Positions 1 through 64,000 of a stretch of 64,000 nt of DNA are shown here, piece by piece. The position numbers and the translations under genes were made by a program. The stretch lies in contig NZ_JAAORM010000005.1 in the NCBI RefSeq assembly GCF_017695965.1, positions 372,001 to 436,000 of the forward strand, read 5' to 3'. Within the stretch, counting starts at the first letter, position 1. Every line of letters starts with the position of its first letter. Source of the stretch: Prochlorococcus marinus CUG1416. GTDB taxonomy: Bacteria; Cyanobacteriota; Cyanobacteriia; PCC-6307; Cyanobiaceae. Under the pieces are notes generated by a model. It saw only the letters and a program-made list of their open reading frames with translations, was not told the origin of the DNA and searched no databases.

Positions 1-687
1 ATAGATAAAGTTGATGTTATTTCAGGTCCCGGGAATATCTATGTAACTACTGCCAAAAAACTAATTTATGGCTCTACAGGAATAGATTCCTTAGCGGGTC
101 CAAGTGAAATATTAATCATTGCAGATGAAACCGCTGAAAGTACACATATAGCATCTGATTTATTAGCACAAGCAGAACATGATCCTTTAGCTTCTTCAAT
201 ACTTCTGACCACTTCAAATAAACAGGCCAACGAAGTTTTAGAAGAACTTAACAAAATAATTGATGATCATCCAAGAAAAGAAATTTGTAGGCAATCAATA
301 AAAAATTGGGGATTAATTGTTATTTGCGAAAATGATGAAACCTGTATTGAACTAAGCAATAACTTTGCTCCTGAGCACTTAGAAATTTTAACTTGTGATC
401 CAAACAAGATTCTTGAAGGTATAGAAAATGCAGGAGCAATATTTTTAGGAAAATGGACGCCGGAAGCTGTTGGAGATTACTTGGCTGGACCAAATCATAC
501 TTTACCTACATCAGGAAATTCCAGATTTAGCGGTTCTTTAGGAGTTGAAACTTTTATGAAAAACACTTCAATAATAGAATTTAATGAAGCAAGTTTAAAA
601 GTTAATAGTCTTGATATCATTAACCTTGCTAAAAGTGAGGGATTACATAGTCACGCTAATTCAATAAAAATAAGATTTAAAGATTAG
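1..687 (+). CDS. hisD: Histidinol dehydrogenase, C-terminal part (cut by window start)
   Basis: HisD oxidises L-histidinol to L-histidine in two NAD-dependent steps, the last steps of histidine biosynthesis in the cytoplasm. The reading frame is open from base 1 and ends at a TAG at 685-687, so about 228 C-terminal residues are present and the start lies outside. Family motifs are visible in order: a GPGN segment, LAGPSE, QAEHDP, APEHLE and HTLPTSG. The histidines and glutamate in the later motifs belong to the zinc and catalytic site of the family. The 3' end overlaps the convergent rpiA by 11 bases, so the two transcripts run into each other. No internal stop or frameshift is seen. The assignment is secure. 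Confidence 0.95.
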
Positions 688-1396
688 CCAATTTTTGAGG
701 GGAGTAAACAACTGGAACATTTTTCTCAATTTTACCAACCAATACATTATCTGTAAGATCAACAAATAATCCGTTTTCTAATACTCCTGGAATATTATTA
801 ATACTCATTTCAATGCCCTTTGGATCCTTAATACCATCATTAAACAACACGTCTAAAATCAAGTTGCCTTGGTCAGTAACTACTGGGCCAGCTTTTTTTG
901 TAGCCATTCTTAAAGAAGAACTGGCATTCATTTCTGAGATGATGTCCTGAACTTGCTTCCAAGCATTTGGAAGGACCTCTACAGGTAAAGGAAAAGATTG
1001 ATTTAAACTTTGTACCATTTTACTTTCGTCAACAACAATTAACAATTGATTAGCCTTAGATGCTACTAACTTTTCTCTTACATGACAGGCTCCTCCACCT
1101 TTAATTAGTTGAAATCCTGGATCAACTTCATCTGCTCCATCAATAGCTAAATCGATATGAGAGACAGAAGCTAAATCAATAAGAGGGATATTAAGTTCGA
1201 GTGCTAAAACTTCTGACTGAAAGGAAGTTGCAACACCTCTTATGTTTTGCAATTTTCCAGAGTTAATTTCATGTGCGAGGCTTTTTATCATAAGCGCAGC
1301 TGTAGATCCAGATCCTAATCCGAGTATCATGTCGCTCTTTACTTCTTTAATTGCTGCATCAGCAACTATTTGTTTCATTTGAGTTTGTGAATCCAA
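677..1396 (-). CDS. rpiA: Ribose-5-phosphate isomerase A
   Basis: RpiA interconverts ribose-5-phosphate and ribulose-5-phosphate, serving both the Calvin cycle and the pentose phosphate pathway in cyanobacteria. The 239-residue product has the usual length. It shows the N-terminal LGLGSGSTA phosphate-binding loop (near residue 26), then AIDGADEVD and [11 protein letters not shown], which contain the catalytic aspartate and lysine regions of the RpiA family. The start is an ATG at 1396. The gene converges on hisD with an 11-base 3' overlap and follows the htrA-type gene on the same strand after a 46-base gap. Nothing is unusual in the sequence. Confidence 0.95.
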
Positions 1397-1442
1397 GATC
1401 TTTTTTTCTAAGTTTATAGATTATTAAATTTCAATGGGTGAT

Positions 1443-2567
<1,125 letters not shown>

Positions 2568-2726
2568 TTATTTATAAGTTTTTTATTTATCAAATAAATC
2601 TAATTGAAGATTTATATAATTGTTGAATTTTTGTTTACATCCTTAAAATACAAATTTCCGAAAAATTTTTTTAAAAACTTTTTTATGTGTGAAAATAAAT
2701 TTAATTAGATATTTCTGTAATTCAAC

Positions 2727-3194
2727 TTGAATAAAGAAAACAAACTTAAACTGGAAAACTTAATAAAAATAGTTGCTAATGCTTTTGCTTTCGAAATCTG
2801 TAGTTTAAATATACAAACTAATAAAAATCCAATTGTTATCGAAATAATTTTAAAAAAAGCTAATGGGGATGACATTTCATTAGATGATTGTGCGCTTTTT
2901 AATACTCCAGCATCTGATGAAATAGAAAAATCAAATCTTTTAAATTGTTCATATGTCTTAGAAATTAGTAGTCAAGGGGTCAGTGATGAATTAACCTCAG
3001 AAAGAGACTTCAAAACTTTTAAGGGTTTTCCAGTTAATGTTGAGTTAAACCAAAAGAGTTCAAAATTAAAATTTCTGAATGGTTTGCTTTATGAAAAGTC
3101 TAAAGATTATTTAGCCATTAACATAAAAGGTAAGATAAAAAAAATACCTTTTGATGAAGTACTAAAGATTAGTCTTTGCACATTAAAAGATTAA
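2727..3194 (+). CDS. rimP: Ribosome maturation factor RimP
   Basis: RimP assists maturation of the 30S ribosomal subunit. The 155-residue product has the RimP pattern: an N-terminal alpha/beta domain with [22 protein letters not shown] and [20 protein letters not shown], the family signature, then a small beta-barrel C-terminal domain. The best start is a TTG at 2727; no earlier ATG keeps the frame. It is the first gene of the rimP-nusA-ylxR-infB order conserved across bacteria, which supports the call. A TATAAT hexamer at 2615-2620 in the AT-rich leader is a possible promoter element, but no good -35 is visible. Confidence 0.93.
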
Positions 3195-3229
3195 TTATTT
3201 TTCCACCATTATTCAATTTCCCATCATAG

Positions 3230-4633
3230 ATGGCATTAGTTATTCTCCCCGGTTTAAACAATCTCATTGAAGACATTAGTGAGGAAAAGAAGTTACCTCC
3301 TAATATCGTAGAATTAGCCTTGCGCGAAGCTTTGTTAAAAGGATACGAAAAATATAGAAGAACTTTTTACATTGGAGTTAACGAAGATCCATTTGATGAA
3401 GAATATTTTAGTAATTTTGATGTTGGATTAGATCTTGATGAAGAAGGTTACAGAATATTATCAAGTAAAATAATCGTTGAAGAAGTTGAGAGCGATGATC
3501 ATCAAATATCTCTTTTGGAAGTCAAGCAAGTAGCTGATGATGCTCAAATAGGTGACACAGTAGTTTTAGACGTCACTCCTGAAAAAGAGGACTTTGGGCG
3601 AATGGCTGCTTCAACAACAAAGCAAGTTTTAGCCCAAAAGTTAAGAGATCAGCAGCGAAAAATGATCCAAGAAGAATTTGCAGATCTGGAGGATCCTGTT
3701 TTAACTGCAAGAGTTATAAGATTTGAAAGGCAATCAGTCATTATGGGTGTTAGTTCTGGCATTGGCAGACCTGAAGTAGAGGCAGAACTTCCCAAGAGAG
3801 ATCAATTACCAAATGATAACTACAGAGCAAATGCAACTTTCAAAGTATTTTTGAAAGAAGTTAGCGAAATAGCTAGAAAAGGACCACAACTTTTTGTAAG
3901 TAGAGCAAATGCAGGTTTGGTAGTTTATTTATTTGAAAATGAAGTGCCAGAGATACAAGAAGGTACAGTAAAAATAGTTGCTGTTTCAAGAGAAGCAAAC
4001 CCTCCTTCAAGAGCAGTTGGTCCAAGAACAAAAGTAGCTGTTGACAGTGTTGAACAAGAAGTGGACCCTGTAGGCGCCTGTATTGGAGCTAGAGGAGCAA
4101 GAATTCAACAAGTAGTTAATGAATTAAGAGGAGAAAAAATTGATGTTATTAAATGGTCATCTGATCCAATACAGTATATTTTAAACTCTTTAAGTCCTGC
4201 GAAAGTCGATCAAGTAAGACTAGTTGACCCAGAAGGGCAACATGCGCACGTACTAGTTCCTCCTGATCAATTGAGTCTGGCAATTGGTAGAGAAGGTCAA
4301 AATGTAAGACTTGCCGCAAGATTAACTGGTTGGAAGATTGATGTTAAAAATTCACATGAATATGATCAGGAATCAGAAGATGCTGCAGTCTCTGAATTAA
4401 TCATTCAAAGGGAAGATGAAGAGAAGCTCCAAAGAGAAGCTGAGCTAAGAGTAGAAGCAGAACAAGCTGAGCGTGCTGCAGAAGATGCAAGATTAAGAGA
4501 GCTTTATCCGCTTCCTGAGGATGATCAAGAATATGGAGAAGAACAATACCAAGAAGAAGACTTTTCAGATAATAATGAAATAGAGACTATTCAAGATAGT
4601 CAACTATCCGCCAAAGAGGAGAGAAAACGGTGA
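3230..4633 (+). CDS. nusA: Transcription termination/antitermination factor NusA
   Basis: NusA binds RNA polymerase and nascent RNA and controls pausing, termination and antitermination. The 467-residue protein shows the NusA N-terminal domain (about 1-130), an S1 region, then two KH domains: ACIGARGARIQQVV (about 285-300) and LAIGREGQNVRLAARL (about 350). The last 85 residues are very acidic and rich in Glu, Asp and Gln, replacing the E. coli-type acidic repeats. The start is ATG at 3230. Its TGA stop overlaps the GTG start of the next gene by four bases, indicating translational coupling. It lies second in the rimP-infB operon. Confidence 0.96.
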   Translation: MALVILPGLNNLIEDISEEKKLPPNIVELALREALLKGYEKYRRTFYIGVNEDPFDEEYFSNFDVGLDLDEEGYRILSSKIIVEEVESDDHQISLLEVKQVADDAQIGDTVVLDVTPEKEDFGRMAASTTKQVLAQKLRDQQRKMIQEEFADLEDPVLTARVIRFERQSVIMGVSSGIGRPEVEAELPKRDQLPNDNYRANATFKVFLKEVSEIARKGPQLFVSRANAGLVVYLFENEVPEIQEGTVKIVAVSREANPPSRAVGPRTKVAVDSVEQEVDPVGACIGARGARIQQVVNELRGEKIDVIKWSSDPIQYILNSLSPAKVDQVRLVDPEGQHAHVLVPPDQLSLAIGREGQNVRLAARLTGWKIDVKNSHEYDQESEDAAVSELIIQREDEEKLQREAELRVEAEQAERAAEDARLRELYPLPEDDQEYGEEQYQEEDFSDNNEIETIQDSQLSAKEERKR

Positions 4634-4911
4634 TACAACAAACCCCTGTTATGCGCATATGCATTTCATGTAGAAAAACATATGACAGGAAACATCTTTT
4701 AAAGATTACCAAAGATCATCAGCAAGGGATCATGTTTCAAAAGGGAATGGGGCGATCAGCTTACATTTGCAAGTCAAAAATATGTTACTCAGATTCCAAG
4801 ATAAAAAAAAAGCTTCAAAAAGCTTTAAAAACATTTTTAGAACCTGAATTTATTGATATTTTTGAAAAAGAAATTACAAGCTACAATGACTATCCCAATA
4901 AGGGAATATAA
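4630..4911 (+). CDS. ylxR: YlxR-family (DUF448) small RNA-binding protein
   Basis: This 93-residue basic protein belongs to the YlxR/DUF448 family, which is almost always encoded between nusA and infB. The exact role is unsettled; a nucleic-acid-binding or nucleoid-associated function has been proposed for the family. The family pattern CISCRK near the N terminus and the GMGRSAYIC segment (about residues 38-46) are present. The GTG start at 4630 overlaps the nusA stop by four bases. An ATG at 4651 is an alternative start and would remove seven residues. Position in the operon makes the assignment firm. Confidence 0.9.
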   Translation: MIQQTPVMRICISCRKTYDRKHLLKITKDHQQGIMFQKGMGRSAYICKSKICYSDSKIKKKLQKALKTFLEPEFIDIFEKEITSYNDYPNKGI

Positions 4912-4957
4912 TTAACTTAAATCCTCTTTTATTTAAAAAGAGTACAATTCAGATTAA

Positions 4958-7900
4958 ATGACTATCAGCGATAAAATCAGAATTTACGAACTTTCCAGAG
5001 ACTTAAATCTGGAAAATAAAGATATATTGGATGCCGCTCAAAAACTATCAATTACAGTAAAAAGTCATAGCAGTTCTATTAGTGCAGAAGACGCAAAAAA
5101 AATAAAAAATCTTATTAATAAAAAGAATTCTGATAAAAAGAATTCAGATAAAAAAATTCTTTCCATTAATAAACCTTCAATTAAAAAAGATAATTCCAAA
5201 CAGAACAAAGGAGATAAATCTCCTGTTATTTCTTCTGTAAAAGGAATACCTCTCAAGGATAATTCAAACAAAAAGCCATTATTGATAAAACCTCTTAATA
5301 AGCCTGAGAGTTTAAAAATACATTCAAATCAACCTAAAAATCACAATAAACCCAATATTATTAACAGTTCACAATCTCAAGAAAATCTTACGAAACAAAA
5401 TATACAGAGTAAGCACTCACAAAATTCCAACCAAGATAAAAAAACTTTCCGAAATAACACAATCCCACCTATCAAAAGTCCCGCAAAACCGCCTATTCAA
5501 CTAATTGCAAAGCCTAAAAATATAAATAATAATGTCAAATCTAATGAATCTTCCAAGAATATCAACAATTCAGGGGACAAAAGACTAATAACAAACAAAC
5601 CTGATCAAAATTCGAATAAACTTAAAACAAAAAATTTGAATAATAGATTAAACACCCCTGAGCTCGTAGGAGCTCCGATAAGAAGAGACAATACTAGTAA
5701 GCAAAATAATAATAATAAAAATATTTCTTTTAAACAAAATACTCCCAACAGACCTGGCATGCCCGATAGGCCGGGATTAAGAAACAAACCATCAGATCAA
5801 GGCAGACCTGGCTCGTTTAATAGACAAGCCAATCCCAATAGAGCTGCTGCTCCCAACAGACCTGGTATGCCCAATAGGCCGGGATTAAGAAACAAACCAT
5901 CAGATCAAGGGCGATCTGGCTCATTTAATAGACAAGCCAATCCAAATAGAGCTGCTGCTCCCAACAGACCTGGTATGCCCAACAGACCTGGTATGCCCAA
6001 CAGACCTGGTATGCCCAACAGACCTGGTATGCCCAACAGACCTGGCATGCCCAACAGGCCTGGTGCTAAATTTAATGGCCAAAGGTCGTCTGGGATTAGG
6101 AAACCAGTCTCACCTAATGAACTTTTACAACTTCAAAAAACTAATAAACCTGAGAAAGACAACCTTGGTATAAAGAATAAAGAAAAACAAAATATTGAAT
6201 CACCTAAACAAAAGGTAAAAGCTCCTAATAGCCGTCTAAATGCCGCCCCGAGTGCGAAAAAAACACCTCATAGAGCATTTTCAAATAGTTCAAGAAAACC
6301 AGGAAGGAAGGATTGGGACGATAGTGCAAAACTAGAAGCATTAAGAAATAAAAATCCCCAAAAACAAAGGCAGAAAGTTCACATTATCGGTGAGAATGAT
6401 GATTCATTAACATCTGAAACAAGTGGCTACTCTGGCGAGAAAATTTCAATATTATCCGCTAGTTTGGCACGTCCAAAGAAAGAAAAATCTGATGAAACTA
6501 AATCTCAAAAATCTATAAAGCAATTCAAGAAGAAGAAAAAAGAGACCACCAGGCAAAGGCAGAAAAGAAGAGCTATGGAATTAAAGGCTGCTAAAGAAGC
6601 TAAACAAGTAAGACCAGAGATGATAGTAGTTCCCGAAGATAATTTAACAGTTCAAGAATTGGCTGATAAATTAAGTCTTGAAAGTTCTGAAATAATTAAA
6701 TCTCTTTTCTTTAAAGGAATAACTGCAACTGTAACTCAATCTCTTGACTTAGCGACTATCGAAACAGTAGCGGAAGAATTTGGAGTGCCTGTTTTGCAAG
6801 ATGATATCCAAGAAGCCGCTGAGAAAACAGTTGATATGATTGAATCTGATGATATTGATAGTCTAATAAAAAGGCCACCTGTTATTACTGTAATGGGTCA
6901 TGTAGATCATGGCAAAACAAGTCTTTTAGACTCCATCAGAGAATCAAGAGTAGCTTCGGGAGAAGCAGGGGGGATAACTCAACATATAGGAGCTTATCAA
7001 GTTGAATTTGAACATGATTCTAAAAAGAAAAAATTAACTTTTCTTGATACTCCTGGGCATGAAGCGTTTACAGCAATGAGAGCAAGGGGTACAAAAGTTA
7101 CTGATGTGGCTGTTCTTGTAGTTGCAGCAGATGATGGTTGCAGACCTCAAACACTGGAAGCCATTAGTCATGCAAGAGCTGCCAAGGTACCAATTATTGT
7201 TGCAATTAATAAAATTGATAAAGAAGGGGCATCTCCAGAAAGAGTAAAGCAGGAACTTTCAGAAAAGGATTTAATTGCTGAAGATTGGGGAGGAGATACT
7301 GTAATGGTTCCAGTAAGTGCAATCAAAAAGCAAAATATTGATAAATTACTCGAAATGATCCTATTAGTTTCAGAAGTTGAAGATCTACAAGCCAACCCTG
7401 ACAGATTCGCAAAAGGCACTGTTATTGAAGCCCACCTGGATAAAGCCAAAGGTCCTGTAGCAACTTTATTAGTACAAAACGGTACCTTAAAATCTGGGGA
7501 TGTTTTAGCTGCAGGCTCAGTCCTTGGGAAAATTAGAGCAATGGTTGATGAACATGGCAATAGAATTAAAGAAGCAGGACCATCATTCCCAGTGGAAGCA
7601 CTAGGATTCAGTGAAGTGCCAACAGCAGGCGATGAATTCGAAGTTTACTCTGATGAAAAAACTGCTCGAGCTATTGTCGGAGATAGAGCGACAGATGCTA
7701 GAGCCACCAAATTAGCTCAGCAAATGGCCTCTAAAAGAGTTAGTTTATCCTCCCTATCAACTCAAGCAAATGATGGAGAATTAAAAGAGTTGAACTTAAT
7801 TCTTAAGGCGGATGTTCAAGGTAGTGTTGAAGCGATATTGGGATCATTAGAACAATTACCAAAAAATGAAGTTCAAGTCAGAGTTCTACTCTCTGCTCCT

Positions 7901-8398
7901 GGAGAAATTACTGAGACAGATATAGATCTCGCAGCTGCATCAGGTTCAGTAATTATTGGGTTTAACACCTCATTGGCATCTGGAGCAAAAAGAGCCGCTG
8001 ATGCTAATGATGTTGATATAAGAGAATATGAAGTAATCTATAAACTCTTAGAAGATATTCAGTTGGCTATGGAAGGTCTACTTGAACCTGATCTTGTAGA
8101 AGAATCACTAGGTAAAGCCGAAGTTCGAGCAACTTTCGCAGTTGGGAAAGGAGCTATTGCAGGCTGTTATATACAAACTGGCAAGTTACAACGGAATTGT
8201 TCTCTAAGAGTTATGAGATCAGATAAAGTAATTTTTGAGGGTAATTTAGACTCTCTAAAAAGGTCTAAAGATGATGTAAAAGAAGTAAATACAGGATTTG
8301 AATGTGGAGTTGGCTGCGATAAATTCTCTTCTTGGATTGAAGGAGACATAATCCAAGCCTTCAAATTTGTTACTAAAAAAAGAACATTAACACAATAA
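4958..8398 (+). CDS. infB: Translation initiation factor IF-2 with a repeat-rich linker
   Basis: IF-2 is the GTPase that delivers initiator tRNA to the 30S subunit and promotes subunit joining. At 1146 residues this is a long version, typical of cyanobacteria. An IF2_N-like module lies at about 5-45, followed by roughly 500 low-complexity residues rich in Asn, Lys, Pro and Ser. A second IF2_N module (about 565-620) precedes the G domain, with GHVDHGKT at 647-654, DTPGHE and NKID. The C-terminal domains II-IV follow without interruption. Part of the linker is a tandem array: two 108-bp units at 5744-5959 and six 18-bp units encoding PNRPGM or PNRPGA at 5960-6067. The enzymatic part is standard. 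The linker is likely to vary between strains. Confidence 0.97.
5744..5959 (+). repeat. Two tandem 108-bp repeats inside infB
   Basis: Units at 5744-5851 and 5852-5959 each encode about 36 residues, beginning PNRPGMP and including RNKPSDQG and [11 protein letters not shown]. The two copies differ at only a few bases, for example at the P/S change after QGR. The period is a multiple of three, so copy-number change keeps the reading frame. Confidence 0.95.
5960..6067 (+). repeat. Six tandem 18-bp repeats inside infB (PNRPGM units)
   Basis: The units begin at 5960, 5978, 5996, 6014, 6032 and 6050, with consensus cccaacagacctggtatg. The first four are identical; the last two carry small substitutions, and the last ends in GCT (PNRPGA). 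The units fill residues 335-370 of IF-2. Near-identity at the DNA level suggests recent slippage or unequal crossing-over. Confidence 0.97.
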
Positions 8399-8414
8399 GA
8401 AAATATTTAACTTA

Positions 8415-8651
8415 TTAATCTTTATTCCTTTCAAGGAATAATAAAGTAGGAAATAGTATACACGCACAAAGTTGTATGAGAAGGTTATTCTGTTGTAATT
8501 CACTTCCACTTGCGATTTTGGAAAGCATTATTAAAAGTCCCAAGAATGCCGAACCACTAAAAGCTATCCACAATATTCTCCTTAATCCCTTGAAAGGAGC
8601 CTGGGATTCATTTAATAATTTCTTTTTTAATTCAGGATCTATTTTTGACAT
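8415..8651 (-). CDS. Small DUF3493-like membrane protein
   Basis: The 78-residue product has an N-terminal polar part containing APFKGLRR, followed by two hydrophobic segments at about 28-48 and 55-73. This layout and the PFKGLRR..LW...SGSAFLG pattern match the DUF3493 family of cyanobacteria and plastids, to which the plant photosystem II accumulation factor LPA3 has been linked. A thylakoid membrane role is therefore possible but not shown by the sequence. The gene faces infB and is separated from it by 16 bases. An opposing reading frame on the plus strand covers the same bases but looks like a shadow. Confidence 0.7.
   Translation of the reverse strand: MSKIDPELKKKLLNESQAPFKGLRRILWIAFSGSAFLGLLIMLSKIASGSELQQNNLLIQLCACILFPTLLFLERNKD
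8422..8441. terminator. Hairpin at the infB / DUF3493 convergent junction
   Basis: An 8-bp stem ttattcct / aggaataa closes a 4-base loop (ttca) just after infB and inside the last codons of the opposing small gene. There is no clear T tract on either side, so it may be a weak bidirectional terminator or simply a hairpin. Confidence 0.3.
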
Positions 8652-8706
8652 AAATTCTTTAAATTATAAAATTAAGTCTATATGAAAATATCAATATTTT
8701 AATATT

Positions 8707-8778
8707 GCCGATATAGCTCAGAGGTAGAGCAACTGTCTCGTAAACAGTAGGTCATTGGTTCAATTCCAATTATCGGCA
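8707..8778 (+). tRNA. tRNA-Thr (anticodon CGT)
   Basis: The 72-base sequence folds into a full cloverleaf. The acceptor stem is gccgata / tatcggc with discriminator A, the D arm is gctc...gagc, and the anticodon stem is actgt / acagt around the loop ctcgtaa, giving anticodon CGT for threonine ACG codons. The T arm is attgg ttcaatt ccaat. CCA is not encoded. The tRNA stands directly upstream of a run of envelope-type genes. I searched downstream for a repeat of its 3' end and found none. Confidence 0.95.
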
Positions 8779-8803
8779 TTTCGAAATCAAATTAAAAACA
8801 AGA

Positions 8804-10357
8804 ATGATTAATAGAATTAAAAAATTAAAATATTTTTTTCAAATACTTATTTTTATTCCTCTCATATTTTATTTTGGCAAAAGAAGTTATATTGCTTTTG
8901 ATGAAGGGTTTTATGCACTACAAGCTAGATGGATATTGGATAAAGGTAACTGGACAATTCCTCTTTGGTGGGATAATTATGTTTTAGATAGAACAATAGG
9001 TTTACAGTTTTTAATTGCAAAGTCACAAGAAATATTTGGAAGAAATATTTTTTTCGCATATCTACCAACAACTGCTGCTGCAATATTTATGCTATTCATA
9101 ACTTACAAATTACACGAAGAATTTTTTAATAAAAAATATGCAATTATATCTCCACTAATACTTTCTACTACATATCTGTGGTTTGACTACTCACACTTAG
9201 CAACTCAAGATATCATTTATTCATGTTTAGTAACTATTGGAGTATTTTCTTTAGTCAAAATTAAAAGTAAAGAAAACAAATTCTATATTATTCTTTTTGG
9301 TGTTTGGATTGGTTTATCTTTTATGATGAAAACTTTCCTAGTATTTGTACCTCTATTATCACTATCACCATATTTATATATAAAAAAGAATCTTTTATTC
9401 AGTAAATTCTTTTGGCTTGGACTAATCATTGGATTTATTCCGTATTTAGTATGGGCATTATCTATTAATCCTTATTTAGAGAAAAATATTATTTTTTATT
9501 TGTTTGAAAAGTTTAATAGTCTCTCTAATAAAAATACTTTTACGAATCCGTTCTATTATTATTTTTGGAATATACCAGCAACATTCCTTCCTTGGAGTAT
9601 ATTTGCCATTATTGGCACAATTTTGAATTTATATGCCAGTAAAGAGAAAAAATATTTACTTTCCTTTTTCCCTTTAATTTTGGTAGGAATTCTTAGTATT
9701 TTTTCTACGAAAACGCCCTACTATACTCTACAAATCTCAGCAATCTTTACACTTAATACTTATGTAGGAATAAAATATTTATTTAATTCCAAAAGATATA
9801 AACTAATTTTTATATTTATCACTTCAAAAATAGTTCCATTATTTTTAGTCTCTTTAACCTTCACATATTATTTTGTATTTAAAAATATAAGCAACTTTAA
9901 CTTTAGGGAGAATACATTTCTAAGTCTTGGATTGTTGTTTTTTGGACTATCATGGTCATTTATAAAAACTAAAAACTCATTTAAAGAAATATTAATAACT
10001 CTCATAATTGGTCCTTACCTATTCACATCATTTATTTTGCAATCAGGATTATTCACTGATAGATCAAGAGAACTAAGAGAAAAAATGGAATATGTATCAT
10101 CTCTTGATATCGTTAAAAATCAACCAATAAAGGTTGATAAAAGTGGAATGAACAGTTCTCAATCTAACTCAAAAATCATAAGAATTGGTTTATCAACTCC
10201 GATACTAGGTGAAGGTTTAGAGAGAATTGATCAGTTAAAGAAGTCAGAATTGGCATGGACAACTGAGTTTAAAGAAATAAAAAATAATAATGATTCTTAT
10301 GAAGTTATATATGAAAACGATATTTTGAAGCCATGGAAATTAATACTAAAAAAATAA
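8804..10357 (+). CDS. GT39-like membrane glycosyltransferase (ArnT/PMT family)
   Basis: The 517-residue protein is strongly hydrophobic with about ten or more predicted membrane segments. It carries the acidic first-loop motif FDEGFYALQARWIL (about residues 31-44), typical of the ArnT/PMT_2 clan that uses polyprenyl-phosphate-linked sugars as donors to modify lipid A, proteins or glycans outside the membrane. The acceptor cannot be told from sequence. A soluble tail of about 110 residues follows the last membrane segment. It sits between tRNA-Thr and a family 2 glycosyltransferase on the same strand, which suggests a cell-surface glycan locus. The base composition looks even more AT-rich than its neighbours. 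The family call is good; the substrate is unknown. Confidence 0.8.
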   Translation: MINRIKKLKYFFQILIFIPLIFYFGKRSYIAFDEGFYALQARWILDKGNWTIPLWWDNYVLDRTIGLQFLIAKSQEIFGRNIFFAYLPTTAAAIFMLFITYKLHEEFFNKKYAIISPLILSTTYLWFDYSHLATQDIIYSCLVTIGVFSLVKIKSKENKFYIILFGVWIGLSFMMKTFLVFVPLLSLSPYLYIKKNLLFSKFFWLGLIIGFIPYLVWALSINPYLEKNIIFYLFEKFNSLSNKNTFTNPFYYYFWNIPATFLPWSIFAIIGTILNLYASKEKKYLLSFFPLILVGILSIFSTKTPYYTLQISAIFTLNTYVGIKYLFNSKRYKLIFIFITSKIVPLFLVSLTFTYYFVFKNISNFNFRENTFLSLGLLFFGLSWSFIKTKNSFKEILITLIIGPYLFTSFILQSGLFTDRSRELREKMEYVSSLDIVKNQPIKVDKSGMNSSQSNSKIIRIGLSTPILGEGLERIDQLKKSELAWTTEFKEIKNNNDSYEVIYENDILKPWKLILKK

Positions 10358-10402
10358 ATAATCCCTATGTACTAAAGTATATTTATCAAATTTCATAAAG
10401 AA

Positions 10403-11494
10403 ATGAAATCTTTTAATACTTGGAATTTAACAAATAATAAACTTCATCAATTATTCAAAGATAATAACGAATTTATTGCAATTAAAGTTAGGGGTAATAC
10501 TTGGGAGCCTATAACTAGATGGCTAAAATTAGATTCAAGAGTTTTCAGAGAAACTACTAGCAAAGCAAGAATAACTTTATGCGATATTGAATCTCTGGCA
10601 GAAATTTATAATTATAGATCTATTAGATGGAAAGCAAAAAAATTAACACCTTTGCCAACCAAACTCATTCCAAAATCTTTAAAAAATATTTTTCGCAAAG
10701 TTCCCATAATAAAACAACTTGCCTATGAACTAGAAATATATTTTTATAAATATAATGAAAATGCTTCAGACCATTTAATATCAATCGTAATCCCTGCAAG
10801 AAATGAAGCTGGTAATAAAGAACTTTTAATAAACGCTTTAAATAAATTCAAAAAAATACCCAATAAATTAGAAATTATATTTGTTGAAGGGCATAGCAAT
10901 GATAAAACATATGAAATGCTGCAAGATTTAAAAGAAAATTACTCAGAATTCTTCAAGATATCTCTTTTAAAACAAACTTCTAAAGGAAAGAAAAATGCAG
11001 TAGTAGAAGGATTTAATATTTCTAAAGGTGAAACCCTCGCAATAGTTGATAGTGATTTCACTGTAGATATTGATGACAGTATTGCAGCAATTATGGAATC
11101 AACTAAAAATGAAAATATTTTAATTAATTGTGCCCGCACAACTTTCCCAATGGAAAAAGATGCAATGAGATGGGCTAACTATATAGGAAATAGACTCTTT
11201 GCAATATTTTTATCAATTCTCATAAATAAGCCCGTATCAGATTCACTTTGTGGAACAAAAGTTTTCTCAAGGAAATTCTATAAACTTATGAAAGGCAATG
11301 GGATTTGGGATTCTAAGTCTGACCCTTTTGGAGACTTCACAATAATATTTGAAGCAGCAAACAATAACATTAAAATACTTAATTATCCTGTTAGATATTA
11401 CGCTAGAAAATCTGGAGCACCAAATATATCTAGATGGATTGATGGATTTAAACTACTCAAAGTATGTTGGATTTATATGATTTCCGATATTTGA
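10403..11494 (+). CDS. Family 2 glycosyltransferase with an odd N-terminal extension
   Basis: Residues about 125-360 form a GT-A fold of glycosyltransferase family 2. It begins SIVIPARNEAGNKELL and has EIIFVEGHSND, GKKNAVVEGF and the metal-binding DSD in AIVDSDFTVD. This class transfers sugars from nucleotide or lipid-linked donors, often to polyprenyl carriers or surface glycans. The first about 120 residues do not belong to that domain. Their tail (LIPKSLKNIFRKVP..KQLAYELEIY) resembles the C-terminal end of methyltransferases that precede GT2 domains in fusion proteins, so this may be a worn-down fusion. That last point is inference. No C-terminal membrane pair is seen. The gene lies between the GT39-like gene and the radical SAM gene. 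Confidence 0.8.
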   Translation: MKSFNTWNLTNNKLHQLFKDNNEFIAIKVRGNTWEPITRWLKLDSRVFRETTSKARITLCDIESLAEIYNYRSIRWKAKKLTPLPTKLIPKSLKNIFRKVPIIKQLAYELEIYFYKYNENASDHLISIVIPARNEAGNKELLINALNKFKKIPNKLEIIFVEGHSNDKTYEMLQDLKENYSEFFKISLLKQTSKGKKNAVVEGFNISKGETLAIVDSDFTVDIDDSIAAIMESTKNENILINCARTTFPMEKDAMRWANYIGNRLFAIFLSILINKPVSDSLCGTKVFSRKFYKLMKGNGIWDSKSDPFGDFTIIFEAANNNIKILNYPVRYYARKSGAPNISRWIDGFKLLKVCWIYMISDI

Positions 11495-11572
11495 ATTTAT
11501 ATAAATTTTCAGAAGTATTTTTCCAAAGATTTTTAATTTCGCCAAATTAGTAATAAAGTAGTTAGATTCTTA

Positions 11573-13222
11573 ATGAATATAAATTCATTAAAATTTCTTG
11601 GCATGAATTTTAATTTCGAGTTCAAAAAATTAAATAAAAAAAATTTCAACAGAAAGCACTATGGGAAAATTCTTACTGTAAGGCTTCCATGTAATCCAAT
11701 ATTTCCAATAGGGCCTATTTATTTAGCTGATCATATTCATAAATGTTTTCCAAAGATAGAGCAGCAATTTATTGATCTAGCAATAATTCCATCTAATAAA
11801 GTTTCCAAATATTTATGTAGAAAAATTGATGAATTTAGACCACATTTAATTATTTTTTCATGGAGAGATATACAAATTTATGCACCTGTCGATGGCAGAA
11901 GTGGAAATCCCTTACAAAACTCTTTTGAGGTTTTCTACTCAAAAAATATCCTTAAAAAAATTAGAGGTTCTTGGGGAGGATTAAAATTAATTGCATCTCA
12001 TTATGGAGAAATCTATAGAAATACTTCTTTAGTAAAGATGGGACTTAAAAGAGCAGAAAAATACAACAAAGATGTAAAAGTAATTTTAGGAGGTGGAGCT
12101 GTTAGTGTTTTCTATGAACAATTAGGAAATCTACTTCCAAAAGGAACTGTTGTTTCTGTTGGAGAGGGAGAAAATCTTATAGAGAAAATTATTAAGGGCG
12201 ATTCAATAGAGGAAGAAAGATGTTACCTTGCTGGACAAAAACCCCGCAACAAACTAATTCATGAACAACCTTTAGGAACTATTAAAACTTCCTGCAACTA
12301 TAAATACATTAAAACAATATGGCCGGAATTCAATTGGTATATCGAAGGTAGAGATTACTATGTAGGAGTCCAAACAAAAAGAGGTTGTCCTCATAATTGT
12401 TGTTTCTGTGTTTATACGGTTGTAGAGGGCAAGCAGGTGCGTGTTAATCCTGTTAACGAAGTTATCAAAGAAATGAAGCAATTATATGATCTCGGAGTCA
12501 GGGGATTTTGGTTCACAGATGCACAGTTTATTCCATCCAAAAAACATATTGAGGATGCAAAAACTCTTTTGCAAGCTATTAAGGATCAAGGCTGGGACGA
12601 CATTAATTGGGCTGCATACATTAGAGCAGATAATATTGATGCTGAGCTAGCTCAGCTTATGGTTGATACAGGGATGAGTTATTTTGAAATAGGTATCACT
12701 TCAGGATCGCAAGAATTAGTTAGAAAAATGAGGTTAGCATATGACCTTAAAACGGTATTAAATAATTGCAGAATGCTAGTCAAATCAGGTTTCAAAAATC
12801 ATGTTTCAGTCAACTATTCATTTAATGTTTTTGATGAAACGCCAAGTACCATAAGACAAACTATTGCTTACCACAGAGAATTAGAAAAAATTTTTGGGAA
12901 AGGATTAGTTGACCCTGCTATATTTTTTATAGGTTTACAACCTCATACTCTTCTTGAGAAATACGCCTTAGATCAAAAAATTTTGAAGCCGAATTATAAT
13001 CCGATGAGCATGATGCCCTGGACAGCCAGAAAACTTTTATGGAATCCAGGCTCCTTAGGAAAAAAACTTGGTCAAGTTTGCTTAGAAGCTTTTGATAATA
13101 AAGAAGATGAATTTGGTAAAACAGTTATCAACATTCTTGAGAGAGAATATGGTAAGTCCTCCTTACAAGAATCTCTGAAAGTTCGTCCTCTATCAGAAAG
13201 AAAATTAGTTTATTCAAAATAA
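11573..13222 (+). CDS. Radical SAM protein with N-terminal B12-binding-like region
   Basis: The 549-residue protein has a Rossmann-like N-terminal region (about 25-200) with VILGGGAVSVF and VVSVGEGENLIEKI, as in cobalamin-binding radical SAM proteins. I do not see the classical DxHxxG cobalamin ligand motif. The radical SAM core follows with the cluster motif CPHNCCFC (CxxxCxxC, about residues 269-276). It then continues with GVRGFWFTDAQF and FEIGITSGSQELVRKM, typical of the B12-dependent branch. Such enzymes methylate or rearrange unactivated carbons; the substrate here is unknown. The C-terminal about 120 residues are not recognised. Its place beside two glycosyltransferases may suggest lipid or glycan modification, but that is only contextual. 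It converges on clpS with a 15-base gap. Confidence 0.82.
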   Translation: MNINSLKFLGMNFNFEFKKLNKKNFNRKHYGKILTVRLPCNPIFPIGPIYLADHIHKCFPKIEQQFIDLAIIPSNKVSKYLCRKIDEFRPHLIIFSWRDIQIYAPVDGRSGNPLQNSFEVFYSKNILKKIRGSWGGLKLIASHYGEIYRNTSLVKMGLKRAEKYNKDVKVILGGGAVSVFYEQLGNLLPKGTVVSVGEGENLIEKIIKGDSIEEERCYLAGQKPRNKLIHEQPLGTIKTSCNYKYIKTIWPEFNWYIEGRDYYVGVQTKRGCPHNCCFCVYTVVEGKQVRVNPVNEVIKEMKQLYDLGVRGFWFTDAQFIPSKKHIEDAKTLLQAIKDQGWDDINWAAYIRADNIDAELAQLMVDTGMSYFEIGITSGSQELVRKMRLAYDLKTVLNNCRMLVKSGFKNHVSVNYSFNVFDETPSTIRQTIAYHRELEKIFGKGLVDPAIFFIGLQPHTLLEKYALDQKILKPNYNPMSMMPWTARKLLWNPGSLGKKLGQVCLEAFDNKEDEFGKTVINILEREYGKSSLQESLKVRPLSERKLVYSK

Positions 13223-13237
13223 TAAACTCAACCGTTA

Positions 13238-13555
13238 TTAATCTTCTTTCTCAATTGAACTAGAAATTCCTTTGGATTTTAATGATTCTGAATAAAATTC
13301 TGCTGGCTCTAGATCACAAATAATTACCAATCCAACCCCTGTATTGTGTGCCTCTAACATTATTGCAATAGCATCTTGCTCGCTTAATTGAGGAACAACT
13401 TCTCTTAGTGAAAGGGTGACATACTCCATAGAATTAACTGGATCATTATGAAGTAAAACCTTATATTTTGGAGATTTATTTTTCAACTCAGCAGGTTTCT
13501 TTTCAATCACTGCTGAAGTATTACTTATACTTTTTTCTAACTTTATGGATAGCAT
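13238..13555 (-). CDS. clpS: ATP-dependent Clp protease adaptor ClpS
   Basis: ClpS binds the N domain of ClpC/ClpA and delivers N-degron substrates to the Clp protease. The 105-residue product has a variable N-terminal tail of about 28 residues, then YKVLLHNDPVNSMEYV (about 32-47), matching the NDD..T.M.FV substrate-pocket signature. Next comes the AIAIMLEAHNTGVG helix and a conserved C-terminal strand. The length and motifs are standard for cyanobacterial ClpS1. It lies 32 bases downstream of dapL on the same strand and could be transcribed with it. Confidence 0.93.
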   Translation of the reverse strand: MLSIKLEKSISNTSAVIEKKPAELKNKSPKYKVLLHNDPVNSMEYVTLSLREVVPQLSEQDAIAIMLEAHNTGVGLVIICDLEPAEFYSESLKSKGISSSIEKED

Positions 13556-13587
13556 TAACTTTTTTAGAATCTAAATAATATCTTTTA

Positions 13588-14814
13588 TTATATATTAATT
13601 ATTCTTTCCATTGCATCAATGACATTTGATCGTGAGTTAAATGCTGACAAACGAAAATAACCCTCTCCTGATAATCCAAATCCGCTTCCAGGTGTTCCTA
13701 CGACACTAACTTTTTGAAGAAGAAAATCAAAAAAATCCCAAGATGTCATTTGATCGGGAACTTTGATCCAGATATAAGGAGCATTATCTCCACCATAAAC
13801 TTTATATCCTGCAGTCTGAAGTTTATTTTTCATAATTTTTGCATTTTCCATATAAAAATCAATTAAACCTCTCACCTCTTTCTTACCTTCAAGAGAATAT
13901 ACAGCCTCTGCCCCTCTCTGAACGACATAACTTACTCCATTGAATTTTGTAGATTGTCGTCTATTCCATAGAGGCCATAAGTCTATTTCCTCGCTTGTTG
14001 AGCTAAAACCTGAGAGATTTTTAGGTATTACTGTATAAGCACATCTTACTCCTGTGAATCCTGCATTCTTAGAAAAAGATCTAAATTCTATAGCACAATG
14101 CTTAGCTCCTTCAATCTCATATATTGAGTGCGGAATATCCTTATTTTGAATAAATGCTTCATAAGCTGCATCAAAAAGTATTAAAGATTTGTTTTGAAGA
14201 GCATAGTCAACCCACTTTTTCAATTCTTCTTTAGTTATCGTAGCTCCAGTTGGATTATTTGGAAAACAAAGATATATAATATCAACTTTATTTTTAGGTA
14301 GTTCTGGCAAAAAGTTATTTTCCTCATTTATCGCTAAATATGTCAACCCTTGATAAGTACCATTTTCAAGAGCATCTCCAGTTCTTCCCGTCATAACGTT
14401 ACTATCTACATAAACAGGGTAAACAGGATCAGTTACAGCAATTGAATTATCCTTGCCAAGGATATCTAAAATATTGCTACTGTCGCACTTCGAACCATCG
14501 GAAACAAATATTTCTTCAGGTAAAATTTTGCACCCCCTTGCAATAAAATCATTCTCAGATATTTTCTCTCTTAGCCAAGAATAACCTTGTTCTGGTCCAT
14601 AACCCTTAAAACCTTCAGTTGTCCCCATATCATTTAAAGCTTTACCCATAGCATCTATGCAAGCCTTAGGTAATGGCTCTGTAACGTCTCCTATACCAAG
14701 TTTTATAATGTCAGAACTCTTATTAGAGTGAGAATATATTTTTACCCTTTTAGCAATTTCAGGAAATAAATAGCCTGCTTTAAGTTTCAAATAATCTTCG
14801 TTTACTTGTACCAC
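13588..14814 (-). CDS. dapL: LL-diaminopimelate aminotransferase
   Basis: DapL converts tetrahydrodipicolinate directly to LL-2,6-diaminopimelate using glutamate, the one-step route to lysine and peptidoglycan found in cyanobacteria and plants. The 408-residue protein is a PLP-dependent fold-type I enzyme with the Schiff-base lysine K249 in [10 protein letters not shown]. Other family segments are [11 protein letters not shown] near residue 40, [12 protein letters not shown] near 72, CFPNNPTGA near 183 and DAAYEAF near 215. The start is a GTG at 14814. Upstream lies a 294-base gap shared with the divergent rne gene. Confidence 0.95.
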
Positions 14815-14830
14815 TTTAGATAAAATTTAA

Positions 14831-14848
14831 CCATTATAAGGATAATGG
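14831..14848. promoter_or_regulatory. Hairpin in the dapL-rne divergent region
   Basis: A 7-bp inverted repeat ccattat / ataatgg closes on the loop aagg, 17 bases upstream of the dapL start codon. It would fall in the leader of dapL or in an upstream part of the rne leader. No T tract follows, so a terminator is unlikely. Function is unknown. Confidence 0.35.
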
Positions 14849-14932
14849 ATCAACGTGCTTTAGTGGTGATTAGATGTTAATATTATTGTAGTTATGATTA
14901 AATCAAGAAAAAATCATAGCTTATGAATTCAA

Positions 14933-14949
14933 TTTCAAATAATTTGAAA
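14933..14949. promoter_or_regulatory. 17-bp palindrome upstream of rne
   Basis: TTTCAAAT and ATTTGAAA flank a single central A, making a perfect 8-bp dyad centred on 14941, about 170 bases upstream of the rne start. In AT-rich DNA some palindromes occur by chance, but the length makes it a candidate operator or RNA hairpin in the rne leader. Confidence 0.35.
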
Positions 14950-15108
14950 GTCGTCTAAAGCTTTATACATAGCACAATCTAATTGCTATTAAGTTTAATT
15001 TAAAAAGTAAATAAATACTAGCTATAAAAAATTGCTTTCTTAAAAGTTAAAAAATTTAATTTCTACTTTAGATTATTTTCAAAATACAAACCATTCAGAA
15101 TCAATTAT

Positions 15109-16932
15109 ATGTGTCAGCAAATTATCATCGCTGAGCAGGCTCGAATTGCAGCTCTACTCACAGATGATCGAGTTGATGAATTAATCGTCGCACAAGGTCA
15201 ATATCAAATTGGCGATATTTTTTTAGGAACAGTTGAAAATGTTCTACCTGGCATTGACGCCGCTTTCATAAATATTGGTGAAAGTGATAAAAATGGATTC
15301 ATCCATGTATCAGATCTAGGTCCATTAAGACTCAAAAAAGGAATATTTGGAATAACTGAATTACTAGAACCAAAACAAAAAGGTTTAGTACAGGTAATGA
15401 AGGAACCCACAGGATCTAAAGGACCTAGACTCACAGGAAGTATTTCAATACCTGGGAAGTACTTGATATTACAGCCATATGGTCAAGGAGTAAATATTTC
15501 CAGAAAAATCAATACAGAAACGGAAAGAAGCCGTTTAAAAGCTCTTGGAGTATTAATAAAACCACCTAGCACAGGTTTACTATTTAGAACAGAAGCTGAA
15601 AAGATAAAAGAAGAGCTAATTATTGAAGATCTTGAAAATTTAATTCAACAATGGGAAAATATTTTAAAGATTTCTGAGACTTCTAATCCACCACATTTAA
15701 TTAAAAGAGATGATGATTTCTCTCTTAAGATTTTGAGAGATCATATTAAATCTTCAACTAAAAAAATAATTATCGATAGTAAATTTTCAGTTGAAAGGGC
15801 AAAAGATTTTTTAACAAATTATGAATCTAATTTAGATATTGAATTCCACGATAACGATTTAAACCAACATATTTTAGAAAAGTACGAAATTAAGAAAACA
15901 ATTCAAAATGCTCTTCAACCGAGAGTAGATCTTCCTTCCGGTGGGTACATAATTATTGAACCAACAGAAGCTTTAACAGTAATTGATGTAAACTCTGGAT
16001 CATTTACTAGATCCGCCAACTCAAGACAAACTGTTTTGTGGACGAATTGCGAAGCAGCAGTTGAAATTTCAAGACAAATGAAATTAAGAAATATTGGTGG
16101 GGTTGTCGTAGTAGATTTTATTGATATGGAATCTAGAAGAGATCAATTCCAGTTGCTTGAGCACTTTACTTCAGCAATCAAAGATGATTCTGCTAGGCCT
16201 CAGATAGCTCAACTTACTGAATTAGGTTTAGTTGAGTTAACCAGAAAAAGACAAGGTCAAAATTTATATGAATTATTCGGTAAAAAATGTTCCTCGTGCA
16301 ATGGAACAGGCTATATCGAAAATCAATTGAATTATGAAATTTCTAATCTACAAACTAAAAATATTGAAGAAAAAACTGATAGGCCAAAAAGTATAAAACC
16401 AATAGATATAGATTACTCTAAATCATCTGATAAGCAGGATAAAATAATTGAGAAGGAATTTCTTACCCACAAGAACCTAAATAAGGAGGACTCTTCTAAT
16501 AAAAAAGAAAATGATAAAGATGATTACAACATAATAAATGCAAAAGAAAAAAATATAGTAACTGTTGATCTTACTAATGATGAAAAAATTGTTTTCAGTC
16601 AATTAGGTATTAATCCACTATTAAAGTTAGGTAAGGAATATCTCACTAGCAATAATTTTGTACGAATAAAGGACGAAAGTAATGAAAAAGAAAAAATTTT
16701 AGATAATGAAAAAACGAACGCAAAACAAGTAAAAAAAATCTCTAAATCTAAAGAAGCAAACAATAGTGAGCTTAATATTGAAGAAAACGCGAATTCCAAA
16801 GTTAAATCAACCAAAAAAACTAATGAGAATGAAGAAGTAGTATTGCTAAATAAGAATGATGCAACTGAAATAACAGATGAGATAAATAATGCAAGAAAAA
16901 CAAGAAGAAGATCTTCAGCAAGTATTGAATAA
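15109..16932 (+). CDS. rne: Ribonuclease E/G
   Basis: RNase E is the main endonuclease of mRNA decay and rRNA/tRNA processing in cyanobacteria. The 607-residue protein is the short cyanobacterial form. It has an S1 RNA-binding domain (about 35-120), an RNase H-like and 5'-sensor region, and the catalytic DVNSGS motif with D293 and DFIDM with D336, the expected metal ligands. The zinc-link CSSC is at 394-397. The C-terminal about 190 residues are Lys/Glu/Asn-rich and probably disordered. They end in [12 protein letters not shown], which resembles the arginine-rich tail reported to bind PNPase in cyanobacteria. The last 44 bases overlap rnhB. The 294-base leader is a candidate site for autoregulation. 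Confidence 0.96.
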
Positions 16933-17506
16933 AGTATCCGAAGTTGGAATAGATGAAGTTGGACGGGGAGCAGTTTTTGGTCCAGTTTTCTCAGCAGTTG
17001 TAGTATTAACTGAAAAAAATAAATTAACTTTAAAACGATTTGGTGTAATAGATAGTAAAAAATTAACTCCCAGAAAAAGAAAATTACTTTTACCGAAAAT
17101 CTTATTACTTTCTTCAGATTATGGAATTGGGCAATCCTCGGCCAGAGAAATAGATCAGCTCGGTATTAGGGTTGCAACTGAACTTTCAATGATAAGAGCT
17201 TTAAAAAAATTAAAAGAGAAACCATCTGAAATAATAATTGATGGCCCCTTATTATTAAGGCCATGGAAAGGAATTCAAAAAAATATTATATCAGGAGACT
17301 TGAAATTTACCGCAATAGCCTCAGCAAGCATAGTTGCAAAAGTATCTCGCGACCAATTAATGGAAAGATTAGAAAAAAAATACTCAGGGTACTTAATATT
17401 TAAAAATAAAGGTTACGGAACCAGAGAGCATATTTCATTTATCAAAAAAAATGGCATAACTAATCTTCATAGGAAAAGTTTTTTAAGAAAATCAAATCTT
17501 GTTTAA
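16889..17506 (+). CDS. rnhB: Ribonuclease HII
   Basis: RNase HII cuts the RNA strand of RNA-DNA hybrids and removes single ribonucleotides from DNA. The 205-residue product has the DE pair D22-E23 in [14 protein letters not shown], a [10 protein letters not shown] segment, IIIDGP and [10 protein letters not shown], which together carry the four catalytic acidic residues of the family. The ATG at 16889 lies inside rne, a 44-base overlap in another frame, so translation is probably coupled. The 3' end overlaps the opposing DUF1997-like gene by 15 bases. Confidence 0.95.
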
Positions 17507-18010
17507 TTCACACCAATCTAAAAAATCTTTAACTAATTGCTGTTGAACTCTTGACTTTATACCCAATAGAATCCCATTTAATACCGAATGACCAGTAGAT
17601 TCCAAAATTTTCTTTGGTACCAGCTTCAGTAGAGGGGGTTGGCTTACAGATACCCCAAGCAGCGCCTCGCCTTCTAATCCAATATCAGTTGCTTCCAAAT
17701 TCGCTTTCAAAATAAGATTAAAATCATCAATTATCCCCAAACCATCCAAAGTACTTTCAAGGGCACTCATTTTTAAAATTCCATCTTTATTTTCTACCGC
17801 AATTGAGACAACAGGGTTAATATCTAATTGAAAAACCTTAAAACTTGTTACTGTATACTTATACCTACCTTCTCCTTCTGGTACTAATTTGTTGGAGTCA
17901 AGCATTGCTCCAACAACTCTTTCTTCTTCCAAAAGATATTTAGAAAGATATTCTTTATTACGCGTTACAGAAAGCTTTAGTTTCTGTTTAGCATCAAAAG
18001 ACAATAGCAT
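17492..18010 (-). CDS. DUF1997-like conserved protein
   Basis: This 172-residue protein matches the pattern of DUF1997, a family found in cyanobacteria and plastids with no settled function. It looks like a single alpha/beta domain. Recognisable segments are YLLEEERVV near residue 24, [27 protein letters not shown] (about 47-73), [22 protein letters not shown] and a C-terminal amphipathic helix with [12 protein letters not shown]. There is no signal peptide or membrane segment. It converges on rnhB (15-base overlap) and diverges from pheA with a 52-base gap. Confidence 0.7.
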
Positions 18011-18062
18011 GTTCTATATTCCTCCAATGCTTATTTGATCTCTTTTTTTTTTACGATTAATC

Positions 18063-18908
18063 ATGCGCAAACAAGTTGCATATTTAGGTCCTAAAGGAAC
18101 ATACGCAGAAAAAGCAGCTCATATATTATCAAAGCTTGCCAATTTTCAGACACCTATATTTGTACCATGTAATGGGTTACATTCGGTCATTAAATCAATA
18201 GCTTACAACAATTGTGATGCTGCTGTAGTTCCCATAGAAAATTCAGTAGAAGGGGGAGTTACGGCTACTCTAGATGCCCTCTGGAAATTTCCCGATATAT
18301 ATATTAATAAAGCAATTGTTTTACCCATAAAACATGCACTAATAAGTGATGGAGAACTTTCAAATATTTCAGAAGTATTATCTCATCCTCAAGCATTAGC
18401 TCAATGTTCAGAATGGTTATCTGAAAATATTCCACATGCAATCCCTCTGCCAACAAATTCAACATCAGAAGCTGTCAATATGGTTAAGGGGAGTAAATTC
18501 AGAGCTGCTATCGGTTCAAAATCATTAATTCAGATCGAAGGACTGAAAGAATTAGCCTTTCCTATTAATGATGTTCCAGGTAATTGCACTCGATTTGTCT
18601 TATTGAGCAAGGAATCAAATTCAAATTTAGCTAATATTGCCAGTTTTGCTTTCTCATTAATATCAAATAAACCTGGTGCTTTGCTTAAAGCTATAAATAA
18701 TATTGCAGATTTTGGATTTAATATGAGTAAGATAGAATCAAGACCTTCTAAAAGAGAGTTAGGCGAATATATAATTTACATTGACCTAGAAATAAATAAT
18801 AAAAATAACATTGAAAATTTTCTTCAATTAAAAAATAAGCTAAAGCCAATTTGTAAGAATTTTGTAGATTTTGGAAGTTATTTTTCTGAAAATGTTGAAC
18901 TAGATTAA
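18063..18908 (+). CDS. pheA: Prephenate dehydratase
   Basis: PheA converts prephenate to phenylpyruvate in phenylalanine biosynthesis. The 281-residue monofunctional enzyme begins VAYLGPKGTYAEKAA. It has AAVVPIENSVEGGVTATLD (about 58-76), and the catalytic threonine lies in NCTRFVLLS (about 176-184). A C-terminal ACT domain (about 195-275) with NKPGALLKAINNIADFGFNMSKIESRPSK is the phenylalanine-binding regulatory part, so feedback inhibition is expected. No chorismate mutase domain is fused. It converges on the quinone methyltransferase gene with one base between the stop codons. Confidence 0.95.
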   Translation: MRKQVAYLGPKGTYAEKAAHILSKLANFQTPIFVPCNGLHSVIKSIAYNNCDAAVVPIENSVEGGVTATLDALWKFPDIYINKAIVLPIKHALISDGELSNISEVLSHPQALAQCSEWLSENIPHAIPLPTNSTSEAVNMVKGSKFRAAIGSKSLIQIEGLKELAFPINDVPGNCTRFVLLSKESNSNLANIASFAFSLISNKPGALLKAINNIADFGFNMSKIESRPSKRELGEYIIYIDLEINNKNNIENFLQLKNKLKPICKNFVDFGSYFSENVELD

Positions 18909-18909
18909 T

Positions 18910-19845
18910 TTATCCTCTACATTTGTAAACTCCAAACTGCATTAAACCTTTTCTAAATGCCCAATTCATGAGAAGTATTGTTGGAATCTCTCTAATTGAC
19001 TTCACTATCGCAAATGGGCCCAGGGACAAAATTGCGAAAGGTCTTCGAATGCCTTCAATAATTGAGTCGTACCAGGAAGGATTAGTATAGGAATTCCAAT
19101 TTTCAGAAATAACTCTTCCTGAACTATTTTTATTAGTTCTAAGAATATCACCGAATTCGTTAATGCTAATAAAATTAGGATGTACCCATTGTTCAAGCAA
19201 TTGTTTCATAACTAAATCCTCAAAAAATGATGGCGGATATTCCCTGAGATCTCTTGAGTTCCAATCAGCTAATGCCAAATACCCTCCAGGTCTCAAAGTT
19301 CTAAGCATTTCATCTGCAAACTTAGTTTTATCATTCATATGTGCACCAGCCTCAACACTCCAAACTCCATCAAATGATCCATCCTCGAATTTTAAATCCA
19401 ATGCATCCATAACTTGAAAGTTGCAATTAAGTCCATCAGGAGTAAGTTCTCTTGCTCTTTTTACTTGAGCAGGGCTAATTGTAATTCCAGTAACATTTAA
19501 TCCATAATATTTTGCAAGAATCCTAGAACTTCCTCCTATTCCGCAACCTACGTCAAGTATTCTGGACCCTTTTGGTAATTTATCTAAACCGCTCCACTTG
19601 ACTAACTCATGGACAAACTGTACTTTAGCCTTCCTAAAATCAATCCTATTTTTCACTGTTGGATAAAAGCCCAAATGTATATGTTCTCCCCACAATCTCT
19701 CAAGTAATTTATCTTGAGTCCAAGCATCATATGCAGATGCCACTGTACTAGAAGAAATATATTTTCTAGCATTAATTCTCCAGATGATAGATAAAGCTAT
19801 AAGGGATAAAGCCAGTAAGAAAAAAGGCAATAATAATTGAAACAT
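18910..19845 (-). CDS. MPBQ/MSBQ methyltransferase (tocopherol/plastoquinone pathway)
   Basis: The 311-residue protein closely follows the cyanobacterial Sll0418-type enzyme that methylates 2-methyl-6-phytyl- and 2-methyl-6-solanyl-benzoquinone in tocopherol and plastoquinone synthesis. An N-terminal membrane anchor (about 4-25) precedes VASAYDAWTQDKLLERLWGEHIHLG. The SAM-binding motif I is VGCGIGGSSRILAKYYG (about 97-113), followed by VTGITISPAQVKRA and WSVEAGAHM. The C-terminal SIREIPTILLMNWAFRKGLMQFG segment is also typical of this subgroup, and not of gamma-tocopherol methyltransferase. Its start codon abuts the stop of the Lon-domain gene upstream, so the two are probably co-transcribed. 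Confidence 0.88.
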   Translation of the reverse strand: MFQLLLPFFLLALSLIALSIIWRINARKYISSSTVASAYDAWTQDKLLERLWGEHIHLGFYPTVKNRIDFRKAKVQFVHELVKWSGLDKLPKGSRILDVGCGIGGSSRILAKYYGLNVTGITISPAQVKRARELTPDGLNCNFQVMDALDLKFEDGSFDGVWSVEAGAHMNDKTKFADEMLRTLRPGGYLALADWNSRDLREYPPSFFEDLVMKQLLEQWVHPNFISINEFGDILRTNKNSSGRVISENWNSYTNPSWYDSIIEGIRRPFAILSLGPFAIVKSIREIPTILLMNWAFRKGLMQFGVYKCRG

Positions 19846-20502
19846 TTAATTTTCTTTTATATCAGGAAAACTTTCTTTCAAGGCAGTTCTTGCTGCAAGT
19901 TGTTTTCTTGTATGATCAAGCATTTCATATTCCCTTTGCAAACGGGTATAAGTATTTCTTTCCTCTAGCAGTCTTTGCTGTTCCTGCGCAACAGGACCAC
20001 CCAAATGAGCCCCTATCCAAAATGATAATTCCATAGGATTATCAGGCAATTTATCAGGTAGGGTTTTCTTGGTATTTGTCAATTTACTTGTAAGATTAAT
20101 AACATCATTAAGTGCCTCTGTGACTAAGTCTTTTAAAGAATCTAGTTTTTGAAGGTTATCAATATTATCATCGCTAATCCAACTTACCATAGCTGAACAA
20201 AATGGAGTTGAACGAATAACTTCTAAGACTTGAAATCTTTGTTGTCCAAGAGTGATAATATTACTTCTCCCATCCTCCGCAGTTTGATGTTTTATTATTT
20301 GGGCACAGCATCCAACATTTGCCATACTTTTAGTACTTGAATCCCACTTTATAACTCCAAACATAGAATCAGATTCTAGAACAGATTGAAGCATAATTCT
20401 GTATCTAGATTCAAAAATGTGTAAAGGCAATACCTCTTGAGGGAAAAGAACTACCTCCGGCAAAGGAAATAAAGGTAATTCCCTTACTGAGAGCTCTCCC
20501 AT
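19846..20502 (-). CDS. Lon substrate-binding (LAN) domain protein
   Basis: The 218-residue product consists of the N-terminal domain of Lon protease without the ATPase and protease parts. It begins RELPLFPLPEVVLFPQEVLPLHIFESRYR (about 7-35), the diagnostic start of this domain, followed by FGVIKW and QIIKHQTAEDGRSNIITLGQQRFQVLEV. The C-terminal third is helical and contains AQEQQRLLEERNTYTRLQREYEML. Stand-alone LON-domain proteins of this kind are widespread in cyanobacteria, and their function is unclear. It lies between rpsJ and the quinone methyltransferase on the same strand. Confidence 0.85.
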   Translation of the reverse strand: MGELSVRELPLFPLPEVVLFPQEVLPLHIFESRYRIMLQSVLESDSMFGVIKWDSSTKSMANVGCCAQIIKHQTAEDGRSNIITLGQQRFQVLEVIRSTPFCSAMVSWISDDNIDNLQKLDSLKDLVTEALNDVINLTSKLTNTKKTLPDKLPDNPMELSFWIGAHLGGPVAQEQQRLLEERNTYTRLQREYEMLDHTRKQLAARTALKESFPDIKEN

Positions 20503-20558
20503 TTAAACCTCATTTACATCTTTTTATATTAATCAATTTAAGTCGTTTTTGGGATTAC

Positions 20559-20879
20559 TTATAGTTTAACTTCTATATCGACACCACTAGGAAGATCTAA
20601 TTTCATTAAAGCATCAATAGTTTTTGCCGAGGGACTATAAATATCAATTATTCTTCTATGAGTTCTTGTTTCAAAATGCTCTCTAGAGTCTTTATCAACA
20701 TGTGGTGACCTTAGAACACAATAAATTTTCCTTTTTGTTGGTAAAGGTATTGGGCCTATGGCTGAAGCAGAAGTAGTATCGGCAGTTTGGATTATTTTAT
20801 CGCAAGACAAATCAAGCATTCTTCTATCAAACGCTTTGAGTCTAATTCTTATTTTTTGTTGTGCAATTGATGCAGTCAT
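20559..20879 (-). CDS. rpsJ: 30S ribosomal protein S10
   Basis: S10 is a 30S head protein and, as NusE, a partner in transcription antitermination. The frame is open further upstream, but the ATG at 20879 gives the normal 106-residue protein starting [18 protein letters not shown]; the longer form would add 18 unconserved residues. Family segments include [31 protein letters not shown] and [12 protein letters not shown] at the end. It follows tufA on the same strand, closing the str operon, rather than heading the S10 operon as in E. coli. Confidence 0.96.
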
Positions 20880-20982
20880 AATTTCAAAATAACTTCTAGT
20901 TGGGGGCCATTGATTAACAATGACCCGAATCAATTAACCTATATTAAGTGATTGAGGTTAAATTCTTAAAATTCAAAAAATA

Positions 20983-22182
20983 TTATTTGAGAATTTTAGA
21001 GACAACTCCAGCACCAATAGTACGTCCTCCTTCACGTATTGCGAATCTCATACCTTGTTCAATAGCCACTGGACAAATTAATTCTCCAGTCATTTTGATT
21101 CTGTCGCCTGGCATAACCATTTCAACATTAGAGCCATCATCAGATGTAAATGCTGTAATTTGACCTGTCACGTCAGTTGTCCTGATATAAAATTGTGGTC
21201 TATATCCTGCGAAGAAAGGCGTATGTCTGCCGCCCTCTTCTTTCTTTAGAACATAAACTTCTCCTTCAAACTGAGTATGAGGAGTAATAGATCCTTTCTT
21301 AACTAGTACCATTCCTCTCTCAATATCTTCTTTCTGAACACCACGTAAAAGCAAACCAACATTATCGCCAGCCATACCTTCATCAAGTAGTTTGCGGAAC
21401 ATTTCAACTCCAGTAACAGTTGTTAATCTTGTGTCTCTTATTCCAACTATTTCCACTTCTTCTCCAACCTTAACTTTACCTCTCTCAATTCTTCCAGTAG
21501 CAACAGTACCTCTACCAGTAATTGAGAAAACATCTTCAATTGCCATCAAGAATGGTTTGTCGACTTCTCTTTCTGGTTCAGGAATGCTAGCATCAACTGC
21601 TTTCATTAGTTCTTCAATTTTTGATTCCCAAGTAGAATCACCTTCGAGAGCTTTTAAACCAGAAACTTGAACTATAGGAATATCATCTCCAGGGAAGTCA
21701 TAACTATCTAATAGTTCTCTGATTTCCATTTCAACAAGTTCAATAATTTCTTCATCGTCGACCATATCGCATTTATTTAGAGCTACTACAAGAGCAGGGA
21801 CTCCGACCTGTTTCGCTAAAAGAATATGCTCTTTTGTTTGCGCCATAGGACCGTCTGTAGCTGCGCAAACTAGAATTGCTCCGTCCATTTGAGCTGCTCC
21901 TGTAATCATGTTTTTTACATAATCAGCATGTCCAGGGCAATCGACATGAGCATAATGTCTGCCTTCAGTCTCATATTCGACGTGAGCCGTATTAATAGTA
22001 ATGCCGCGCTCTCTTTCCTCAGGAGCACCATCAATGTCTCCGTAGTCTTGAGCTTGAGCTTGACCTTTTTTTGCTAGTACGTTTGTAATAGCAGCAGTAA
22101 GTGTTGTTTTTCCATGATCAACATGGCCAATAGTACCTATGTTGACATGTGGTTTGTTCCTTTCGAACTTCTCGCGAGCCAT
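20983..22182 (-). CDS. tufA: Translation elongation factor Tu
   Basis: EF-Tu carries aminoacyl-tRNA to the ribosome. The 399-residue product has the G-domain motifs GHVDHGKTT (about 18-26), DCPGHADY (about 81-88) and NKCDMVD (about 136-142), then the two beta-barrel domains. It ends with [15 protein letters not shown]. Codon use is biased toward a few codons, as expected for a highly expressed gene. It lies between fusA and rpsJ in the str operon. I see one complete tuf gene in the window. Confidence 0.98.
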
Positions 22183-22227
22183 TTTGAATTAAAGAATCGA
22201 GGGTTTAAGAGTGTTTTAGTTTAGAGA

Positions 22228-24303
22228 TCAGGAGTTGCCCTGATTCTTGGAAATGATAGCTTCAGCAACGTTACGAGGAACTTCCTCATAATTTGCGAAC
22301 TCCATTGAAAATATACCCCGACCTTGAGTCATTGATCGGAGTTGAGTGGCATAGCCGAACATTTCGGCTAATGGCACTTTGGCCTGTACCTTAGACAATC
22401 CATCATCAACAGATTGTCCTTCTACTTGACCCCTTCTAGAAGAGAGATCACCAATTACAGATCCAAGAAAGTCGTCAGGACTTTCGACCTCAACTTTCAT
22501 CATAGGCTCTAAGAGGACAGGATTGCATTTTTTAACCCCATCTTTAAAAGCCATGGAACCTGCAATTTTGAAGGCCATTTCAGATGAGTCTACATCGTGG
22601 AATGAACCATCGACTAGTGTTACTTTTACATCAATGAGTGGATAACCGGCAAGAACACCTGATTCACAAGTTTCTTTCATTCCATTAGATGCAGGACCAA
22701 TATACTCTTTCGGTACAGCTCCACCAACAATTTTGTTAACAAATTCAAAACCTTTACCAACTTCAGCAGGTTCCATTTCAATTATTACATGACCATATTG
22801 ACCTTTTCCTCCAGTTTGTCTCGCATATTTACCTTCACCTTTAGAACTAGACCTAATAGTTTCTCTATAAGAAACTTGAGGAGCACCAATATTAGCCTCA
22901 ACTTTAAATTCCCTTAACATTCTGTCAACAAGGATCTCTAGGTGCAACTCTCCCATACCAGCGATTACAGTTTGATTTGTCTCTGGATCTGTACTTACCC
23001 TAAAGGTTGGATCCTCTTCAGATAAAGCTGTTAAAGCTTTTGATAATTTTTCCATATCACCTTTAGTTTTTGGCTCAACTGCCACGGATATAACTGGTTC
23101 TGGAATAAACAATGTCTCCAAGACTATAGGATCTTCTGTATTACATAAAGTGTCACCAGTTGTTGTGTTCTTAAGACCTAATACAGCTCCTAAATCTCCA
23201 GCCCTCAATTCGTCAACCTCCTCTCTTTCATCAGCTTTTAGAATAACTAATCTAGAAATTCTCTCTTTAGCGTCTTTAGTAGAATTCATGACATAACTTC
23301 CTTTTGAAAGAACGCCTGAATACATTCTCACAAATGTTAATTTCCCATAGGGATCTGACATTACTTTGAAAGCTAATGCACTGAAAGGAGCATTGTCATC
23401 TGAAGGTCTAACATCTTCTTTACCACTTGGTAAAACACCTTGTATTGGCTTTACATCAACTGGGGCTGGCAAGTAATCAACAACAGCGTCTAAAACAAGT
23501 TGAACACCTTTATTCTTAAAAGCCGACCCACACAATACAGGTACCAATCCATGTTTTAAAACCCCTTCCCTTATACCTTTTTTAAGTTGTTCTTCAGATA
23601 ATTCTCCTGTTTCGAGAAATATTTCAATTAAATCTTCATCATTTTCTGCAACACTCTCCATCAACTTATTTCTCCATTCAGCAGCTTCCTCCTCCATTTC
23701 AGATGGAATTGGTGCCTCTTCAATATCAGTACCCAAGTCATTTTTGTAAAGATATGCTTTGTTAGCAACTAAATCAATAATGCCTGTGAGATCACCTTCA
23801 GCTCCAATAGGTAGCTGAATTGGGAGTGCATTTGCCTTTAGTCGATCTTTAATTTGCTTATTAACTTTTAAAAAATCTGCGCCAGTTCTGTCCATTTTGT
23901 TAACAAAAACCATTCTTGGGACAGAGTATCTATCTGCCTGACGCCAAACTGTTTCAGATTGAGGCTGCACTCCACCTACCGCGCAAAATACAGCTATGAC
24001 TCCATCCAAGACGCGCATTGATCTTTCTACTTCAATGGTAAAGTCAACGTGCCCTGGAGTATCTATAATATTAATTCTGTGATCTTGCCAACTAGTAGAT
24101 ATTGCAGCAGCAGTAATAGTTATTCCTCTTTCTCTTTCTTGAGCCATCCAATCTGTTACGGCAGCACCATCATGAACCTCTCCTATCTTGTGGACGACAC
24201 CTGAATAAAACAAGATTCTTTCAGTAGTTGTTGTCTTACCTGCATCAATATGAGCGGCTATACCTATATTCCTTACTCGCTGTAGGGGAAAGTCGCGTGC
24301 CAA
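22228..24303 (-). CDS. fusA: Translation elongation factor G (TTG start)
   Basis: EF-G is the GTPase that drives ribosomal translocation. An ATG-initiated frame would begin at 24348, but its first 15 residues are hydrophobic and unlike the family. A TTG at 24303 gives the expected 691-residue protein starting (M)[24 protein letters not shown], and a GGAG lies eight bases before it. The motifs [20 protein letters not shown] and [10 protein letters not shown] are present, and all five EF-G domains follow, ending near [17 protein letters not shown]. It is the third gene of rpsL-rpsG-fusA-tufA-rpsJ. Confidence 0.96.
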
Positions 24304-24311
24304 TTTTAAAA

Positions 24312-24315
24312 CTCC
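24312..24315 (-). promoter_or_regulatory. Ribosome binding site deciding the fusA TTG start
   Basis: On the minus strand GGAG lies eight bases before the TTG at 24303-24301. The upstream ATG at 24348 has no comparable site. This supports the TTG start and the 691-residue EF-G. Confidence 0.7.
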
Positions 24316-24401
24316 AAATAAAATAATTTTTAGATAATTATAGTTCACCCTAAAAGTAAACTTTTATAATAATAAACTACTTAAGTACCTTTTTGACGAA
24401 A

Positions 24402-24872
24402 TTAATATCTGTAATGTGCAAAAGCTTTATTAGCTTCAGCCATTTTATGAGTGTCTTCTCTTTTTTTAACAGCACTACCAGTTTCATTTGCTGCATCCAT
24501 CAACTCACCAGCAAGTTTCTGGGACATACTTTTGCCATTTCTTGCACGTGAGAATGTAACAAGCCATCTTAATGCCATAGCTGTACCCCTCTCTTGGCGT
24601 ACTTCCATAGGTACTTGATATGTGGCACCACCAACTCTTCTAGCTCTTACTTCGACAAGGGGAGTAGCATTTTTAACAGCTGTTTCAAATAATTCGACTG
24701 CATTCGCGCCAGTTCTCTCGCTTATTATAGAAAAAGCATCAGACAATATTCTTTGAGCTGTAGATTTTTTACCATGTTTCATCAATCGAGAAATCATCAT
24801 TGAAGCTAAGCGACTATTAAATTGAGGATCTGGAAGAACTGGTCTTTTTACTGCTGCATTACGACGTGACAT
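24402..24872 (-). CDS. rpsG: 30S ribosomal protein S7
   Basis: S7 nucleates assembly of the 30S head by binding the 3' major domain of 16S rRNA. The 156-residue product has [18 protein letters not shown] at the start, the conserved [25 protein letters not shown] segment (about 67-91) and ends [14 protein letters not shown]. The length is normal. It lies 25 bases downstream of rpsL and 98 bases upstream of fusA in the str operon. Confidence 0.97.
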
Positions 24873-24897
24873 GTTTTTAAAAAGTGCTGTTTACAAA

Positions 24898-25272
24898 TTA
24901 ATCTTTTGGAGCTTTTGCTCCATACTTAGATCTGGATTGACGTCTATCTTTGACTCCAGCCGTATCTAAAGTTCCTCTTATTATATGATATCTAACTCCT
25001 GGTAAATCCTTAACTCTTCCACCCCTAAGTAGTACTACAGAGTGTTCTTGCAAATTATGTCCAATTCCCGGAATATAAGCCGTTACTTCAAAACCGGAAG
25101 TTAATCTTACCCTTGCAACTTTTCTTAGAGCTGAATTAGGTTTTTTGGGTGTTGATGTATAAACTCTTGTACATACCCCTCTCCTCTCAGGGCAGGCTTT
25201 TAATGCAGGTGATTTTGTTTTCCTAGTCAGACGTTTCCTTTCTGAACCTATTAATTGTGAGATGGTGGGCAT
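24898..25272 (-). CDS. rpsL: 30S ribosomal protein S12
   Basis: S12 lies at the decoding centre and controls translational accuracy. The 124-residue product contains the conserved [17 protein letters not shown] (about 41-57), [30 protein letters not shown] and the basic C terminus [13 protein letters not shown]. It is the first gene of the str operon; its promoter should lie in 25273-25467, which it shares with the divergent gltB. Confidence 0.97.
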
Positions 25273-25424
25273 CTATTATATTTAGATAAAAATAAACATT
25301 TATTCATCATAACCTTTTACGAGCACAAACTTAAAGTTTTTAATCATATTTTTTTTAAAATTTGTGAAATTAAAATTCTTTGGTAAATATTCATTATCTT
25401 TAGATTTATTTTCATATTTATTTT

Positions 25425-25430
25425 TATAAT
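25425..25430 (+). promoter_or_regulatory. Possible -10 box of gltB
   Basis: A TATAAT hexamer ends 37 bases before the gltB ATG and would place the transcript start near 25437. The -35 region is not clear. A degenerate GTA-N8-TTA at 25383-25396 has only one good half of the NtcA consensus GTA-N8-TAC, so NtcA control is not supported. Confidence 0.4.
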
Positions 25431-25467
25431 GGAAATATGTAAATAACTAAATAGAATTTAATAATCT

Positions 25468-28400
25468 ATGGGAGAGGGTATCAAAAGAATCGTTGGACCA
25501 TATAAAGATAGTTATTCCCCAAATGGAATAATTGGTGAGAAAGATGCCTGTGGAGTTGGTTTCATAGCAAATGTTAAAGGGATAGAAAGCAACTGGATCC
25601 TTAAACAATCCCTGAAGGGCCTTAACTGCATGGAGCATAGAGGAGGTTGTGGAGGAGATAGTGATTCAGGAGATGGAGCAGGCATTTTATGTTCAATTCC
25701 ATGGAAATTGTTAGAAGAAGAAATGAATATTAAAAATAAACAAGACTGTTATAGAGGTTTAGGCATGGTTTTTATGCCTAATAAAAAAGAGAAAATTGAA
25801 GAATGTAAATCAATATGTGAGGAGGAAGCAAAAAAATTAAGCTTCAGCAATACATCTTGGAGAACAGTACCTGTTAATAATGAAATATTAGGTCCTTTAG
25901 CTAAAGCAAATGCCCCATTCATAAGTCAGTGGATTTTATTCATAGATAAAAAAGATAACAATGATATTGAAAGGCTTTTATTTCAATTAAGGAAAAGAAT
26001 TGAGAAAAAGATAAGAGAAAGTTTTAAAAACCATGTTGGGGATTGTGAATTTTATTTTGCCTCACTAAGTTCTCAAACAGTTGTATACAAAGGTATGGTT
26101 CGTTCTGAAATATTATCTGAGTTTTATCAAGACTTAAAAGAAGAGAGTTTTAAAGTCTCATTTTCCGTTTACCATAGGAGGTTTAGTACTAATACACTTC
26201 CAAAATGGCCACTAGCTCAGCCGATGAGATTCTTAGGTCATAACGGAGAAATTAATACTCTCTTAGGTAATATCAACTGGGCTAAAGCTTCAGAAACACA
26301 CATAGATGATTTTTGGGGAGAGTTATCTAACGAAATTAAACCAATCGTAGATATAAATAAAAGTGATTCATCAAATCTTGATGCAACCCTTGAAATCAAT
26401 ATTCGATCAGGCCAACCAATCACTGATTCATTATTAAAACTTGTTCCTGAAGCATTTAGAGATCAACCAGAACTTGAACAGAGAGGAGATATAAAAGCTT
26501 TTTATGAATATTCTGCAAGCCTACAAGAAGCGTGGGATGGCCCCGCACTCCTTGTATTTGCTGATGGAAATTTTGTAGGAGCAACACTTGATAGGAATGG
26601 CCTAAGACCAGCAAGATATTCAATCACAAATGATGGTTTTGTAATAATGGGTTCTGAAACAGGAGTAGTAGATATTGAAGAGGAAAGAATCATAGAAAAA
26701 GGTCGATTAGGACCGGGACAAATGTTGGCAGTTGATTTTCATAAAAATAAAATCCTAAGAAATTGGGAGGTAAAATCTGAAGCAGCTCAAAGGCATGATT
26801 ATAAAAATTTACTAAGTAATAGGACTATAAAAATTGAGAATAGTGAATGGTTTAAAGACTGCAAACTAAAAGACCTTGAGTTGTTACAACAACAAACTGC
26901 GTACGGTTTTTCAGCAGAAGATAATGATCTTATCTTAGATTCAATGTCTTCATTAGCCAAAGAGCCTACCTATTGCATGGGCGACGATATTCCATTAGCA
27001 GTGCTTTCTTCAAAGCCACATATTTTATATGACTATTTCAAGCAAAGATTTGCGCAAGTCACAAATCCTCCTATTGACCCTCTGAGAGAAAAACTGGTAA
27101 TGAGTTTAGAGATGCATCTTGGAGAAAGATGTACACCATTTGAGATTAAAGATCCTAAACCTTTTGTTCATTTACAAAGTCCAATACTCAATGAGGAAGA
27201 ACTCATTTCCATTGAAAAATCAAAAATTAAATCTCAAAAAATTTCAAGTTTGTTTGATATTGAGGAAGGTGTTCAAGGCTTAGAGAAGCAATTAAAAGCA
27301 ATTTGTAAACAGAGTGAGCTCTCTATAAAAGAAGGTTGCTCTTTAATTATTATTTCTGATAAGGGAATTAATCCTAAAAAGACTTTTATTCCTCCTTTAC
27401 TTGCTGTTGGAGCAATTCATCATTATCTTCTAAAAAAAGAAATCAGGCTAAAAGCTTCACTAATTATTGAAACAGGTCAATGTTGGAGTACACATCACTT
27501 GGCTTGTTTGATTGGTTATGGTGCAAGCGCTGTTTGCCCTTGGTTGACCTTCGAAGCAGGTAGACACTGGTTAAAACATCCAAAAACACAAAAACTCATT
27601 GATAGCAAAAAAATAAATCCATTATCAATAATTAACGTTCAAGAAAATATTAAAAAAGCTTTAGAAGACGGTCTAAGAAAAATTCTTTCAAAAATAGGTA
27701 TTTCACTTTTATCTAGTTACCATGGCGCACAAATTTTTGAAGCTGTAGGCCTTGGATCAGATTTAATAAGAATTGCTTTTGATGGTACAACAAGCCGTAT
27801 CGCTGGCATAACATTAAAAGAATTAACTAATGAAACACTTTCAATACATACTAAAGCCTACCCAGAGATCGATTTAAAGAAATTAGAATTCTTAGGATTT
27901 GTACAATTTAGAAATAATGGAGAATATCATTCCAATAACCCGGAGATGTCCAAAGTTTTACATTCAGCTGTAAAACAAGGACCAGGATACGATCATTTTG
28001 AAACTTACAAAAAACTCATTAGTAATAGACCCACAACATCTCTAAGAGATTTACTAACAATTAATTCAAAAAGAAAAAGCATTCCATTAGAGGAAGTTGA
28101 AAGTGTTGAATCAATTTGCAAAAGGTTCTGTACTGGAGGAATGAGTTTGGGTGCTTTATCAAGAGAAGCACATGAAGTGTTAGCAGTTGCAATGAATAGA
28201 ATTGGTGGAAAAAGTAATAGTGGAGAAGGGGGAGAAGATCCAGCTCGTTTTAATGTTTTAAATGATATCGATGAAAATACTCAATCAGCGACATTGCCCT
28301 TTATTAAAGGTCTAGAAAATGGAGACACCGCATGCTCAGCTATTAAACAAATAGCATCAGGTAGATTTGGAGTTACACCTGAATATCTAAGAAGTGGTAA

Positions 28401-30042
28401 ACAACTCGAAATTAAAATGGCTCAAGGTGCAAAACCTGGAGAAGGGGGACAATTGCCTGGTCCAAAAGTTGATTCTTACATCGCAAAACTAAGAAATAGT
28501 AAACCTGGAGTAGCTCTAATATCTCCTCCCCCGCATCATGATATTTATTCAATTGAAGATTTAGCTCAACTTATCCATGACTTACACCAAGTTCATCCAA
28601 AAGCAAAAGTGAGCGTTAAACTTGTTTCTGAAATTGGGATAGGCACTATTGCTGCCGGAGTAAGCAAAGCTAATGCAGATGTAATTCAAATTTCAGGCCA
28701 TGACGGAGGTACAGGTGCTTCACCACTAAGTTCTATTAAACATGCAGGTTTACCATGGGAACTAGGTGTTGCTGAGGTTCATAAATCTCTCTTAGAGAAT
28801 AACTTACGTGAAAGAGTAATTTTGAGAACTGATGGAGGTCTTAAAACAGGATGGGATGTAGTTATTGCAGCTTTACTTGGTGCTGAAGAATACGGTTTCG
28901 GTTCTGTAGCGATGATTGCTGAAGGATGCATAATGGCTCGGGTTTGTCATACAAACAAGTGTCCTGTTGGAGTTGCCACTCAAAAAGAAGAATTAAGAAA
29001 AAGATTTAAAGGTATTCCAGAAAATGTTGTCAATTTTTTCTTGTATATTGCTGAAGAAGTAAGACAGATAATGAGTAGTATCGGTGTTTCTAATATGGAA
29101 GAACTGATTGGTAATCAAGAATTCCTTTCTGCAAGAAATATCTCTCTTCCAAAAACTTCTAATATCGATCTTTCTTCTTTAGTAAATAATAAACAACCAA
29201 CCACTGATAGATCATGGTTAAAACATTCAAAAAATGCTCATAGTAATGGTTCTGTATTAGAAGATGAGTTTTTGTCTGATACTGAATTTATAGATTCAAT
29301 TAAAAATCATGAAAAATTAACCAAAGAAATTGAGATAAAAAATACAGATAGAAGTGTTTGTGCGAAAATAGCTGGCGAAATTGCAGAGATTCATGGCAAC
29401 ACTGGCTTCAATGGCGAACTCAACTTAAATTTCAAAGGATATGCAGGACAAAGCTTTGGTGCCTTTTTATTGAAGGGAATGAATGTTCAACTAATCGGAG
29501 AAGCTAATGATTATGTTTGTAAAGGAATGAATGGAGGAATACTCACAATAATTCCACCAAAAATAGATAAAACCTCCTCCGAACAAGTCATCCTGGGAAA
29601 TACTTGCCTTTATGGAGCAACAGGTGGGAAATTATTTGCATTAGGAAAATCGGGAGAAAGATTTGCGGTAAGAAATAGTGGTGCCACAGCAGTAACAGAG
29701 GGAGCAGGTGATCATTGTTGTGAATACATGACTGGTGGGAAAGTAGTTATTCTAGGTTCCACAGGAAGAAATATTGGTGCGGGAATGACTGGTGGAATAG
29801 CTTTTATAATCGATGAGAATAATGATTTAAGTAATAAAGTTAATAAGGAAATAGTTAGCATTCATAAAATAACTTCATCAAAGCAGGAAGATATCTTATT
29901 TGACATTATTAGAGAATATCGAGCAAAAACAAATAGCTTAAAGGCTGCCAAAATAATTGAAAATTGGTCTCATTTCAAGAGTACTTTCAAATTAATTGTT
30001 CCCCCAAGCGAAGAAGAGATGCTTGGCATAAAGAAAATGTAA
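25468..30042 (+). CDS. gltB: Ferredoxin-dependent glutamate synthase (Fd-GOGAT)
   Basis: This enzyme makes two glutamates from glutamine and 2-oxoglutarate using reduced ferredoxin, completing ammonium assimilation with glutamine synthetase. The 1524-residue protein begins with a propeptide of about 27 residues before Cys28 in KDACGVGF, the expected N-terminal nucleophile of the glutaminase domain (about 28-420). A central domain follows, then the FMN-binding synthase domain with GGMSLGALSREAHE and the 3Fe-4S motif CIMARVCHTNKC (C-x5-C-x4-C, about 1152-1163). The C-terminal beta-helix GXGXG domain ends the protein. No gltD-like small subunit is adjacent, which favours the ferredoxin type (gltS/glsF in some genomes). 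The next gene starts immediately after the stop. Confidence 0.95.
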   Translation: MGEGIKRIVGPYKDSYSPNGIIGEKDACGVGFIANVKGIESNWILKQSLKGLNCMEHRGGCGGDSDSGDGAGILCSIPWKLLEEEMNIKNKQDCYRGLGMVFMPNKKEKIEECKSICEEEAKKLSFSNTSWRTVPVNNEILGPLAKANAPFISQWILFIDKKDNNDIERLLFQLRKRIEKKIRESFKNHVGDCEFYFASLSSQTVVYKGMVRSEILSEFYQDLKEESFKVSFSVYHRRFSTNTLPKWPLAQPMRFLGHNGEINTLLGNINWAKASETHIDDFWGELSNEIKPIVDINKSDSSNLDATLEINIRSGQPITDSLLKLVPEAFRDQPELEQRGDIKAFYEYSASLQEAWDGPALLVFADGNFVGATLDRNGLRPARYSITNDGFVIMGSETGVVDIEEERIIEKGRLGPGQMLAVDFHKNKILRNWEVKSEAAQRHDYKNLLSNRTIKIENSEWFKDCKLKDLELLQQQTAYGFSAEDNDLILDSMSSLAKEPTYCMGDDIPLAVLSSKPHILYDYFKQRFAQVTNPPIDPLREKLVMSLEMHLGERCTPFEIKDPKPFVHLQSPILNEEELISIEKSKIKSQKISSLFDIEEGVQGLEKQLKAICKQSELSIKEGCSLIIISDKGINPKKTFIPPLLAVGAIHHYLLKKEIRLKASLIIETGQCWSTHHLACLIGYGASAVCPWLTFEAGRHWLKHPKTQKLIDSKKINPLSIINVQENIKKALEDGLRKILSKIGISLLSSYHGAQIFEAVGLGSDLIRIAFDGTTSRIAGITLKELTNETLSIHTKAYPEIDLKKLEFLGFVQFRNNGEYHSNNPEMSKVLHSAVKQGPGYDHFETYKKLISNRPTTSLRDLLTINSKRKSIPLEEVESVESICKRFCTGGMSLGALSREAHEVLAVAMNRIGGKSNSGEGGEDPARFNVLNDIDENTQSATLPFIKGLENGDTACSAIKQIASGRFGVTPEYLRSGKQLEIKMAQGAKPGEGGQLPGPKVDSYIAKLRNSKPGVALISPPPHHDIYSIEDLAQLIHDLHQVHPKAKVSVKLVSEIGIGTIAAGVSKANADVIQISGHDGGTGASPLSSIKHAGLPWELGVAEVHKSLLENNLRERVILRTDGGLKTGWDVVIAALLGAEEYGFGSVAMIAEGCIMARVCHTNKCPVGVATQKEELRKRFKGIPENVVNFFLYIAEEVRQIMSSIGVSNMEELIGNQEFLSARNISLPKTSNIDLSSLVNNKQPTTDRSWLKHSKNAHSNGSVLEDEFLSDTEFIDSIKNHEKLTKEIEIKNTDRSVCAKIAGEIAEIHGNTGFNGELNLNFKGYAGQSFGAFLLKGMNVQLIGEANDYVCKGMNGGILTIIPPKIDKTSSEQVILGNTCLYGATGGKLFALGKSGERFAVRNSGATAVTEGAGDHCCEYMTGGKVVILGSTGRNIGAGMTGGIAFIIDENNDLSNKVNKEIVSIHKITSSKQEDILFDIIREYRAKTNSLKAAKIIENWSHFKSTFKLIVPPSEEEMLGIKKM

Positions 30043-30336
30043 ATGCCTTTCTTTGTAAAAACTGAAATTATAAAAAAAGAATACTTAATTAATAATGATT
30101 TAAAACGAAAAATAATTAACGAACATATTGATTGGATAAAAAAATTAAAAAAAGAGGGAATTAATATAAAAAGTGGTTTTTTGGTAGATGAGTTAAATAG
30201 GCCAGGTGAAGGAGGATTACTAATTCTTGAGATGAATAATTATAAAAATGCACTAAAAATCATTAAGAATGATCCAATGATTAAAAATGATCTAGTTGAA
30301 TGGAAATTAAATCAGTGGATAGACTCAAATAAATGA
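30043..30336 (+). CDS. YCII-like small protein downstream of gltB
   Basis: The 97-residue product resembles YCII/YciI domains, small dimeric alpha/beta proteins of mostly unknown function. Seen features are the initial beta strand MPFFVKTEI, a central helix with NEHIDWIKKLKKEG, the GEGGLLILEM strand and a C-terminal NDLVEWKLNQW. The ATG follows the gltB TAA directly with no gap, so expression is almost certainly tied to gltB. Whether it acts in nitrogen assimilation is unknown; the pairing is the only hint. The stop is six bases from the opposing lipA stop. Confidence 0.7.
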   Translation: MPFFVKTEIIKKEYLINNDLKRKIINEHIDWIKKLKKEGINIKSGFLVDELNRPGEGGLLILEMNNYKNALKIIKNDPMIKNDLVEWKLNQWIDSNK

Positions 30337-30342
30337 AAATAA

Positions 30343-31236
30343 TTATCTTGGATACTTTTTCATAAGTTTTTGAATCTCTTCAGCATGGTAACTGCTTCGA
30401 GTTAAAGGAGAACTAACTACTTGCATAAAGTCCAAATCTTTTTCCCCGAAAACTTTAAAGTAATTAAATTTTGAGGGACTCACAAATCTTTGAACAGGTA
30501 AATGATTAGGGCCAGGAGATAAATATTGACCAATAGTAACAATATCAACAAAATTACTTTTTAAATCCTTAAGAAGACTTAAGACCTCCTCATCTTTTTC
30601 CCCTAAACCAAGCATAAAGCCTGACTTTGTATAAACTTTGGGAGAATATTCTCTGGTTCTTTTAAGTAACTCAAGACTTCTCTCATATTTACCCTGAGGT
30701 CTAACTTTTTTATATAGCGAAGTCACAGTCTCAATATTATGGTTTAAAACGTTTGGATTTGAATCAAGAACTTTTTCAAGAGCTTTCCAGTTACCACAAA
30801 AATCAGGAATTAAAAGCTCAATAGTAGTTTCAGGAGATTTTTTTCTTACTTGATAAACACATTCAAAAAATTGAGATGCACCACCATCCTCAAGATCATC
30901 TCTATTAACTGATGTGATTACAACATGTTTAAGCTTCATTCTATAAACGGCTTCTGCTAGACGATATGATTCTGTTGGATCTAATTCTCTTGTAGATTTA
31001 TCAAAATCAATATCGCAATATGGACATGCCCTAGTACAGCCAGGACCCATTATTAGGAAAGTGGCTGTTCCACTAGCAAAACATTCACCAATATTTGGAC
31101 AGCTTGCTTCTTGACATACAGTATTGAGATTTAAATCATTTAACAAATTTGCAGTATTCCCAATTCTCTCAACTTGCGGAGCTTTTACTCTTAACCAATC
31201 AGGTTTTGAAATTAAAATATTAGGATTATTAGTCAA
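30343..31236 (-). CDS. lipA: Lipoyl synthase
   Basis: LipA is a radical SAM enzyme that inserts two sulfurs into octanoyl groups on lipoate-dependent proteins such as pyruvate dehydrogenase. The 297-residue product has the auxiliary cluster motif [12 protein letters not shown] (C-x4-C-x5-C, about 41-52) and the radical SAM motif CTRACPYC (CxxxCxxC, about 72-79). Further family segments are [16 protein letters not shown] and [16 protein letters not shown], with the conserved RSSYHAEE near the C terminus. The start at 31236 borders a 291-base intergenic region that also serves the divergent resolvase-like gene. Confidence 0.95.
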
Positions 31237-31500
31237 ATTAATTGTTCTGGCCTGTAATTTTATTTTACTAAAAACAATTTGAATTAACTATTAATAATTT
31301 CAAAAATGAAGCCTATTCAAAAGAAGTCAAAAAATAAATGAATTTAAATAGTCCATTGAAAATTTAAAAAATCCTAATTCAAGTTACTAATTACAAAATA
31401 TTTCTGTTCTATCAACTAAACATAAAACAGTATTTAGAACGTTATTTTTAATACTGATATCAGGACATATTAATTAAACACGTGATTAATAAATCATTGT

Positions 31501-31506
31501 TATAAT
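31501..31506 (+). promoter_or_regulatory. Possible extended -10 promoter of the resolvase-like gene
   Basis: TATAAT is preceded by TGT, giving an extended TGnTATAAT -10 element 21 bases before the GTG start at 31528. The leader would be only about 15 bases. The remainder of 31237-31500 is AT-rich and shows no gene. Confidence 0.4.
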
Positions 31507-31527
31507 TAAAGATTTTTGTACTAAAAA

Positions 31528-32202
31528 GTGTTTTTTTATTTATTTATTGGTACAGTAAAAAATATATGTAATAAAACATTGACTTTTAAATTCAAAAGAA
31601 AACGGCTTTTACTATCTAAAAAAAATAAAAACTCTAAATCCATTGGATATGCTAGAGCTACTCATAATGAATTTGAATATTTAGAGGAGCAAATAAAAAA
31701 ATTAAAGGAAGAGGGTTGCAGTGTAATATTTTCTGAATTTATAAGTTTAGATGAAGGAATCAAACCTCAACTCAATAAAGCTATAAATTGTTTATCTAAA
31801 GGCGATGAATTAATAATAACTCAGCTTGATCGAGCATTTAAAAATAAAAAAGAATGTTTGGTCACAATAAATAAACTCATTAATAATGATATTAAATTGC
31901 GTACTTTGACTGGTTTTTTCGCGGCTAATGCATCTTCTAACAAAAATTCTTCAATTTTTAAGATTTTATATGAATTAGATAATTTAGAAGACAGCAGTTT
32001 AGATGAAAGAAAAAAAGAAAAACTATTACGTAGAAAATTATCTGGAAATAATCTGGGAGGAAGGCCCAAGATAAGTACTTTAAAAGAATCTCTAGTTATC
32101 AGATTGCGTAATGAGGGATATTCATATCGATCAATCAGATCACAAACAGGAATTGCATTGTCAACAATAAGAAGAATAATTTTGGAGGGAAAATTAACCT
32201 AA
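31528..32202 (+). CDS. Serine-resolvase-like protein lacking the catalytic serine
   Basis: The 224-residue protein has the layout of a resolvase/invertase: an N-terminal catalytic-type domain (about 37-150), a GNNLGGRP linker (about 176-183) and a C-terminal helix-turn-helix with LRNEGYSYRSIRSQTGIALSTIRRI (about 190-217). In active enzymes the nucleophile sits in YARVST. Here the sequence is YARATH (41-46), with Thr45 in place of the serine. The later LDR of the active site is kept (LDRAFKN), but the usual following arginine is not. The protein is therefore more likely a DNA-binding regulator or a decayed recombinase than a working one. The GTG start is uncertain; the first about 35 residues are unlike the family. 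A small gene follows after one base. Confidence 0.72.
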   Translation: MFFYLFIGTVKNICNKTLTFKFKRKRLLLSKKNKNSKSIGYARATHNEFEYLEEQIKKLKEEGCSVIFSEFISLDEGIKPQLNKAINCLSKGDELIITQLDRAFKNKKECLVTINKLINNDIKLRTLTGFFAANASSNKNSSIFKILYELDNLEDSSLDERKKEKLLRRKLSGNNLGGRPKISTLKESLVIRLRNEGYSYRSIRSQTGIALSTIRRIILEGKLT

Positions 32203-32203
32203 A

Positions 32204-32410
32204 ATGAGGGATAAAGAAATTGAAAATTTAATTAAAGAAAATCTTAAAGATACAGCATTGCGTATTTATGAATTAGAGAATGAAGATAGAAAAAGTTTAT
32301 TAGCAGAATATAGAGAATGGATTATGAATGATTTAAATTCTAAAGAAGTAATGATGTTACCTTATGAAGCCTATACTGATAAATTAGATTTTAATTTCTT
32401 AGATGATTAA
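32204..32410 (+). CDS. Small acidic protein of unknown function
   Basis: I do not recognise this 68-residue product. It is mostly helical by composition, acidic (ending DKLDFNFLDD), and has no signal peptide or membrane segment. It begins one base after the resolvase-like gene, so the two are probably translated from one mRNA and may work together. The last four bases overlap the end of the opposing beta-lactamase-like gene. Tight packing on both sides and the ATG start support a real gene, though no family is evident. Confidence 0.6.
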   Translation: MRDKEIENLIKENLKDTALRIYELENEDRKSLLAEYREWIMNDLNSKEVMMLPYEAYTDKLDFNFLDD

Positions 32411-33321
32411 CTGTAGTCCTCAATAGTATATTTCTTATTAAATTCATATACTTCTTTTGCTATTAATGGTAAGAAGGAAGTATCTTTGGAATATTTTTCT
32501 CCATTACAAAAAACGACTAATAAAGTTTGTAGAGATTGACTATTAATCCACCAAGCAGAATCATGTCTAACTTCAGACATTAAGCCTGCTTTACTCCATA
32601 AATTAATGCTTTCTGGTAATCCTGCACCTAAAAAGCCATCTATTTGATTAATAGAATCGTTTTTAAGAACAACTTTATTTAAATTTCTTTTTAAAAAACT
32701 TCTTAAATTTAAGTCATTTTTTTGATAATCAATATGAATCATAATTTCCTCCAAAACCCTTGCAGCTGAATCAGTAGTCATTGCATTCCTATTTTTATTT
32801 TCATATCCATAAAATTCTTTTTCACGACCAAATGGTACATCATCCCAGGTCTTCTGACAGCAATTTATACCAATCAGTTCCTCCCAATTTAAATCATGCA
32901 GCCAATCGTTTATTATCCCTCGTTGATATTTCCAAATTTTCCATAATTCTCCCTCAATACATGGTCCACTTGTGGTTCCAGTAAGTAAATCAATTAAAAA
33001 GCTTGTAGCATTATTACTCGAGAAAGATAACATTTTCCTCACAGCATCAATTATCTCATCTGATAATAATAAACTTCCTTTTTTAAGCCAATGATATGCA
33101 GCAAGAGCATAAACTAATTTGACTACGCTGGCAGGATAAAACATTTTCTTATTATTAATCCCTGATCCAAAACCTTTAAATACGACCTTATTTTCACTTT
33201 TGTAATTAATCCAAGTTATGGCAATATCTTCTCTTGAAAAATATTTATTATGAGTGCATACTCTCCCTAAAATTTCATTTAAGGCTAGACCCATCTCTTT
33301 ATTTAAATAGTAGAAGGACAT
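32407..33321 (-). CDS. Class-A-beta-lactamase-like serine hydrolase
   Basis: The 304-residue protein has the fold signatures of the beta-lactamase/penicillin-binding clan: SVVK (S65 to K68) as the SxxK motif in YPASVVKLVYA, SNN (102-104) as the SxN motif, and a KAG triad in WSKAGLMSEVRHDSAWW. These suggest a covalent serine hydrolase acting on a peptidoglycan-like or amide substrate. No clear signal peptide is present, which is odd for a periplasmic enzyme. The substrate is unknown and antibiotic resistance should not be assumed. Its start codon lies three bases from the divergent NlpC/P60 gene, another cell-wall-type hydrolase. Confidence 0.78.
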   Translation of the reverse strand: MSFYYLNKEMGLALNEILGRVCTHNKYFSREDIAITWINYKSENKVVFKGFGSGINNKKMFYPASVVKLVYALAAYHWLKKGSLLLSDEIIDAVRKMLSFSSNNATSFLIDLLTGTTSGPCIEGELWKIWKYQRGIINDWLHDLNWEELIGINCCQKTWDDVPFGREKEFYGYENKNRNAMTTDSAARVLEEIMIHIDYQKNDLNLRSFLKRNLNKVVLKNDSINQIDGFLGAGLPESINLWSKAGLMSEVRHDSAWWINSQSLQTLLVVFCNGEKYSKDTSFLPLIAKEVYEFNKKYTIEDYS

Positions 33322-33324
33322 TTT

Positions 33325-34083
33325 ATGGAAAATTATAAAGACCCTACCTCACTATTTAAACAAACTAATTTTTCAAAGACTATTTGGTGGAAATTAAAAG
33401 TTAACATTTCTGGATATCAAAATGAAACAGAAAATAAATTAGTAACTGAAATTTGTAAAAATAGAATTTTTAAGCTGCTTTATCCAAATATTCATCAAGA
33501 AAACAAAAAAATATCAAGGATCCTAGTTCAACTATATGAAGATGGTTACGTCTGTTGGATAAATTTAGATGGATTAATTATTGAGAAATGCGAATTAAGA
33601 AAATCTGAGAATATAAACCATGAATACTCCTTTATAAAACAAAAAGTTCCCTTAATTCTAAAATGGATCCAAGATCAATCTAAGTTAACTAATGAATATC
33701 TTTGGGGAGGTACATTAGGACCAAATTTTGATTGTTCCGGCTTAATTCAGACTGCTTTTTTCACGCATCATATTCATATACCTAGAGACTCTTATCAAAT
33801 AAAAAGTTTTTGTAAACACCTTTTTTATTTCAAAGAATTTAACAGAAAACTTCAACCAGGAGACCTCTTGTTCTTCGGAACCAAGAAAAAATGTGATCAC
33901 GTTGGAATCTACAAAGGAGATGGATTATATTATCACAGCTCTGGGAAAGAGTTTGGAAGAAATGGAATAGGATTAGATGCCATAAAAGATACAAATGATC
34001 CAATTTCATTACATTATCAATCCAAACTAATATCAGCAGGAAGAGTAGTAAGAAGATATAGATGGGATAGAACTATTAGATAG
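33325..34083 (+). CDS. NlpC/P60 family cysteine peptidase
   Basis: The 252-residue product ends in an NlpC/P60 domain (about 107-240). Catalytic Cys137 lies in FDCSGLIQTAF, His192 in CDHVGIYKG and His204 in YYHSS, the usual triad-like order. Residues about 25-95 look like an SH3-type N-terminal module with YEDGYVCWINLDGL. Such enzymes cut D-glutamyl-diaminopimelate bonds in cell-wall peptides; cyanobacterial relatives with this layout act as amidases. No obvious signal peptide is seen. AGAAGGA lies six bases before the ATG, within the opposing gene's coding region. Its divergent partner is a beta-lactamase-like protein, which suggests a shared role in peptidoglycan turnover or recycling. Confidence 0.85.
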   Translation: MENYKDPTSLFKQTNFSKTIWWKLKVNISGYQNETENKLVTEICKNRIFKLLYPNIHQENKKISRILVQLYEDGYVCWINLDGLIIEKCELRKSENINHEYSFIKQKVPLILKWIQDQSKLTNEYLWGGTLGPNFDCSGLIQTAFFTHHIHIPRDSYQIKSFCKHLFYFKEFNRKLQPGDLLFFGTKKKCDHVGIYKGDGLYYHSSGKEFGRNGIGLDAIKDTNDPISLHYQSKLISAGRVVRRYRWDRTIR

Positions 34084-34139
34084 CAGTCTGTTTATCAAAT
34101 TAAAATATTAAATATAATAGCTTCTTTTAAATTTTCAAA

Positions 34140-34730
34140 TTAACCAGTAGTCCAAATATTTTGAATTAATTGCATGATGTTGTTTAAATGCAGTGTTCCT
34201 ACAAGAAGCCATGCAAAAACTGCACCACCGCAACCGCCTAGCCAAAATCCACTTGTAAAGTCAGCCCACCCTGCTCTAGTAAATAAATCTGCAGGAGGGT
34301 TATTAACAGTAGCATCAGGAGGTTGCACATTAGGTGCTTTACCTGGGGCGTTATAAAGAACTAAAAGTGCTGTCAAAATATGAACCGCGCCTATAGCAGC
34401 AAGTAATCCTGCGGTTAATGCGAAATCAGAATTTCTTAAAGGACCAGTCATAGTAAATGGACCATATAAGAGATAACCTAAAGCTGCTCCAGTTTCTAAA
34501 CCTCTAAAATTTGGAGAAATACCTTCTCTATAAAAAGGTAAATTATTTATAAAAACTTTGGTAAAATAACCACTATTAACTGGGGTAGCCAAATTCCCAA
34601 CAAACGGATCAGCAACAGTTTTAACAGCCCATTGTTCTGCGATACCAATATCTGTAGGCAGGACACTTTGATCTATATATTTTTCTGGAAATTTAGGATT
34701 GGCTCCTAATGGTGTTTGTGAATCGCTCAT
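34140..34730 (-). CDS. psaL: Photosystem I subunit XI (PsaL)
   Basis: PsaL binds chlorophyll and sits at the trimer interface of photosystem I in the thylakoid membrane. The 196-residue protein has a soluble N-terminal part with [39 protein letters not shown], then membrane segments at about 80-100, 105-125 and 160-185. The segment [16 protein letters not shown] is typical of the family. It is encoded 31 bases downstream of psaI on the same strand, the usual psaI-psaL pairing. Confidence 0.96.
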
Positions 34731-34761
34731 TTTAAAAAAAGGATAATGTGATAATTAATTT

Positions 34762-34875
34762 TTATTCAGTAGCCGTTATAAATCTGCCTATTAAAACAAT
34801 AAAAATAGCAGGTGCTACCAAGCCAATCATGGGGACAAAGACCGAAGGCAGAAGATTTGAAAATTCAGATGACAT
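34762..34875 (-). CDS. psaI: Photosystem I subunit VIII (PsaI)
   Basis: PsaI is a one-helix photosystem I subunit next to PsaL. The frame is open upstream, but the ATG at 34875 gives the expected 37-residue protein MSSEFSNLLPSVFVPMIG followed by a single membrane helix (about 11-33) and the tail RFITATE. The longer frame would add 37 lysine-rich residues unlike the family. Adjacent psaL supports the call. Confidence 0.93.
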   Translation of the reverse strand: MSSEFSNLLPSVFVPMIGLVAPAIFIVLIGRFITATE

Positions 34876-34967
34876 AATTCGTTTAACATCTTTAAACACT
34901 TTAGTATTTATCTGATAAATAGTGTTAATTTTATTACTGGATGATATAAAAATTATTAACTTTTTAC

Positions 34968-35351
34968 ATGTTAAATTTTTTCGCAATATTACTCATTATT
35001 TTTATTGTATTTTTACTATTAATTTTTAAAAAAAGACAGTTTAAAAATGCAATAAATTTTAAAAACTTATCTTCAAATAAACTTATAAATAATAATAAAA
35101 ATAATATATCTAAAAAGAATAGTTTTTCTTACAAGCGTGAAGATAACATATACTCAGCATTTGATAAAAAGGCTCTAAGAAATACAATGTTTAAACTTTT
35201 TCAAAGCCATAAAGAAGATAAATTAAAAGCTTTAAAAATTGCAGAGAAATTAGATGACAAATCAATATTGCCTATTCTTAGAAGAGGTTTAAAAGATACT
35301 TCTCCTGAAGTAGTTGAGATTTCAGCTAACTTAATAAGAAATTTTAAGTAA
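34968..35351 (+). CDS. Membrane-anchored HEAT-repeat-like protein
   Basis: The 127-residue product begins with a strongly hydrophobic anchor (about 2-21), then a basic low-complexity Asn/Lys-rich stretch (about 22-60). A C-terminal part (about 65-127) looks like two HEAT/PBS-lyase-type helical repeats, with KALKIAEKLDDKSILPILRRGLKDTSPEVVEISANLIRNF. HEAT-like proteins in cyanobacteria include phycobilin lyases, but the size and anchor here do not support a lyase function. It diverges from psaI by 92 bases and overlaps the 3' end of the opposing glycosyltransferase by eight bases. Function unknown. Confidence 0.65.
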   Translation: MLNFFAILLIIFIVFLLLIFKKRQFKNAINFKNLSSNKLINNNKNNISKKNSFSYKREDNIYSAFDKKALRNTMFKLFQSHKEDKLKALKIAEKLDDKSILPILRRGLKDTSPEVVEISANLIRNFK

Positions 35352-36318
35352 GAGTTGCATTTTTAGTTTTACCTTGAATTTCTCTAATTCTGTAAATTGG
35401 TCTATCTTGACTTTCATGATATGTTCTTATTAAAAGTTCACTTAATAATCCAAAGCTAAATAACTGAACCCCAGCAATTCCTAATATGAGTGCAAACATA
35501 AGCATAGGGCGATTTCCAATGTCATCTCCCAATATTTTTATAATTAACAAGTAAGAAGTCATTGAAAGACTTATAAAAATACTTATAATTCCAACAAAAC
35601 CAAATCCATACATAGGTCTAGTCAAAAATTTAGTCATAAACCAAACAGTTAATAAATCCATTAAAACTCTGAAAGTTCTATCAATTCCATATTTACTAGA
35701 TCCATATTTTCGACTTCTGTGATTAACCTTAATTTCTTTAATTCTAGCTCCTTCAATATTTGCTAAAACTGGTAAAAACCTATGAAGTTCACCATATAGT
35801 TTAATATCATCTATTATTTCTTTTTTAAAAGCTTTTAATGAACATCCATAATCATGCAACTTTAAACCTGTTACCTTAGCTATTAATTTATTTGCTATTT
35901 TTGATGGGATCTTCCTATTAAGCAATTTATCCTTTCGGTCAAACCTCCATCCACATATCAAATCGTAGCCTAAATTAATTTCAGCAATCAATTTAGGAAT
36001 ATCATTTGGATCATTTTGTAAGTCACCATCTAAAGTAAGGACAATATCACCCTTAGAATTATCAAAACCTGCAGCCATTGCTGCAGTTTGTCCATAATTT
36101 TTGCGAAGACAAATAACTGATAATTCTTTGATTTTTAGAGTTAGTTCTTCTAATACTCTTTGAGTATTGTCTTGAGAACCATCATTTACAACAATCAATT
36201 CAAAATTTAATTTATTAGTTGCCATTACACTTTTAACTTCATCCAATAAAAAAACAATACTCTCACTTTCATTGAAAACGGGAATAATAATAGAGATGAA
36301 TTGGTTTATTTTTGACAT
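35344..36318 (-). CDS. Polyprenyl-phosphate-type family 2 glycosyltransferase (GtrB/DPM1-like)
   Basis: The 324-residue protein has a GT2 catalytic domain (about 1-220) with ISIIIPVFNESESIVFLLDE, FELIVVNDGSQDNTQ, the DGDLQNDP metal-binding motif (about 97-104) and YGSSKYGIDRTFRVLMDLL. Two C-terminal membrane helices (about 232-258 and 270-292) follow. This is the layout of enzymes that make polyprenyl-phosphate-linked glucose, mannose or undecaprenyl-phosphate aminoarabinose. Such a product could feed GT39-like transferases such as the one at 8804-10357, though they are far apart. It lies between the psaI/psaL group and psaB. Confidence 0.85.
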   Translation of the reverse strand: MSKINQFISIIIPVFNESESIVFLLDEVKSVMATNKLNFELIVVNDGSQDNTQRVLEELTLKIKELSVICLRKNYGQTAAMAAGFDNSKGDIVLTLDGDLQNDPNDIPKLIAEINLGYDLICGWRFDRKDKLLNRKIPSKIANKLIAKVTGLKLHDYGCSLKAFKKEIIDDIKLYGELHRFLPVLANIEGARIKEIKVNHRSRKYGSSKYGIDRTFRVLMDLLTVWFMTKFLTRPMYGFGFVGIISIFISLSMTSYLLIIKILGDDIGNRPMLMFALILGIAGVQLFSFGLLSELLIRTYHESQDRPIYRIREIQGKTKNATLT

Positions 36319-36372
36319 ATTTATTTGATAATAATTCTATAATTTTAACTTAATTTAGAAAAAGAAAATAAA

Positions 36373-36402
36373 CAAAAAAAAATCACCACAAATGTGGTGA
36401 TT
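36373..36402 (-). terminator. Rho-independent terminator after psaB
   Basis: A perfect 9-bp stem (aatcaccac / gtggtgatt, 36381-36389 and 36394-36402) with a 4-base loop is followed on the minus strand by eight T residues. It lies 20 bases past the psaB stop and should end the psaA-psaB transcript. It is one of only two convincing intrinsic terminators in the window. Confidence 0.88.
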
Positions 36403-36421
36403 TGTATTATTTAAAGAGATT

Positions 36422-38650
36422 TTAACCAAACTTACCTGAAGTTGATGCAATTACAAATGCACCAAATGTAAGTATGTTTCCAATCGTGAAATGAGCTAAG
36501 CCTACTAATCTTGCCTGAACAATTGATAGAGCAACTGGCTTATCTCTCCATCCAACAAGGTTTGCTATCGGTGTGCGCTGATGAGCCCAAACTAATGTTT
36601 CAATTAATTCTTGCCAATAACCACGCCATGAGATCAAGAACATAAATCCTGTAGCCCAAACTAGGTGGCCGAATAGGAACATCCAGGCCCAAGGAGATAA
36701 TGAATTAACTCCAAATGGATTATATCCATTAATTAACTGTGAGGAATTGAGCCATAGATAATCTCTAAACCAACCCATTAAGTAGGTCCCTGATTCATTA
36801 AATTGAGCCACATTACCTTGCCAAATTGTTAGGTGCTTCCAATGCCAGTAGAAAGTGACCCATGCCATGAGATTTAATGCCCAGAACATTGCTAGGTACA
36901 TAGCATCCCATGAAGAGCTATCACAAGTACCTCCTCTTCCAGGACCATCGCAAGGGAAAGCATATCCTAAATCCTTTTTATCAGGAATTAATTTTGTACC
37001 TCTAGCATCTAATGCTCCTTTAATGAGTATTAGTGCTGTTGTATGTAGTCCGAGTGCAATAGCGTGATGAACTAAGAAATCAGCTGGACCAATTGGTAAG
37101 AAAGAACTTAAAGCATCTTGTCTATTAATTAGATCCATCCAATAGTGATTTCCTGGCATAGAGTTTGCTGCTATTGTTGCAGAACTCGTAGGATCAGATA
37201 ATAAAGCATCGAAGCCATACATCATTTTACCTTGAGCAGCTTGAACAAACTGAGCAAAAACAGGTTCAATTAGAATTTGTTTTTCTGGATTTCCAAAAGC
37301 TACAACTACATCGTTATGAACATAAATTCCAAGAGTATGGAATCCTAGCAACATTGTTACCCAACTTAAGTGACTTATTAGTGCTTCTTTGGTTCCTAAA
37401 ACCCTAGCTAAAACATTATCTTTGTTTAATTCTGGATCATAATCACGTACAAAGAAAATAGCTCCATGAGCAAAAGCTCCAACCATTAAGAACATAGCTA
37501 TGTATTGATGGTGAGTATATAGAGCTGACTGTGTAGTGTAATCTCTCGCAATAAAAGCATATGAAGGAAGAGCTCCCATATGTTGAGCAACTAGAGAAGT
37601 GGCAACACCAAGAGATGCTAAAGCTAAACCTAATTGAAAGTGTAGGGAGTTATTTACTGTCTCATAAATTCCATCATGACTAATTCCAAAACTACCTTTA
37701 TGAGGGTCATTTGGGTGTCTAGTATTATGAGCTTCAGTAATTTCTTTGAGGCTGTGTCCTATTCCAAAAGTATTTCTATACATATGGCCTGCAATTACAA
37801 AAACACAACCAATTGCAATATGGTGATGTGCAATATCAGTAAGCCATAAAGCTTCGCTTTGAGGATGTAGTCCTCCTAAGAAAGTAAAGATTGCGGTTCC
37901 AGCACCTTCTGAAGTTCCAAATACTTGATTTAAAGAATCAGGATTTTGGGCATATGCTCCCCAATTAAGTGTAAAGAAAGGAGCCAAGCCTGCAGGATGA
38001 GGAAGAACTGTTAACCAATTATCCCAACCAACATGCTGTCCTCTTGATTCAGGAATAGCTACATGAACTAAATGTCCTGTCCAAGCAATACTACTAAAAC
38101 CAAATAAAACAGATAAATGATGGTTTAACTGGGCCTCAGCGTTTTTAAACCAAGCAAGTGTAGGTCTGAATTTAGGTTGTAAATGTAACCAACCAGCAAA
38201 TAAAACCCAACAAGCTAAAATGCTCATAAAGATTGAAGCTTGGAAAAGTTGCTCGTTAGTTCTCATACCTATTGTGTACCACCAATGGTAAAGGCCTGAG
38301 TAAGCTATGTTAACTGGGCCATTAGCTCCAGCTTGTGTCATTGCTTCAGTTATTCCTGCTCCAAAATGAGGATCCCAAATTGCATGGGCAATTGGACGGA
38401 CATGAGTTGGATCAAGTACAAATTGCTCAAAGTTACCCTGCCAAGCTACATGGAATAGGTTACCAGCTACCCAAAGGGCAATAATTGCCAGATGACCAAA
38501 ATGTGTTGAGAAAAGCTTTTGATAAAGCTTTTCTTCGGTCATTCCATCATGACTCTCAAAGTCATGAGCTGTTGCTATTCCGTACCATATTCGGCGGGTT
38601 GTAGGGTCCTGAGCTAGACCCTGGTTAAATGATGGAAATTTTGTTGCCAT
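36422..38650 (-). CDS. psaB: Photosystem I P700 apoprotein A2 (PsaB)
   Basis: PsaB forms the photosystem I reaction-centre heterodimer with PsaA, binding P700, most antenna chlorophylls and the FX iron-sulfur cluster. The 742-residue protein has eleven expected membrane helices and many chlorophyll-ligand histidines, such as [14 protein letters not shown] and [16 protein letters not shown]. The FX-binding loop [15 protein letters not shown] (about 556-570) contributes two cysteines. It lies 28 bases downstream of psaA on the same strand, and a strong terminator follows. Confidence 0.98.
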
Positions 38651-38678
38651 TGAATTAAAAAGGTGAAGTTCAGGTTAT

Positions 38679-40982
38679 TTAGCCTAAGCCAAATAGTCGT
38701 GCATGGAAGAAAGCCCAAGTAGTTGCTATACCTCCGAGAAGGAAGTGAGCTACACCAACAGCTCTACCTTGAGTAATTGAAAGAGCTCTTGGTTGTATTG
38801 TTGGGGCAACTTTAAGCTTGTTATGAGCCCATACTATTGATTCAAATAATTCTTGCCAATAACCTCTTCCACTGAATAAGAACATTAAGCTAAATGCCCA
38901 TATGAAGTGTGCTGCTAAGAACATCAATCCATACATGCTAATAGCTTCACCATAACTAGTAAGTACCTGAGATGATTGAGCCCATAGGAAATCTCTTAAC
39001 CAGCCATTAATAGTAATAGCACTTTGAGAGAAGTTTCCTCCTGTTAGTCCCCAAACATCGCTTTGCATTTTCCAAGAGAAGTGGAATATAACTATTGATA
39101 TGCAGTTATACATCCAGAAAAGAGCTAAGAATACATGATCCCAAGATGAGACTTGACATGTACCACCTCTTCCAGGTCCATCACAAGGAAATCTAAATCC
39201 AAGCGAAGCCTTATCAGGGATGAGTCTTGAACTTCTTGCGTAAAGTACTCCTTTAAGTAGTATTAAAACGGTTACATGTATTTGGAAAGCATGAATATGA
39301 TGGATCATCAAATCAGCAGTGCCAAGTTGAATTGGAGCTATTGCTACTTTTCCACCTACTTCAACTAAACTTCCGTTGAAAACTTCACTTAAAGCTTTTT
39401 GAGGTAGTCCCTCAGGAGTACCAGCTAAGATTGAAGTTCCTACAGCAGAAGCTTGAATACTTTGAATCCATTGAGCAAATATTGGTTGAAGTTGAATTGC
39501 AGTATCACTAAACATATCCTGAGGTCTACCTAAAGCTCTCATAGTATCGTTATGAATATAAAGTCCAAAACTATGGAAACCTAGCCACATACAAACCCAG
39601 TTAAGATGACTGATTAAGGCATCTCTAGCTTTTAAAATTCTATCTAAAACGTTATCAATATGTTTTGCTGGATCATAATCTCTAACCATCGCTATGCCAG
39701 CATGCGCTCCAGCTCCAACTATAAATAAAGCTCCTATCCACATATGATGTGTGAATAAACCTAGGACTGTCATATAATCAGTCGCTATATAAGGATATGG
39801 AGGCATCGCATACATATGATGAGAAATCAAGATGCTAAGAGAACCTAGAGCTGCAAGGTTTACAGATAGCTGTGCATGTCTACTTTCAGCCATAAACTCA
39901 AAAAGACCTTGATGACCTTTTGGTGCCGGGAATAATATTGGATCTCCTTGATGAGCTTCTAATATCTCTTTCATACTTGAACCAATTCCATAGTTAGTTC
40001 TATATAAATGACCTCCAATTATCGCAATTACACCAAAAGCTAAATGATGATGTGCAATATCAGTCATCCACAAACTTCCAGTAACAGGGTTCAAACCACC
40101 TTTGAAAGTTAAGAAATCTGAGAAAGCGAACCAATTAAGACTAAAGAAATTACCAACTCCACTAGCTAAACCAGGAAAAATCTGACCAATTATTTGTGGA
40201 TCACAAAGCTGGTGAGGCATTGGCATATCAGCAATAGTTGCTATCTCTTTACCATTAATGACTAGAGGAGATCCAGCGTCAATCGCATCAAGCAATGCGG
40301 CTGTTGGGGCGCCAATATGAATACAATGACCTGCCCAAGCTAATGATCCAAGCCCAACCAAACCTGCAATATGATGATTAAGCATTGACTCAACATTTTG
40401 GAACCATTCCATTTTTGGTGCCGCCTTATGATAATGATAGATTCCTCCATGAAGCATAAGAGCAGCCATTATTACTGCACCAATAGCTAGAGCCATTAAC
40501 TCACTTTCGTTAGTAATACCCCAAGCTCTCCACATATGGAAAATTCCAGAGCTTATTTGGATCCCGTTGTAGTCCGCACCAAGATTACCGTTAAGCATTT
40601 CTTGGCCAACAACTGCCCAAACTTGCTGAGCGCCTGGTTTAACATGAGTTGGATCAGCTAACCAGCCTGTGTAATTTGAAAATCTTGCTCCATGGAAAAA
40701 AGAAGCACTCATCCATATAAAAATGATTGCAAGATGTCCAAAGTGAGCTGAAAAGATTTTTCTTGTTGCTTCTTCAGCATCGCCTGTATGCACATCAAAA
40801 TCATGTGCATCTGCATGTAAATTCCAGATCCAAGTTGTGGTTTTTGGACCCTTAGATAATTTAGTTGACCAGAAACCTGGCTTATCTAATTTGGCAAAAT
40901 CAATAGGTCTTGGGTCAGCCTTTACAGGATCTTCCAAAACTTTCTTGTTTTTTTCTCCACTTTCTGGTGGGCTGATGGTCAT
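38679..40982 (-). CDS. psaA: Photosystem I P700 apoprotein A1 (PsaA)
   Basis: PsaA is the larger reaction-centre subunit of photosystem I. The 767-residue product carries [44 protein letters not shown] and the FX loop [19 protein letters not shown] (about 591-609), which pairs with that of PsaB. The hydrophilic N terminus (about 1-70) is stromal. The start is an ATG at 40982. The 334-base upstream region is shared with the divergent cobJ and should hold the light-regulated promoter. Confidence 0.98.
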
Positions 40983-41316
40983 CTAGCACCTCGAAAATAA
41001 TTGACATTAAAGCCGATAGATTGATTCTTGCACTTATTTTTAATAATAAGGTTCAAGAAAACGAAATCATTCGGAACTTTAGATATTCGTTTCAAAAATA
41101 ATAAGCCAAAGATCTTTCGTTATGCATTAACGTAACAAATGTTCTAATGATTGTTACTATATGAATATTTTGTTAAATTCTTTTCTATGAGTGAAATATG
41201 AGTATTGCTACTCAGATTTTATATAAATTTCTTAATTTTTTTTTTATATTTCTCATAAAATTTTTCAAATACATTGACAGTATATAATTGCAACATAACA
41301 AACAATAATTTCTGAT
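40983..41316. promoter_or_regulatory. Divergent psaA / cobJ control region (334 bases, no gene)
   Basis: No coding frame is supported here. A dyad CGTTA-tgcat-TAACG lies at 41118-41132, followed by gtaac and, further on, tgttac at 41152-41157. These TTAC-like pieces recall the RpaB/HLR1 sites of psa promoters but do not match the full two-repeat consensus. Toward cobJ, a TATAAT is at 41283-41288, 28 bases before the TTG start, in a T/A-rich tract. Confidence 0.5.
41283..41288 (+). promoter_or_regulatory. Possible -10 box of cobJ
   Basis: TATAAT would start transcription near 41295, leaving a leader of about 22 bases before the TTG at 41317. The -35 region is not distinct. Confidence 0.4.
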
Positions 41317-43137
41317 TTGAAAGGAATCGCAATAGGTCTATCTAGTAATTCAAAAGAAATTTTAAAAAGACTTCAAAAAACCGAATTTGTTAACGAGATA
41401 TATATAGCAAGCTCTTCAAAAAATGATGATATAGAAAATGATCTTGTAAAAATACAAAAGCCTAAGGAAATTTTACTTAAAAAATGGCCAGAACTAGATT
41501 TAATAATTTTCATAGGCTCAATTGGTGCATCAATACGTTTAATAAATTCTTTTTTAACCTCTAAAGAGCAAGATCCGGGCGTGATCGTCATAGATAACAA
41601 ATGTTCTAAGATAGTCCCTTTAATTGGTTCTCATCAATCAAATACAAAAAATATCGCGGATCAAATTTCTAATTTATTTGGGGGCCAAATTATTGAAACT
41701 AATAATTCAAATGATCAAAGCTTCTTAAGTCTTGATTCATTTGGGAATCAATGGGGTTGGAAAAGATCAGGGAAAATACAGGACTGGTCAAAACTAGTAA
41801 TAAATCAAGCTAAGAACGAAGAAATATTTTGCGAACAATTATCTGGTAATAATTTATGGAAAACTTCAGAATCAGGAGAGACTATTAATCAAATTTGTAT
41901 AAAAGAAGCCGAAAAACCAGATTCTACATTTCATGTGAGCATATTTGAAAATCATGAAACGACTTGGCATCCTCCCGTATTATGGATTGGCATTGGTTGT
42001 GAGAGAAATACCAGCAAAGAATTAATAGCAAGTTCATTAAATAATTTCTTGAAGTCAAGAAATTTATCACGGCATTCAATTGCGGGATTTGCAACTGTTG
42101 ATATTAAAAAAGATGAGAAAGGAATTTTAGAACTTGCTGAGGAAAATAAGTTACCTATCAAGTTTTTTTCTAAAGAAGATCTTTCAAAAATAATTGTTCC
42201 AAATCCTTCAATTGTTGTGCAAAATGAAATTGGCACCCCTTCTGTAGCAGAAGCTTCTTGCTTACTGGCAGCAGGAGGAGAATCAAAATTACTAGAAGAA
42301 AAAAGAATCTTTAAAGGTAAAGATTTTCCAACAATTAAATCAGGTGCAGTAACTATCGCTGTAGCAGAATCAAAAAATCAATATTATCCAACAAATGGCG
42401 AAATTCATATTATTGGAAGTGGGCCTGGAGATATCTCCTTCATAACCAATAATGCAAGAAAAGCACTTTCAAGATGTACTGTTTGGATTGGATATAAGAT
42501 GTATTTAGATTTGATTAAACCCTTAAAAAGGAGTGACCAAGTTTTAGTTGAAAGTAAACTTACTCAGGAAAAGGAAAGATGCGTTAAAGCAATTACATTA
42601 GCCGAGGAAGGAATAAAAGTAGCTTTAATTTCGTCAGGTGAATCGGGATTCTATGGAATGGCTGGTTTACTTTTGGAGTTACTTCAAAAAATCAAAAAAG
42701 AATATAGACCTTACTTTGAAGTACATCCTGGTATAAGTAGCGTTCAATTAGCGGCTGCTCTTAGTGGAGCACCACTAATGAATGACTTTTGTTCAATAAG
42801 CTTAAGTGATAAATTAACTCCATGGTCGTTAATAGAAAAAAGAATTGAAGGAGCTCTGGTAGGTGACTTTGTAATAGCTTTATTTAATCCTCAATCTATT
42901 GAAAGAAATTGGCAGCTAAAAAGTGTAATAGATATATGTTTGAAATCTAGGCATGAGGATACTCCTGTTTTAATAGCTAGACAAGTTGGGAGAGAAAACC
43001 AATCCAAAAAATTTTTTACTTTAAACAGAATTCCTTTTAAAGAGGTTGATATGTTATCAATCATTATTATTGGCAATTCTCAAACTAAGTTAGTAGATGA
43101 AATATTTCTCACTCCCAGAGGATATTTACAAAATTAA
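41317..43137 (+). CDS. cobJ: CbiG-CobJ fusion, cobalamin biosynthesis (precorrin-3B C17-methyltransferase)
   Basis: This 606-residue protein joins two steps of corrin ring formation. Residues about 1-335 are CbiG-like: an N-terminal part with LDLIIFIGSIGASIRLI and VIVIDNKCSKIVPLIGSHQ, and a C-terminal part with WIGIGCERNTSKELI and GTPSVAEASCLLAAGG. Residues about 360-606 form a SAM-dependent precorrin methyltransferase with IIGSGPGDISFIT at its start and VHPGISSVQLAAALSGAPL further on, as in CobJ/CbiH. It contracts the ring by methylating C17. The start is a TTG at 41317; no ATG keeps the CbiG N terminus. It agrees with cobalamin synthesis in this organism, as the radical SAM protein upstream may also need. 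Confidence 0.92.
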   Translation: MKGIAIGLSSNSKEILKRLQKTEFVNEIYIASSSKNDDIENDLVKIQKPKEILLKKWPELDLIIFIGSIGASIRLINSFLTSKEQDPGVIVIDNKCSKIVPLIGSHQSNTKNIADQISNLFGGQIIETNNSNDQSFLSLDSFGNQWGWKRSGKIQDWSKLVINQAKNEEIFCEQLSGNNLWKTSESGETINQICIKEAEKPDSTFHVSIFENHETTWHPPVLWIGIGCERNTSKELIASSLNNFLKSRNLSRHSIAGFATVDIKKDEKGILELAEENKLPIKFFSKEDLSKIIVPNPSIVVQNEIGTPSVAEASCLLAAGGESKLLEEKRIFKGKDFPTIKSGAVTIAVAESKNQYYPTNGEIHIIGSGPGDISFITNNARKALSRCTVWIGYKMYLDLIKPLKRSDQVLVESKLTQEKERCVKAITLAEEGIKVALISSGESGFYGMAGLLLELLQKIKKEYRPYFEVHPGISSVQLAAALSGAPLMNDFCSISLSDKLTPWSLIEKRIEGALVGDFVIALFNPQSIERNWQLKSVIDICLKSRHEDTPVLIARQVGRENQSKKFFTLNRIPFKEVDMLSIIIIGNSQTKLVDEIFLTPRGYLQN

Positions 43138-43180
43138 GTTTAGATAAAAAGTAAATTAGCTAAACATTTGTTTTTGCTTT
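43138..43180 (+). terminator. Weak terminator candidate after cobJ
   Basis: A short inverted repeat gtttag / ctaaac (43138-43143 and 43160-43165) with a 16-base loop precedes a T-rich run. The stem is short and the loop long, so confidence is low. Confidence 0.3.
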
Positions 43181-43226
43181 TTTTTAATAAGAATACTAAT
43201 CTTTTATAAAAAGGAATAAAAATTCA

Positions 43227-44015
43227 TTGAAAAATATTGGTTTAATTTTATTTGACATAGATGGTGTTATACGCAGCGTTGAGAATAGTTATAGACTTGC
43301 ATTAAAAAAAACAGTTTACAAATTTTCTGGGTGGGAGCCAAGTTATGTAGATATTGATAATGCCAAAAATGAAGGGATTTGGAATAATGACTGGGATTTA
43401 AGTTTAGAGCTTATAAAAAGATGTAAAAGAAAGGAGAATTTAAACCTTGAAATACCCCCAAGAGAAGAAATCGTTAAATGTTTTGAAAAGTTTTACTTTG
43501 GAGGAGATCCAAATAAAGATAGTAAGTATTGGTCTGGATTTATAACGAATGAGGAGTTATTAGTAGATAAAAAGTTTTTTGATTTATTAGAAAGCAATGG
43601 AATAATTTGGGGTTTTGTGAGTGGTGCAGAGTCTGCTTCAGCAAAATTTGTTTTAGAAAAAAGACTTGGACTTAAATCACCACCATTAATCTCTATGGGA
43701 GATGCCCCTGATAAGCCTGATCCAAGAGGTTTTATTAATTTATCAAAAAAGCTTCTTGGAGATAAACTTGGCGCATCTAATATTCCCATTGCATATGTAG
43801 GAGATACTATTGCAGATATAAATACAGTTATAAACGCTAGAAAGGAAATACCATCTCAGAAATTCATAAGTATTGGCATATCTCCCCCTCATTTACATTT
43901 AAAAACCCTATCAAAAGAACGTAATTTATACGAAAAAAATCTAGAAAAAGCTGGTGCTGACATAATTTTAAGTTCTATTAATGACCTTAAAAATATTAAT
44001 CTTGACTTATTGTAA
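43227..44015 (+). CDS. HAD-superfamily phosphatase-like protein
   Basis: The 262-residue product has the HAD motif I as LFDIDGVIR (about 7-15) with nucleophile and acid aspartates, motif II serine in GFVSGAES (about 133-140), and motifs III/IV in KPDPRG and YVGDTIADINTV (about 189-200). A large cap region (about 25-115) contains WEPSYVDIDNAKNEGIWNNDWDLSLELI. It looks like the cyanobacterial HAD subfamily IA group sometimes annotated near histidinol-phosphatase-like proteins; the substrate is unknown. The start is a TTG at 43227. It is the last ordinary gene before the tRNA-Ser island. Confidence 0.82.
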   Translation: MKNIGLILFDIDGVIRSVENSYRLALKKTVYKFSGWEPSYVDIDNAKNEGIWNNDWDLSLELIKRCKRKENLNLEIPPREEIVKCFEKFYFGGDPNKDSKYWSGFITNEELLVDKKFFDLLESNGIIWGFVSGAESASAKFVLEKRLGLKSPPLISMGDAPDKPDPRGFINLSKKLLGDKLGASNIPIAYVGDTIADINTVINARKEIPSQKFISIGISPPHLHLKTLSKERNLYEKNLEKAGADIILSSINDLKNINLDLL

Positions 44016-44046
44016 AAAATAAATTAAGAAATTCTTCTAAATTAAT

Positions 44047-44064
44047 TACGGAGAGGGATGGATT
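44047..44064. repeat. Partial copy of the tRNA-Ser 3' end (outer att-like fragment)
   Basis: TACGGAGAGGGATGGATT matches the intact tRNA-Ser 3' end at 46267-46284 in 17 of 18 bases. A looser match continues for another about 12 bases with small indels. It has the same orientation and marks the left edge of the island. Confidence 0.8.
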
Positions 44065-44172
44065 ATGCGAACACCTCTATGTCTAGGTATTGCAAGGATA
44101 GTCATAATAGAAGATAGAGAAAATAACATTTTTCCGACAACACTTGAACCATTCTTTAAGGAGGCAATCTAA
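44065..44172 (+). CDS. Possible 35-residue peptide gene in the island
   Basis: A short frame from ATG at 44065 to TAA at 44172 begins MRTPLCLGIARIVIIEDREN and ends in FFKEAI. GGAGAGGG lies about seven bases before the ATG, but that sequence is the tRNA-Ser fragment, so the resemblance to a ribosome binding site may be accidental. The stop abuts the stop of the opposing repeat frame. No family is recognised. It could equally be a remnant of a larger gene. Confidence 0.25.
   Translation: MRTPLCLGIARIVIIEDRENNIFPTTLEPFFKEAI
44123..44142 (+). repeat. Left copy of the ATAACATTT..CCGACAACA repeat
   Basis: The 20-base sequence ATAACATTTTTCCGACAACA recurs at 44671-44688 with a two-base shorter T run. 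Both copies lie inside the first island interval, one near each end and in the same orientation. Confidence 0.8.
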
Positions 44173-44484
44173 TTACTTTCCTATTTGTGAACCCACACCT
44201 TTGTTATTGAGTTCCTTTTGATATGCCTCTTTGCTTGAGAGTAAGATCTCGTTAATCGAGAATTTATTAAATAATGACTTTCCTATTTGTGAAACCACAT
44301 CTTTGTTATTGAGTTCCTTTTGATATGCCTCTTTGCTTGAGAGTAAGATCTCGTTAATCGAGAATTTATTAAATAATGACTTTCCTATTTGTGAAACCAC
44401 ATCTTTGTTATTGAGTTCCTTTTGATATGCCTCTTTGCTTGAGAGTAAGATCTCGTTAATCGAGAATTTATTAAATAATGTCAT
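44173..44484 (-). CDS. Repeat-encoded frame of three 34-residue units
   Basis: The frame encodes 103 residues made of three nearly identical units, each containing LFNKFSINEILLSSKEAYQ and KELNNK before ending SQIGK. The first two units are the same apart from the first residue; the last has D-to-G and V-to-G changes. The unit length equals that of TPR repeats, but the TPR consensus residues are absent, so I do not call it TPR. The start ATG has no ribosome binding site. Because the 102-base period is a multiple of three, the open frame may be a by-product of the repeat. It may be a remnant of a longer gene or a non-coding array. Confidence 0.35.
   Translation of the reverse strand: MTLFNKFSINEILLSSKEAYQKELNNKDVVSQIGKSLFNKFSINEILLSSKEAYQKELNNKDVVSQIGKSLFNKFSINEILLSSKEAYQKELNNKGVGSQIGK
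44176..44481. repeat. Tandem array of three 102-bp repeats
   Basis: Units lie at 44176-44277, 44278-44379 and 44380-44481. The second and third differ only at the last base. The first differs from them at two further positions near its left end. A partial match (atttgtgaaa) continues to about 44500. Each unit contains a small hairpin tctcg-ttaat-cgaga. The near-identity indicates recent amplification. Confidence 0.97.
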
Positions 44485-44622
44485 TCTTATTTGTGAAAAT
44501 TGCTTTGTAGATGATCACTTAAGTTCTCAATTCTTTTATAACGCATAACAATTTGCACTTCAACTTTGTGAGATTTTTTTTGAAAATCTAAATATCGAAC
44601 TTTTTGCAATTAAATCTGGACA

Positions 44623-44653
44623 CCACACTACTGCGTCTGTAGTGGGGTTTTTT
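44623..44653 (+). terminator. Orphan rho-independent terminator in the island
   Basis: A 9-bp stem ccacactac / gtagtgggg with one mismatch closes on the loop tgcgtct and is followed by six T residues on the plus strand. No plus-strand gene lies directly upstream, so it may end an unannotated small RNA or be left over from a lost gene. Confidence 0.8.
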
Positions 44654-44667
44654 GTGCAAATTTTTTT

Positions 44668-44688
44668 CCGATAACATTTCCGACAACA
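44668..44688 (+). repeat. Paired CCGAYAACA motifs, 12-bp spacing
   Basis: CCGATAACA at 44668-44676 and CCGACAACA at 44680-44688 repeat with a period of 12 bases. The second half matches the left copy at 44123-44142. The arrangement resembles arm-type integrase binding sites. Confidence 0.75.
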
Positions 44689-44800
44689 AATTTGGGTTTG
44701 GATTAACAATCTAACCTATAAAAAACAAATCATAAGTTGCTCTAATTCTTTTAACTGCAATTATTTTGACCCTTTCTGACGTTATCTGAAACTAATAAAA

Positions 44801-44813
44801 TACGGAGAGGGAG
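44801..44813. repeat. Partial copy of the tRNA-Ser 3' end (inner att-like fragment)
   Basis: TACGGAGAGGGAG is identical to 46267-46279, covering the last 11 bases of tRNA-Ser (with discriminator) plus two bases beyond it. The match stops abruptly. It separates the island into two intervals and lies in the same orientation as the intact gene. Confidence 0.8.
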
Positions 44814-44835
44814 TGAAGGGAAGCCTGTCTGTTTT

Positions 44836-44865
44836 GGACAAAATGGGATGAAATGGGACAAGATA
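44836..44865 (+). repeat. Three 10-bp GGAY direct repeats near the inner att-like fragment
   Basis: GGACAAAATG, GGATGAAATG and GGACAAGATA follow each other with a strict 10-base period, one helical turn. They begin 35 bases from the start of the tRNA fragment. A related pair with the same period is at 46235-46254 near the other end. Confidence 0.85.
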
Positions 44866-44894
44866 GTGCGATTTTTTAGAAATTTAGAGGTTCT

Positions 44895-44913
44895 GTTACC
44901 CCATTCGTTACCC
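44895..44913 (+). repeat. GTTACCC pair, 12-bp spacing (left end)
   Basis: GTTACCCC at 44895 and GTTACCC at 44907 are spaced 12 bases apart. A matching pair stands at 46137-46156 at the opposite end of the same interval and in the same orientation. Confidence 0.8.
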
Positions 44914-44974
44914 TTAATATGACTTCAAAAGTTGATGATTTCAGACTTAAAAGTTATATATCAAAGATGATTAT

Positions 44975-45841
44975 TTATTCAAATGTAGTAAAAGAAGGTA
45001 AAAATGGACCTGTACTAAAATATCCCACTTCACTATCATCCATACCGCTCCACGGTACAACGGCTAACCCTTTGTTTTTGATAGTAAAGCTTACTTCTAA
45101 CCCTTTAGTTGAGGTAGTTATTATTACTGGATTTGTAGGTTTAAAACTACCAAAAACTCGATTAGAAGTTCCACATTGTTCTGGAGTAGTAGCCACAAAA
45201 TTTCCACTAGTTATATGAGAAAGAACAGCTTTCACTGTTCCTACCACATCACCAGAAGTATAAGTATCCACTGAAGCCATTTTCCTATTATTTGCAAGGG
45301 GTTCACATTCTACCCCTTTTTCAAAATCTATTACTTTATTACCCCATTCTGTATATTCTGAAAGAACTTTAGTTGCAGTTCCATCTGAACTAGAATAAAA
45401 GGGTACATCATTTATTAATTGACTACCTTTAAGAACAAAGGTATTACTTAATTTTACATATGCATATGGATAATTTCCAACAGGTGGTCTTGTATCCTTG
45501 CCAATAAGAGCTTGTGGAGCTCCTATTGTTGAGAGGTCAACCAAGGTTCCATTCTCTGCCTCAAATGTTTTAGCACAAGTTGATAAATCAATTTCATAAT
45601 CTGATGTAATATTGTTGCCGCTTCCTGTTGTACCTGATAGAGGGTCATCAGTACATAATCCAAGTTCATAAATTCTGGTTTTATAAATTACTGGCGTTTT
45701 CATACAACTACTTGGAAAAGTATCTGGATTTTCCTGACAAGTATTAGCTTTAACTACAAGGTTCGTATCAAAAAGAAAACCTAAAAGAACTATTGTAGTT
45801 CCAGTTATTATTTTAAAATTATTACTTGTAAAATTTTTCAT
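44975..45841 (-). CDS. Secreted six-cysteine protein of unknown function (island cargo)
   Basis: The 288-residue product starts with a signal peptide: basic MKNFTSNNFK, a hydrophobic core (about 11-27) and a likely cleavage site after VVKA (about residue 32). The mature part has six cysteines (in TCQ, SCM, LCT, TCA, ECE and QCG contexts), an even number that fits disulfide bonds outside the cytoplasm. It is rich in Thr, Ser and beta-strand-type sequence and has no membrane anchor. I do not recognise a family. The YELGLCTDDP segment recalls short repeats in secreted proteins of marine bacteria, but that is a weak impression. It is the only substantial gene in its interval. An opposite-strand frame over its 3' end is judged a shadow. 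Confidence 0.75.
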   Translation of the reverse strand: MKNFTSNNFKIITGTTIVLLGFLFDTNLVVKANTCQENPDTFPSSCMKTPVIYKTRIYELGLCTDDPLSGTTGSGNNITSDYEIDLSTCAKTFEAENGTLVDLSTIGAPQALIGKDTRPPVGNYPYAYVKLSNTFVLKGSQLINDVPFYSSSDGTATKVLSEYTEWGNKVIDFEKGVECEPLANNRKMASVDTYTSGDVVGTVKAVLSHITSGNFVATTPEQCGTSNRVFGSFKPTNPVIITTSTKGLEVSFTIKNKGLAVVPWSGMDDSEVGYFSTGPFLPSFTTFE

Positions 45842-46136
45842 CTAAAACAATTAATAGAATTTTCAAATTAGTAAATGCTTTCTCCTGCATTAAAACAAAA
45901 TCTTTTATTAATTAATCTTTAGTAATTACGAGATTAACCATAATTTTTTTTGATAACTTTAGCAGAAGTAAATTTATATAATTAAAATAAATCTTAAAAT
46001 ATACCTAAAAGGTAATATTAGTTACCACTAAGAAATAAGTCGGGAAAAAGACAATGAACCTAAATAAATAACCTCTACTCTTCTAAATTACTTATTTACA
46101 CTTCTAAAGCAATTTTTTGGTGAAATTACGTATTCC

Positions 46137-46156
46137 GTGACCCTAACCGTTACCCC
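46137..46156 (+). repeat. GTKACCC pair, 12-bp spacing (right end)
   Basis: GTGACCC at 46137 and GTTACCCC at 46149 are 12 bases apart and mirror the pair at 44895-44913, keeping the same orientation and similar flanks (taat after each pair). Confidence 0.75.
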
Positions 46157-46234
46157 TAATTTAATTTTCATATGGGACGATATGAATACCTCTAGGAAAA
46201 AAATCCCCTATTTTTGGGAATTTCATCTGTTTTT

Positions 46235-46254
46235 GGACAATATTGGACTACTTG
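46235..46254 (+). repeat. Two 10-bp GGAC direct repeats beside tRNA-Ser
   Basis: GGACAATATT and GGACTACTTG repeat with a 10-base period and end 12 bases before the repeated tRNA 3' segment. A further GGAC at 46175 is exactly 60 bases upstream, in helical phase. They correspond to the array at 44836-44865. Confidence 0.7.
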
Positions 46255-46268
46255 AACTTCTAATTCTA

Positions 46269-46357
46269 CGGAGAGGGAGGGATTCGAACCCTCGACAAAA
46301 GTTACCTCCTGTAACTCCTTAGCAGGGAGCCGCTTTCAACCACTCAGCCACCTCTCC
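46269..46357 (-). tRNA. tRNA-Ser (anticodon GCT)
   Basis: The 89-base minus-strand sequence folds as a class II tRNA. The acceptor stem is ggagagg / cctctcc with discriminator G. The anticodon stem gctcc / ggagt encloses ctgctaa, giving anticodon GCT for serine AGC/AGT. A long variable arm (tacaggaggtaacttttgt region) follows, then a standard T arm gaggg ttcgaat ccctc. CCA is not encoded. Its 3' end is repeated twice to the left, marking it as an integration site. Confidence 0.95.
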
Positions 46358-46418
46358 AGTTCTTATACATTATCAATTTTTTTGCAAATATTCAAAATTT
46401 TTTATTTTATCGCAATGT

Positions 46419-47618
46419 CTAATCAACTTGAACTCTTGGCAATCTATTTTTAAAAGAACAAAGAATTTCCCACGGGATAGTGTTAGATTCTCTTGCCCAA
46501 TCAACAGGAGAAATTGTTTTGTCTCCATCAGATCCTAGTAATACCATGGTACTACCAATTTCAATTTCATTTGAATCTGTTATGTCCACCATCATTTGAT
46601 CCATAGTAATAGATCCAACTTGGGGATAAAGTTTTTTATTATGTATAACGTGTATCTTGCCTGAAAGATTTCTTGGGACTCCATCTGCATAACCAATACT
46701 TAATACAGCTAACTTAGTTTTTCTACTACTTACAAATTTTCCTCCGTAACTTACACTTACTCCTTCATCAATAATTCTTATAAAAGCTACTTTGACCTTC
46801 AAAAACAAAGCTGGTTTAAGCGATAAATTTTTATCAAGTTTTACTATAGGACTATATCCATACATAGATAGCCCAACACGTACCATATCGAAATGAAAAT
46901 CTTTAGTAAGAAGCATGCCCGCAGAATTAGCCAAATGAATCTTGATTTTGTAATTTCTATCAACGTTAATTTGATTTAATAATTCCTGAAACTTCTGCCT
47001 CTGTAATTGTGTCCTACTTTTAGGATCTAATGAGTTATGTTCATCTGCAGATGATAAATGACTATATATTCCTTCTATAGAAATATTTTCAAAAGATTTT
47101 ATTTTTGCAAATTGCTGAACAAATTTATTAATTTCAAATCCTAATCTTGACATTCCAGTATCAACTTTAAGATGTAAAGCAAATTTCAACCCAAAGTGCT
47201 TCCCAATATTATTGCAAATTAAACATTCTCTTATACTACTGATAGTTGGCATAAGATCATTTTTAAAACATATTATTAAATCCCTTTTCGAATATAGATT
47301 TCCGAGGATAAGAATTGGTTTTTTAACCGCTGAAGAACGAAGCTTAATCCCTTCTTTTAATGTGGCAACTCCTAATTGCGAAGCTCCACCTTTGATAGCA
47401 TATTCAGATACTAATTTCGCATCATGTCCATATCCATCAGCTTTAACAACTGCCATAAATTCACAACTTTTACTTAATTTGGATCTTAACTGCCTTACAT
47501 TTGTTTCTATTGCTTTCGCTCTAACTTCAATCCATGCTCTTTGTTTTGGATCTATATCTTTTTCAAAAGTTGGATATGTATCAAAATTAAATCCCTGATT
47601 TGTTTGCCGAATTTGCAT
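46419..47618 (-). CDS. alr: Alanine racemase
   Basis: Alr makes D-alanine for peptidoglycan with a PLP cofactor. The 399-residue product has the cofactor lysine K59 in AVVKADGYGHD and the second catalytic residue, a tyrosine, in VSVSYGGKF (about 285). Other conserved segments are LKVDTGMSRLGF, VRVGLSMYGYSP and GSITMDQMMVDIT. The first about 25 residues extend beyond the usual start, and the conserved domain begins near RAWIEVRAKAI. It lies upstream of tRNA-Ser on the same strand and diverges from the HNH gene. Confidence 0.95.
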   Translation of the reverse strand: MQIRQTNQGFNFDTYPTFEKDIDPKQRAWIEVRAKAIETNVRQLRSKLSKSCEFMAVVKADGYGHDAKLVSEYAIKGGASQLGVATLKEGIKLRSSAVKKPILILGNLYSKRDLIICFKNDLMPTISSIRECLICNNIGKHFGLKFALHLKVDTGMSRLGFEINKFVQQFAKIKSFENISIEGIYSHLSSADEHNSLDPKSRTQLQRQKFQELLNQINVDRNYKIKIHLANSAGMLLTKDFHFDMVRVGLSMYGYSPIVKLDKNLSLKPALFLKVKVAFIRIIDEGVSVSYGGKFVSSRKTKLAVLSIGYADGVPRNLSGKIHVIHNKKLYPQVGSITMDQMMVDITDSNEIEIGSTMVLLGSDGDKTISPVDWARESNTIPWEILCSFKNRLPRVQVD

Positions 47619-47686
47619 TAACTTTGCGCAATTATATGCGCTTATTTAAATATACAGTTAGCATGACATGTAAATAGTATTTTGGC

Positions 47687-48193
47687 ATGAGCCAGACTCT
47701 AGTTTTAAATGCTTCTTATGAACCTTTAAACATCACTTCTTGGAGAAGGGCTGTTATTTTAATGATCAAAGGTAAAGCAGAAAGCTTAGAGGAGGATAAA
47801 TCTTATTCAATACATTGCGGCAGAAAATTACCTACAGTTATAAGACTTCGTTATTATGTGAAAATTCCATTTAGGGAAGTTTCTCTAACGAGAAAAAATA
47901 TACTTCTCAGAGATAATAATTGTTGCCAATACTGTAACTACCGAGGTAGTGATTTATCAATAGATCATGTTTTACCGAGAAGTAGAGGTGGAACTGATAA
48001 CTGGGAAAATGTCACTACAGCATGTCTTAGATGCAATGTAGCAAAAGGTAACCGAACCCCTGAAGAAGCAAATATGCCTTTAAAACGAAGTCCCTACCGA
48101 CCACTAAGTAATCTTAATTTTGAGGCTACAAGACAAATTGACTCTGGCAGGCATAAAGAATGGAGTAAATACGTAATAGGCGTTGCAATCTAA
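47687..48193 (+). CDS. HNH endonuclease family protein
   Basis: The 168-residue product contains an HNH nuclease domain (about 83-125): CQYCNYRGSDLSIDHVLPRSRGGTDNWENVTTACLRCNVAKG, with two CxxC zinc pairs, the catalytic histidine in IDHV and the asparagine in WENV. The N-terminal part (about 1-70) with VLNASYEPLNITSWRRAVILMIKGKAE is typical of a family conserved in cyanobacteria. This is a chromosomal family and there is no sign of an intron or homing element here. The biological role is not established. It converges on prfA with an 11-base gap. Confidence 0.9.
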   Translation: MSQTLVLNASYEPLNITSWRRAVILMIKGKAESLEEDKSYSIHCGRKLPTVIRLRYYVKIPFREVSLTRKNILLRDNNCCQYCNYRGSDLSIDHVLPRSRGGTDNWENVTTACLRCNVAKGNRTPEEANMPLKRSPYRPLSNLNFEATRQIDSGRHKEWSKYVIGVAI

Positions 48194-48204
48194 AAATCAA
48201 AATC

Positions 48205-49299
48205 TCAATTGCCTTCGTTATTAAAATCTTCCATCATTCTCTTTTGTTCTTGAGCTACACATGCATCAATAACTTCGTCCAATTGACCAGCGAGAATAGG
48301 TTCTAGTGAAAAATTGGTTCCCAATCTATGATCAGTTGTCCTGTTATCTTTAAAATTATAAGTTCTAATTTTTTCGCTCCTATCCCCTGTTCCCACCTGT
48401 GAAAGCCTTTGTGATCTCTCTTTGGCATTAGCTTCTTTTAATTGAATTTCATATAATTTAGCTCTCAAAATTTCCATTGCTCGTTCACGATTCTGCAATT
48501 GTGATCTCTCTTGAGTACAAAAAACTCTTATCCCTGTGGGCTTGTGAAGAAGATCAATAGCAGTCTCCACCTTATTAACATTTTGCCCCCCGGCTCCTCC
48601 TGATCTTGCTGTACCAACCTCTAAATCGGTTGGATCAATCTTAACCTCAACAGGATCAGCTTCAGGCATGACCGCAACTGTAGCCGTAGAAGTGTGAACT
48701 CTACCTTGAGATTCAGTAGCTGGAACTCTTTGGACTCTATGTACACCAGCTTCGAATTTAAGTTGACTATATACAGAATCTCCCTTAACGGAGATAACTA
48801 ATTCTTTGAATCCTCCCATATCTGACTCAGAAGCACTAACAGGTTTTACAGACCATCCAATTTTTTGTCCATATCTTTCATACATTCTTGCTAAATCACC
48901 CGCCCAAATACAAGCCTCGTTACCTCCAGCACCGGCTCTAATTTCTAACATTACACTTCTCTCATCTCTTGGATCTTTAGGTAATAAGGCGATTGTGGTT
49001 TTATGAATTAGTTCATTCTTAAATTCCTCTAGATTAATTAACTCCTCATTTATTAATGATTCCATCTCTTTATCATTTTTATTCTCTTTCAATAAATTTT
49101 TCGAATCTTTAATTTCCTTATCAGTATCAAGCAACTTATTAAAATCAATTACTAAAGGTTCCAACTTTGACCTTTCTCTTGCTATTGATTCTAATTTTTT
49201 AGGATCATTTGCTATGTCAGGATCTGCAAGCTGCACTTCCAAATTTTCAAAACTATCTGAAGCAGTTTTCAACCTTGCAATTAGTGTTGAGTATTCCAA
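48205..49299 (-). CDS. prfA: Peptide chain release factor 1
   Basis: RF1 reads UAA and UAG stop codons and triggers peptide release. The 364-residue protein has the catalytic GGQ in [13 protein letters not shown] (about 229-241) and the tripeptide region in [21 protein letters not shown] (about 183-203) with PAT, the RF1 stop-codon recognition motif. The C terminus [23 protein letters not shown] is also conserved. It is the last gene of the long ribosomal protein cluster, 28 bases after rpmE. Confidence 0.96.
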
Positions 49300-49327
49300 T
49301 TGAAATTATGCTTAATTTTTGAAAATT

Positions 49328-49588
49328 CTATTTATTAGAATCTTTTTCTTCTTTTTTCTCTTTTGATGTAGCTGAATTAGCTGAACCCATTCCATATTTT
49401 TTCATAAACCTATCAACTCTACCTTCTGTATCAAGAATTTTTTGAGTTCCAGTAAAGAAAGGATGATTACCACTCCATACATCGACATGTAGTTCAGGCT
49501 GAGTAGAGCCTGTCGTCATTACAACTTCTCCATTACAAATAACTTTTGCATCTGGATACCATTTTGGGTGGATTTCTGATTTTGGCAT
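49328..49588 (-). CDS. rpmE: 50S ribosomal protein L31
   Basis: The 86-residue product starts MPKSEIHPKWYPDAKVICNGEVVMTTGST, with the L31 pattern ELHVDVWSGNHPFFTG and the end of the conserved part VDRFMKKYG. The zinc-binding CxxC of one L31 type is absent, so this is the zinc-independent form common in cyanobacteria. A Lys/Glu-rich tail of about 20 residues follows. It lies between rpsI and prfA, 12 bases after rpsI. Confidence 0.94.
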   Translation of the reverse strand: MPKSEIHPKWYPDAKVICNGEVVMTTGSTQPELHVDVWSGNHPFFTGTQKILDTEGRVDRFMKKYGMGSANSATSKEKKEEKDSNK

Positions 49589-49600
49589 AATTAAATTCCT

Positions 49601-50011
49601 TTAACGTTTAGAGAATTGTGGGGCTTTTCTTGCTTTCTTAAGACCATATTTTCTTCTTTCCTTTGCTCTTGGGTCTCTACTGAGATGGCCTTCAGTTTTT
49701 AGTGGTTTTCGGTTGTCTGAAGATAATTCGCAAAGGGCTCTTGCTGCCCCTTGTTTAATAGCGTCTGCTTGGCCTGTCAATCCACCACCATGAACATTCA
49801 CGAAAATATCATAAGAATTTTCTAGGCCTAAAGTATGCAAAGGTGCTTTAATTGAATTTAAATGCAGAGGATTAAAGTTTAAGTAATCATCACCGGAACG
49901 CCCATTAATTTTAATTTGTCCATTTCCAGGAATCAAGCGTACCCTAGCGACTGAAGTTTTCCTTCTTCCAGTTCCCCAATAAACAGCTTTGTTTTTTATT
50001 TGACTATTCAT
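49601..50011 (-). CDS. rpsI: 30S ribosomal protein S9
   Basis: S9 contacts P-site tRNA through its C-terminal tail. The 136-residue product has [19 protein letters not shown] near the start, [21 protein letters not shown] in the middle and ends [18 protein letters not shown], the conserved tail. It lies nine bases downstream of rplM, the usual rplM-rpsI pair. Confidence 0.96.
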
Positions 50012-50020
50012 TTTTATAAA

Positions 50021-50452
50021 TTAACTATTCAATAATACAGGATTCTGTGCTGCATGAGGATGATCAGCCCCTTTATAAACTTTTAGTTTTTTAAATTGCT
50101 GTCTTCCTAAAGAATTATGTGGAAGCATACCCTTAACAGCTTGCTCGATAATTCTTTCAGGAATTCTTTCTTGAAGAGACTCAAATTTCTCAATTTTCAT
50201 TCCTCCAGGTCTACCAGAATGTCTTCTATATAATTTTTGTGATGCTTTTTTACCTGTTACCTCAACTTTTTCGGCATTTACAACAATGACAAAATCACCT
50301 GTATCTAAATGAGGAGTGAATGTTGGTTTATTTTTTCCTCTTAAAACAGTTGCAATTTCTGTAGCAAGTCTCCCAAGCGTCTTATCTTTTGCGTCAACTA
50401 AAAACCAATTTCTTTCAATAGTTTCCAAAGACGGTGTAATTGTTTTATTCAT
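50021..50452 (-). CDS. rplM: 50S ribosomal protein L13
   Basis: L13 is an early assembly protein of the 50S subunit. The 143-residue product contains [33 protein letters not shown] (about 16-48) and [34 protein letters not shown] near the end. It is followed by rpsI and preceded by a 117-base gap before truA, where an extra promoter could lie. Confidence 0.96.
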
Positions 50453-50569
50453 TTAGCAAATTTCTGCAAATAAATTTAAATTCAGTTCTAAAATTCTACC
50501 TTATTAGAGGAGTATTAAACAATAAATTTTGGATTATTCACACAAATAACTAGCTTTAATAAAATTTAA

Positions 50570-51376
50570 TTAAGAAAAACCTTTAATTAAAAAAACTGGA
50601 AAAAAATCGTTGTTATTGATCATTTTAAACACATTTTCTTCATAAACAGCATTTACAAAACATAACCCCTTAGCTGGAGCAGATTCCTTAACATCATTTT
50701 TCTTTTTATTGACCCATCTATCTTTAAAGATTTCTGGCGATATTTTTTTCTCTCCAACTAAAACTAGTTGACCAACAATTAAACGGACCATTCCATAGAG
50801 AAAACCAGTCGCTTTAATATCTACTAAAATCAAATCCTCTACTCTTTTAATATCTATATTTTTTATTTTTGTAATAGAGGTTGTCCTGTTGCTTCCACTT
50901 TTCTGAAAAGCAAAAAAGTCATGCTCTCCTTCCATATTTTTTGATGCGTTTAACATTAACCCTTCATCCAGATCTTTTTGGTACCTATGCCATGACCAAT
51001 TATTTATAAACAAGTTAGGGAATTTACTATTATTAATGACATATCGATAATGTCTATACATTGCTGAATAGCATGCATGCCAACTATCTTTAACCTCAAC
51101 AGATTCCAAGATTCTAATAGATGAGGGTAAAAGATTATTTAGTACATCTGAATAACGATTTCCTGGAATAACGCAATCAATATCAAAGTGTACTACTTGA
51201 CCTGATGCATGAACTCCTGCATCAGTTCTACCTGCGGCAAAAGTCTTTACGTAATTATGGGAAATTTCAAAAAGCGCTTTCTCTAGAATTTCCTGAATAG
51301 TAGTTGCATTTTTTTGTCTTTGCCAACCTGAAAAGTTCGATCCATTATATTGAACTAGTAATGCTACCCTTTTCAA
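50570..51376 (-). CDS. truA: tRNA pseudouridine synthase A
   Basis: TruA makes pseudouridine at positions 38-40 of tRNA anticodon stems. The 268-residue product has the catalytic aspartate D52 in AAGRTDAGVHASGQVVHFD. It also has the N-terminal YNGSNFSGWQRQ and the later DFFAFQKSGS and FLYGMVRLIVGQLVLVG segments. It lies between rplQ and rplM, the common placement in cyanobacteria. Confidence 0.95.
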   Translation of the reverse strand: MKRVALLVQYNGSNFSGWQRQKNATTIQEILEKALFEISHNYVKTFAAGRTDAGVHASGQVVHFDIDCVIPGNRYSDVLNNLLPSSIRILESVEVKDSWHACYSAMYRHYRYVINNSKFPNLFINNWSWHRYQKDLDEGLMLNASKNMEGEHDFFAFQKSGSNRTTSITKIKNIDIKRVEDLILVDIKATGFLYGMVRLIVGQLVLVGEKKISPEIFKDRWVNKKKNDVKESAPAKGLCFVNAVYEENVFKMINNNDFFPVFLIKGFS

Positions 51377-51415
51377 AAGTTTTTTTCAAAATAAAAAACC
51401 CCTTTTCTAACTAAC

Positions 51416-51766
51416 TTAAACAAGTTCAATGATAGCCATCTGAGCGTTATCACCTTTTCTAGAGACGGTTCTGACTATACGTGTATAACCCCCTTTTCTA
51501 TCTCCATATCTTTCTTTTGCTTTTTCAAATAATGAATGAACTAATTTCTTATCATAAATATATCCAATAGCCCTTCTCCTTGAAGCCAAACTTCCCTCTT
51601 TAGCGAGAGAAATCATCCTTTCCGCTTCGTTTCTTAAAGCTTTTGCTCTGGCTTTTGTTGTGGTTACTCTACCTTCCTTAATTAATTGTGTAGTCAAACC
51701 TCTTAGAAGTGCTTTCCTCTGATCAGCAGGTTTACTCAATAATGGAATTCTAAGTTGGTGTCTCAT
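51416..51766 (-). CDS. rplQ: 50S ribosomal protein L17
   Basis: The 116-residue product begins [34 protein letters not shown], contains [24 protein letters not shown] and ends in [25 protein letters not shown], matching L17 throughout. It lies 14 bases downstream of rpoA, the usual rpoA-rplQ arrangement. Confidence 0.96.
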
Positions 51767-51780
51767 AATCTTAAAAATTG

Positions 51781-52716
51781 TTAAACAGAGGTTCGGCTTT
51801 GTGGAATAGAAATTCCAATGCGCTCAAGAGCTTCAATAACCTCATCTGCAGATTTAGAGCCAAAGTTCTTAATTTCAAGAAGATCTTCATAGCTAAAGCC
51901 CATTAAATCCGAAACTGAGTTAACTTGCGCTCTTTTTAAACAATTATATGCTCTAACGGACAAGTTTAGTTCCTCAAGAGGGATTTGAGCCTCAGGAGAT
52001 GGTTCAGGTTCCTCAGGAATTTCCTCAACCATTGTAACAGTAGCAAGAGGCTGAAAGAGTTCTATTAACTGGTTTGCAGCTTCAGCAATAGCATCATCAG
52101 GAGATGTTGAGCCATCTGTTACTACTTCCATTTTTAATCTTTCTCTACCTGCTCCGCCTTCTGCTACAGCAGTTTCATCAATCGTAAAATTCACTCTCTT
52201 GACTGGCATAAATACAGCATCTATTTGAAGCAAATCAATAGCAGTTGTCTCTTCATTCTTGCGATCAACGGGTCTATATCCAACACCTCTTTCGACATGG
52301 ATTTCCAACTCTAAGTTATGACCGTCCTGAATAGTTGCGATCGGTTTTTCGCCATCAACAATTTCAACTTGAGAGGAGAATTGAATATCATTTGCCTTCA
52401 CATCCATTGGACCGCTTGCTACTAACCTGCCGATTTCCAGATCTGGATTAGAACTATTAATTGATAGTTGCTTACAATTGAGAAGAATGTCTAAAACGTC
52501 TTCTCTAACTCCAGGGATAGTTGCATATTCGTGATTAATTCCTGCTATTCTTACTGCAGTAACTGCACTTCCTTCAAGTCCTCCCATAAGGACTCTTCTA
52601 AGAGAATTACCCAAAGTTGTAGCTTGTCCCCTTTCTAAAGGGCCAATTAAAAAAGTTCCTGTTTGGGAGCGATCATCTGCTATTTGATGGTCGATTCTGT
52701 CAATCTGGTATTGCAA
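51781..52716 (-). CDS. rpoA: RNA polymerase alpha subunit
   Basis: The alpha subunit dimerises to start RNA polymerase assembly. The 311-residue protein has an N-terminal dimerisation domain (about 1-225) with [16 protein letters not shown] and a C-terminal domain (about 245-305) with [23 protein letters not shown], which contacts UP elements and activators. The start is a TTG at 52716, with no clear Shine-Dalgarno sequence. The leader between rpsK and rpoA has an unusual C10A9 tract (minus strand) at 52740-52758. Confidence 0.96.
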
Positions 52717-52739
52717 AACGGAAAAAAATAAGGTTAAAG

Positions 52740-52758
52740 TTTTTTTTTGGGGGGGGGG
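52740..52758. repeat. Homopolymer tract T9G10 between rpsK and rpoA
   Basis: Nine T residues (52740-52748) are followed by ten G residues (52749-52758). On the transcribed minus strand this reads C10 then A9, about 24 bases before the rpoA start. A ten-base G run stands out in such AT-rich DNA and lies in a 59-base spacer. Confidence 0.95.
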
Positions 52759-52775
52759 TGGAGAATGATTAAGAT

Positions 52776-53168
52776 CTAAACGCGTCTTCGTTTAGGTCTT
52801 CTACATCCATTATGAGGTAATGGAGTTACATCCCTTATTAGAGTTATTTCTAAACCGGCCACTTGTAAAGCTCTTATGGCCGTTTCCCTACCTGAGCCTG
52901 GTCCTCTAACTAATACTTCTATTTGTCTCATACCTTGATCAAGTGCTCTCCTAGCCGCAGCTTCAGCTGCTGTTTGAGCAGCAAATGGCGTGCCTTTCCT
53001 AGCGCCTTTAAATCCACTGGCACCTGCAGAAGACCAAGAAATTACATGGCCAGAAGTGTCAGTAATTGAAACGATAGTGTTATTGAATGTGCTTTGAATA
53101 TGTACCACACCATTAGGTACATTACGTTTAGATTTCTTTGAACCTGTTTTTTTTACTGGAGCTGCCAT
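52776..53168 (-). CDS. rpsK: 30S ribosomal protein S11
   Basis: S11 forms part of the 30S platform and the mRNA exit channel. The 130-residue product has [47 protein letters not shown] and ends [18 protein letters not shown]. It lies 44 bases after rpsM and before rpoA, the conserved alpha-operon order, with rpsD missing from its E. coli position. Confidence 0.97.
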
Positions 53169-53212
53169 GATGTTTTAATTTGATACTGGAAATTGTGAAT
53201 AGATTTAGTTAA

Positions 53213-53578
53213 TTATTTTTTTCTTCCAGCAACTGTTTTTCTTGAACCCCGTCTTGTTCTTGCATTAGTTCTAGTTCTTTGGCCTCTTACTGGAAGACTC
53301 ATTCTATGCCTTCTTCCTCTCACACAACCTATATCTTGTAAACGTTTTAAGGCCATTCCCTCTTTTCTTCTCAAATCTCCTTCTAAAGTGAATTCCTCTG
53401 TTGCACCTCTTAGTTTTTGTACATCAGAATCTGAAAGATCTTTTACACGAGTATCTGGGTTTACGCCTGTATTAGCAAGAATTAGCTTTGATCTTGTCAA
53501 ACCAATTCCATAGACGTATGTAAGTGAGATTTCAACTCGCTTTTCGCGAGGTATGTCGATTCCTGCAATCCTGGCCAC
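53213..53578 (-). CDS. rpsM: 30S ribosomal protein S13
   Basis: S13 contacts the 50S subunit and P-site tRNA. The 121-residue product begins [26 protein letters not shown] and ends with the basic tail [23 protein letters not shown]. It lies 43 bases downstream of rpmJ in the alpha-operon block. Confidence 0.97.
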
Positions 53579-53621
53579 GTGTTTTGAGTAAGTAAAAAGT
53601 TTGAATTATAAGGGTTGAAAT

Positions 53622-53738
53622 TTAACCCTGACGCTGTTTATTGCGAGGTCTTTTCTTGTTAATAACATAGATTCTACCTCTTCTCCTCACGATCTGATCG
53701 TCAGGACTAATTTTTTTGACTGAGGATCTGACCTTCAT
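53622..53738 (-). CDS. rpmJ: 50S ribosomal protein L36
   Basis: This short gene encodes 38 residues beginning [20 protein letters not shown] and ending [10 protein letters not shown]. That matches L36, except that the zinc-binding cysteines of the common form are replaced (SPDD and VRRR positions), as in the zinc-independent type. It sits at the conserved place between adk and rpsM. Confidence 0.93.
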
Positions 53739-53783
53739 AGGGGTTTTGCAAATAAAACGTTAATACTATATTCTACATCATCA

Positions 53784-54332
53784 TCAAGCCATTTTTTGTT
53801 TGATATCAGAGGAAATGGTTTTTAAATCTCTATCAGCATCAATATACTCCAGCAATGAAAGATCTTTGAAATATTGAATCAATGGTTCTGTAGTTTTTTT
53901 ATAAATGTCAACTCTTGTTCTAATAGTCTCTTCAGTATCATCTTTTCTTCCTCTTAAAAGCAAACGCTTAATTAGAACTTCTTCTGGAATATCTAAGTAA
54001 AAAACTACCTCTAAAGGTTGATTTATATCAATTAAGACCTCATTCAATGAATTCGCTTGAGATAAATTTCTTGGGAATCCATCTAGAATCCAACCTTTAT
54101 TATCCTTATCTAAATTTTGCCTTACTATTTTTAATACAAGTTCGTCACTAACAAGTTCTCCCCGGATAATAATATCCTTTACCTGTCTACCAAGAATAGT
54201 ATCCATTTCAATTTCTTTTCTTAATAATTCACCTGTGGAAAGGTGCAAGTAAGAATTGGTTTGGCTCAATAATTCCGCCTGAGTGCCTTTCCCAGCTCCA
54301 GGAGCTCCTAAAAATAGTAAATGTTTTTTCAT
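53784..54332 (-). CDS. adk: Adenylate kinase
   Basis: Adk interconverts ATP, AMP and ADP. The 182-residue product has the P-loop [10 protein letters not shown] (8-17), the AMP-binding STGELLR and DGFPRN (about 86-91) motifs, and a short lid region ([14 protein letters not shown]), so it is the short, zinc-free type. Its start codon overlaps the secY stop by one base (TAATG arrangement), so it is translated right after secY, a common order in ribosomal operons. Confidence 0.95.
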
Positions 54333-55651
54333 TAATTGTTAATTAGTCCCTCATACCTTTGAGAAATAACATAAGTCTGAATTTGCTTAGCAGTATCAAT
54401 AGCCACACCCACAAGAATTAGTAATGATGTTGCTCCTAAACCTTGAAAGGTCTGTACATTTGTCGCTCTTTCTACTGCAGCTGGAATTATAGCTACTGAA
54501 CCCAGAAATAATCCTCCTAATAATGTCAACCTATTTTGTATACCTGATAGGTAGTTTGCTGTATTAGTTCCTGGTCTAACTCCTGGTATTGCTACTCCTC
54601 CTTTCTTTAAATTTGAAGCCACATCAACTGGATTAATTGTAAGGGATGCATAAAAATATGAGAATCCCAAAATCAAGGAGAAAAACGTAAGAGCATATGG
54701 CCATGGATTTGAGGATCCAGGATTTAAACTACTCGCTAATTTGATTAAGACAGGATTGCCCGTAACATTTGCAATAGTTATCGGTAAAAAAATTAAAGCA
54801 GATGCAAATATAATGGGCATTACTCCTCCTGCATTTAATTTCAAGGGTAAATAACTTTGCCTTGTAGGAAGTAATGTTGAATTTCCTATTTGTCTTTTTG
54901 CACTAACAATAGGGATTCTTCTGGCTCCCTCTTGGACAAAAATTATCCCAACAATTGTTAACAAAAATACTCCAAGTAAAACTGCTATACCTAAAACATC
55001 TCCCCGATCACCAGTTTGAGCTTTTTCAATGGTTGAACTCAGAGCCTTTGGTAGAGTCGCGACAATATTCAGAAAAATCACCAATGAAGCGCCTTGACCT
55101 ATTCCTTTCTCTGTAATGATTTCACTAAACCACATCACTAACATTGAGCCAGTAACTAAGGCTATAGAGGTTTGCAAGACAAATGTAGTTTCACTTATCC
55201 CCTGAATTGCATATTGTCTAAGAATTAAAGCAAAAATAATACTCTGCAGAAAACCCCATCCTAAGGAAACATATCTTGTTATTTGAGCAATTTTTCTTCT
55301 GCCAGCTTCTCCTTCATTTTTTTGTAAATCTTCAAGCACAGGCAATGAAGCTGTAAGAAGTTGAATAATAATTGATGCGTTTATAAAAGGAAGTATACCC
55401 AATGCAAATATTCCAAGGGTTGAGATTCCTCCGCCAGTAAAAATATCTAAAAAACCTATTAATTGGCCACCTTGATCTATAAAACTTTTAAACGCAACCC
55501 TATCAATCCCGGGCATGGGGATATAGATACCAAGTCTTACTAAAAGAAGAAGTCCTAAAGTTGTTAAAACTCTACTCCTTAGTTCTTTATTTAAAAATAA
55601 TTGGGAAAGTATTTCAGAAGCGCTTGGATTTCGACTTTTTTTAACAAACAT
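54332..55651 (-). CDS. secY: Protein translocase subunit SecY
   Basis: SecY is the channel of the Sec translocase in the plasma and thylakoid membranes. The 439-residue protein has ten predicted membrane helices. It shows the plug and early-helix region [22 protein letters not shown]-type helices and the C-terminal cytosolic loop [29 protein letters not shown] (about 332-360). It follows rplO and overlaps adk by one base. Confidence 0.96.
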
Positions 55652-55681
55652 TTTGAGACTTACCTAAATATTTTAGTAAAT

Positions 55682-56140
55682 TTATTTATTATTTATAAGC
55701 TCGCAAGATCCACCTGCATCCTCAATCTTTTGTTTTGCAACTTTTGTGAATGCATGAGCTTGCACTGTTAACTTTACATTCACTTTTCCATTACCAAGAA
55801 TTTTTAAAGGGAATTTTGGCTTAAAGATCAATCCTTTCTTAACTAGTGAATCTAGGTTAACAGTATCGTTATCTTTGAAATCATTTAATTTATCTAAATT
55901 TATTATGGAAAAGTTCTTTTGATTAATTATTTCGAAGTGTTTTAATTTAGGAACTCTTCTATATAGAGGCATTTGGCCACCTTCAAACCCTGGACGTGTG
56001 GGTCTTCCAGAACGTGATTTTTGTCCTCTCATTCCAAAACCACATGAAGCACCCTGCCCGGCAGCAATACCTCTACCCTTTCTTAATTTTTTCTTTCTAG
56101 AGCCAGAGTTTGATTTAAGATTATTTAATGTTGAAGTCAT
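55682..56140 (-). CDS. rplO: 50S ribosomal protein L15
   Basis: The 152-residue product has the basic Gly-rich N terminus [47 protein letters not shown] and the C-terminal globular domain with [23 protein letters not shown]. It lies between rpsE and secY; rpmD (L30), which separates rpsE and rplO in many bacteria, is absent. Confidence 0.96.
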
Positions 56141-56145
56141 GATTT

Positions 56146-56769
56146 TTAAGAATAGAGCTGTTCAAGTGAGATTCCTCTCTCCCTAGAGGCAGATTTGTGT
56201 GTTCTTAATTGAGCAAGAGCTACCATAGCAGCTCTTGCATTATTCAAAGGGGTTTTGCTTCCCAATCTTTTTGCTAAGACATTTTTTATGCCCGCCAATT
56301 CTAAAACTGTTCTAATTGAACCCCCAGCAATTACACCTGTACCTGGAGCGGCTGGCCTAATAAGTACATTAGCCGCACCATCTCGACCATTAGATAAAGT
56401 TGGTATTGAATTATTTGGAGTTAAGGGGACCCTAACAAGATGCTTTTTACCATCTGAAACTCCCTTTCTGACCGCACCAATGACGTCGCCAGCTTTACCA
56501 ACTCCAACTCCAACTTGACCTTTCTCATTACCAACAACAACTATTGCTCTAAAACTCATTTTTTTTCCACCTTTAACAGTTTTAGACACACGTCTGATTT
56601 GAACAACCCTTTCTTGCCAATCAGAATCCCTTTCTAGATTTTTTGAATCACCTCTTCTATTCCTTTTTCGATCATTATTACGATTATTCTTTTTTAGATC
56701 TCTAGGGTTAGCACTAGGAACATTATCAGTGTTTGATTGAGCTTCTTGTTTTAGTGGAGTGTCAGTCAT
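56146..56769 (-). CDS. rpsE: 30S ribosomal protein S5
   Basis: S5 helps accuracy and mRNA unwinding at the 30S entrance. The 207-residue product has a basic, Asn/Arg-rich extension of about 45 residues, then [41 protein letters not shown] and [21 protein letters not shown]. The long N terminus is seen in other cyanobacterial S5 proteins. It lies five bases before rplO and 16 after rplR. Confidence 0.96.
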
Positions 56770-56785
56770 AGTAAAAAATTTAAAG

Positions 56786-57154
56786 TTAGAATTTTAGGCC
56801 AGCTTCACGAGCAGCATCCGCAAGAGCCTTAACTCTTCCGTGATACAAATTGCCTCCACGATCAAAAATCACTTGCTTGATACCTTTTTTTATTGCTCTC
56901 TTTGCTAATAGTTTTCCAACAATAGAAGAAGAATTGCAATCAGAAGGTAATTTCTCTGATTTTTCTCTGAGTTCTTTATCAACAGTTGAAGCAGAACAAA
57001 TAGTTTTTTGAACACTATCGTCTATAACCTGTGCATAAATATGGTTATTAGAGCGAAAAACAGACAATCTTGGACGTGTTTCATCACCAATTAAGAATCT
57101 TCTTAATCTTCTATGTCTTTTTTGGGTTTGTAATTTCCTGGAAAGTTTGGTCAT
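56786..57154 (-). CDS. rplR: 50S ribosomal protein L18
   Basis: L18 binds 5S rRNA. The 122-residue product has the basic start [44 protein letters not shown] and ends [22 protein letters not shown]. It lies 14 bases after rplF in the spc-type block. Confidence 0.96.
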
Positions 57155-57168
57155 TTTTTTAAGTGGAA

Positions 57169-57708
57169 TTATTTTTTGCCAGATTTACCAGCTTTTCTGA
57201 GAATTCTCTCATCATGGTATTTAATTCCTTTTCCTTTATAAGGCTCTGGAGGTCTAATTGATCTGATTTTTGCTGCTTCGTTGCCAACAATTTCCTTATC
57301 AATTCCAGATACTGTAACGTTTGTATTACTCTCAACTTTGTATGTTATACCATCAGGGGGGATCATTTCTACCGGATGACTATATCCTGCACTCACAATT
57401 AGATTTTTACCTTTTACTTGTGCTCTTGATCCAACGCCTACAATTTCAAGTTTTTTTGAAAAACCTTGACTAACCCCTTCAACCATATTTGCAATTAAGG
57501 CTCTACATAAACCATGTCTTTGCCTGGAATGTATTTTAGTTGTAGTAGGTATTACAACAACAGTATTATCCTTTTTATCAAAACTAACTCCCTCAGGCAT
57601 TAGACGTTTTAACTCACCCTTTGGGCCTTTAACTGTAACCGTTAACCCATCAAAATCAACTGTGACTTTCTCTGGAATAGGTACTGGTGTTTTTCCGATT
57701 CTTGACAT
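57169..57708 (-). CDS. rplF: 50S ribosomal protein L6
   Basis: The 179-residue product begins [15 protein letters not shown] and has two L6 domains, the second with [35 protein letters not shown], the diagnostic C-terminal motif. It lies between rpsH and rplR with short gaps of 12 and 14 bases. Confidence 0.97.
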
Positions 57709-57720
57709 AATTAATTCTCC

Positions 57721-58122
57721 TTAATAAACATAGCAAAGGATCTCGCCACCTATACCTTGCTTCCTGGCATCGCGATCACTCATAACGCCTTTAGAAGTTG
57801 AGATAATAGCAACTCCAAGACCTCCAAGAACTTTTGGTAAGCCTTTAGTATTCTTATAAATTCTCAAACCAGGTTTACTAACTCTTTGCATAGATCGAAT
57901 AGTTGGGAATTTATTTTTACCACTATATTTGAGTCCAAGTATTATTTGTGATTTATAACCTTCACCTTCTTCATTAATATCAGAAATGAAACCCTCTTTT
58001 TGAAGCACTTTGGCGATACTTAAGGACATTTTTGAACTTGGGATTGTTGTTGTTGTATGCTTTTTTTGACTCGCATTTCTAATCCGAGTAAGCATATCTG
58101 AAATAGGATCGTGATTTGACAT
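57721..58122 (-). CDS. rpsH: 30S ribosomal protein S8
   Basis: S8 binds the central domain of 16S rRNA. The 133-residue product has [20 protein letters not shown] near the start and ends [26 protein letters not shown], the conserved C terminus. It follows rplE directly (nine bases); rpsN, which stands between them in many bacteria, is not here. Confidence 0.97.
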
Positions 58123-58131
58123 GGTTGTAAT

Positions 58132-58671
58132 TTAATTCTTACTAAAAGGCATACCTAACTCTTGCAAGAGAGCTTTACCTTCTTGATCTGATCTTGCACT
58201 TGTGACAATAGTTATATCCATACCTCTTATTGAGTCTATTTTATCAAAAGAGATTTCAGGAAAAATCAATTGCTCTTTAACTCCTAGGGTGTAATTACCT
58301 CTCCCATCGAAACTTTTTGGATTAACGCCTCTAAAGTCTCTTATTCTTGGTAAAGCTAGATTTATAAATCGCTCTAAAAAGGAATACATCCTGTCTCCTC
58401 TCAAAGTTACAGTACAACCAATTGGCATCCCTTCACGAATTTTAAAACCCGCGATAGCTTTCTTAGCCCTAGTTACTAAGGCCTTTTGTCCTGTAATTGT
58501 TGCCATTTCATTTAAAGAAGCTTCTAGAGCTTTTGAATTAGAAGCGGCTTCACCAAGACCTCTGTTAACGTTGACTTTTACAACTTTAGGTACTTGATGA
58601 ATATTTTTAAGACCAAGGTCCTTTAAAAGTTTTGGTCTAATTGATTCTTTGTAGCGATTTTTTAGAGTCAT
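58132..58671 (-). CDS. rplE: 50S ribosomal protein L5
   Basis: L5 binds 5S rRNA and contacts P-site tRNA. The 179-residue product contains [45 protein letters not shown] and [20 protein letters not shown]. It is separated from rplX by a 74-base gap, larger than its neighbours in this block. Confidence 0.97.
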
Positions 58672-58745
58672 AATTTTTTGGTAATTCTGGTCTTTGTCAG
58701 AATTGATAAATTAGAAAAAGTTTAAATCTTTTGTCTGATGAAAAA

Positions 58746-59102
58746 TTAATCAATTAGTTCACCAGTTTTCTTCAATCTTCTTTTCTTAACTCCCTCTTTA
58801 TCAATAAAGTATTCAATCTTACTTGTAAGATTTTTATCCTTGGAAAAGAACATTACATTTGATGCATGTAAAGATGCTTCTTCTGTCAGTATTCTTCCAG
58901 TTTCACCTTCCTGAGTTGGTTTTACATGTTTTGTCCTAAGATTGATTCCCTTAACAACTACTCTATTTTCAAGAGGGATAGTTTTTAAAACCTCGCCAGT
59001 TTTGCCTTTTTCCTTTCCGTTAATTACTTTTACTAAATCTCCAGTTTTTAATCTCATTTTTATTCTTTGGAAATTTTTCTTTTGTTTTAATGAATCCAAC
59101 AT
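58746..59102 (-). CDS. rplX: 50S ribosomal protein L24
   Basis: L24 is an assembly-initiating protein of the 50S subunit with a KOW motif. The 118-residue product starts [38 protein letters not shown]; the KOW domain begins near residue 18. A later ATG (residue 16, at MRLKTG) could also start it, but GGAGGTGA lies seven bases before the upstream ATG, favouring the longer form. One base follows before it, so its ATG is almost joined to the end of rplN. Confidence 0.94.
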
Positions 59103-59468
59103 TTAAATCACCTCCGGAGCAAGAGAAACAATCTTAGTGTAATTTTTATCCCGCAATTCTCTAGCTACAGGACCAAAAACTCTAGTCCCTTTAGGATTTT
59201 TATCTTCATTAATCAAAACGGCAGCATTATCATCAAATCTGATCGAATTACCCGTATTTCTTCTTAATGTTGCTTTCGTTCTAACAATGACAGCTTTTAC
59301 AACTTCAGATTTCTTAACTCCCATATTCGGAAGAGCATCTTTTACTGTTGCTACAATTACATCCCCAACATGAGCGTATCTTCTATTAGATCCTAAAACC
59401 CTAATACACTGGAGTCTTTTTGCTCCACTATTATCAGCGACTGTTAAATAAGTTTCTTGTTGAATCAT
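59103..59468 (-). CDS. rplN: 50S ribosomal protein L14
   Basis: The 121-residue product begins [26 protein letters not shown] and ends [24 protein letters not shown], typical of L14. Its start overlaps the rpsQ stop by four bases, and an AAGGAGG-type site lies before it inside rpsQ. Confidence 0.97.
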
Positions 59469-59731
59469 TTTTTAACCTCCTTAGTCTGGATTTTATTATT
59501 AAGGATCTCCTCTATTGCCCATCTTTTATGAGCACTAAGCGGTCTAGTTTCTCTAATTTTAACTCGATCACCTAGAACACATGTATTTTCAGGATCATGT
59601 GCCTTATATCTTGTGGTTCTACTTACAATTTTCTTATAAGTGGGATGTGGATATCTGTTAATAACAGCAACAACAACTGTTTTATCCATCTTGTCGCTGA
59701 CAACAGTACCAATTCTTTCTTTAAGTGCCAT
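59465..59731 (-). CDS. rpsQ: 30S ribosomal protein S17
   Basis: S17 is a primary 16S rRNA binder. The 88-residue product has [47 protein letters not shown] and [21 protein letters not shown]. It overlaps rplN by four bases and follows rpmC after 10 bases. Confidence 0.97.
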
Positions 59732-59741
59732 AACTAAATAA

Positions 59742-59960
59742 TTAATCAGAAGTTGTTTGAGAAGCAGATTGACTTTTACTGAGGGTTAGTAATTGCGCAA
59801 CTTGTTTCTTAATAATTTTGAATTTATGAGTTTCATTAAGCTGTCTAGTAGCTTGTTTGAATCTCAAGTCAAAAAGATCTTTTCGTAATTGGTCAATCTT
59901 TTCAGTAATTTGATCAGAATTTAATTTTTTAAATTCTTTAAGTGACTCTGAGTTTTTCAT
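59742..59960 (-). CDS. rpmC: 50S ribosomal protein L29
   Basis: L29 lies at the peptide exit tunnel and helps dock SRP and trigger factor. The 72-residue helical product contains [44 protein letters not shown]. It overlaps the rplP stop by four bases, and a GGAGG sequence precedes its ATG within rplP. Confidence 0.95.
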
Positions 59961-60439
59961 TGTTTAACCTCCTCTTGAGATTCCTTATTATTTTGTGAAT
60001 TTTGTTGGGAGGAAAGTTCTAGATTTTTATCATTCGAGATGAATTTTGTTTTTACAGGAAGTTTGTATTGAGCTAGACGCATAGCTTCTTTTGCAATTTC
60101 CTCAGTAATATCCTCTCCACCCATTTCAAAAAGTATCCTACCTGGTTTTACAACTGCAACCCAAAACTCAGGATTACCTTTACCAGAACCCATTCTGGTT
60201 TCAGCAGGCCTCATAGTGACAGGTTTATCAGGAAATATTCTTATCCAGATTTGACCTCCACGTTTGATATATCTAGTCATTGCTCGTCTACTTGCCTCAA
60301 TTTGCCGAGCAGTTACCCATCCACAGTCTTGAGCTTGGAGGGCAAATTGACCGAAGGCGATAGTATTCCCTTTAGAGGCTACCCCCCTCATTCTGCCTCT
60401 GTGTTGTTTACGAAATTTAGTACGTTTTGGACTAAGCAT
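59957..60439 (-). CDS. rplP: 50S ribosomal protein L16
   Basis: L16 shapes the A-site tRNA binding region of the 50S subunit. The 160-residue product has [21 protein letters not shown] at its start and [28 protein letters not shown] Gln/Asn-rich tail of about 20 residues follows the conserved part. It lies 11 bases after rpsC and overlaps rpmC by four bases. Confidence 0.97.
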
Positions 60440-60450
60440 TTTTATACCTC

Positions 60451-61182
60451 CTATGAATTCTCATTTGAACGATCCTCAAATTGCTGAGGTCTTCGACTAA
60501 CTTTCCTATTAGGGTTTACACCCACAGGGATTTTTTGTTCTTCTTTAGGAAGAACTTCACCTTTAAAAACCCAAACTTTAATTCCTAGGACACCATAAGT
60601 TGTATTAGCTTCACGTATTGCATAGTCAATTTCAGCTCGCAAGGTATGTAAAGGAACTCTACCCTCTCTAGTCCATTCAGTTCTAGCAATTTCAGCGCCA
60701 TTTAACCTTCCCCCTACTTGTATTTTAAGACCTAAAACTCCAGCCCTTTGAGCTCTTTGTAAAGCCATCCTTATAGTCCTTCTAAAAGCAACCCTTTTTT
60801 CAAGTTGTTGCGCTATGTATTCAGCAAGTAAAAAAGCGTCCGCATCAACTCGCTCAACCTCAACAACATTTATTCTAACTTGCCTGGTCCTATCACCTAT
60901 AGTTTTCTGAATTCCAGACCTTAATTCTTCAATTCCACTACCTTGTCTTCCAACTATCACTCCTGGTCTTGCTGTTTTTAATTCCAGTTCAAGCTGATCA
61001 GCTTTTCTAGCTATTAAAACATCGCTAATTCCTGCTGAAGCATATTTTTTCTGTATGAAAGTACGAATTTTATAATCTTCTTGGAGAAGAATTGGGTATG
61101 TCTTGGAAGTAGCAAACCATTTGGAGCGATGCTCTTGAGTAATTCCTAATCTTAGTCCAGAGGGATGTATTTTATGTCCCAT
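60451..61182 (-). CDS. rpsC: 30S ribosomal protein S3
   Basis: S3 lines the mRNA entry channel. The 243-residue product begins [22 protein letters not shown], has a KH domain with [16 protein letters not shown] (about 73-88) and the C-terminal [16 protein letters not shown]. Its ATG overlaps the rplV stop by one base. Confidence 0.97.
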
Positions 61183-61568
61183 TAGTTTTGTACCTCCGTA
61201 TTAGTTTGAGTAGGAGCAGATTCAACAGAAATGCTTATGTGGCAAGTCTGTTTTTTGATAGAGAAGGCTCTACCTTGAGCTCTAGGCCTAAACCTTTTCA
61301 TTACTGGACCACTATTAGCCCATGCAGAGGAAATAACTAAGGTTGATGGATCCATTCCAAGGTTATGTTCTGCATTAGCAACAGCAGATCTTAGAACTTT
61401 AGTAATAGGATCAGTAGATCTGTAAGGCATAAATTCCAACATAATCAATGCATCTCTATAAGACCTACCCCTTATTTGATCCAAAACTCTTCTCACTTTA
61501 GAGGCTGATCCGCGAACATAATTTCCATGAGCAATGGCTGTTTTGGTTGTTTCAGGTGTTTTTGTCAT
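61182..61568 (-). CDS. rplV: 50S ribosomal protein L22
   Basis: L22 extends into the peptide exit tunnel. The 128-residue product has [38 protein letters not shown] and the tunnel-loop and C-terminal part [27 protein letters not shown]. It overlaps rpsS by four bases and rpsC by one base, indicating tight coupling. Confidence 0.97.
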
Positions 61569-61843
61569 GATTTTGCTCCTTTCTTATCTCTTATGTGACC
61601 TCGGTAAGTGCGTGTAGGAGCAAATTCACCGAGTTTATGGCCAATCATTTGTTCGGTTATAAATACAGGAATGTGAGTCTTCCCGTTGTGTACGGCAATT
61701 GTGTGACCGATCATTACAGGTAGAATCGTAGAGGATCTGGACCAAGTTTTAATAACAGACTTGTCATTATCAGAATTTTGTTTTTCTACCTTTTTGAGCA
61801 AGCTATCTGCTATAAAAGGTCCTTTTTTTAGTGAACGTCCCAT
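61565..61843 (-). CDS. rpsS: 30S ribosomal protein S19
   Basis: S19 forms part of the 30S head. The 92-residue product begins [23 protein letters not shown] and contains [36 protein letters not shown]. It follows rplB after 37 bases and overlaps rplV by four. Confidence 0.97.
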
Positions 61844-61880
61844 GTTTATAAAATAGAAATGAAATTAATAAATGAATTAA

Positions 61881-62744
61881 TCAAGAGTCTCTTCCTCCTC
61901 TACTCCTCTTAGAAACGCGACGACGCCTTCGAACTACTAATTTATTACTTGGTTTGTTCTTTTTACGTGTCTTTAACCCAAGAGCTGGTTTACCCCATGG
62001 AGTAACAGGACCTGCTCTACCAATTGGTGCTTTTCCCTCTCCTCCTCCATGTGGATGATCACATGGGTTCATTACACTTCCTCTTACTTGAGGCCTTCTT
62101 CCAAGCCATCTTCTTCTTCCTGCTTTACCTAAGCTAGTATTTCTTATTTCTGAGTTACCAACTTCTCCAAGAGTTGCGTAACATTCTTTTCTAACAAGTC
62201 TTACCTCAGTAGATGGTAGTTTTAAAGCAACATAATCTCCCTCTTTTGCCATAACTTGGGCACTAGCTCCTGCGGATCTAACCATCTGAGCACCTCTTCC
62301 TGCATATAACTCAACACAATGAACACTTGATCCTAATGGCATGACAGAGAGTGGCATTGCATTTCCATCTTCAATTGGAACACTTTCTCCAGAAATAACA
62401 TTTTGGCCGACTTTTACTCCAGCTGGAGCGATAATATATCTTTTCTCTCCATCTTCATAAAATAAAAGTGCAAGCCTTGCATTTCTGTGAGGATCGTAAT
62501 GGATAGCGGCAACTTTAGCATTAATGTTTCTTTTATCTCTTCTGAAATCAACTAATCTATATTGCCTTTTGTGACCACCTCCACGATGACGACAAGTAAT
62601 AACTCCACGATTATTCCTGCCTTTAACTCTATGTTTTGAGACTATTAGTGATCTCTCAGGTTTTGTACTTGTTATTTCACTAAAATCAGTAACTACTCTC
62701 TGTCTAGTGCCAGGTGTATAAGGTTTAAATTTACGAATTGCCAT
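61881..62744 (-). CDS. rplB: 50S ribosomal protein L2
   Basis: L2 is needed for subunit association and peptidyl transfer. The 287-residue product has the RNA-binding domain with [27 protein letters not shown] and the C-terminal [24 protein letters not shown], which holds the conserved histidine. It lies 12 bases after rplW. Confidence 0.98.
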
Positions 62745-62756
62745 GATTAAAACTCC

Positions 62757-63059
62757 TTAAGATTCTGGAAATAGTTGGATTTTGTCTCCTTCAGCAAGAC
62801 GTACAATTGCCTTCTTGACCTGAGAACGTTTACCGGAAAATTTCCCGACTCTTCTTGTTCTCCTAGGAGGATTCATCGTGTTAACTCCTATGACTTTAAC
62901 ACTGAACAAGGCTTCAATAGCTGCCTTTATTTCTGGCTTTGCCGCTCTATGATCTACTTCAAAAGTATATTGATTAATATCTAATGCGTTTGTAGCTTTC
63001 TCAGTAATAATTGGCTTTCGAATTACATCAGCTAAACGAGAATCAAATAAATTGCTCAT
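62757..63059 (-). CDS. rplW: 50S ribosomal protein L23
   Basis: L23 stands at the tunnel exit and docks trigger factor and SRP. The 100-residue product contains [63 protein letters not shown]. Its start overlaps the rplD stop by four bases, and GGAGGT lies about eight bases before the ATG. Confidence 0.97.
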
Positions 63060-63688
63060 GATGCATAAACCTCCTGAATTTTATTTATTGCTGATTCCCC
63101 TATTACCAACTTATTAGCATTCAGAATATCAAATACATTTAATTGATCGGCGGAGATTAATTTTACTTTTTCAATATTATTTATGGATTTTTTTATTAAA
63201 TCAGACGGACTATCAAGAATAACCAAAACTTTTTCAGTTTTTTGTATGCCTAATCGGGCAAGGCCATTGATGATATCACTTGTTTTAGGCTGCTTTAGAG
63301 TAGATCCAAAATCTTCAACAGCCTTCACATCAGATATTCTAGACATAAGTGCTGTTCTAAGAGCTAATCTACGTTCCTTACGATTCATATCAAGATTGTA
63401 AGAACGTGGCTTCGGTCCAAAAATAATTCCTCCCCCAGGTCTTAAGGGTGTCCTGATTGATCCTTGACGAGCTCTTCCTGTACCTTTCTGTTTGTATGGC
63501 TTTCTACCGCCGCCGCGTACTTCAGATCTTGTCAAAGTTGATGCTGTGCCTTGTCTTTTATTTGCTAGCTGCCTAAGAACTGCTCTATGGATTAAGTCTG
63601 CAGAAGAAGTTTCTTTAGCAATTGCCAAATCAAGAGTAACTTTGCCTGATTTTTTACCATCCCACTTAAGAGTTTCGAGTGTTGTCAT
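63056..63688 (-). CDS. rplD: 50S ribosomal protein L4
   Basis: L4 reaches into the exit tunnel and in some bacteria represses its own operon. The 210-residue product has the extended loop [40 protein letters not shown] (about 60-99). The flanking globular domain ends [17 protein letters not shown]. It overlaps rplC and rplW by four bases each and has a near-perfect Shine-Dalgarno sequence inside rplC. Confidence 0.97.
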
Positions 63689-64000
63689 GATTTTTCACCT
63701 CCTTTTTTGCCTACAACATTGTTTGGCTTAATATTGACAATTGAGCCAGGCTTACCTGGGACAGAACCCTTTACTACAATCAAATTTTTTTGATCATCAA
63801 TTTTTAGAACTAACAAACCTTTCGTAGTTATCTGTTTTCCTCCATATCTTCCTGCCATTCTTTTACCAGGATAAATTCTGCCTGGAGTTGTTCCTGCTCC
63901 TGTAGAACCTGGAGCTCTATGATTTTTTGAACCATGACTCATAGGACCTCTACTAAAACCATGTCTTTTCTGGTAACCAGCAAAACCTCTACCCATAGAT
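63685..64000 (-). CDS. rplC: 50S ribosomal protein L3, C-terminal half (cut by window end)
   Basis: L3 reaches the peptidyl transferase centre and starts 50S assembly. About 105 C-terminal residues are in the window, with [32 protein letters not shown], the conserved loop of L3. After this comes [24 protein letters not shown]. The frame runs on past 64000, so an internal methionine at 63996 is not the start. The Lys/Gly-rich end overlaps rplD by four bases. Confidence 0.95.
63697..63704 (-). promoter_or_regulatory. Consensus Shine-Dalgarno of rplD inside rplC
   Basis: AAGGAGGT lies eight bases before the rplD ATG, fully complementary to the 16S rRNA 3' end. Similar GGAGG(T) sites precede rplN, rpmC, rplP, rpsC, rplX and rplW, while many other genes of the window lack one. 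Confidence 0.75.

Follow-up and report, generated by a model that had tools for sequence, protein, structure and literature searches.

The 3′ end of a tRNA-Ser(GCT) gene in Prochlorococcus marinus CUG1416 adjoins two stacked intervals, which are probably separate non-autonomous elements of the kind that tyrosine integrases insert, with the enzyme supplied in trans by a helper. They lie in a window of 64,000 nucleotides, the whole stretch of DNA that we analyzed, and we refer to them as E2 (754 bp, positions 44048–44801, distal to the tRNA and presumably the older) and E1 (1466 bp, positions 44802–46267, bounded by core copies, adjoining the tRNA and presumably the younger). Neither contains an integrase gene. 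There is good support for the separateness of the two elements and for their site-specific integration at tRNA-Ser. That they integrated in trans is the interpretation we prefer, and we infer both this and any present mobility; we saw no excised circle.

Core repeats at the tRNA-Ser(GCT) gene

A scan of the 64-kb window identified three exact copies of TACGGAGAGGGA, the 3′ end of tRNA-Ser(GCT), at positions 44047, 44801 and 46267, all on the plus strand and all confined to 2.3 kb. The sequence was absent from all 100 dinucleotide-preserving shuffles of the window, so that no copy is expected by chance. One core copy coincides with the tRNA 3′ end and the others follow downstream in identical orientation, at spacings of 754 bp (E2) and 1466 bp (E1). 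The preliminary description had noted a tRNA-end segment repeated three times in one orientation at intervals of about 754 and 1466 bases, with a 17/18 match to the tRNA end at 44047, and the sequence bears out each of these observations. The attachment gene itself is intact (46268–46358, minus strand; ARAGORN and Rfam), and its 3′ end is the core copy at 46268–46279. In the Rfam search, the tRNA was the sole match apart from one sub-threshold overlap, and an ad hoc core-variant pattern found no match in the window. The middle copy, ACGGAGAGGGAG (44802–44813, plus strand), marks the junction between E2 and E1; the equivalent position in locus L036 is the tRNA 3′ end itself. The distal copy, ACGGAGAGGGAT (44048–44059, plus strand), forms the outer boundary of E2 and reads ACGGAGAGGGAG in most loci. 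The arrangement thus has the features of elements inserted at tRNA 3′ ends: the tRNA tail recurs as a direct repeat at the outer boundary, and the tRNA is left intact. Outside the insertions, the conserved flank is an open reading frame (ORF) for a HAD-family hydrolase (43227–44015, plus strand; PF00702, 5.5e-08), which adjoins the site in 80 loci that we retrieved. It is followed by a native AT-rich flank (44016–44047, plus strand) that aligns with the ~30-nt spacer separating tRNA-Ser from the HAD gene at empty sites, and also with L036, L010 and L038.

Empty and filled sites in related genomes

We fetched 110 related loci via the flanking HAD and alr genes, and based the counts of empty and filled sites on the 87 that were non-redundant and complete. 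Genomes with a HAD or Alr protein close to that of the window are overrepresented in the sample, and the following fractions are not genus-wide frequencies: the site is empty in 53 of the 87 loci, where the HAD gene, about 30 AT-rich nt and an intact tRNA-Ser follow one another, and filled in 34, with inserts of 185–5385 bp. Relatives with empty sites, with a single interval, with an integrase-bearing element and with other inserts all exist; a sequence shared by all relatives, with no pattern of presence and absence, was not what we found. Most filled loci retain the ~30 native bases outside the outer core copy, and from there to the tRNA their sequence is unrelated. Many unrelated inserts thus occupy the same point in related loci, as in G116, the closest relative by alr (98% amino acid identity), which carries a different insert of 995 bp. 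Among the 34 complete inserts, 32 have no integrase and two encode one. Several inserts measure only ~215 bp, and the earlier remark that elements as small as E1 and E2 appear unusual does not hold at tRNA-Ser. These comparisons show that the tRNA-Ser site is an insertion hotspot in related Prochlorococcus that is repeatedly loaded and unloaded.

The cargo at tRNA-Ser sites includes genes for a carbamoyltransferase, a sulfotransferase, polysaccharide export and a lyase, an O-acyltransferase, a YadA-like protein and a DNA methyltransferase, a list that would point to changes of the cell surface and to defense. One insert (L105:9138–16286) encodes in succession related proteins of 117, 644 and 740 aa with similar N-termini. 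On either side of the site in G116 (L002/L065, one locus), Alr is 98% and HAD 87% identical to the window proteins; this break in identity may reflect a homologous exchange that stopped at the hotspot.

E2 is found by itself against the tRNA in L036/L010, where it measures 651 bp, is ~90–92% identical and shares both ends, and its relatives also adjoin tRNA-Ser in L144 and L145. Because E2 stands alone against the tRNA in other genomes, E1 appears to have entered between E2 and the tRNA, as a separate and probably later insertion. The proposal of two independent side-by-side insertions is therefore upheld by the copies of E2 that occur alone with the same ends. Other stacks were also present: two mini-elements (minis) in L016, inserts of 585 and 177 bp in L028, three units in L208 and an integrase-bearing unit with an integrase-less one on its outer side in L207 and probably also in L206. 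In the integrase-bearing element at L208:6686–11384, the left arms (TTTCCTACCC) are of one family and the right arms (TTGTCCCC) of another, an arrangement that a fusion of two elements could have produced.

Arm-like repeats inside the element ends

When we compared the ends of all tRNA-Ser elements with one another, C-rich repeats stood out in pairs inside each end. By analogy with what is generally known of tyrosine integrases, we take these repeats, with their 12-bp period, to be putative integrase arm sites, which would bind the integrase. A four-site score (two left and two right sites, period 12, maximum 40, n = 200 shuffles) was designed with the repeats already recognized by eye and so confirms the pattern rather than discovering it blindly; the integrase-bearing elements were fetched later and provide an independent check of the layout. 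Most elements score 35–40 of 40, against a shuffle mean near 29 and shuffle maxima of 32–34, and the best scores average 35.9 at period 12 compared to about 30 at periods 8–11 and 13–16. In high-scoring elements, the left pair starts 79–92 bp and the right pair 134–146 bp from the core. The layout is common and not universal, as L060, L062, L076, L078, L082, L096 and L105 score within or near the shuffle range.

E1 has a left arm-like pair, TCTGTTACCCCA TTCGTTACCCTT (44892–44915, plus strand), at an offset of 90 from the core and a right pair, TCCGTGACCCTA ACCGTTACCCCT (46134–46157, plus strand), 134 bp from the core, and scores 36/40, a value that none of 200 shuffles equaled. E2 has a right pair, TTTCCGATAACA TTTCCGACAACA (44665–44688, plus strand), 137 bp from the core and one intact left site, TTTCCGACAACA (44131–44142, plus strand; offset 83 from the core), the second left site being degenerate. 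This single intact left site explains its weaker score (33/40, with 1 of 200 shuffles as good). The arm sequences of the two elements are TTCGTTACCC (E1) and TTCCGACAAC (E2). With its left arm half degenerate and its outer core mutated, E2 may now be immobile.

Cargo of E2 and E1 and its occurrence at other tRNA genes

The E2 cargo is an ORF of 103 aa (44173–44484, minus strand) in which a 34-aa repeat occurs three times, encoded by a 102-bp DNA repeat, and the E1 cargo is an ORF of 288 aa (44975–45841, minus strand) with an N-terminal segment resembling a signal peptide. Both behave as coding sequences: differences are richest at third codon positions (55/49/102 by codon position among nine homologues for E2; 64/50/123 for E1) and gaps come in multiples of three. 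Elsewhere in E2, stretches of the region of a 40-aa ORF (44494–44612) match at 75–80% in many other genomes, where the repeats are absent. The cargo of E2 also occurs in units of ~0.9–1.2 kb at tRNA-Asn (L146/L226, L155) and tRNA-Cys (L148/L227, L151, L153), and the tail of the respective tRNA is repeated at the flank of each unit; the distal tRNA-Asn tail in L226 has four mismatches. E2 has no integrase in any tRNA-Ser copy read, and neither do the copies of its cargo at tRNA-Asn and tRNA-Cys.

Relatives of the E1 protein are encoded in 56 of 266 genomes, and an alignment of 16 members of the family contains an invariant Cys. The E1 protein has no match in Pfam or PHROGs, and a profile search of the PDB with the family returned none either. 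The closest relative (L228; 67% amino acid identity) is 71% identical at the DNA level over 825 bp, with the similarity confined to the coding part, and resides in its own unit of 1370 bp, the outermost of five stacked at tRNA-Pro. That stack (L228:319–6863) is at tRNA-Pro(TGG), and its units, of 436–2188 bp each, are bounded by near-perfect tRNA tails. The genome of the window also carries an E1 paralogue (46% amino acid identity) in a 1389-bp unit between tRNA-Pro tails. The same region (L173:7528–13328, on C4) forms a further array, with tRNA-Pro tails at 7528, 8917, 10330, 10521 and 13328 and a unit of 191 bp; no full tRNA-Pro was found on the L173 stretch read. Just outside the array is a gene for a 403-aa relative of tyrosine integrases.

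Integrases and candidate helpers

Integrase-bearing elements at tRNA-Ser have the same arm layout as those without an integrase, with one arm sequence per integrase type. A 434-aa integrase (L212) goes with TTCGCCACAC arms, which also occur on the integrase-less L033 and L073, and a 426-aa integrase (L209–L211) goes with TCCCAACAAC arms, which recur on the 215-bp insert L110. The L207 integrase is 56% identical to the 426-aa protein and is likewise accompanied by TCCCAACAAC arms; the elements in L206 and L214 have CGTCACAAC and TTTCATCCCC arms, respectively. Arm sequence follows integrase identity in the integrase-bearing tRNA-Ser elements. The 426-aa integrase has a weak match to Arm-DNA-bind_3, under the Pfam cut-off, and the partners of the integrases in L037 and L056 include AlpA-like and resolvase proteins.

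As the preliminary description had proposed, we found no recombinase in either interval: neither E1 nor E2 had similarity to any of 15 tyrosine integrases in tblastn searches, and their main ORFs matched no recombinase family in Pfam or PHROGs. Relatives of the 434-aa integrase are present in only 22 of 265 genomes and are absent from the genome of the window at E ≤ 1e-15. A search of 266 genomes for the arm pairs of E1 and E2, allowing two mismatches, recovered the relatives of E2 and no integrase-bearing element. In viral contigs, no exact match to these arm pairs was found, nor was any relative of the E1 protein or of the 426-aa integrase confirmed. Three proteins of the window's own genome were considered as helpers and rejected. 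A 389-aa integrase is a core gene, present in 15 of 15 near-complete genomes sampled. The 403-aa protein beside the tRNA-Pro tails and a 425-aa protein are related to each other and patchy in distribution, and neither region contains arm pairs like those of E1 or E2.

Proposed mechanism and alternative explanations

Under the mechanism that we favor, each element would bring an attP composed of a 12-bp core identical to the tRNA-Ser(GCT) 3′ end and of arm sites flanking it, ~80–90 bp in from one end and ~135 bp in from the opposite end. An integrase from another element would then recombine this core with the tRNA 3′ end. The incoming core would take the place of the tRNA tail, so that the gene stays intact, and the old tail would be pushed outward. 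E2 would have inserted first, and E1 would have used the restored tRNA site, coming to rest between E2 and the tRNA.

The main rival, which we consider unlikely, is that both intervals derive from larger elements that encoded an integrase, which was deleted in place after their entry, leaving in each case a remnant like a cis-mobilizable element (CIME). Integrase-bearing elements with the same layout do exist at tRNA-Ser, and the helper search recovered none with the arms of E1 or E2. The best evidence for this explanation comes from the minis (214–219 bp), which retain one arm pair (left offset 81–84, right distance 130–138) and whose length equals the two normal distances added together. They look like products of deletion between left and right arm repeats, with all intervening sequence removed, and support some loss of content in place. 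However, the prevalence of integrase-less units among the complete inserts argues against this explanation, as do the consistent lack of an integrase in E2 at tRNA-Ser and around its cargo at tRNA-Asn and tRNA-Cys, and the occurrence of E1-type cargo alone in separate small tRNA-Pro units. Loss in place also leaves unexplained, by itself, how the same cargo came to lie between different cores and arms. The preliminary description had offered satellites that depend on an integrase in trans or scars of larger elements; the satellites fit the arm-site evidence better, although the two are not fully separated.

It is considerably less probable that homologous recombination within the conserved flanks, and not site-specific integration, carries the intervals from strain to strain. 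The contrast between Alr and HAD in G116 is what such an exchange, breaking identity across the site, would produce. Yet flank recombination does not account for tRNA-tail repeats at the exact ends, for arms at fixed distances or for the same cargo at several tRNAs, and it may spread elements already in existence. The shortness of the repeated core (12–13 bp) could suggest that the copies are chance matches, or tandem remnants of a duplicated tRNA that has decayed, and that no mobility is involved. We give this explanation practically no credence: zero copies are expected, many unrelated inserts share one point, and the comparison of filled sites with empty ones, whose native flank is intact, already refutes it.

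Insertion by a helper in trans could extend beyond this locus. Prochlorococcus genomes are streamlined and nevertheless draw on a very large shared gene pool. We tentatively propose, as a possibility somewhat short of even, a helper-dependent, tRNA-anchored cassette system in the genus, in which integrase-less and often one-gene units carry arm “barcodes”, move in trans and exchange cargo. If so, a minority of integrase-bearing elements would insert, stack and empty the units, and cargo would pass from barcode to barcode and among sites at tRNA-Ser, -Pro, -Asn and -Cys. Which helper moves which cassette could then be told from the arm barcode, and some of the gene flow, with rare helpers moving the cassettes in trans, would be predictable from sequence.

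Relation to known mobile elements

Integron gene cassettes are small, often one-gene units that have no recombinase of their own and stack with the newest next to the target. E1 and E2 resemble them as small, recombinase-less, stacked units but differ in having a tRNA core and arm repeats at both ends. CIMEs keep their att sites, have lost their integration genes and are mobilized with or by a related element, a class to which E1 and E2, with att repeats and no integrase, might belong. We saw no packaging or capsid-hijacking gene of the kind found in phage satellites in E1 or E2, and the viral contigs did not contain their exact arm pair. The ssrA islands of Dehalococcoides (CIMEs, accretion) are, as here, tandem units separated by RNA-gene 3′-end repeats, and 15 of them have no integration module (PMC3146451). 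These islands involve a serine recombinase and reductive dehalogenase genes (PMC3146451), whereas units of the E1/E2 type have their own arm repeats and mostly one or a few genes. An additive island at tRNA-Lys in Methylophilaceae is likewise an array of recurring 20-bp tRNA tails, in a different phylum and at a different tRNA, and the portions of the account that concern it do not describe arm sites or empty sites (PMC10872708).

E1 and E2 appear to work like tycheposon-type elements. Tycheposons of Prochlorococcus were reportedly described by Hackl et al. in Cell in 2023. They range from 4 to 200 kb and typically encode a tyrosine recombinase, according to the passages of PMC10872708 that treat them. 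As far as these passages, those in PMC11389934 and general knowledge go, they have in common with the present system the genus, insertion at tRNA 3′ ends, a tyrosine recombinase and variable cargo. E1 and E2 are tRNA-anchored and reside in Prochlorococcus; at 1.5 and 0.75 kb, however, they fall below the 4 kb given in the relevant part of PMC10872708 and have no recombinase, and because of these differences in recombinase and size, as presented there, we do not classify them as tycheposons. By contrast, the integrase-bearing elements in L037/L212, L056/L209–L211, L206, L207 and L214 look like tycheposons.
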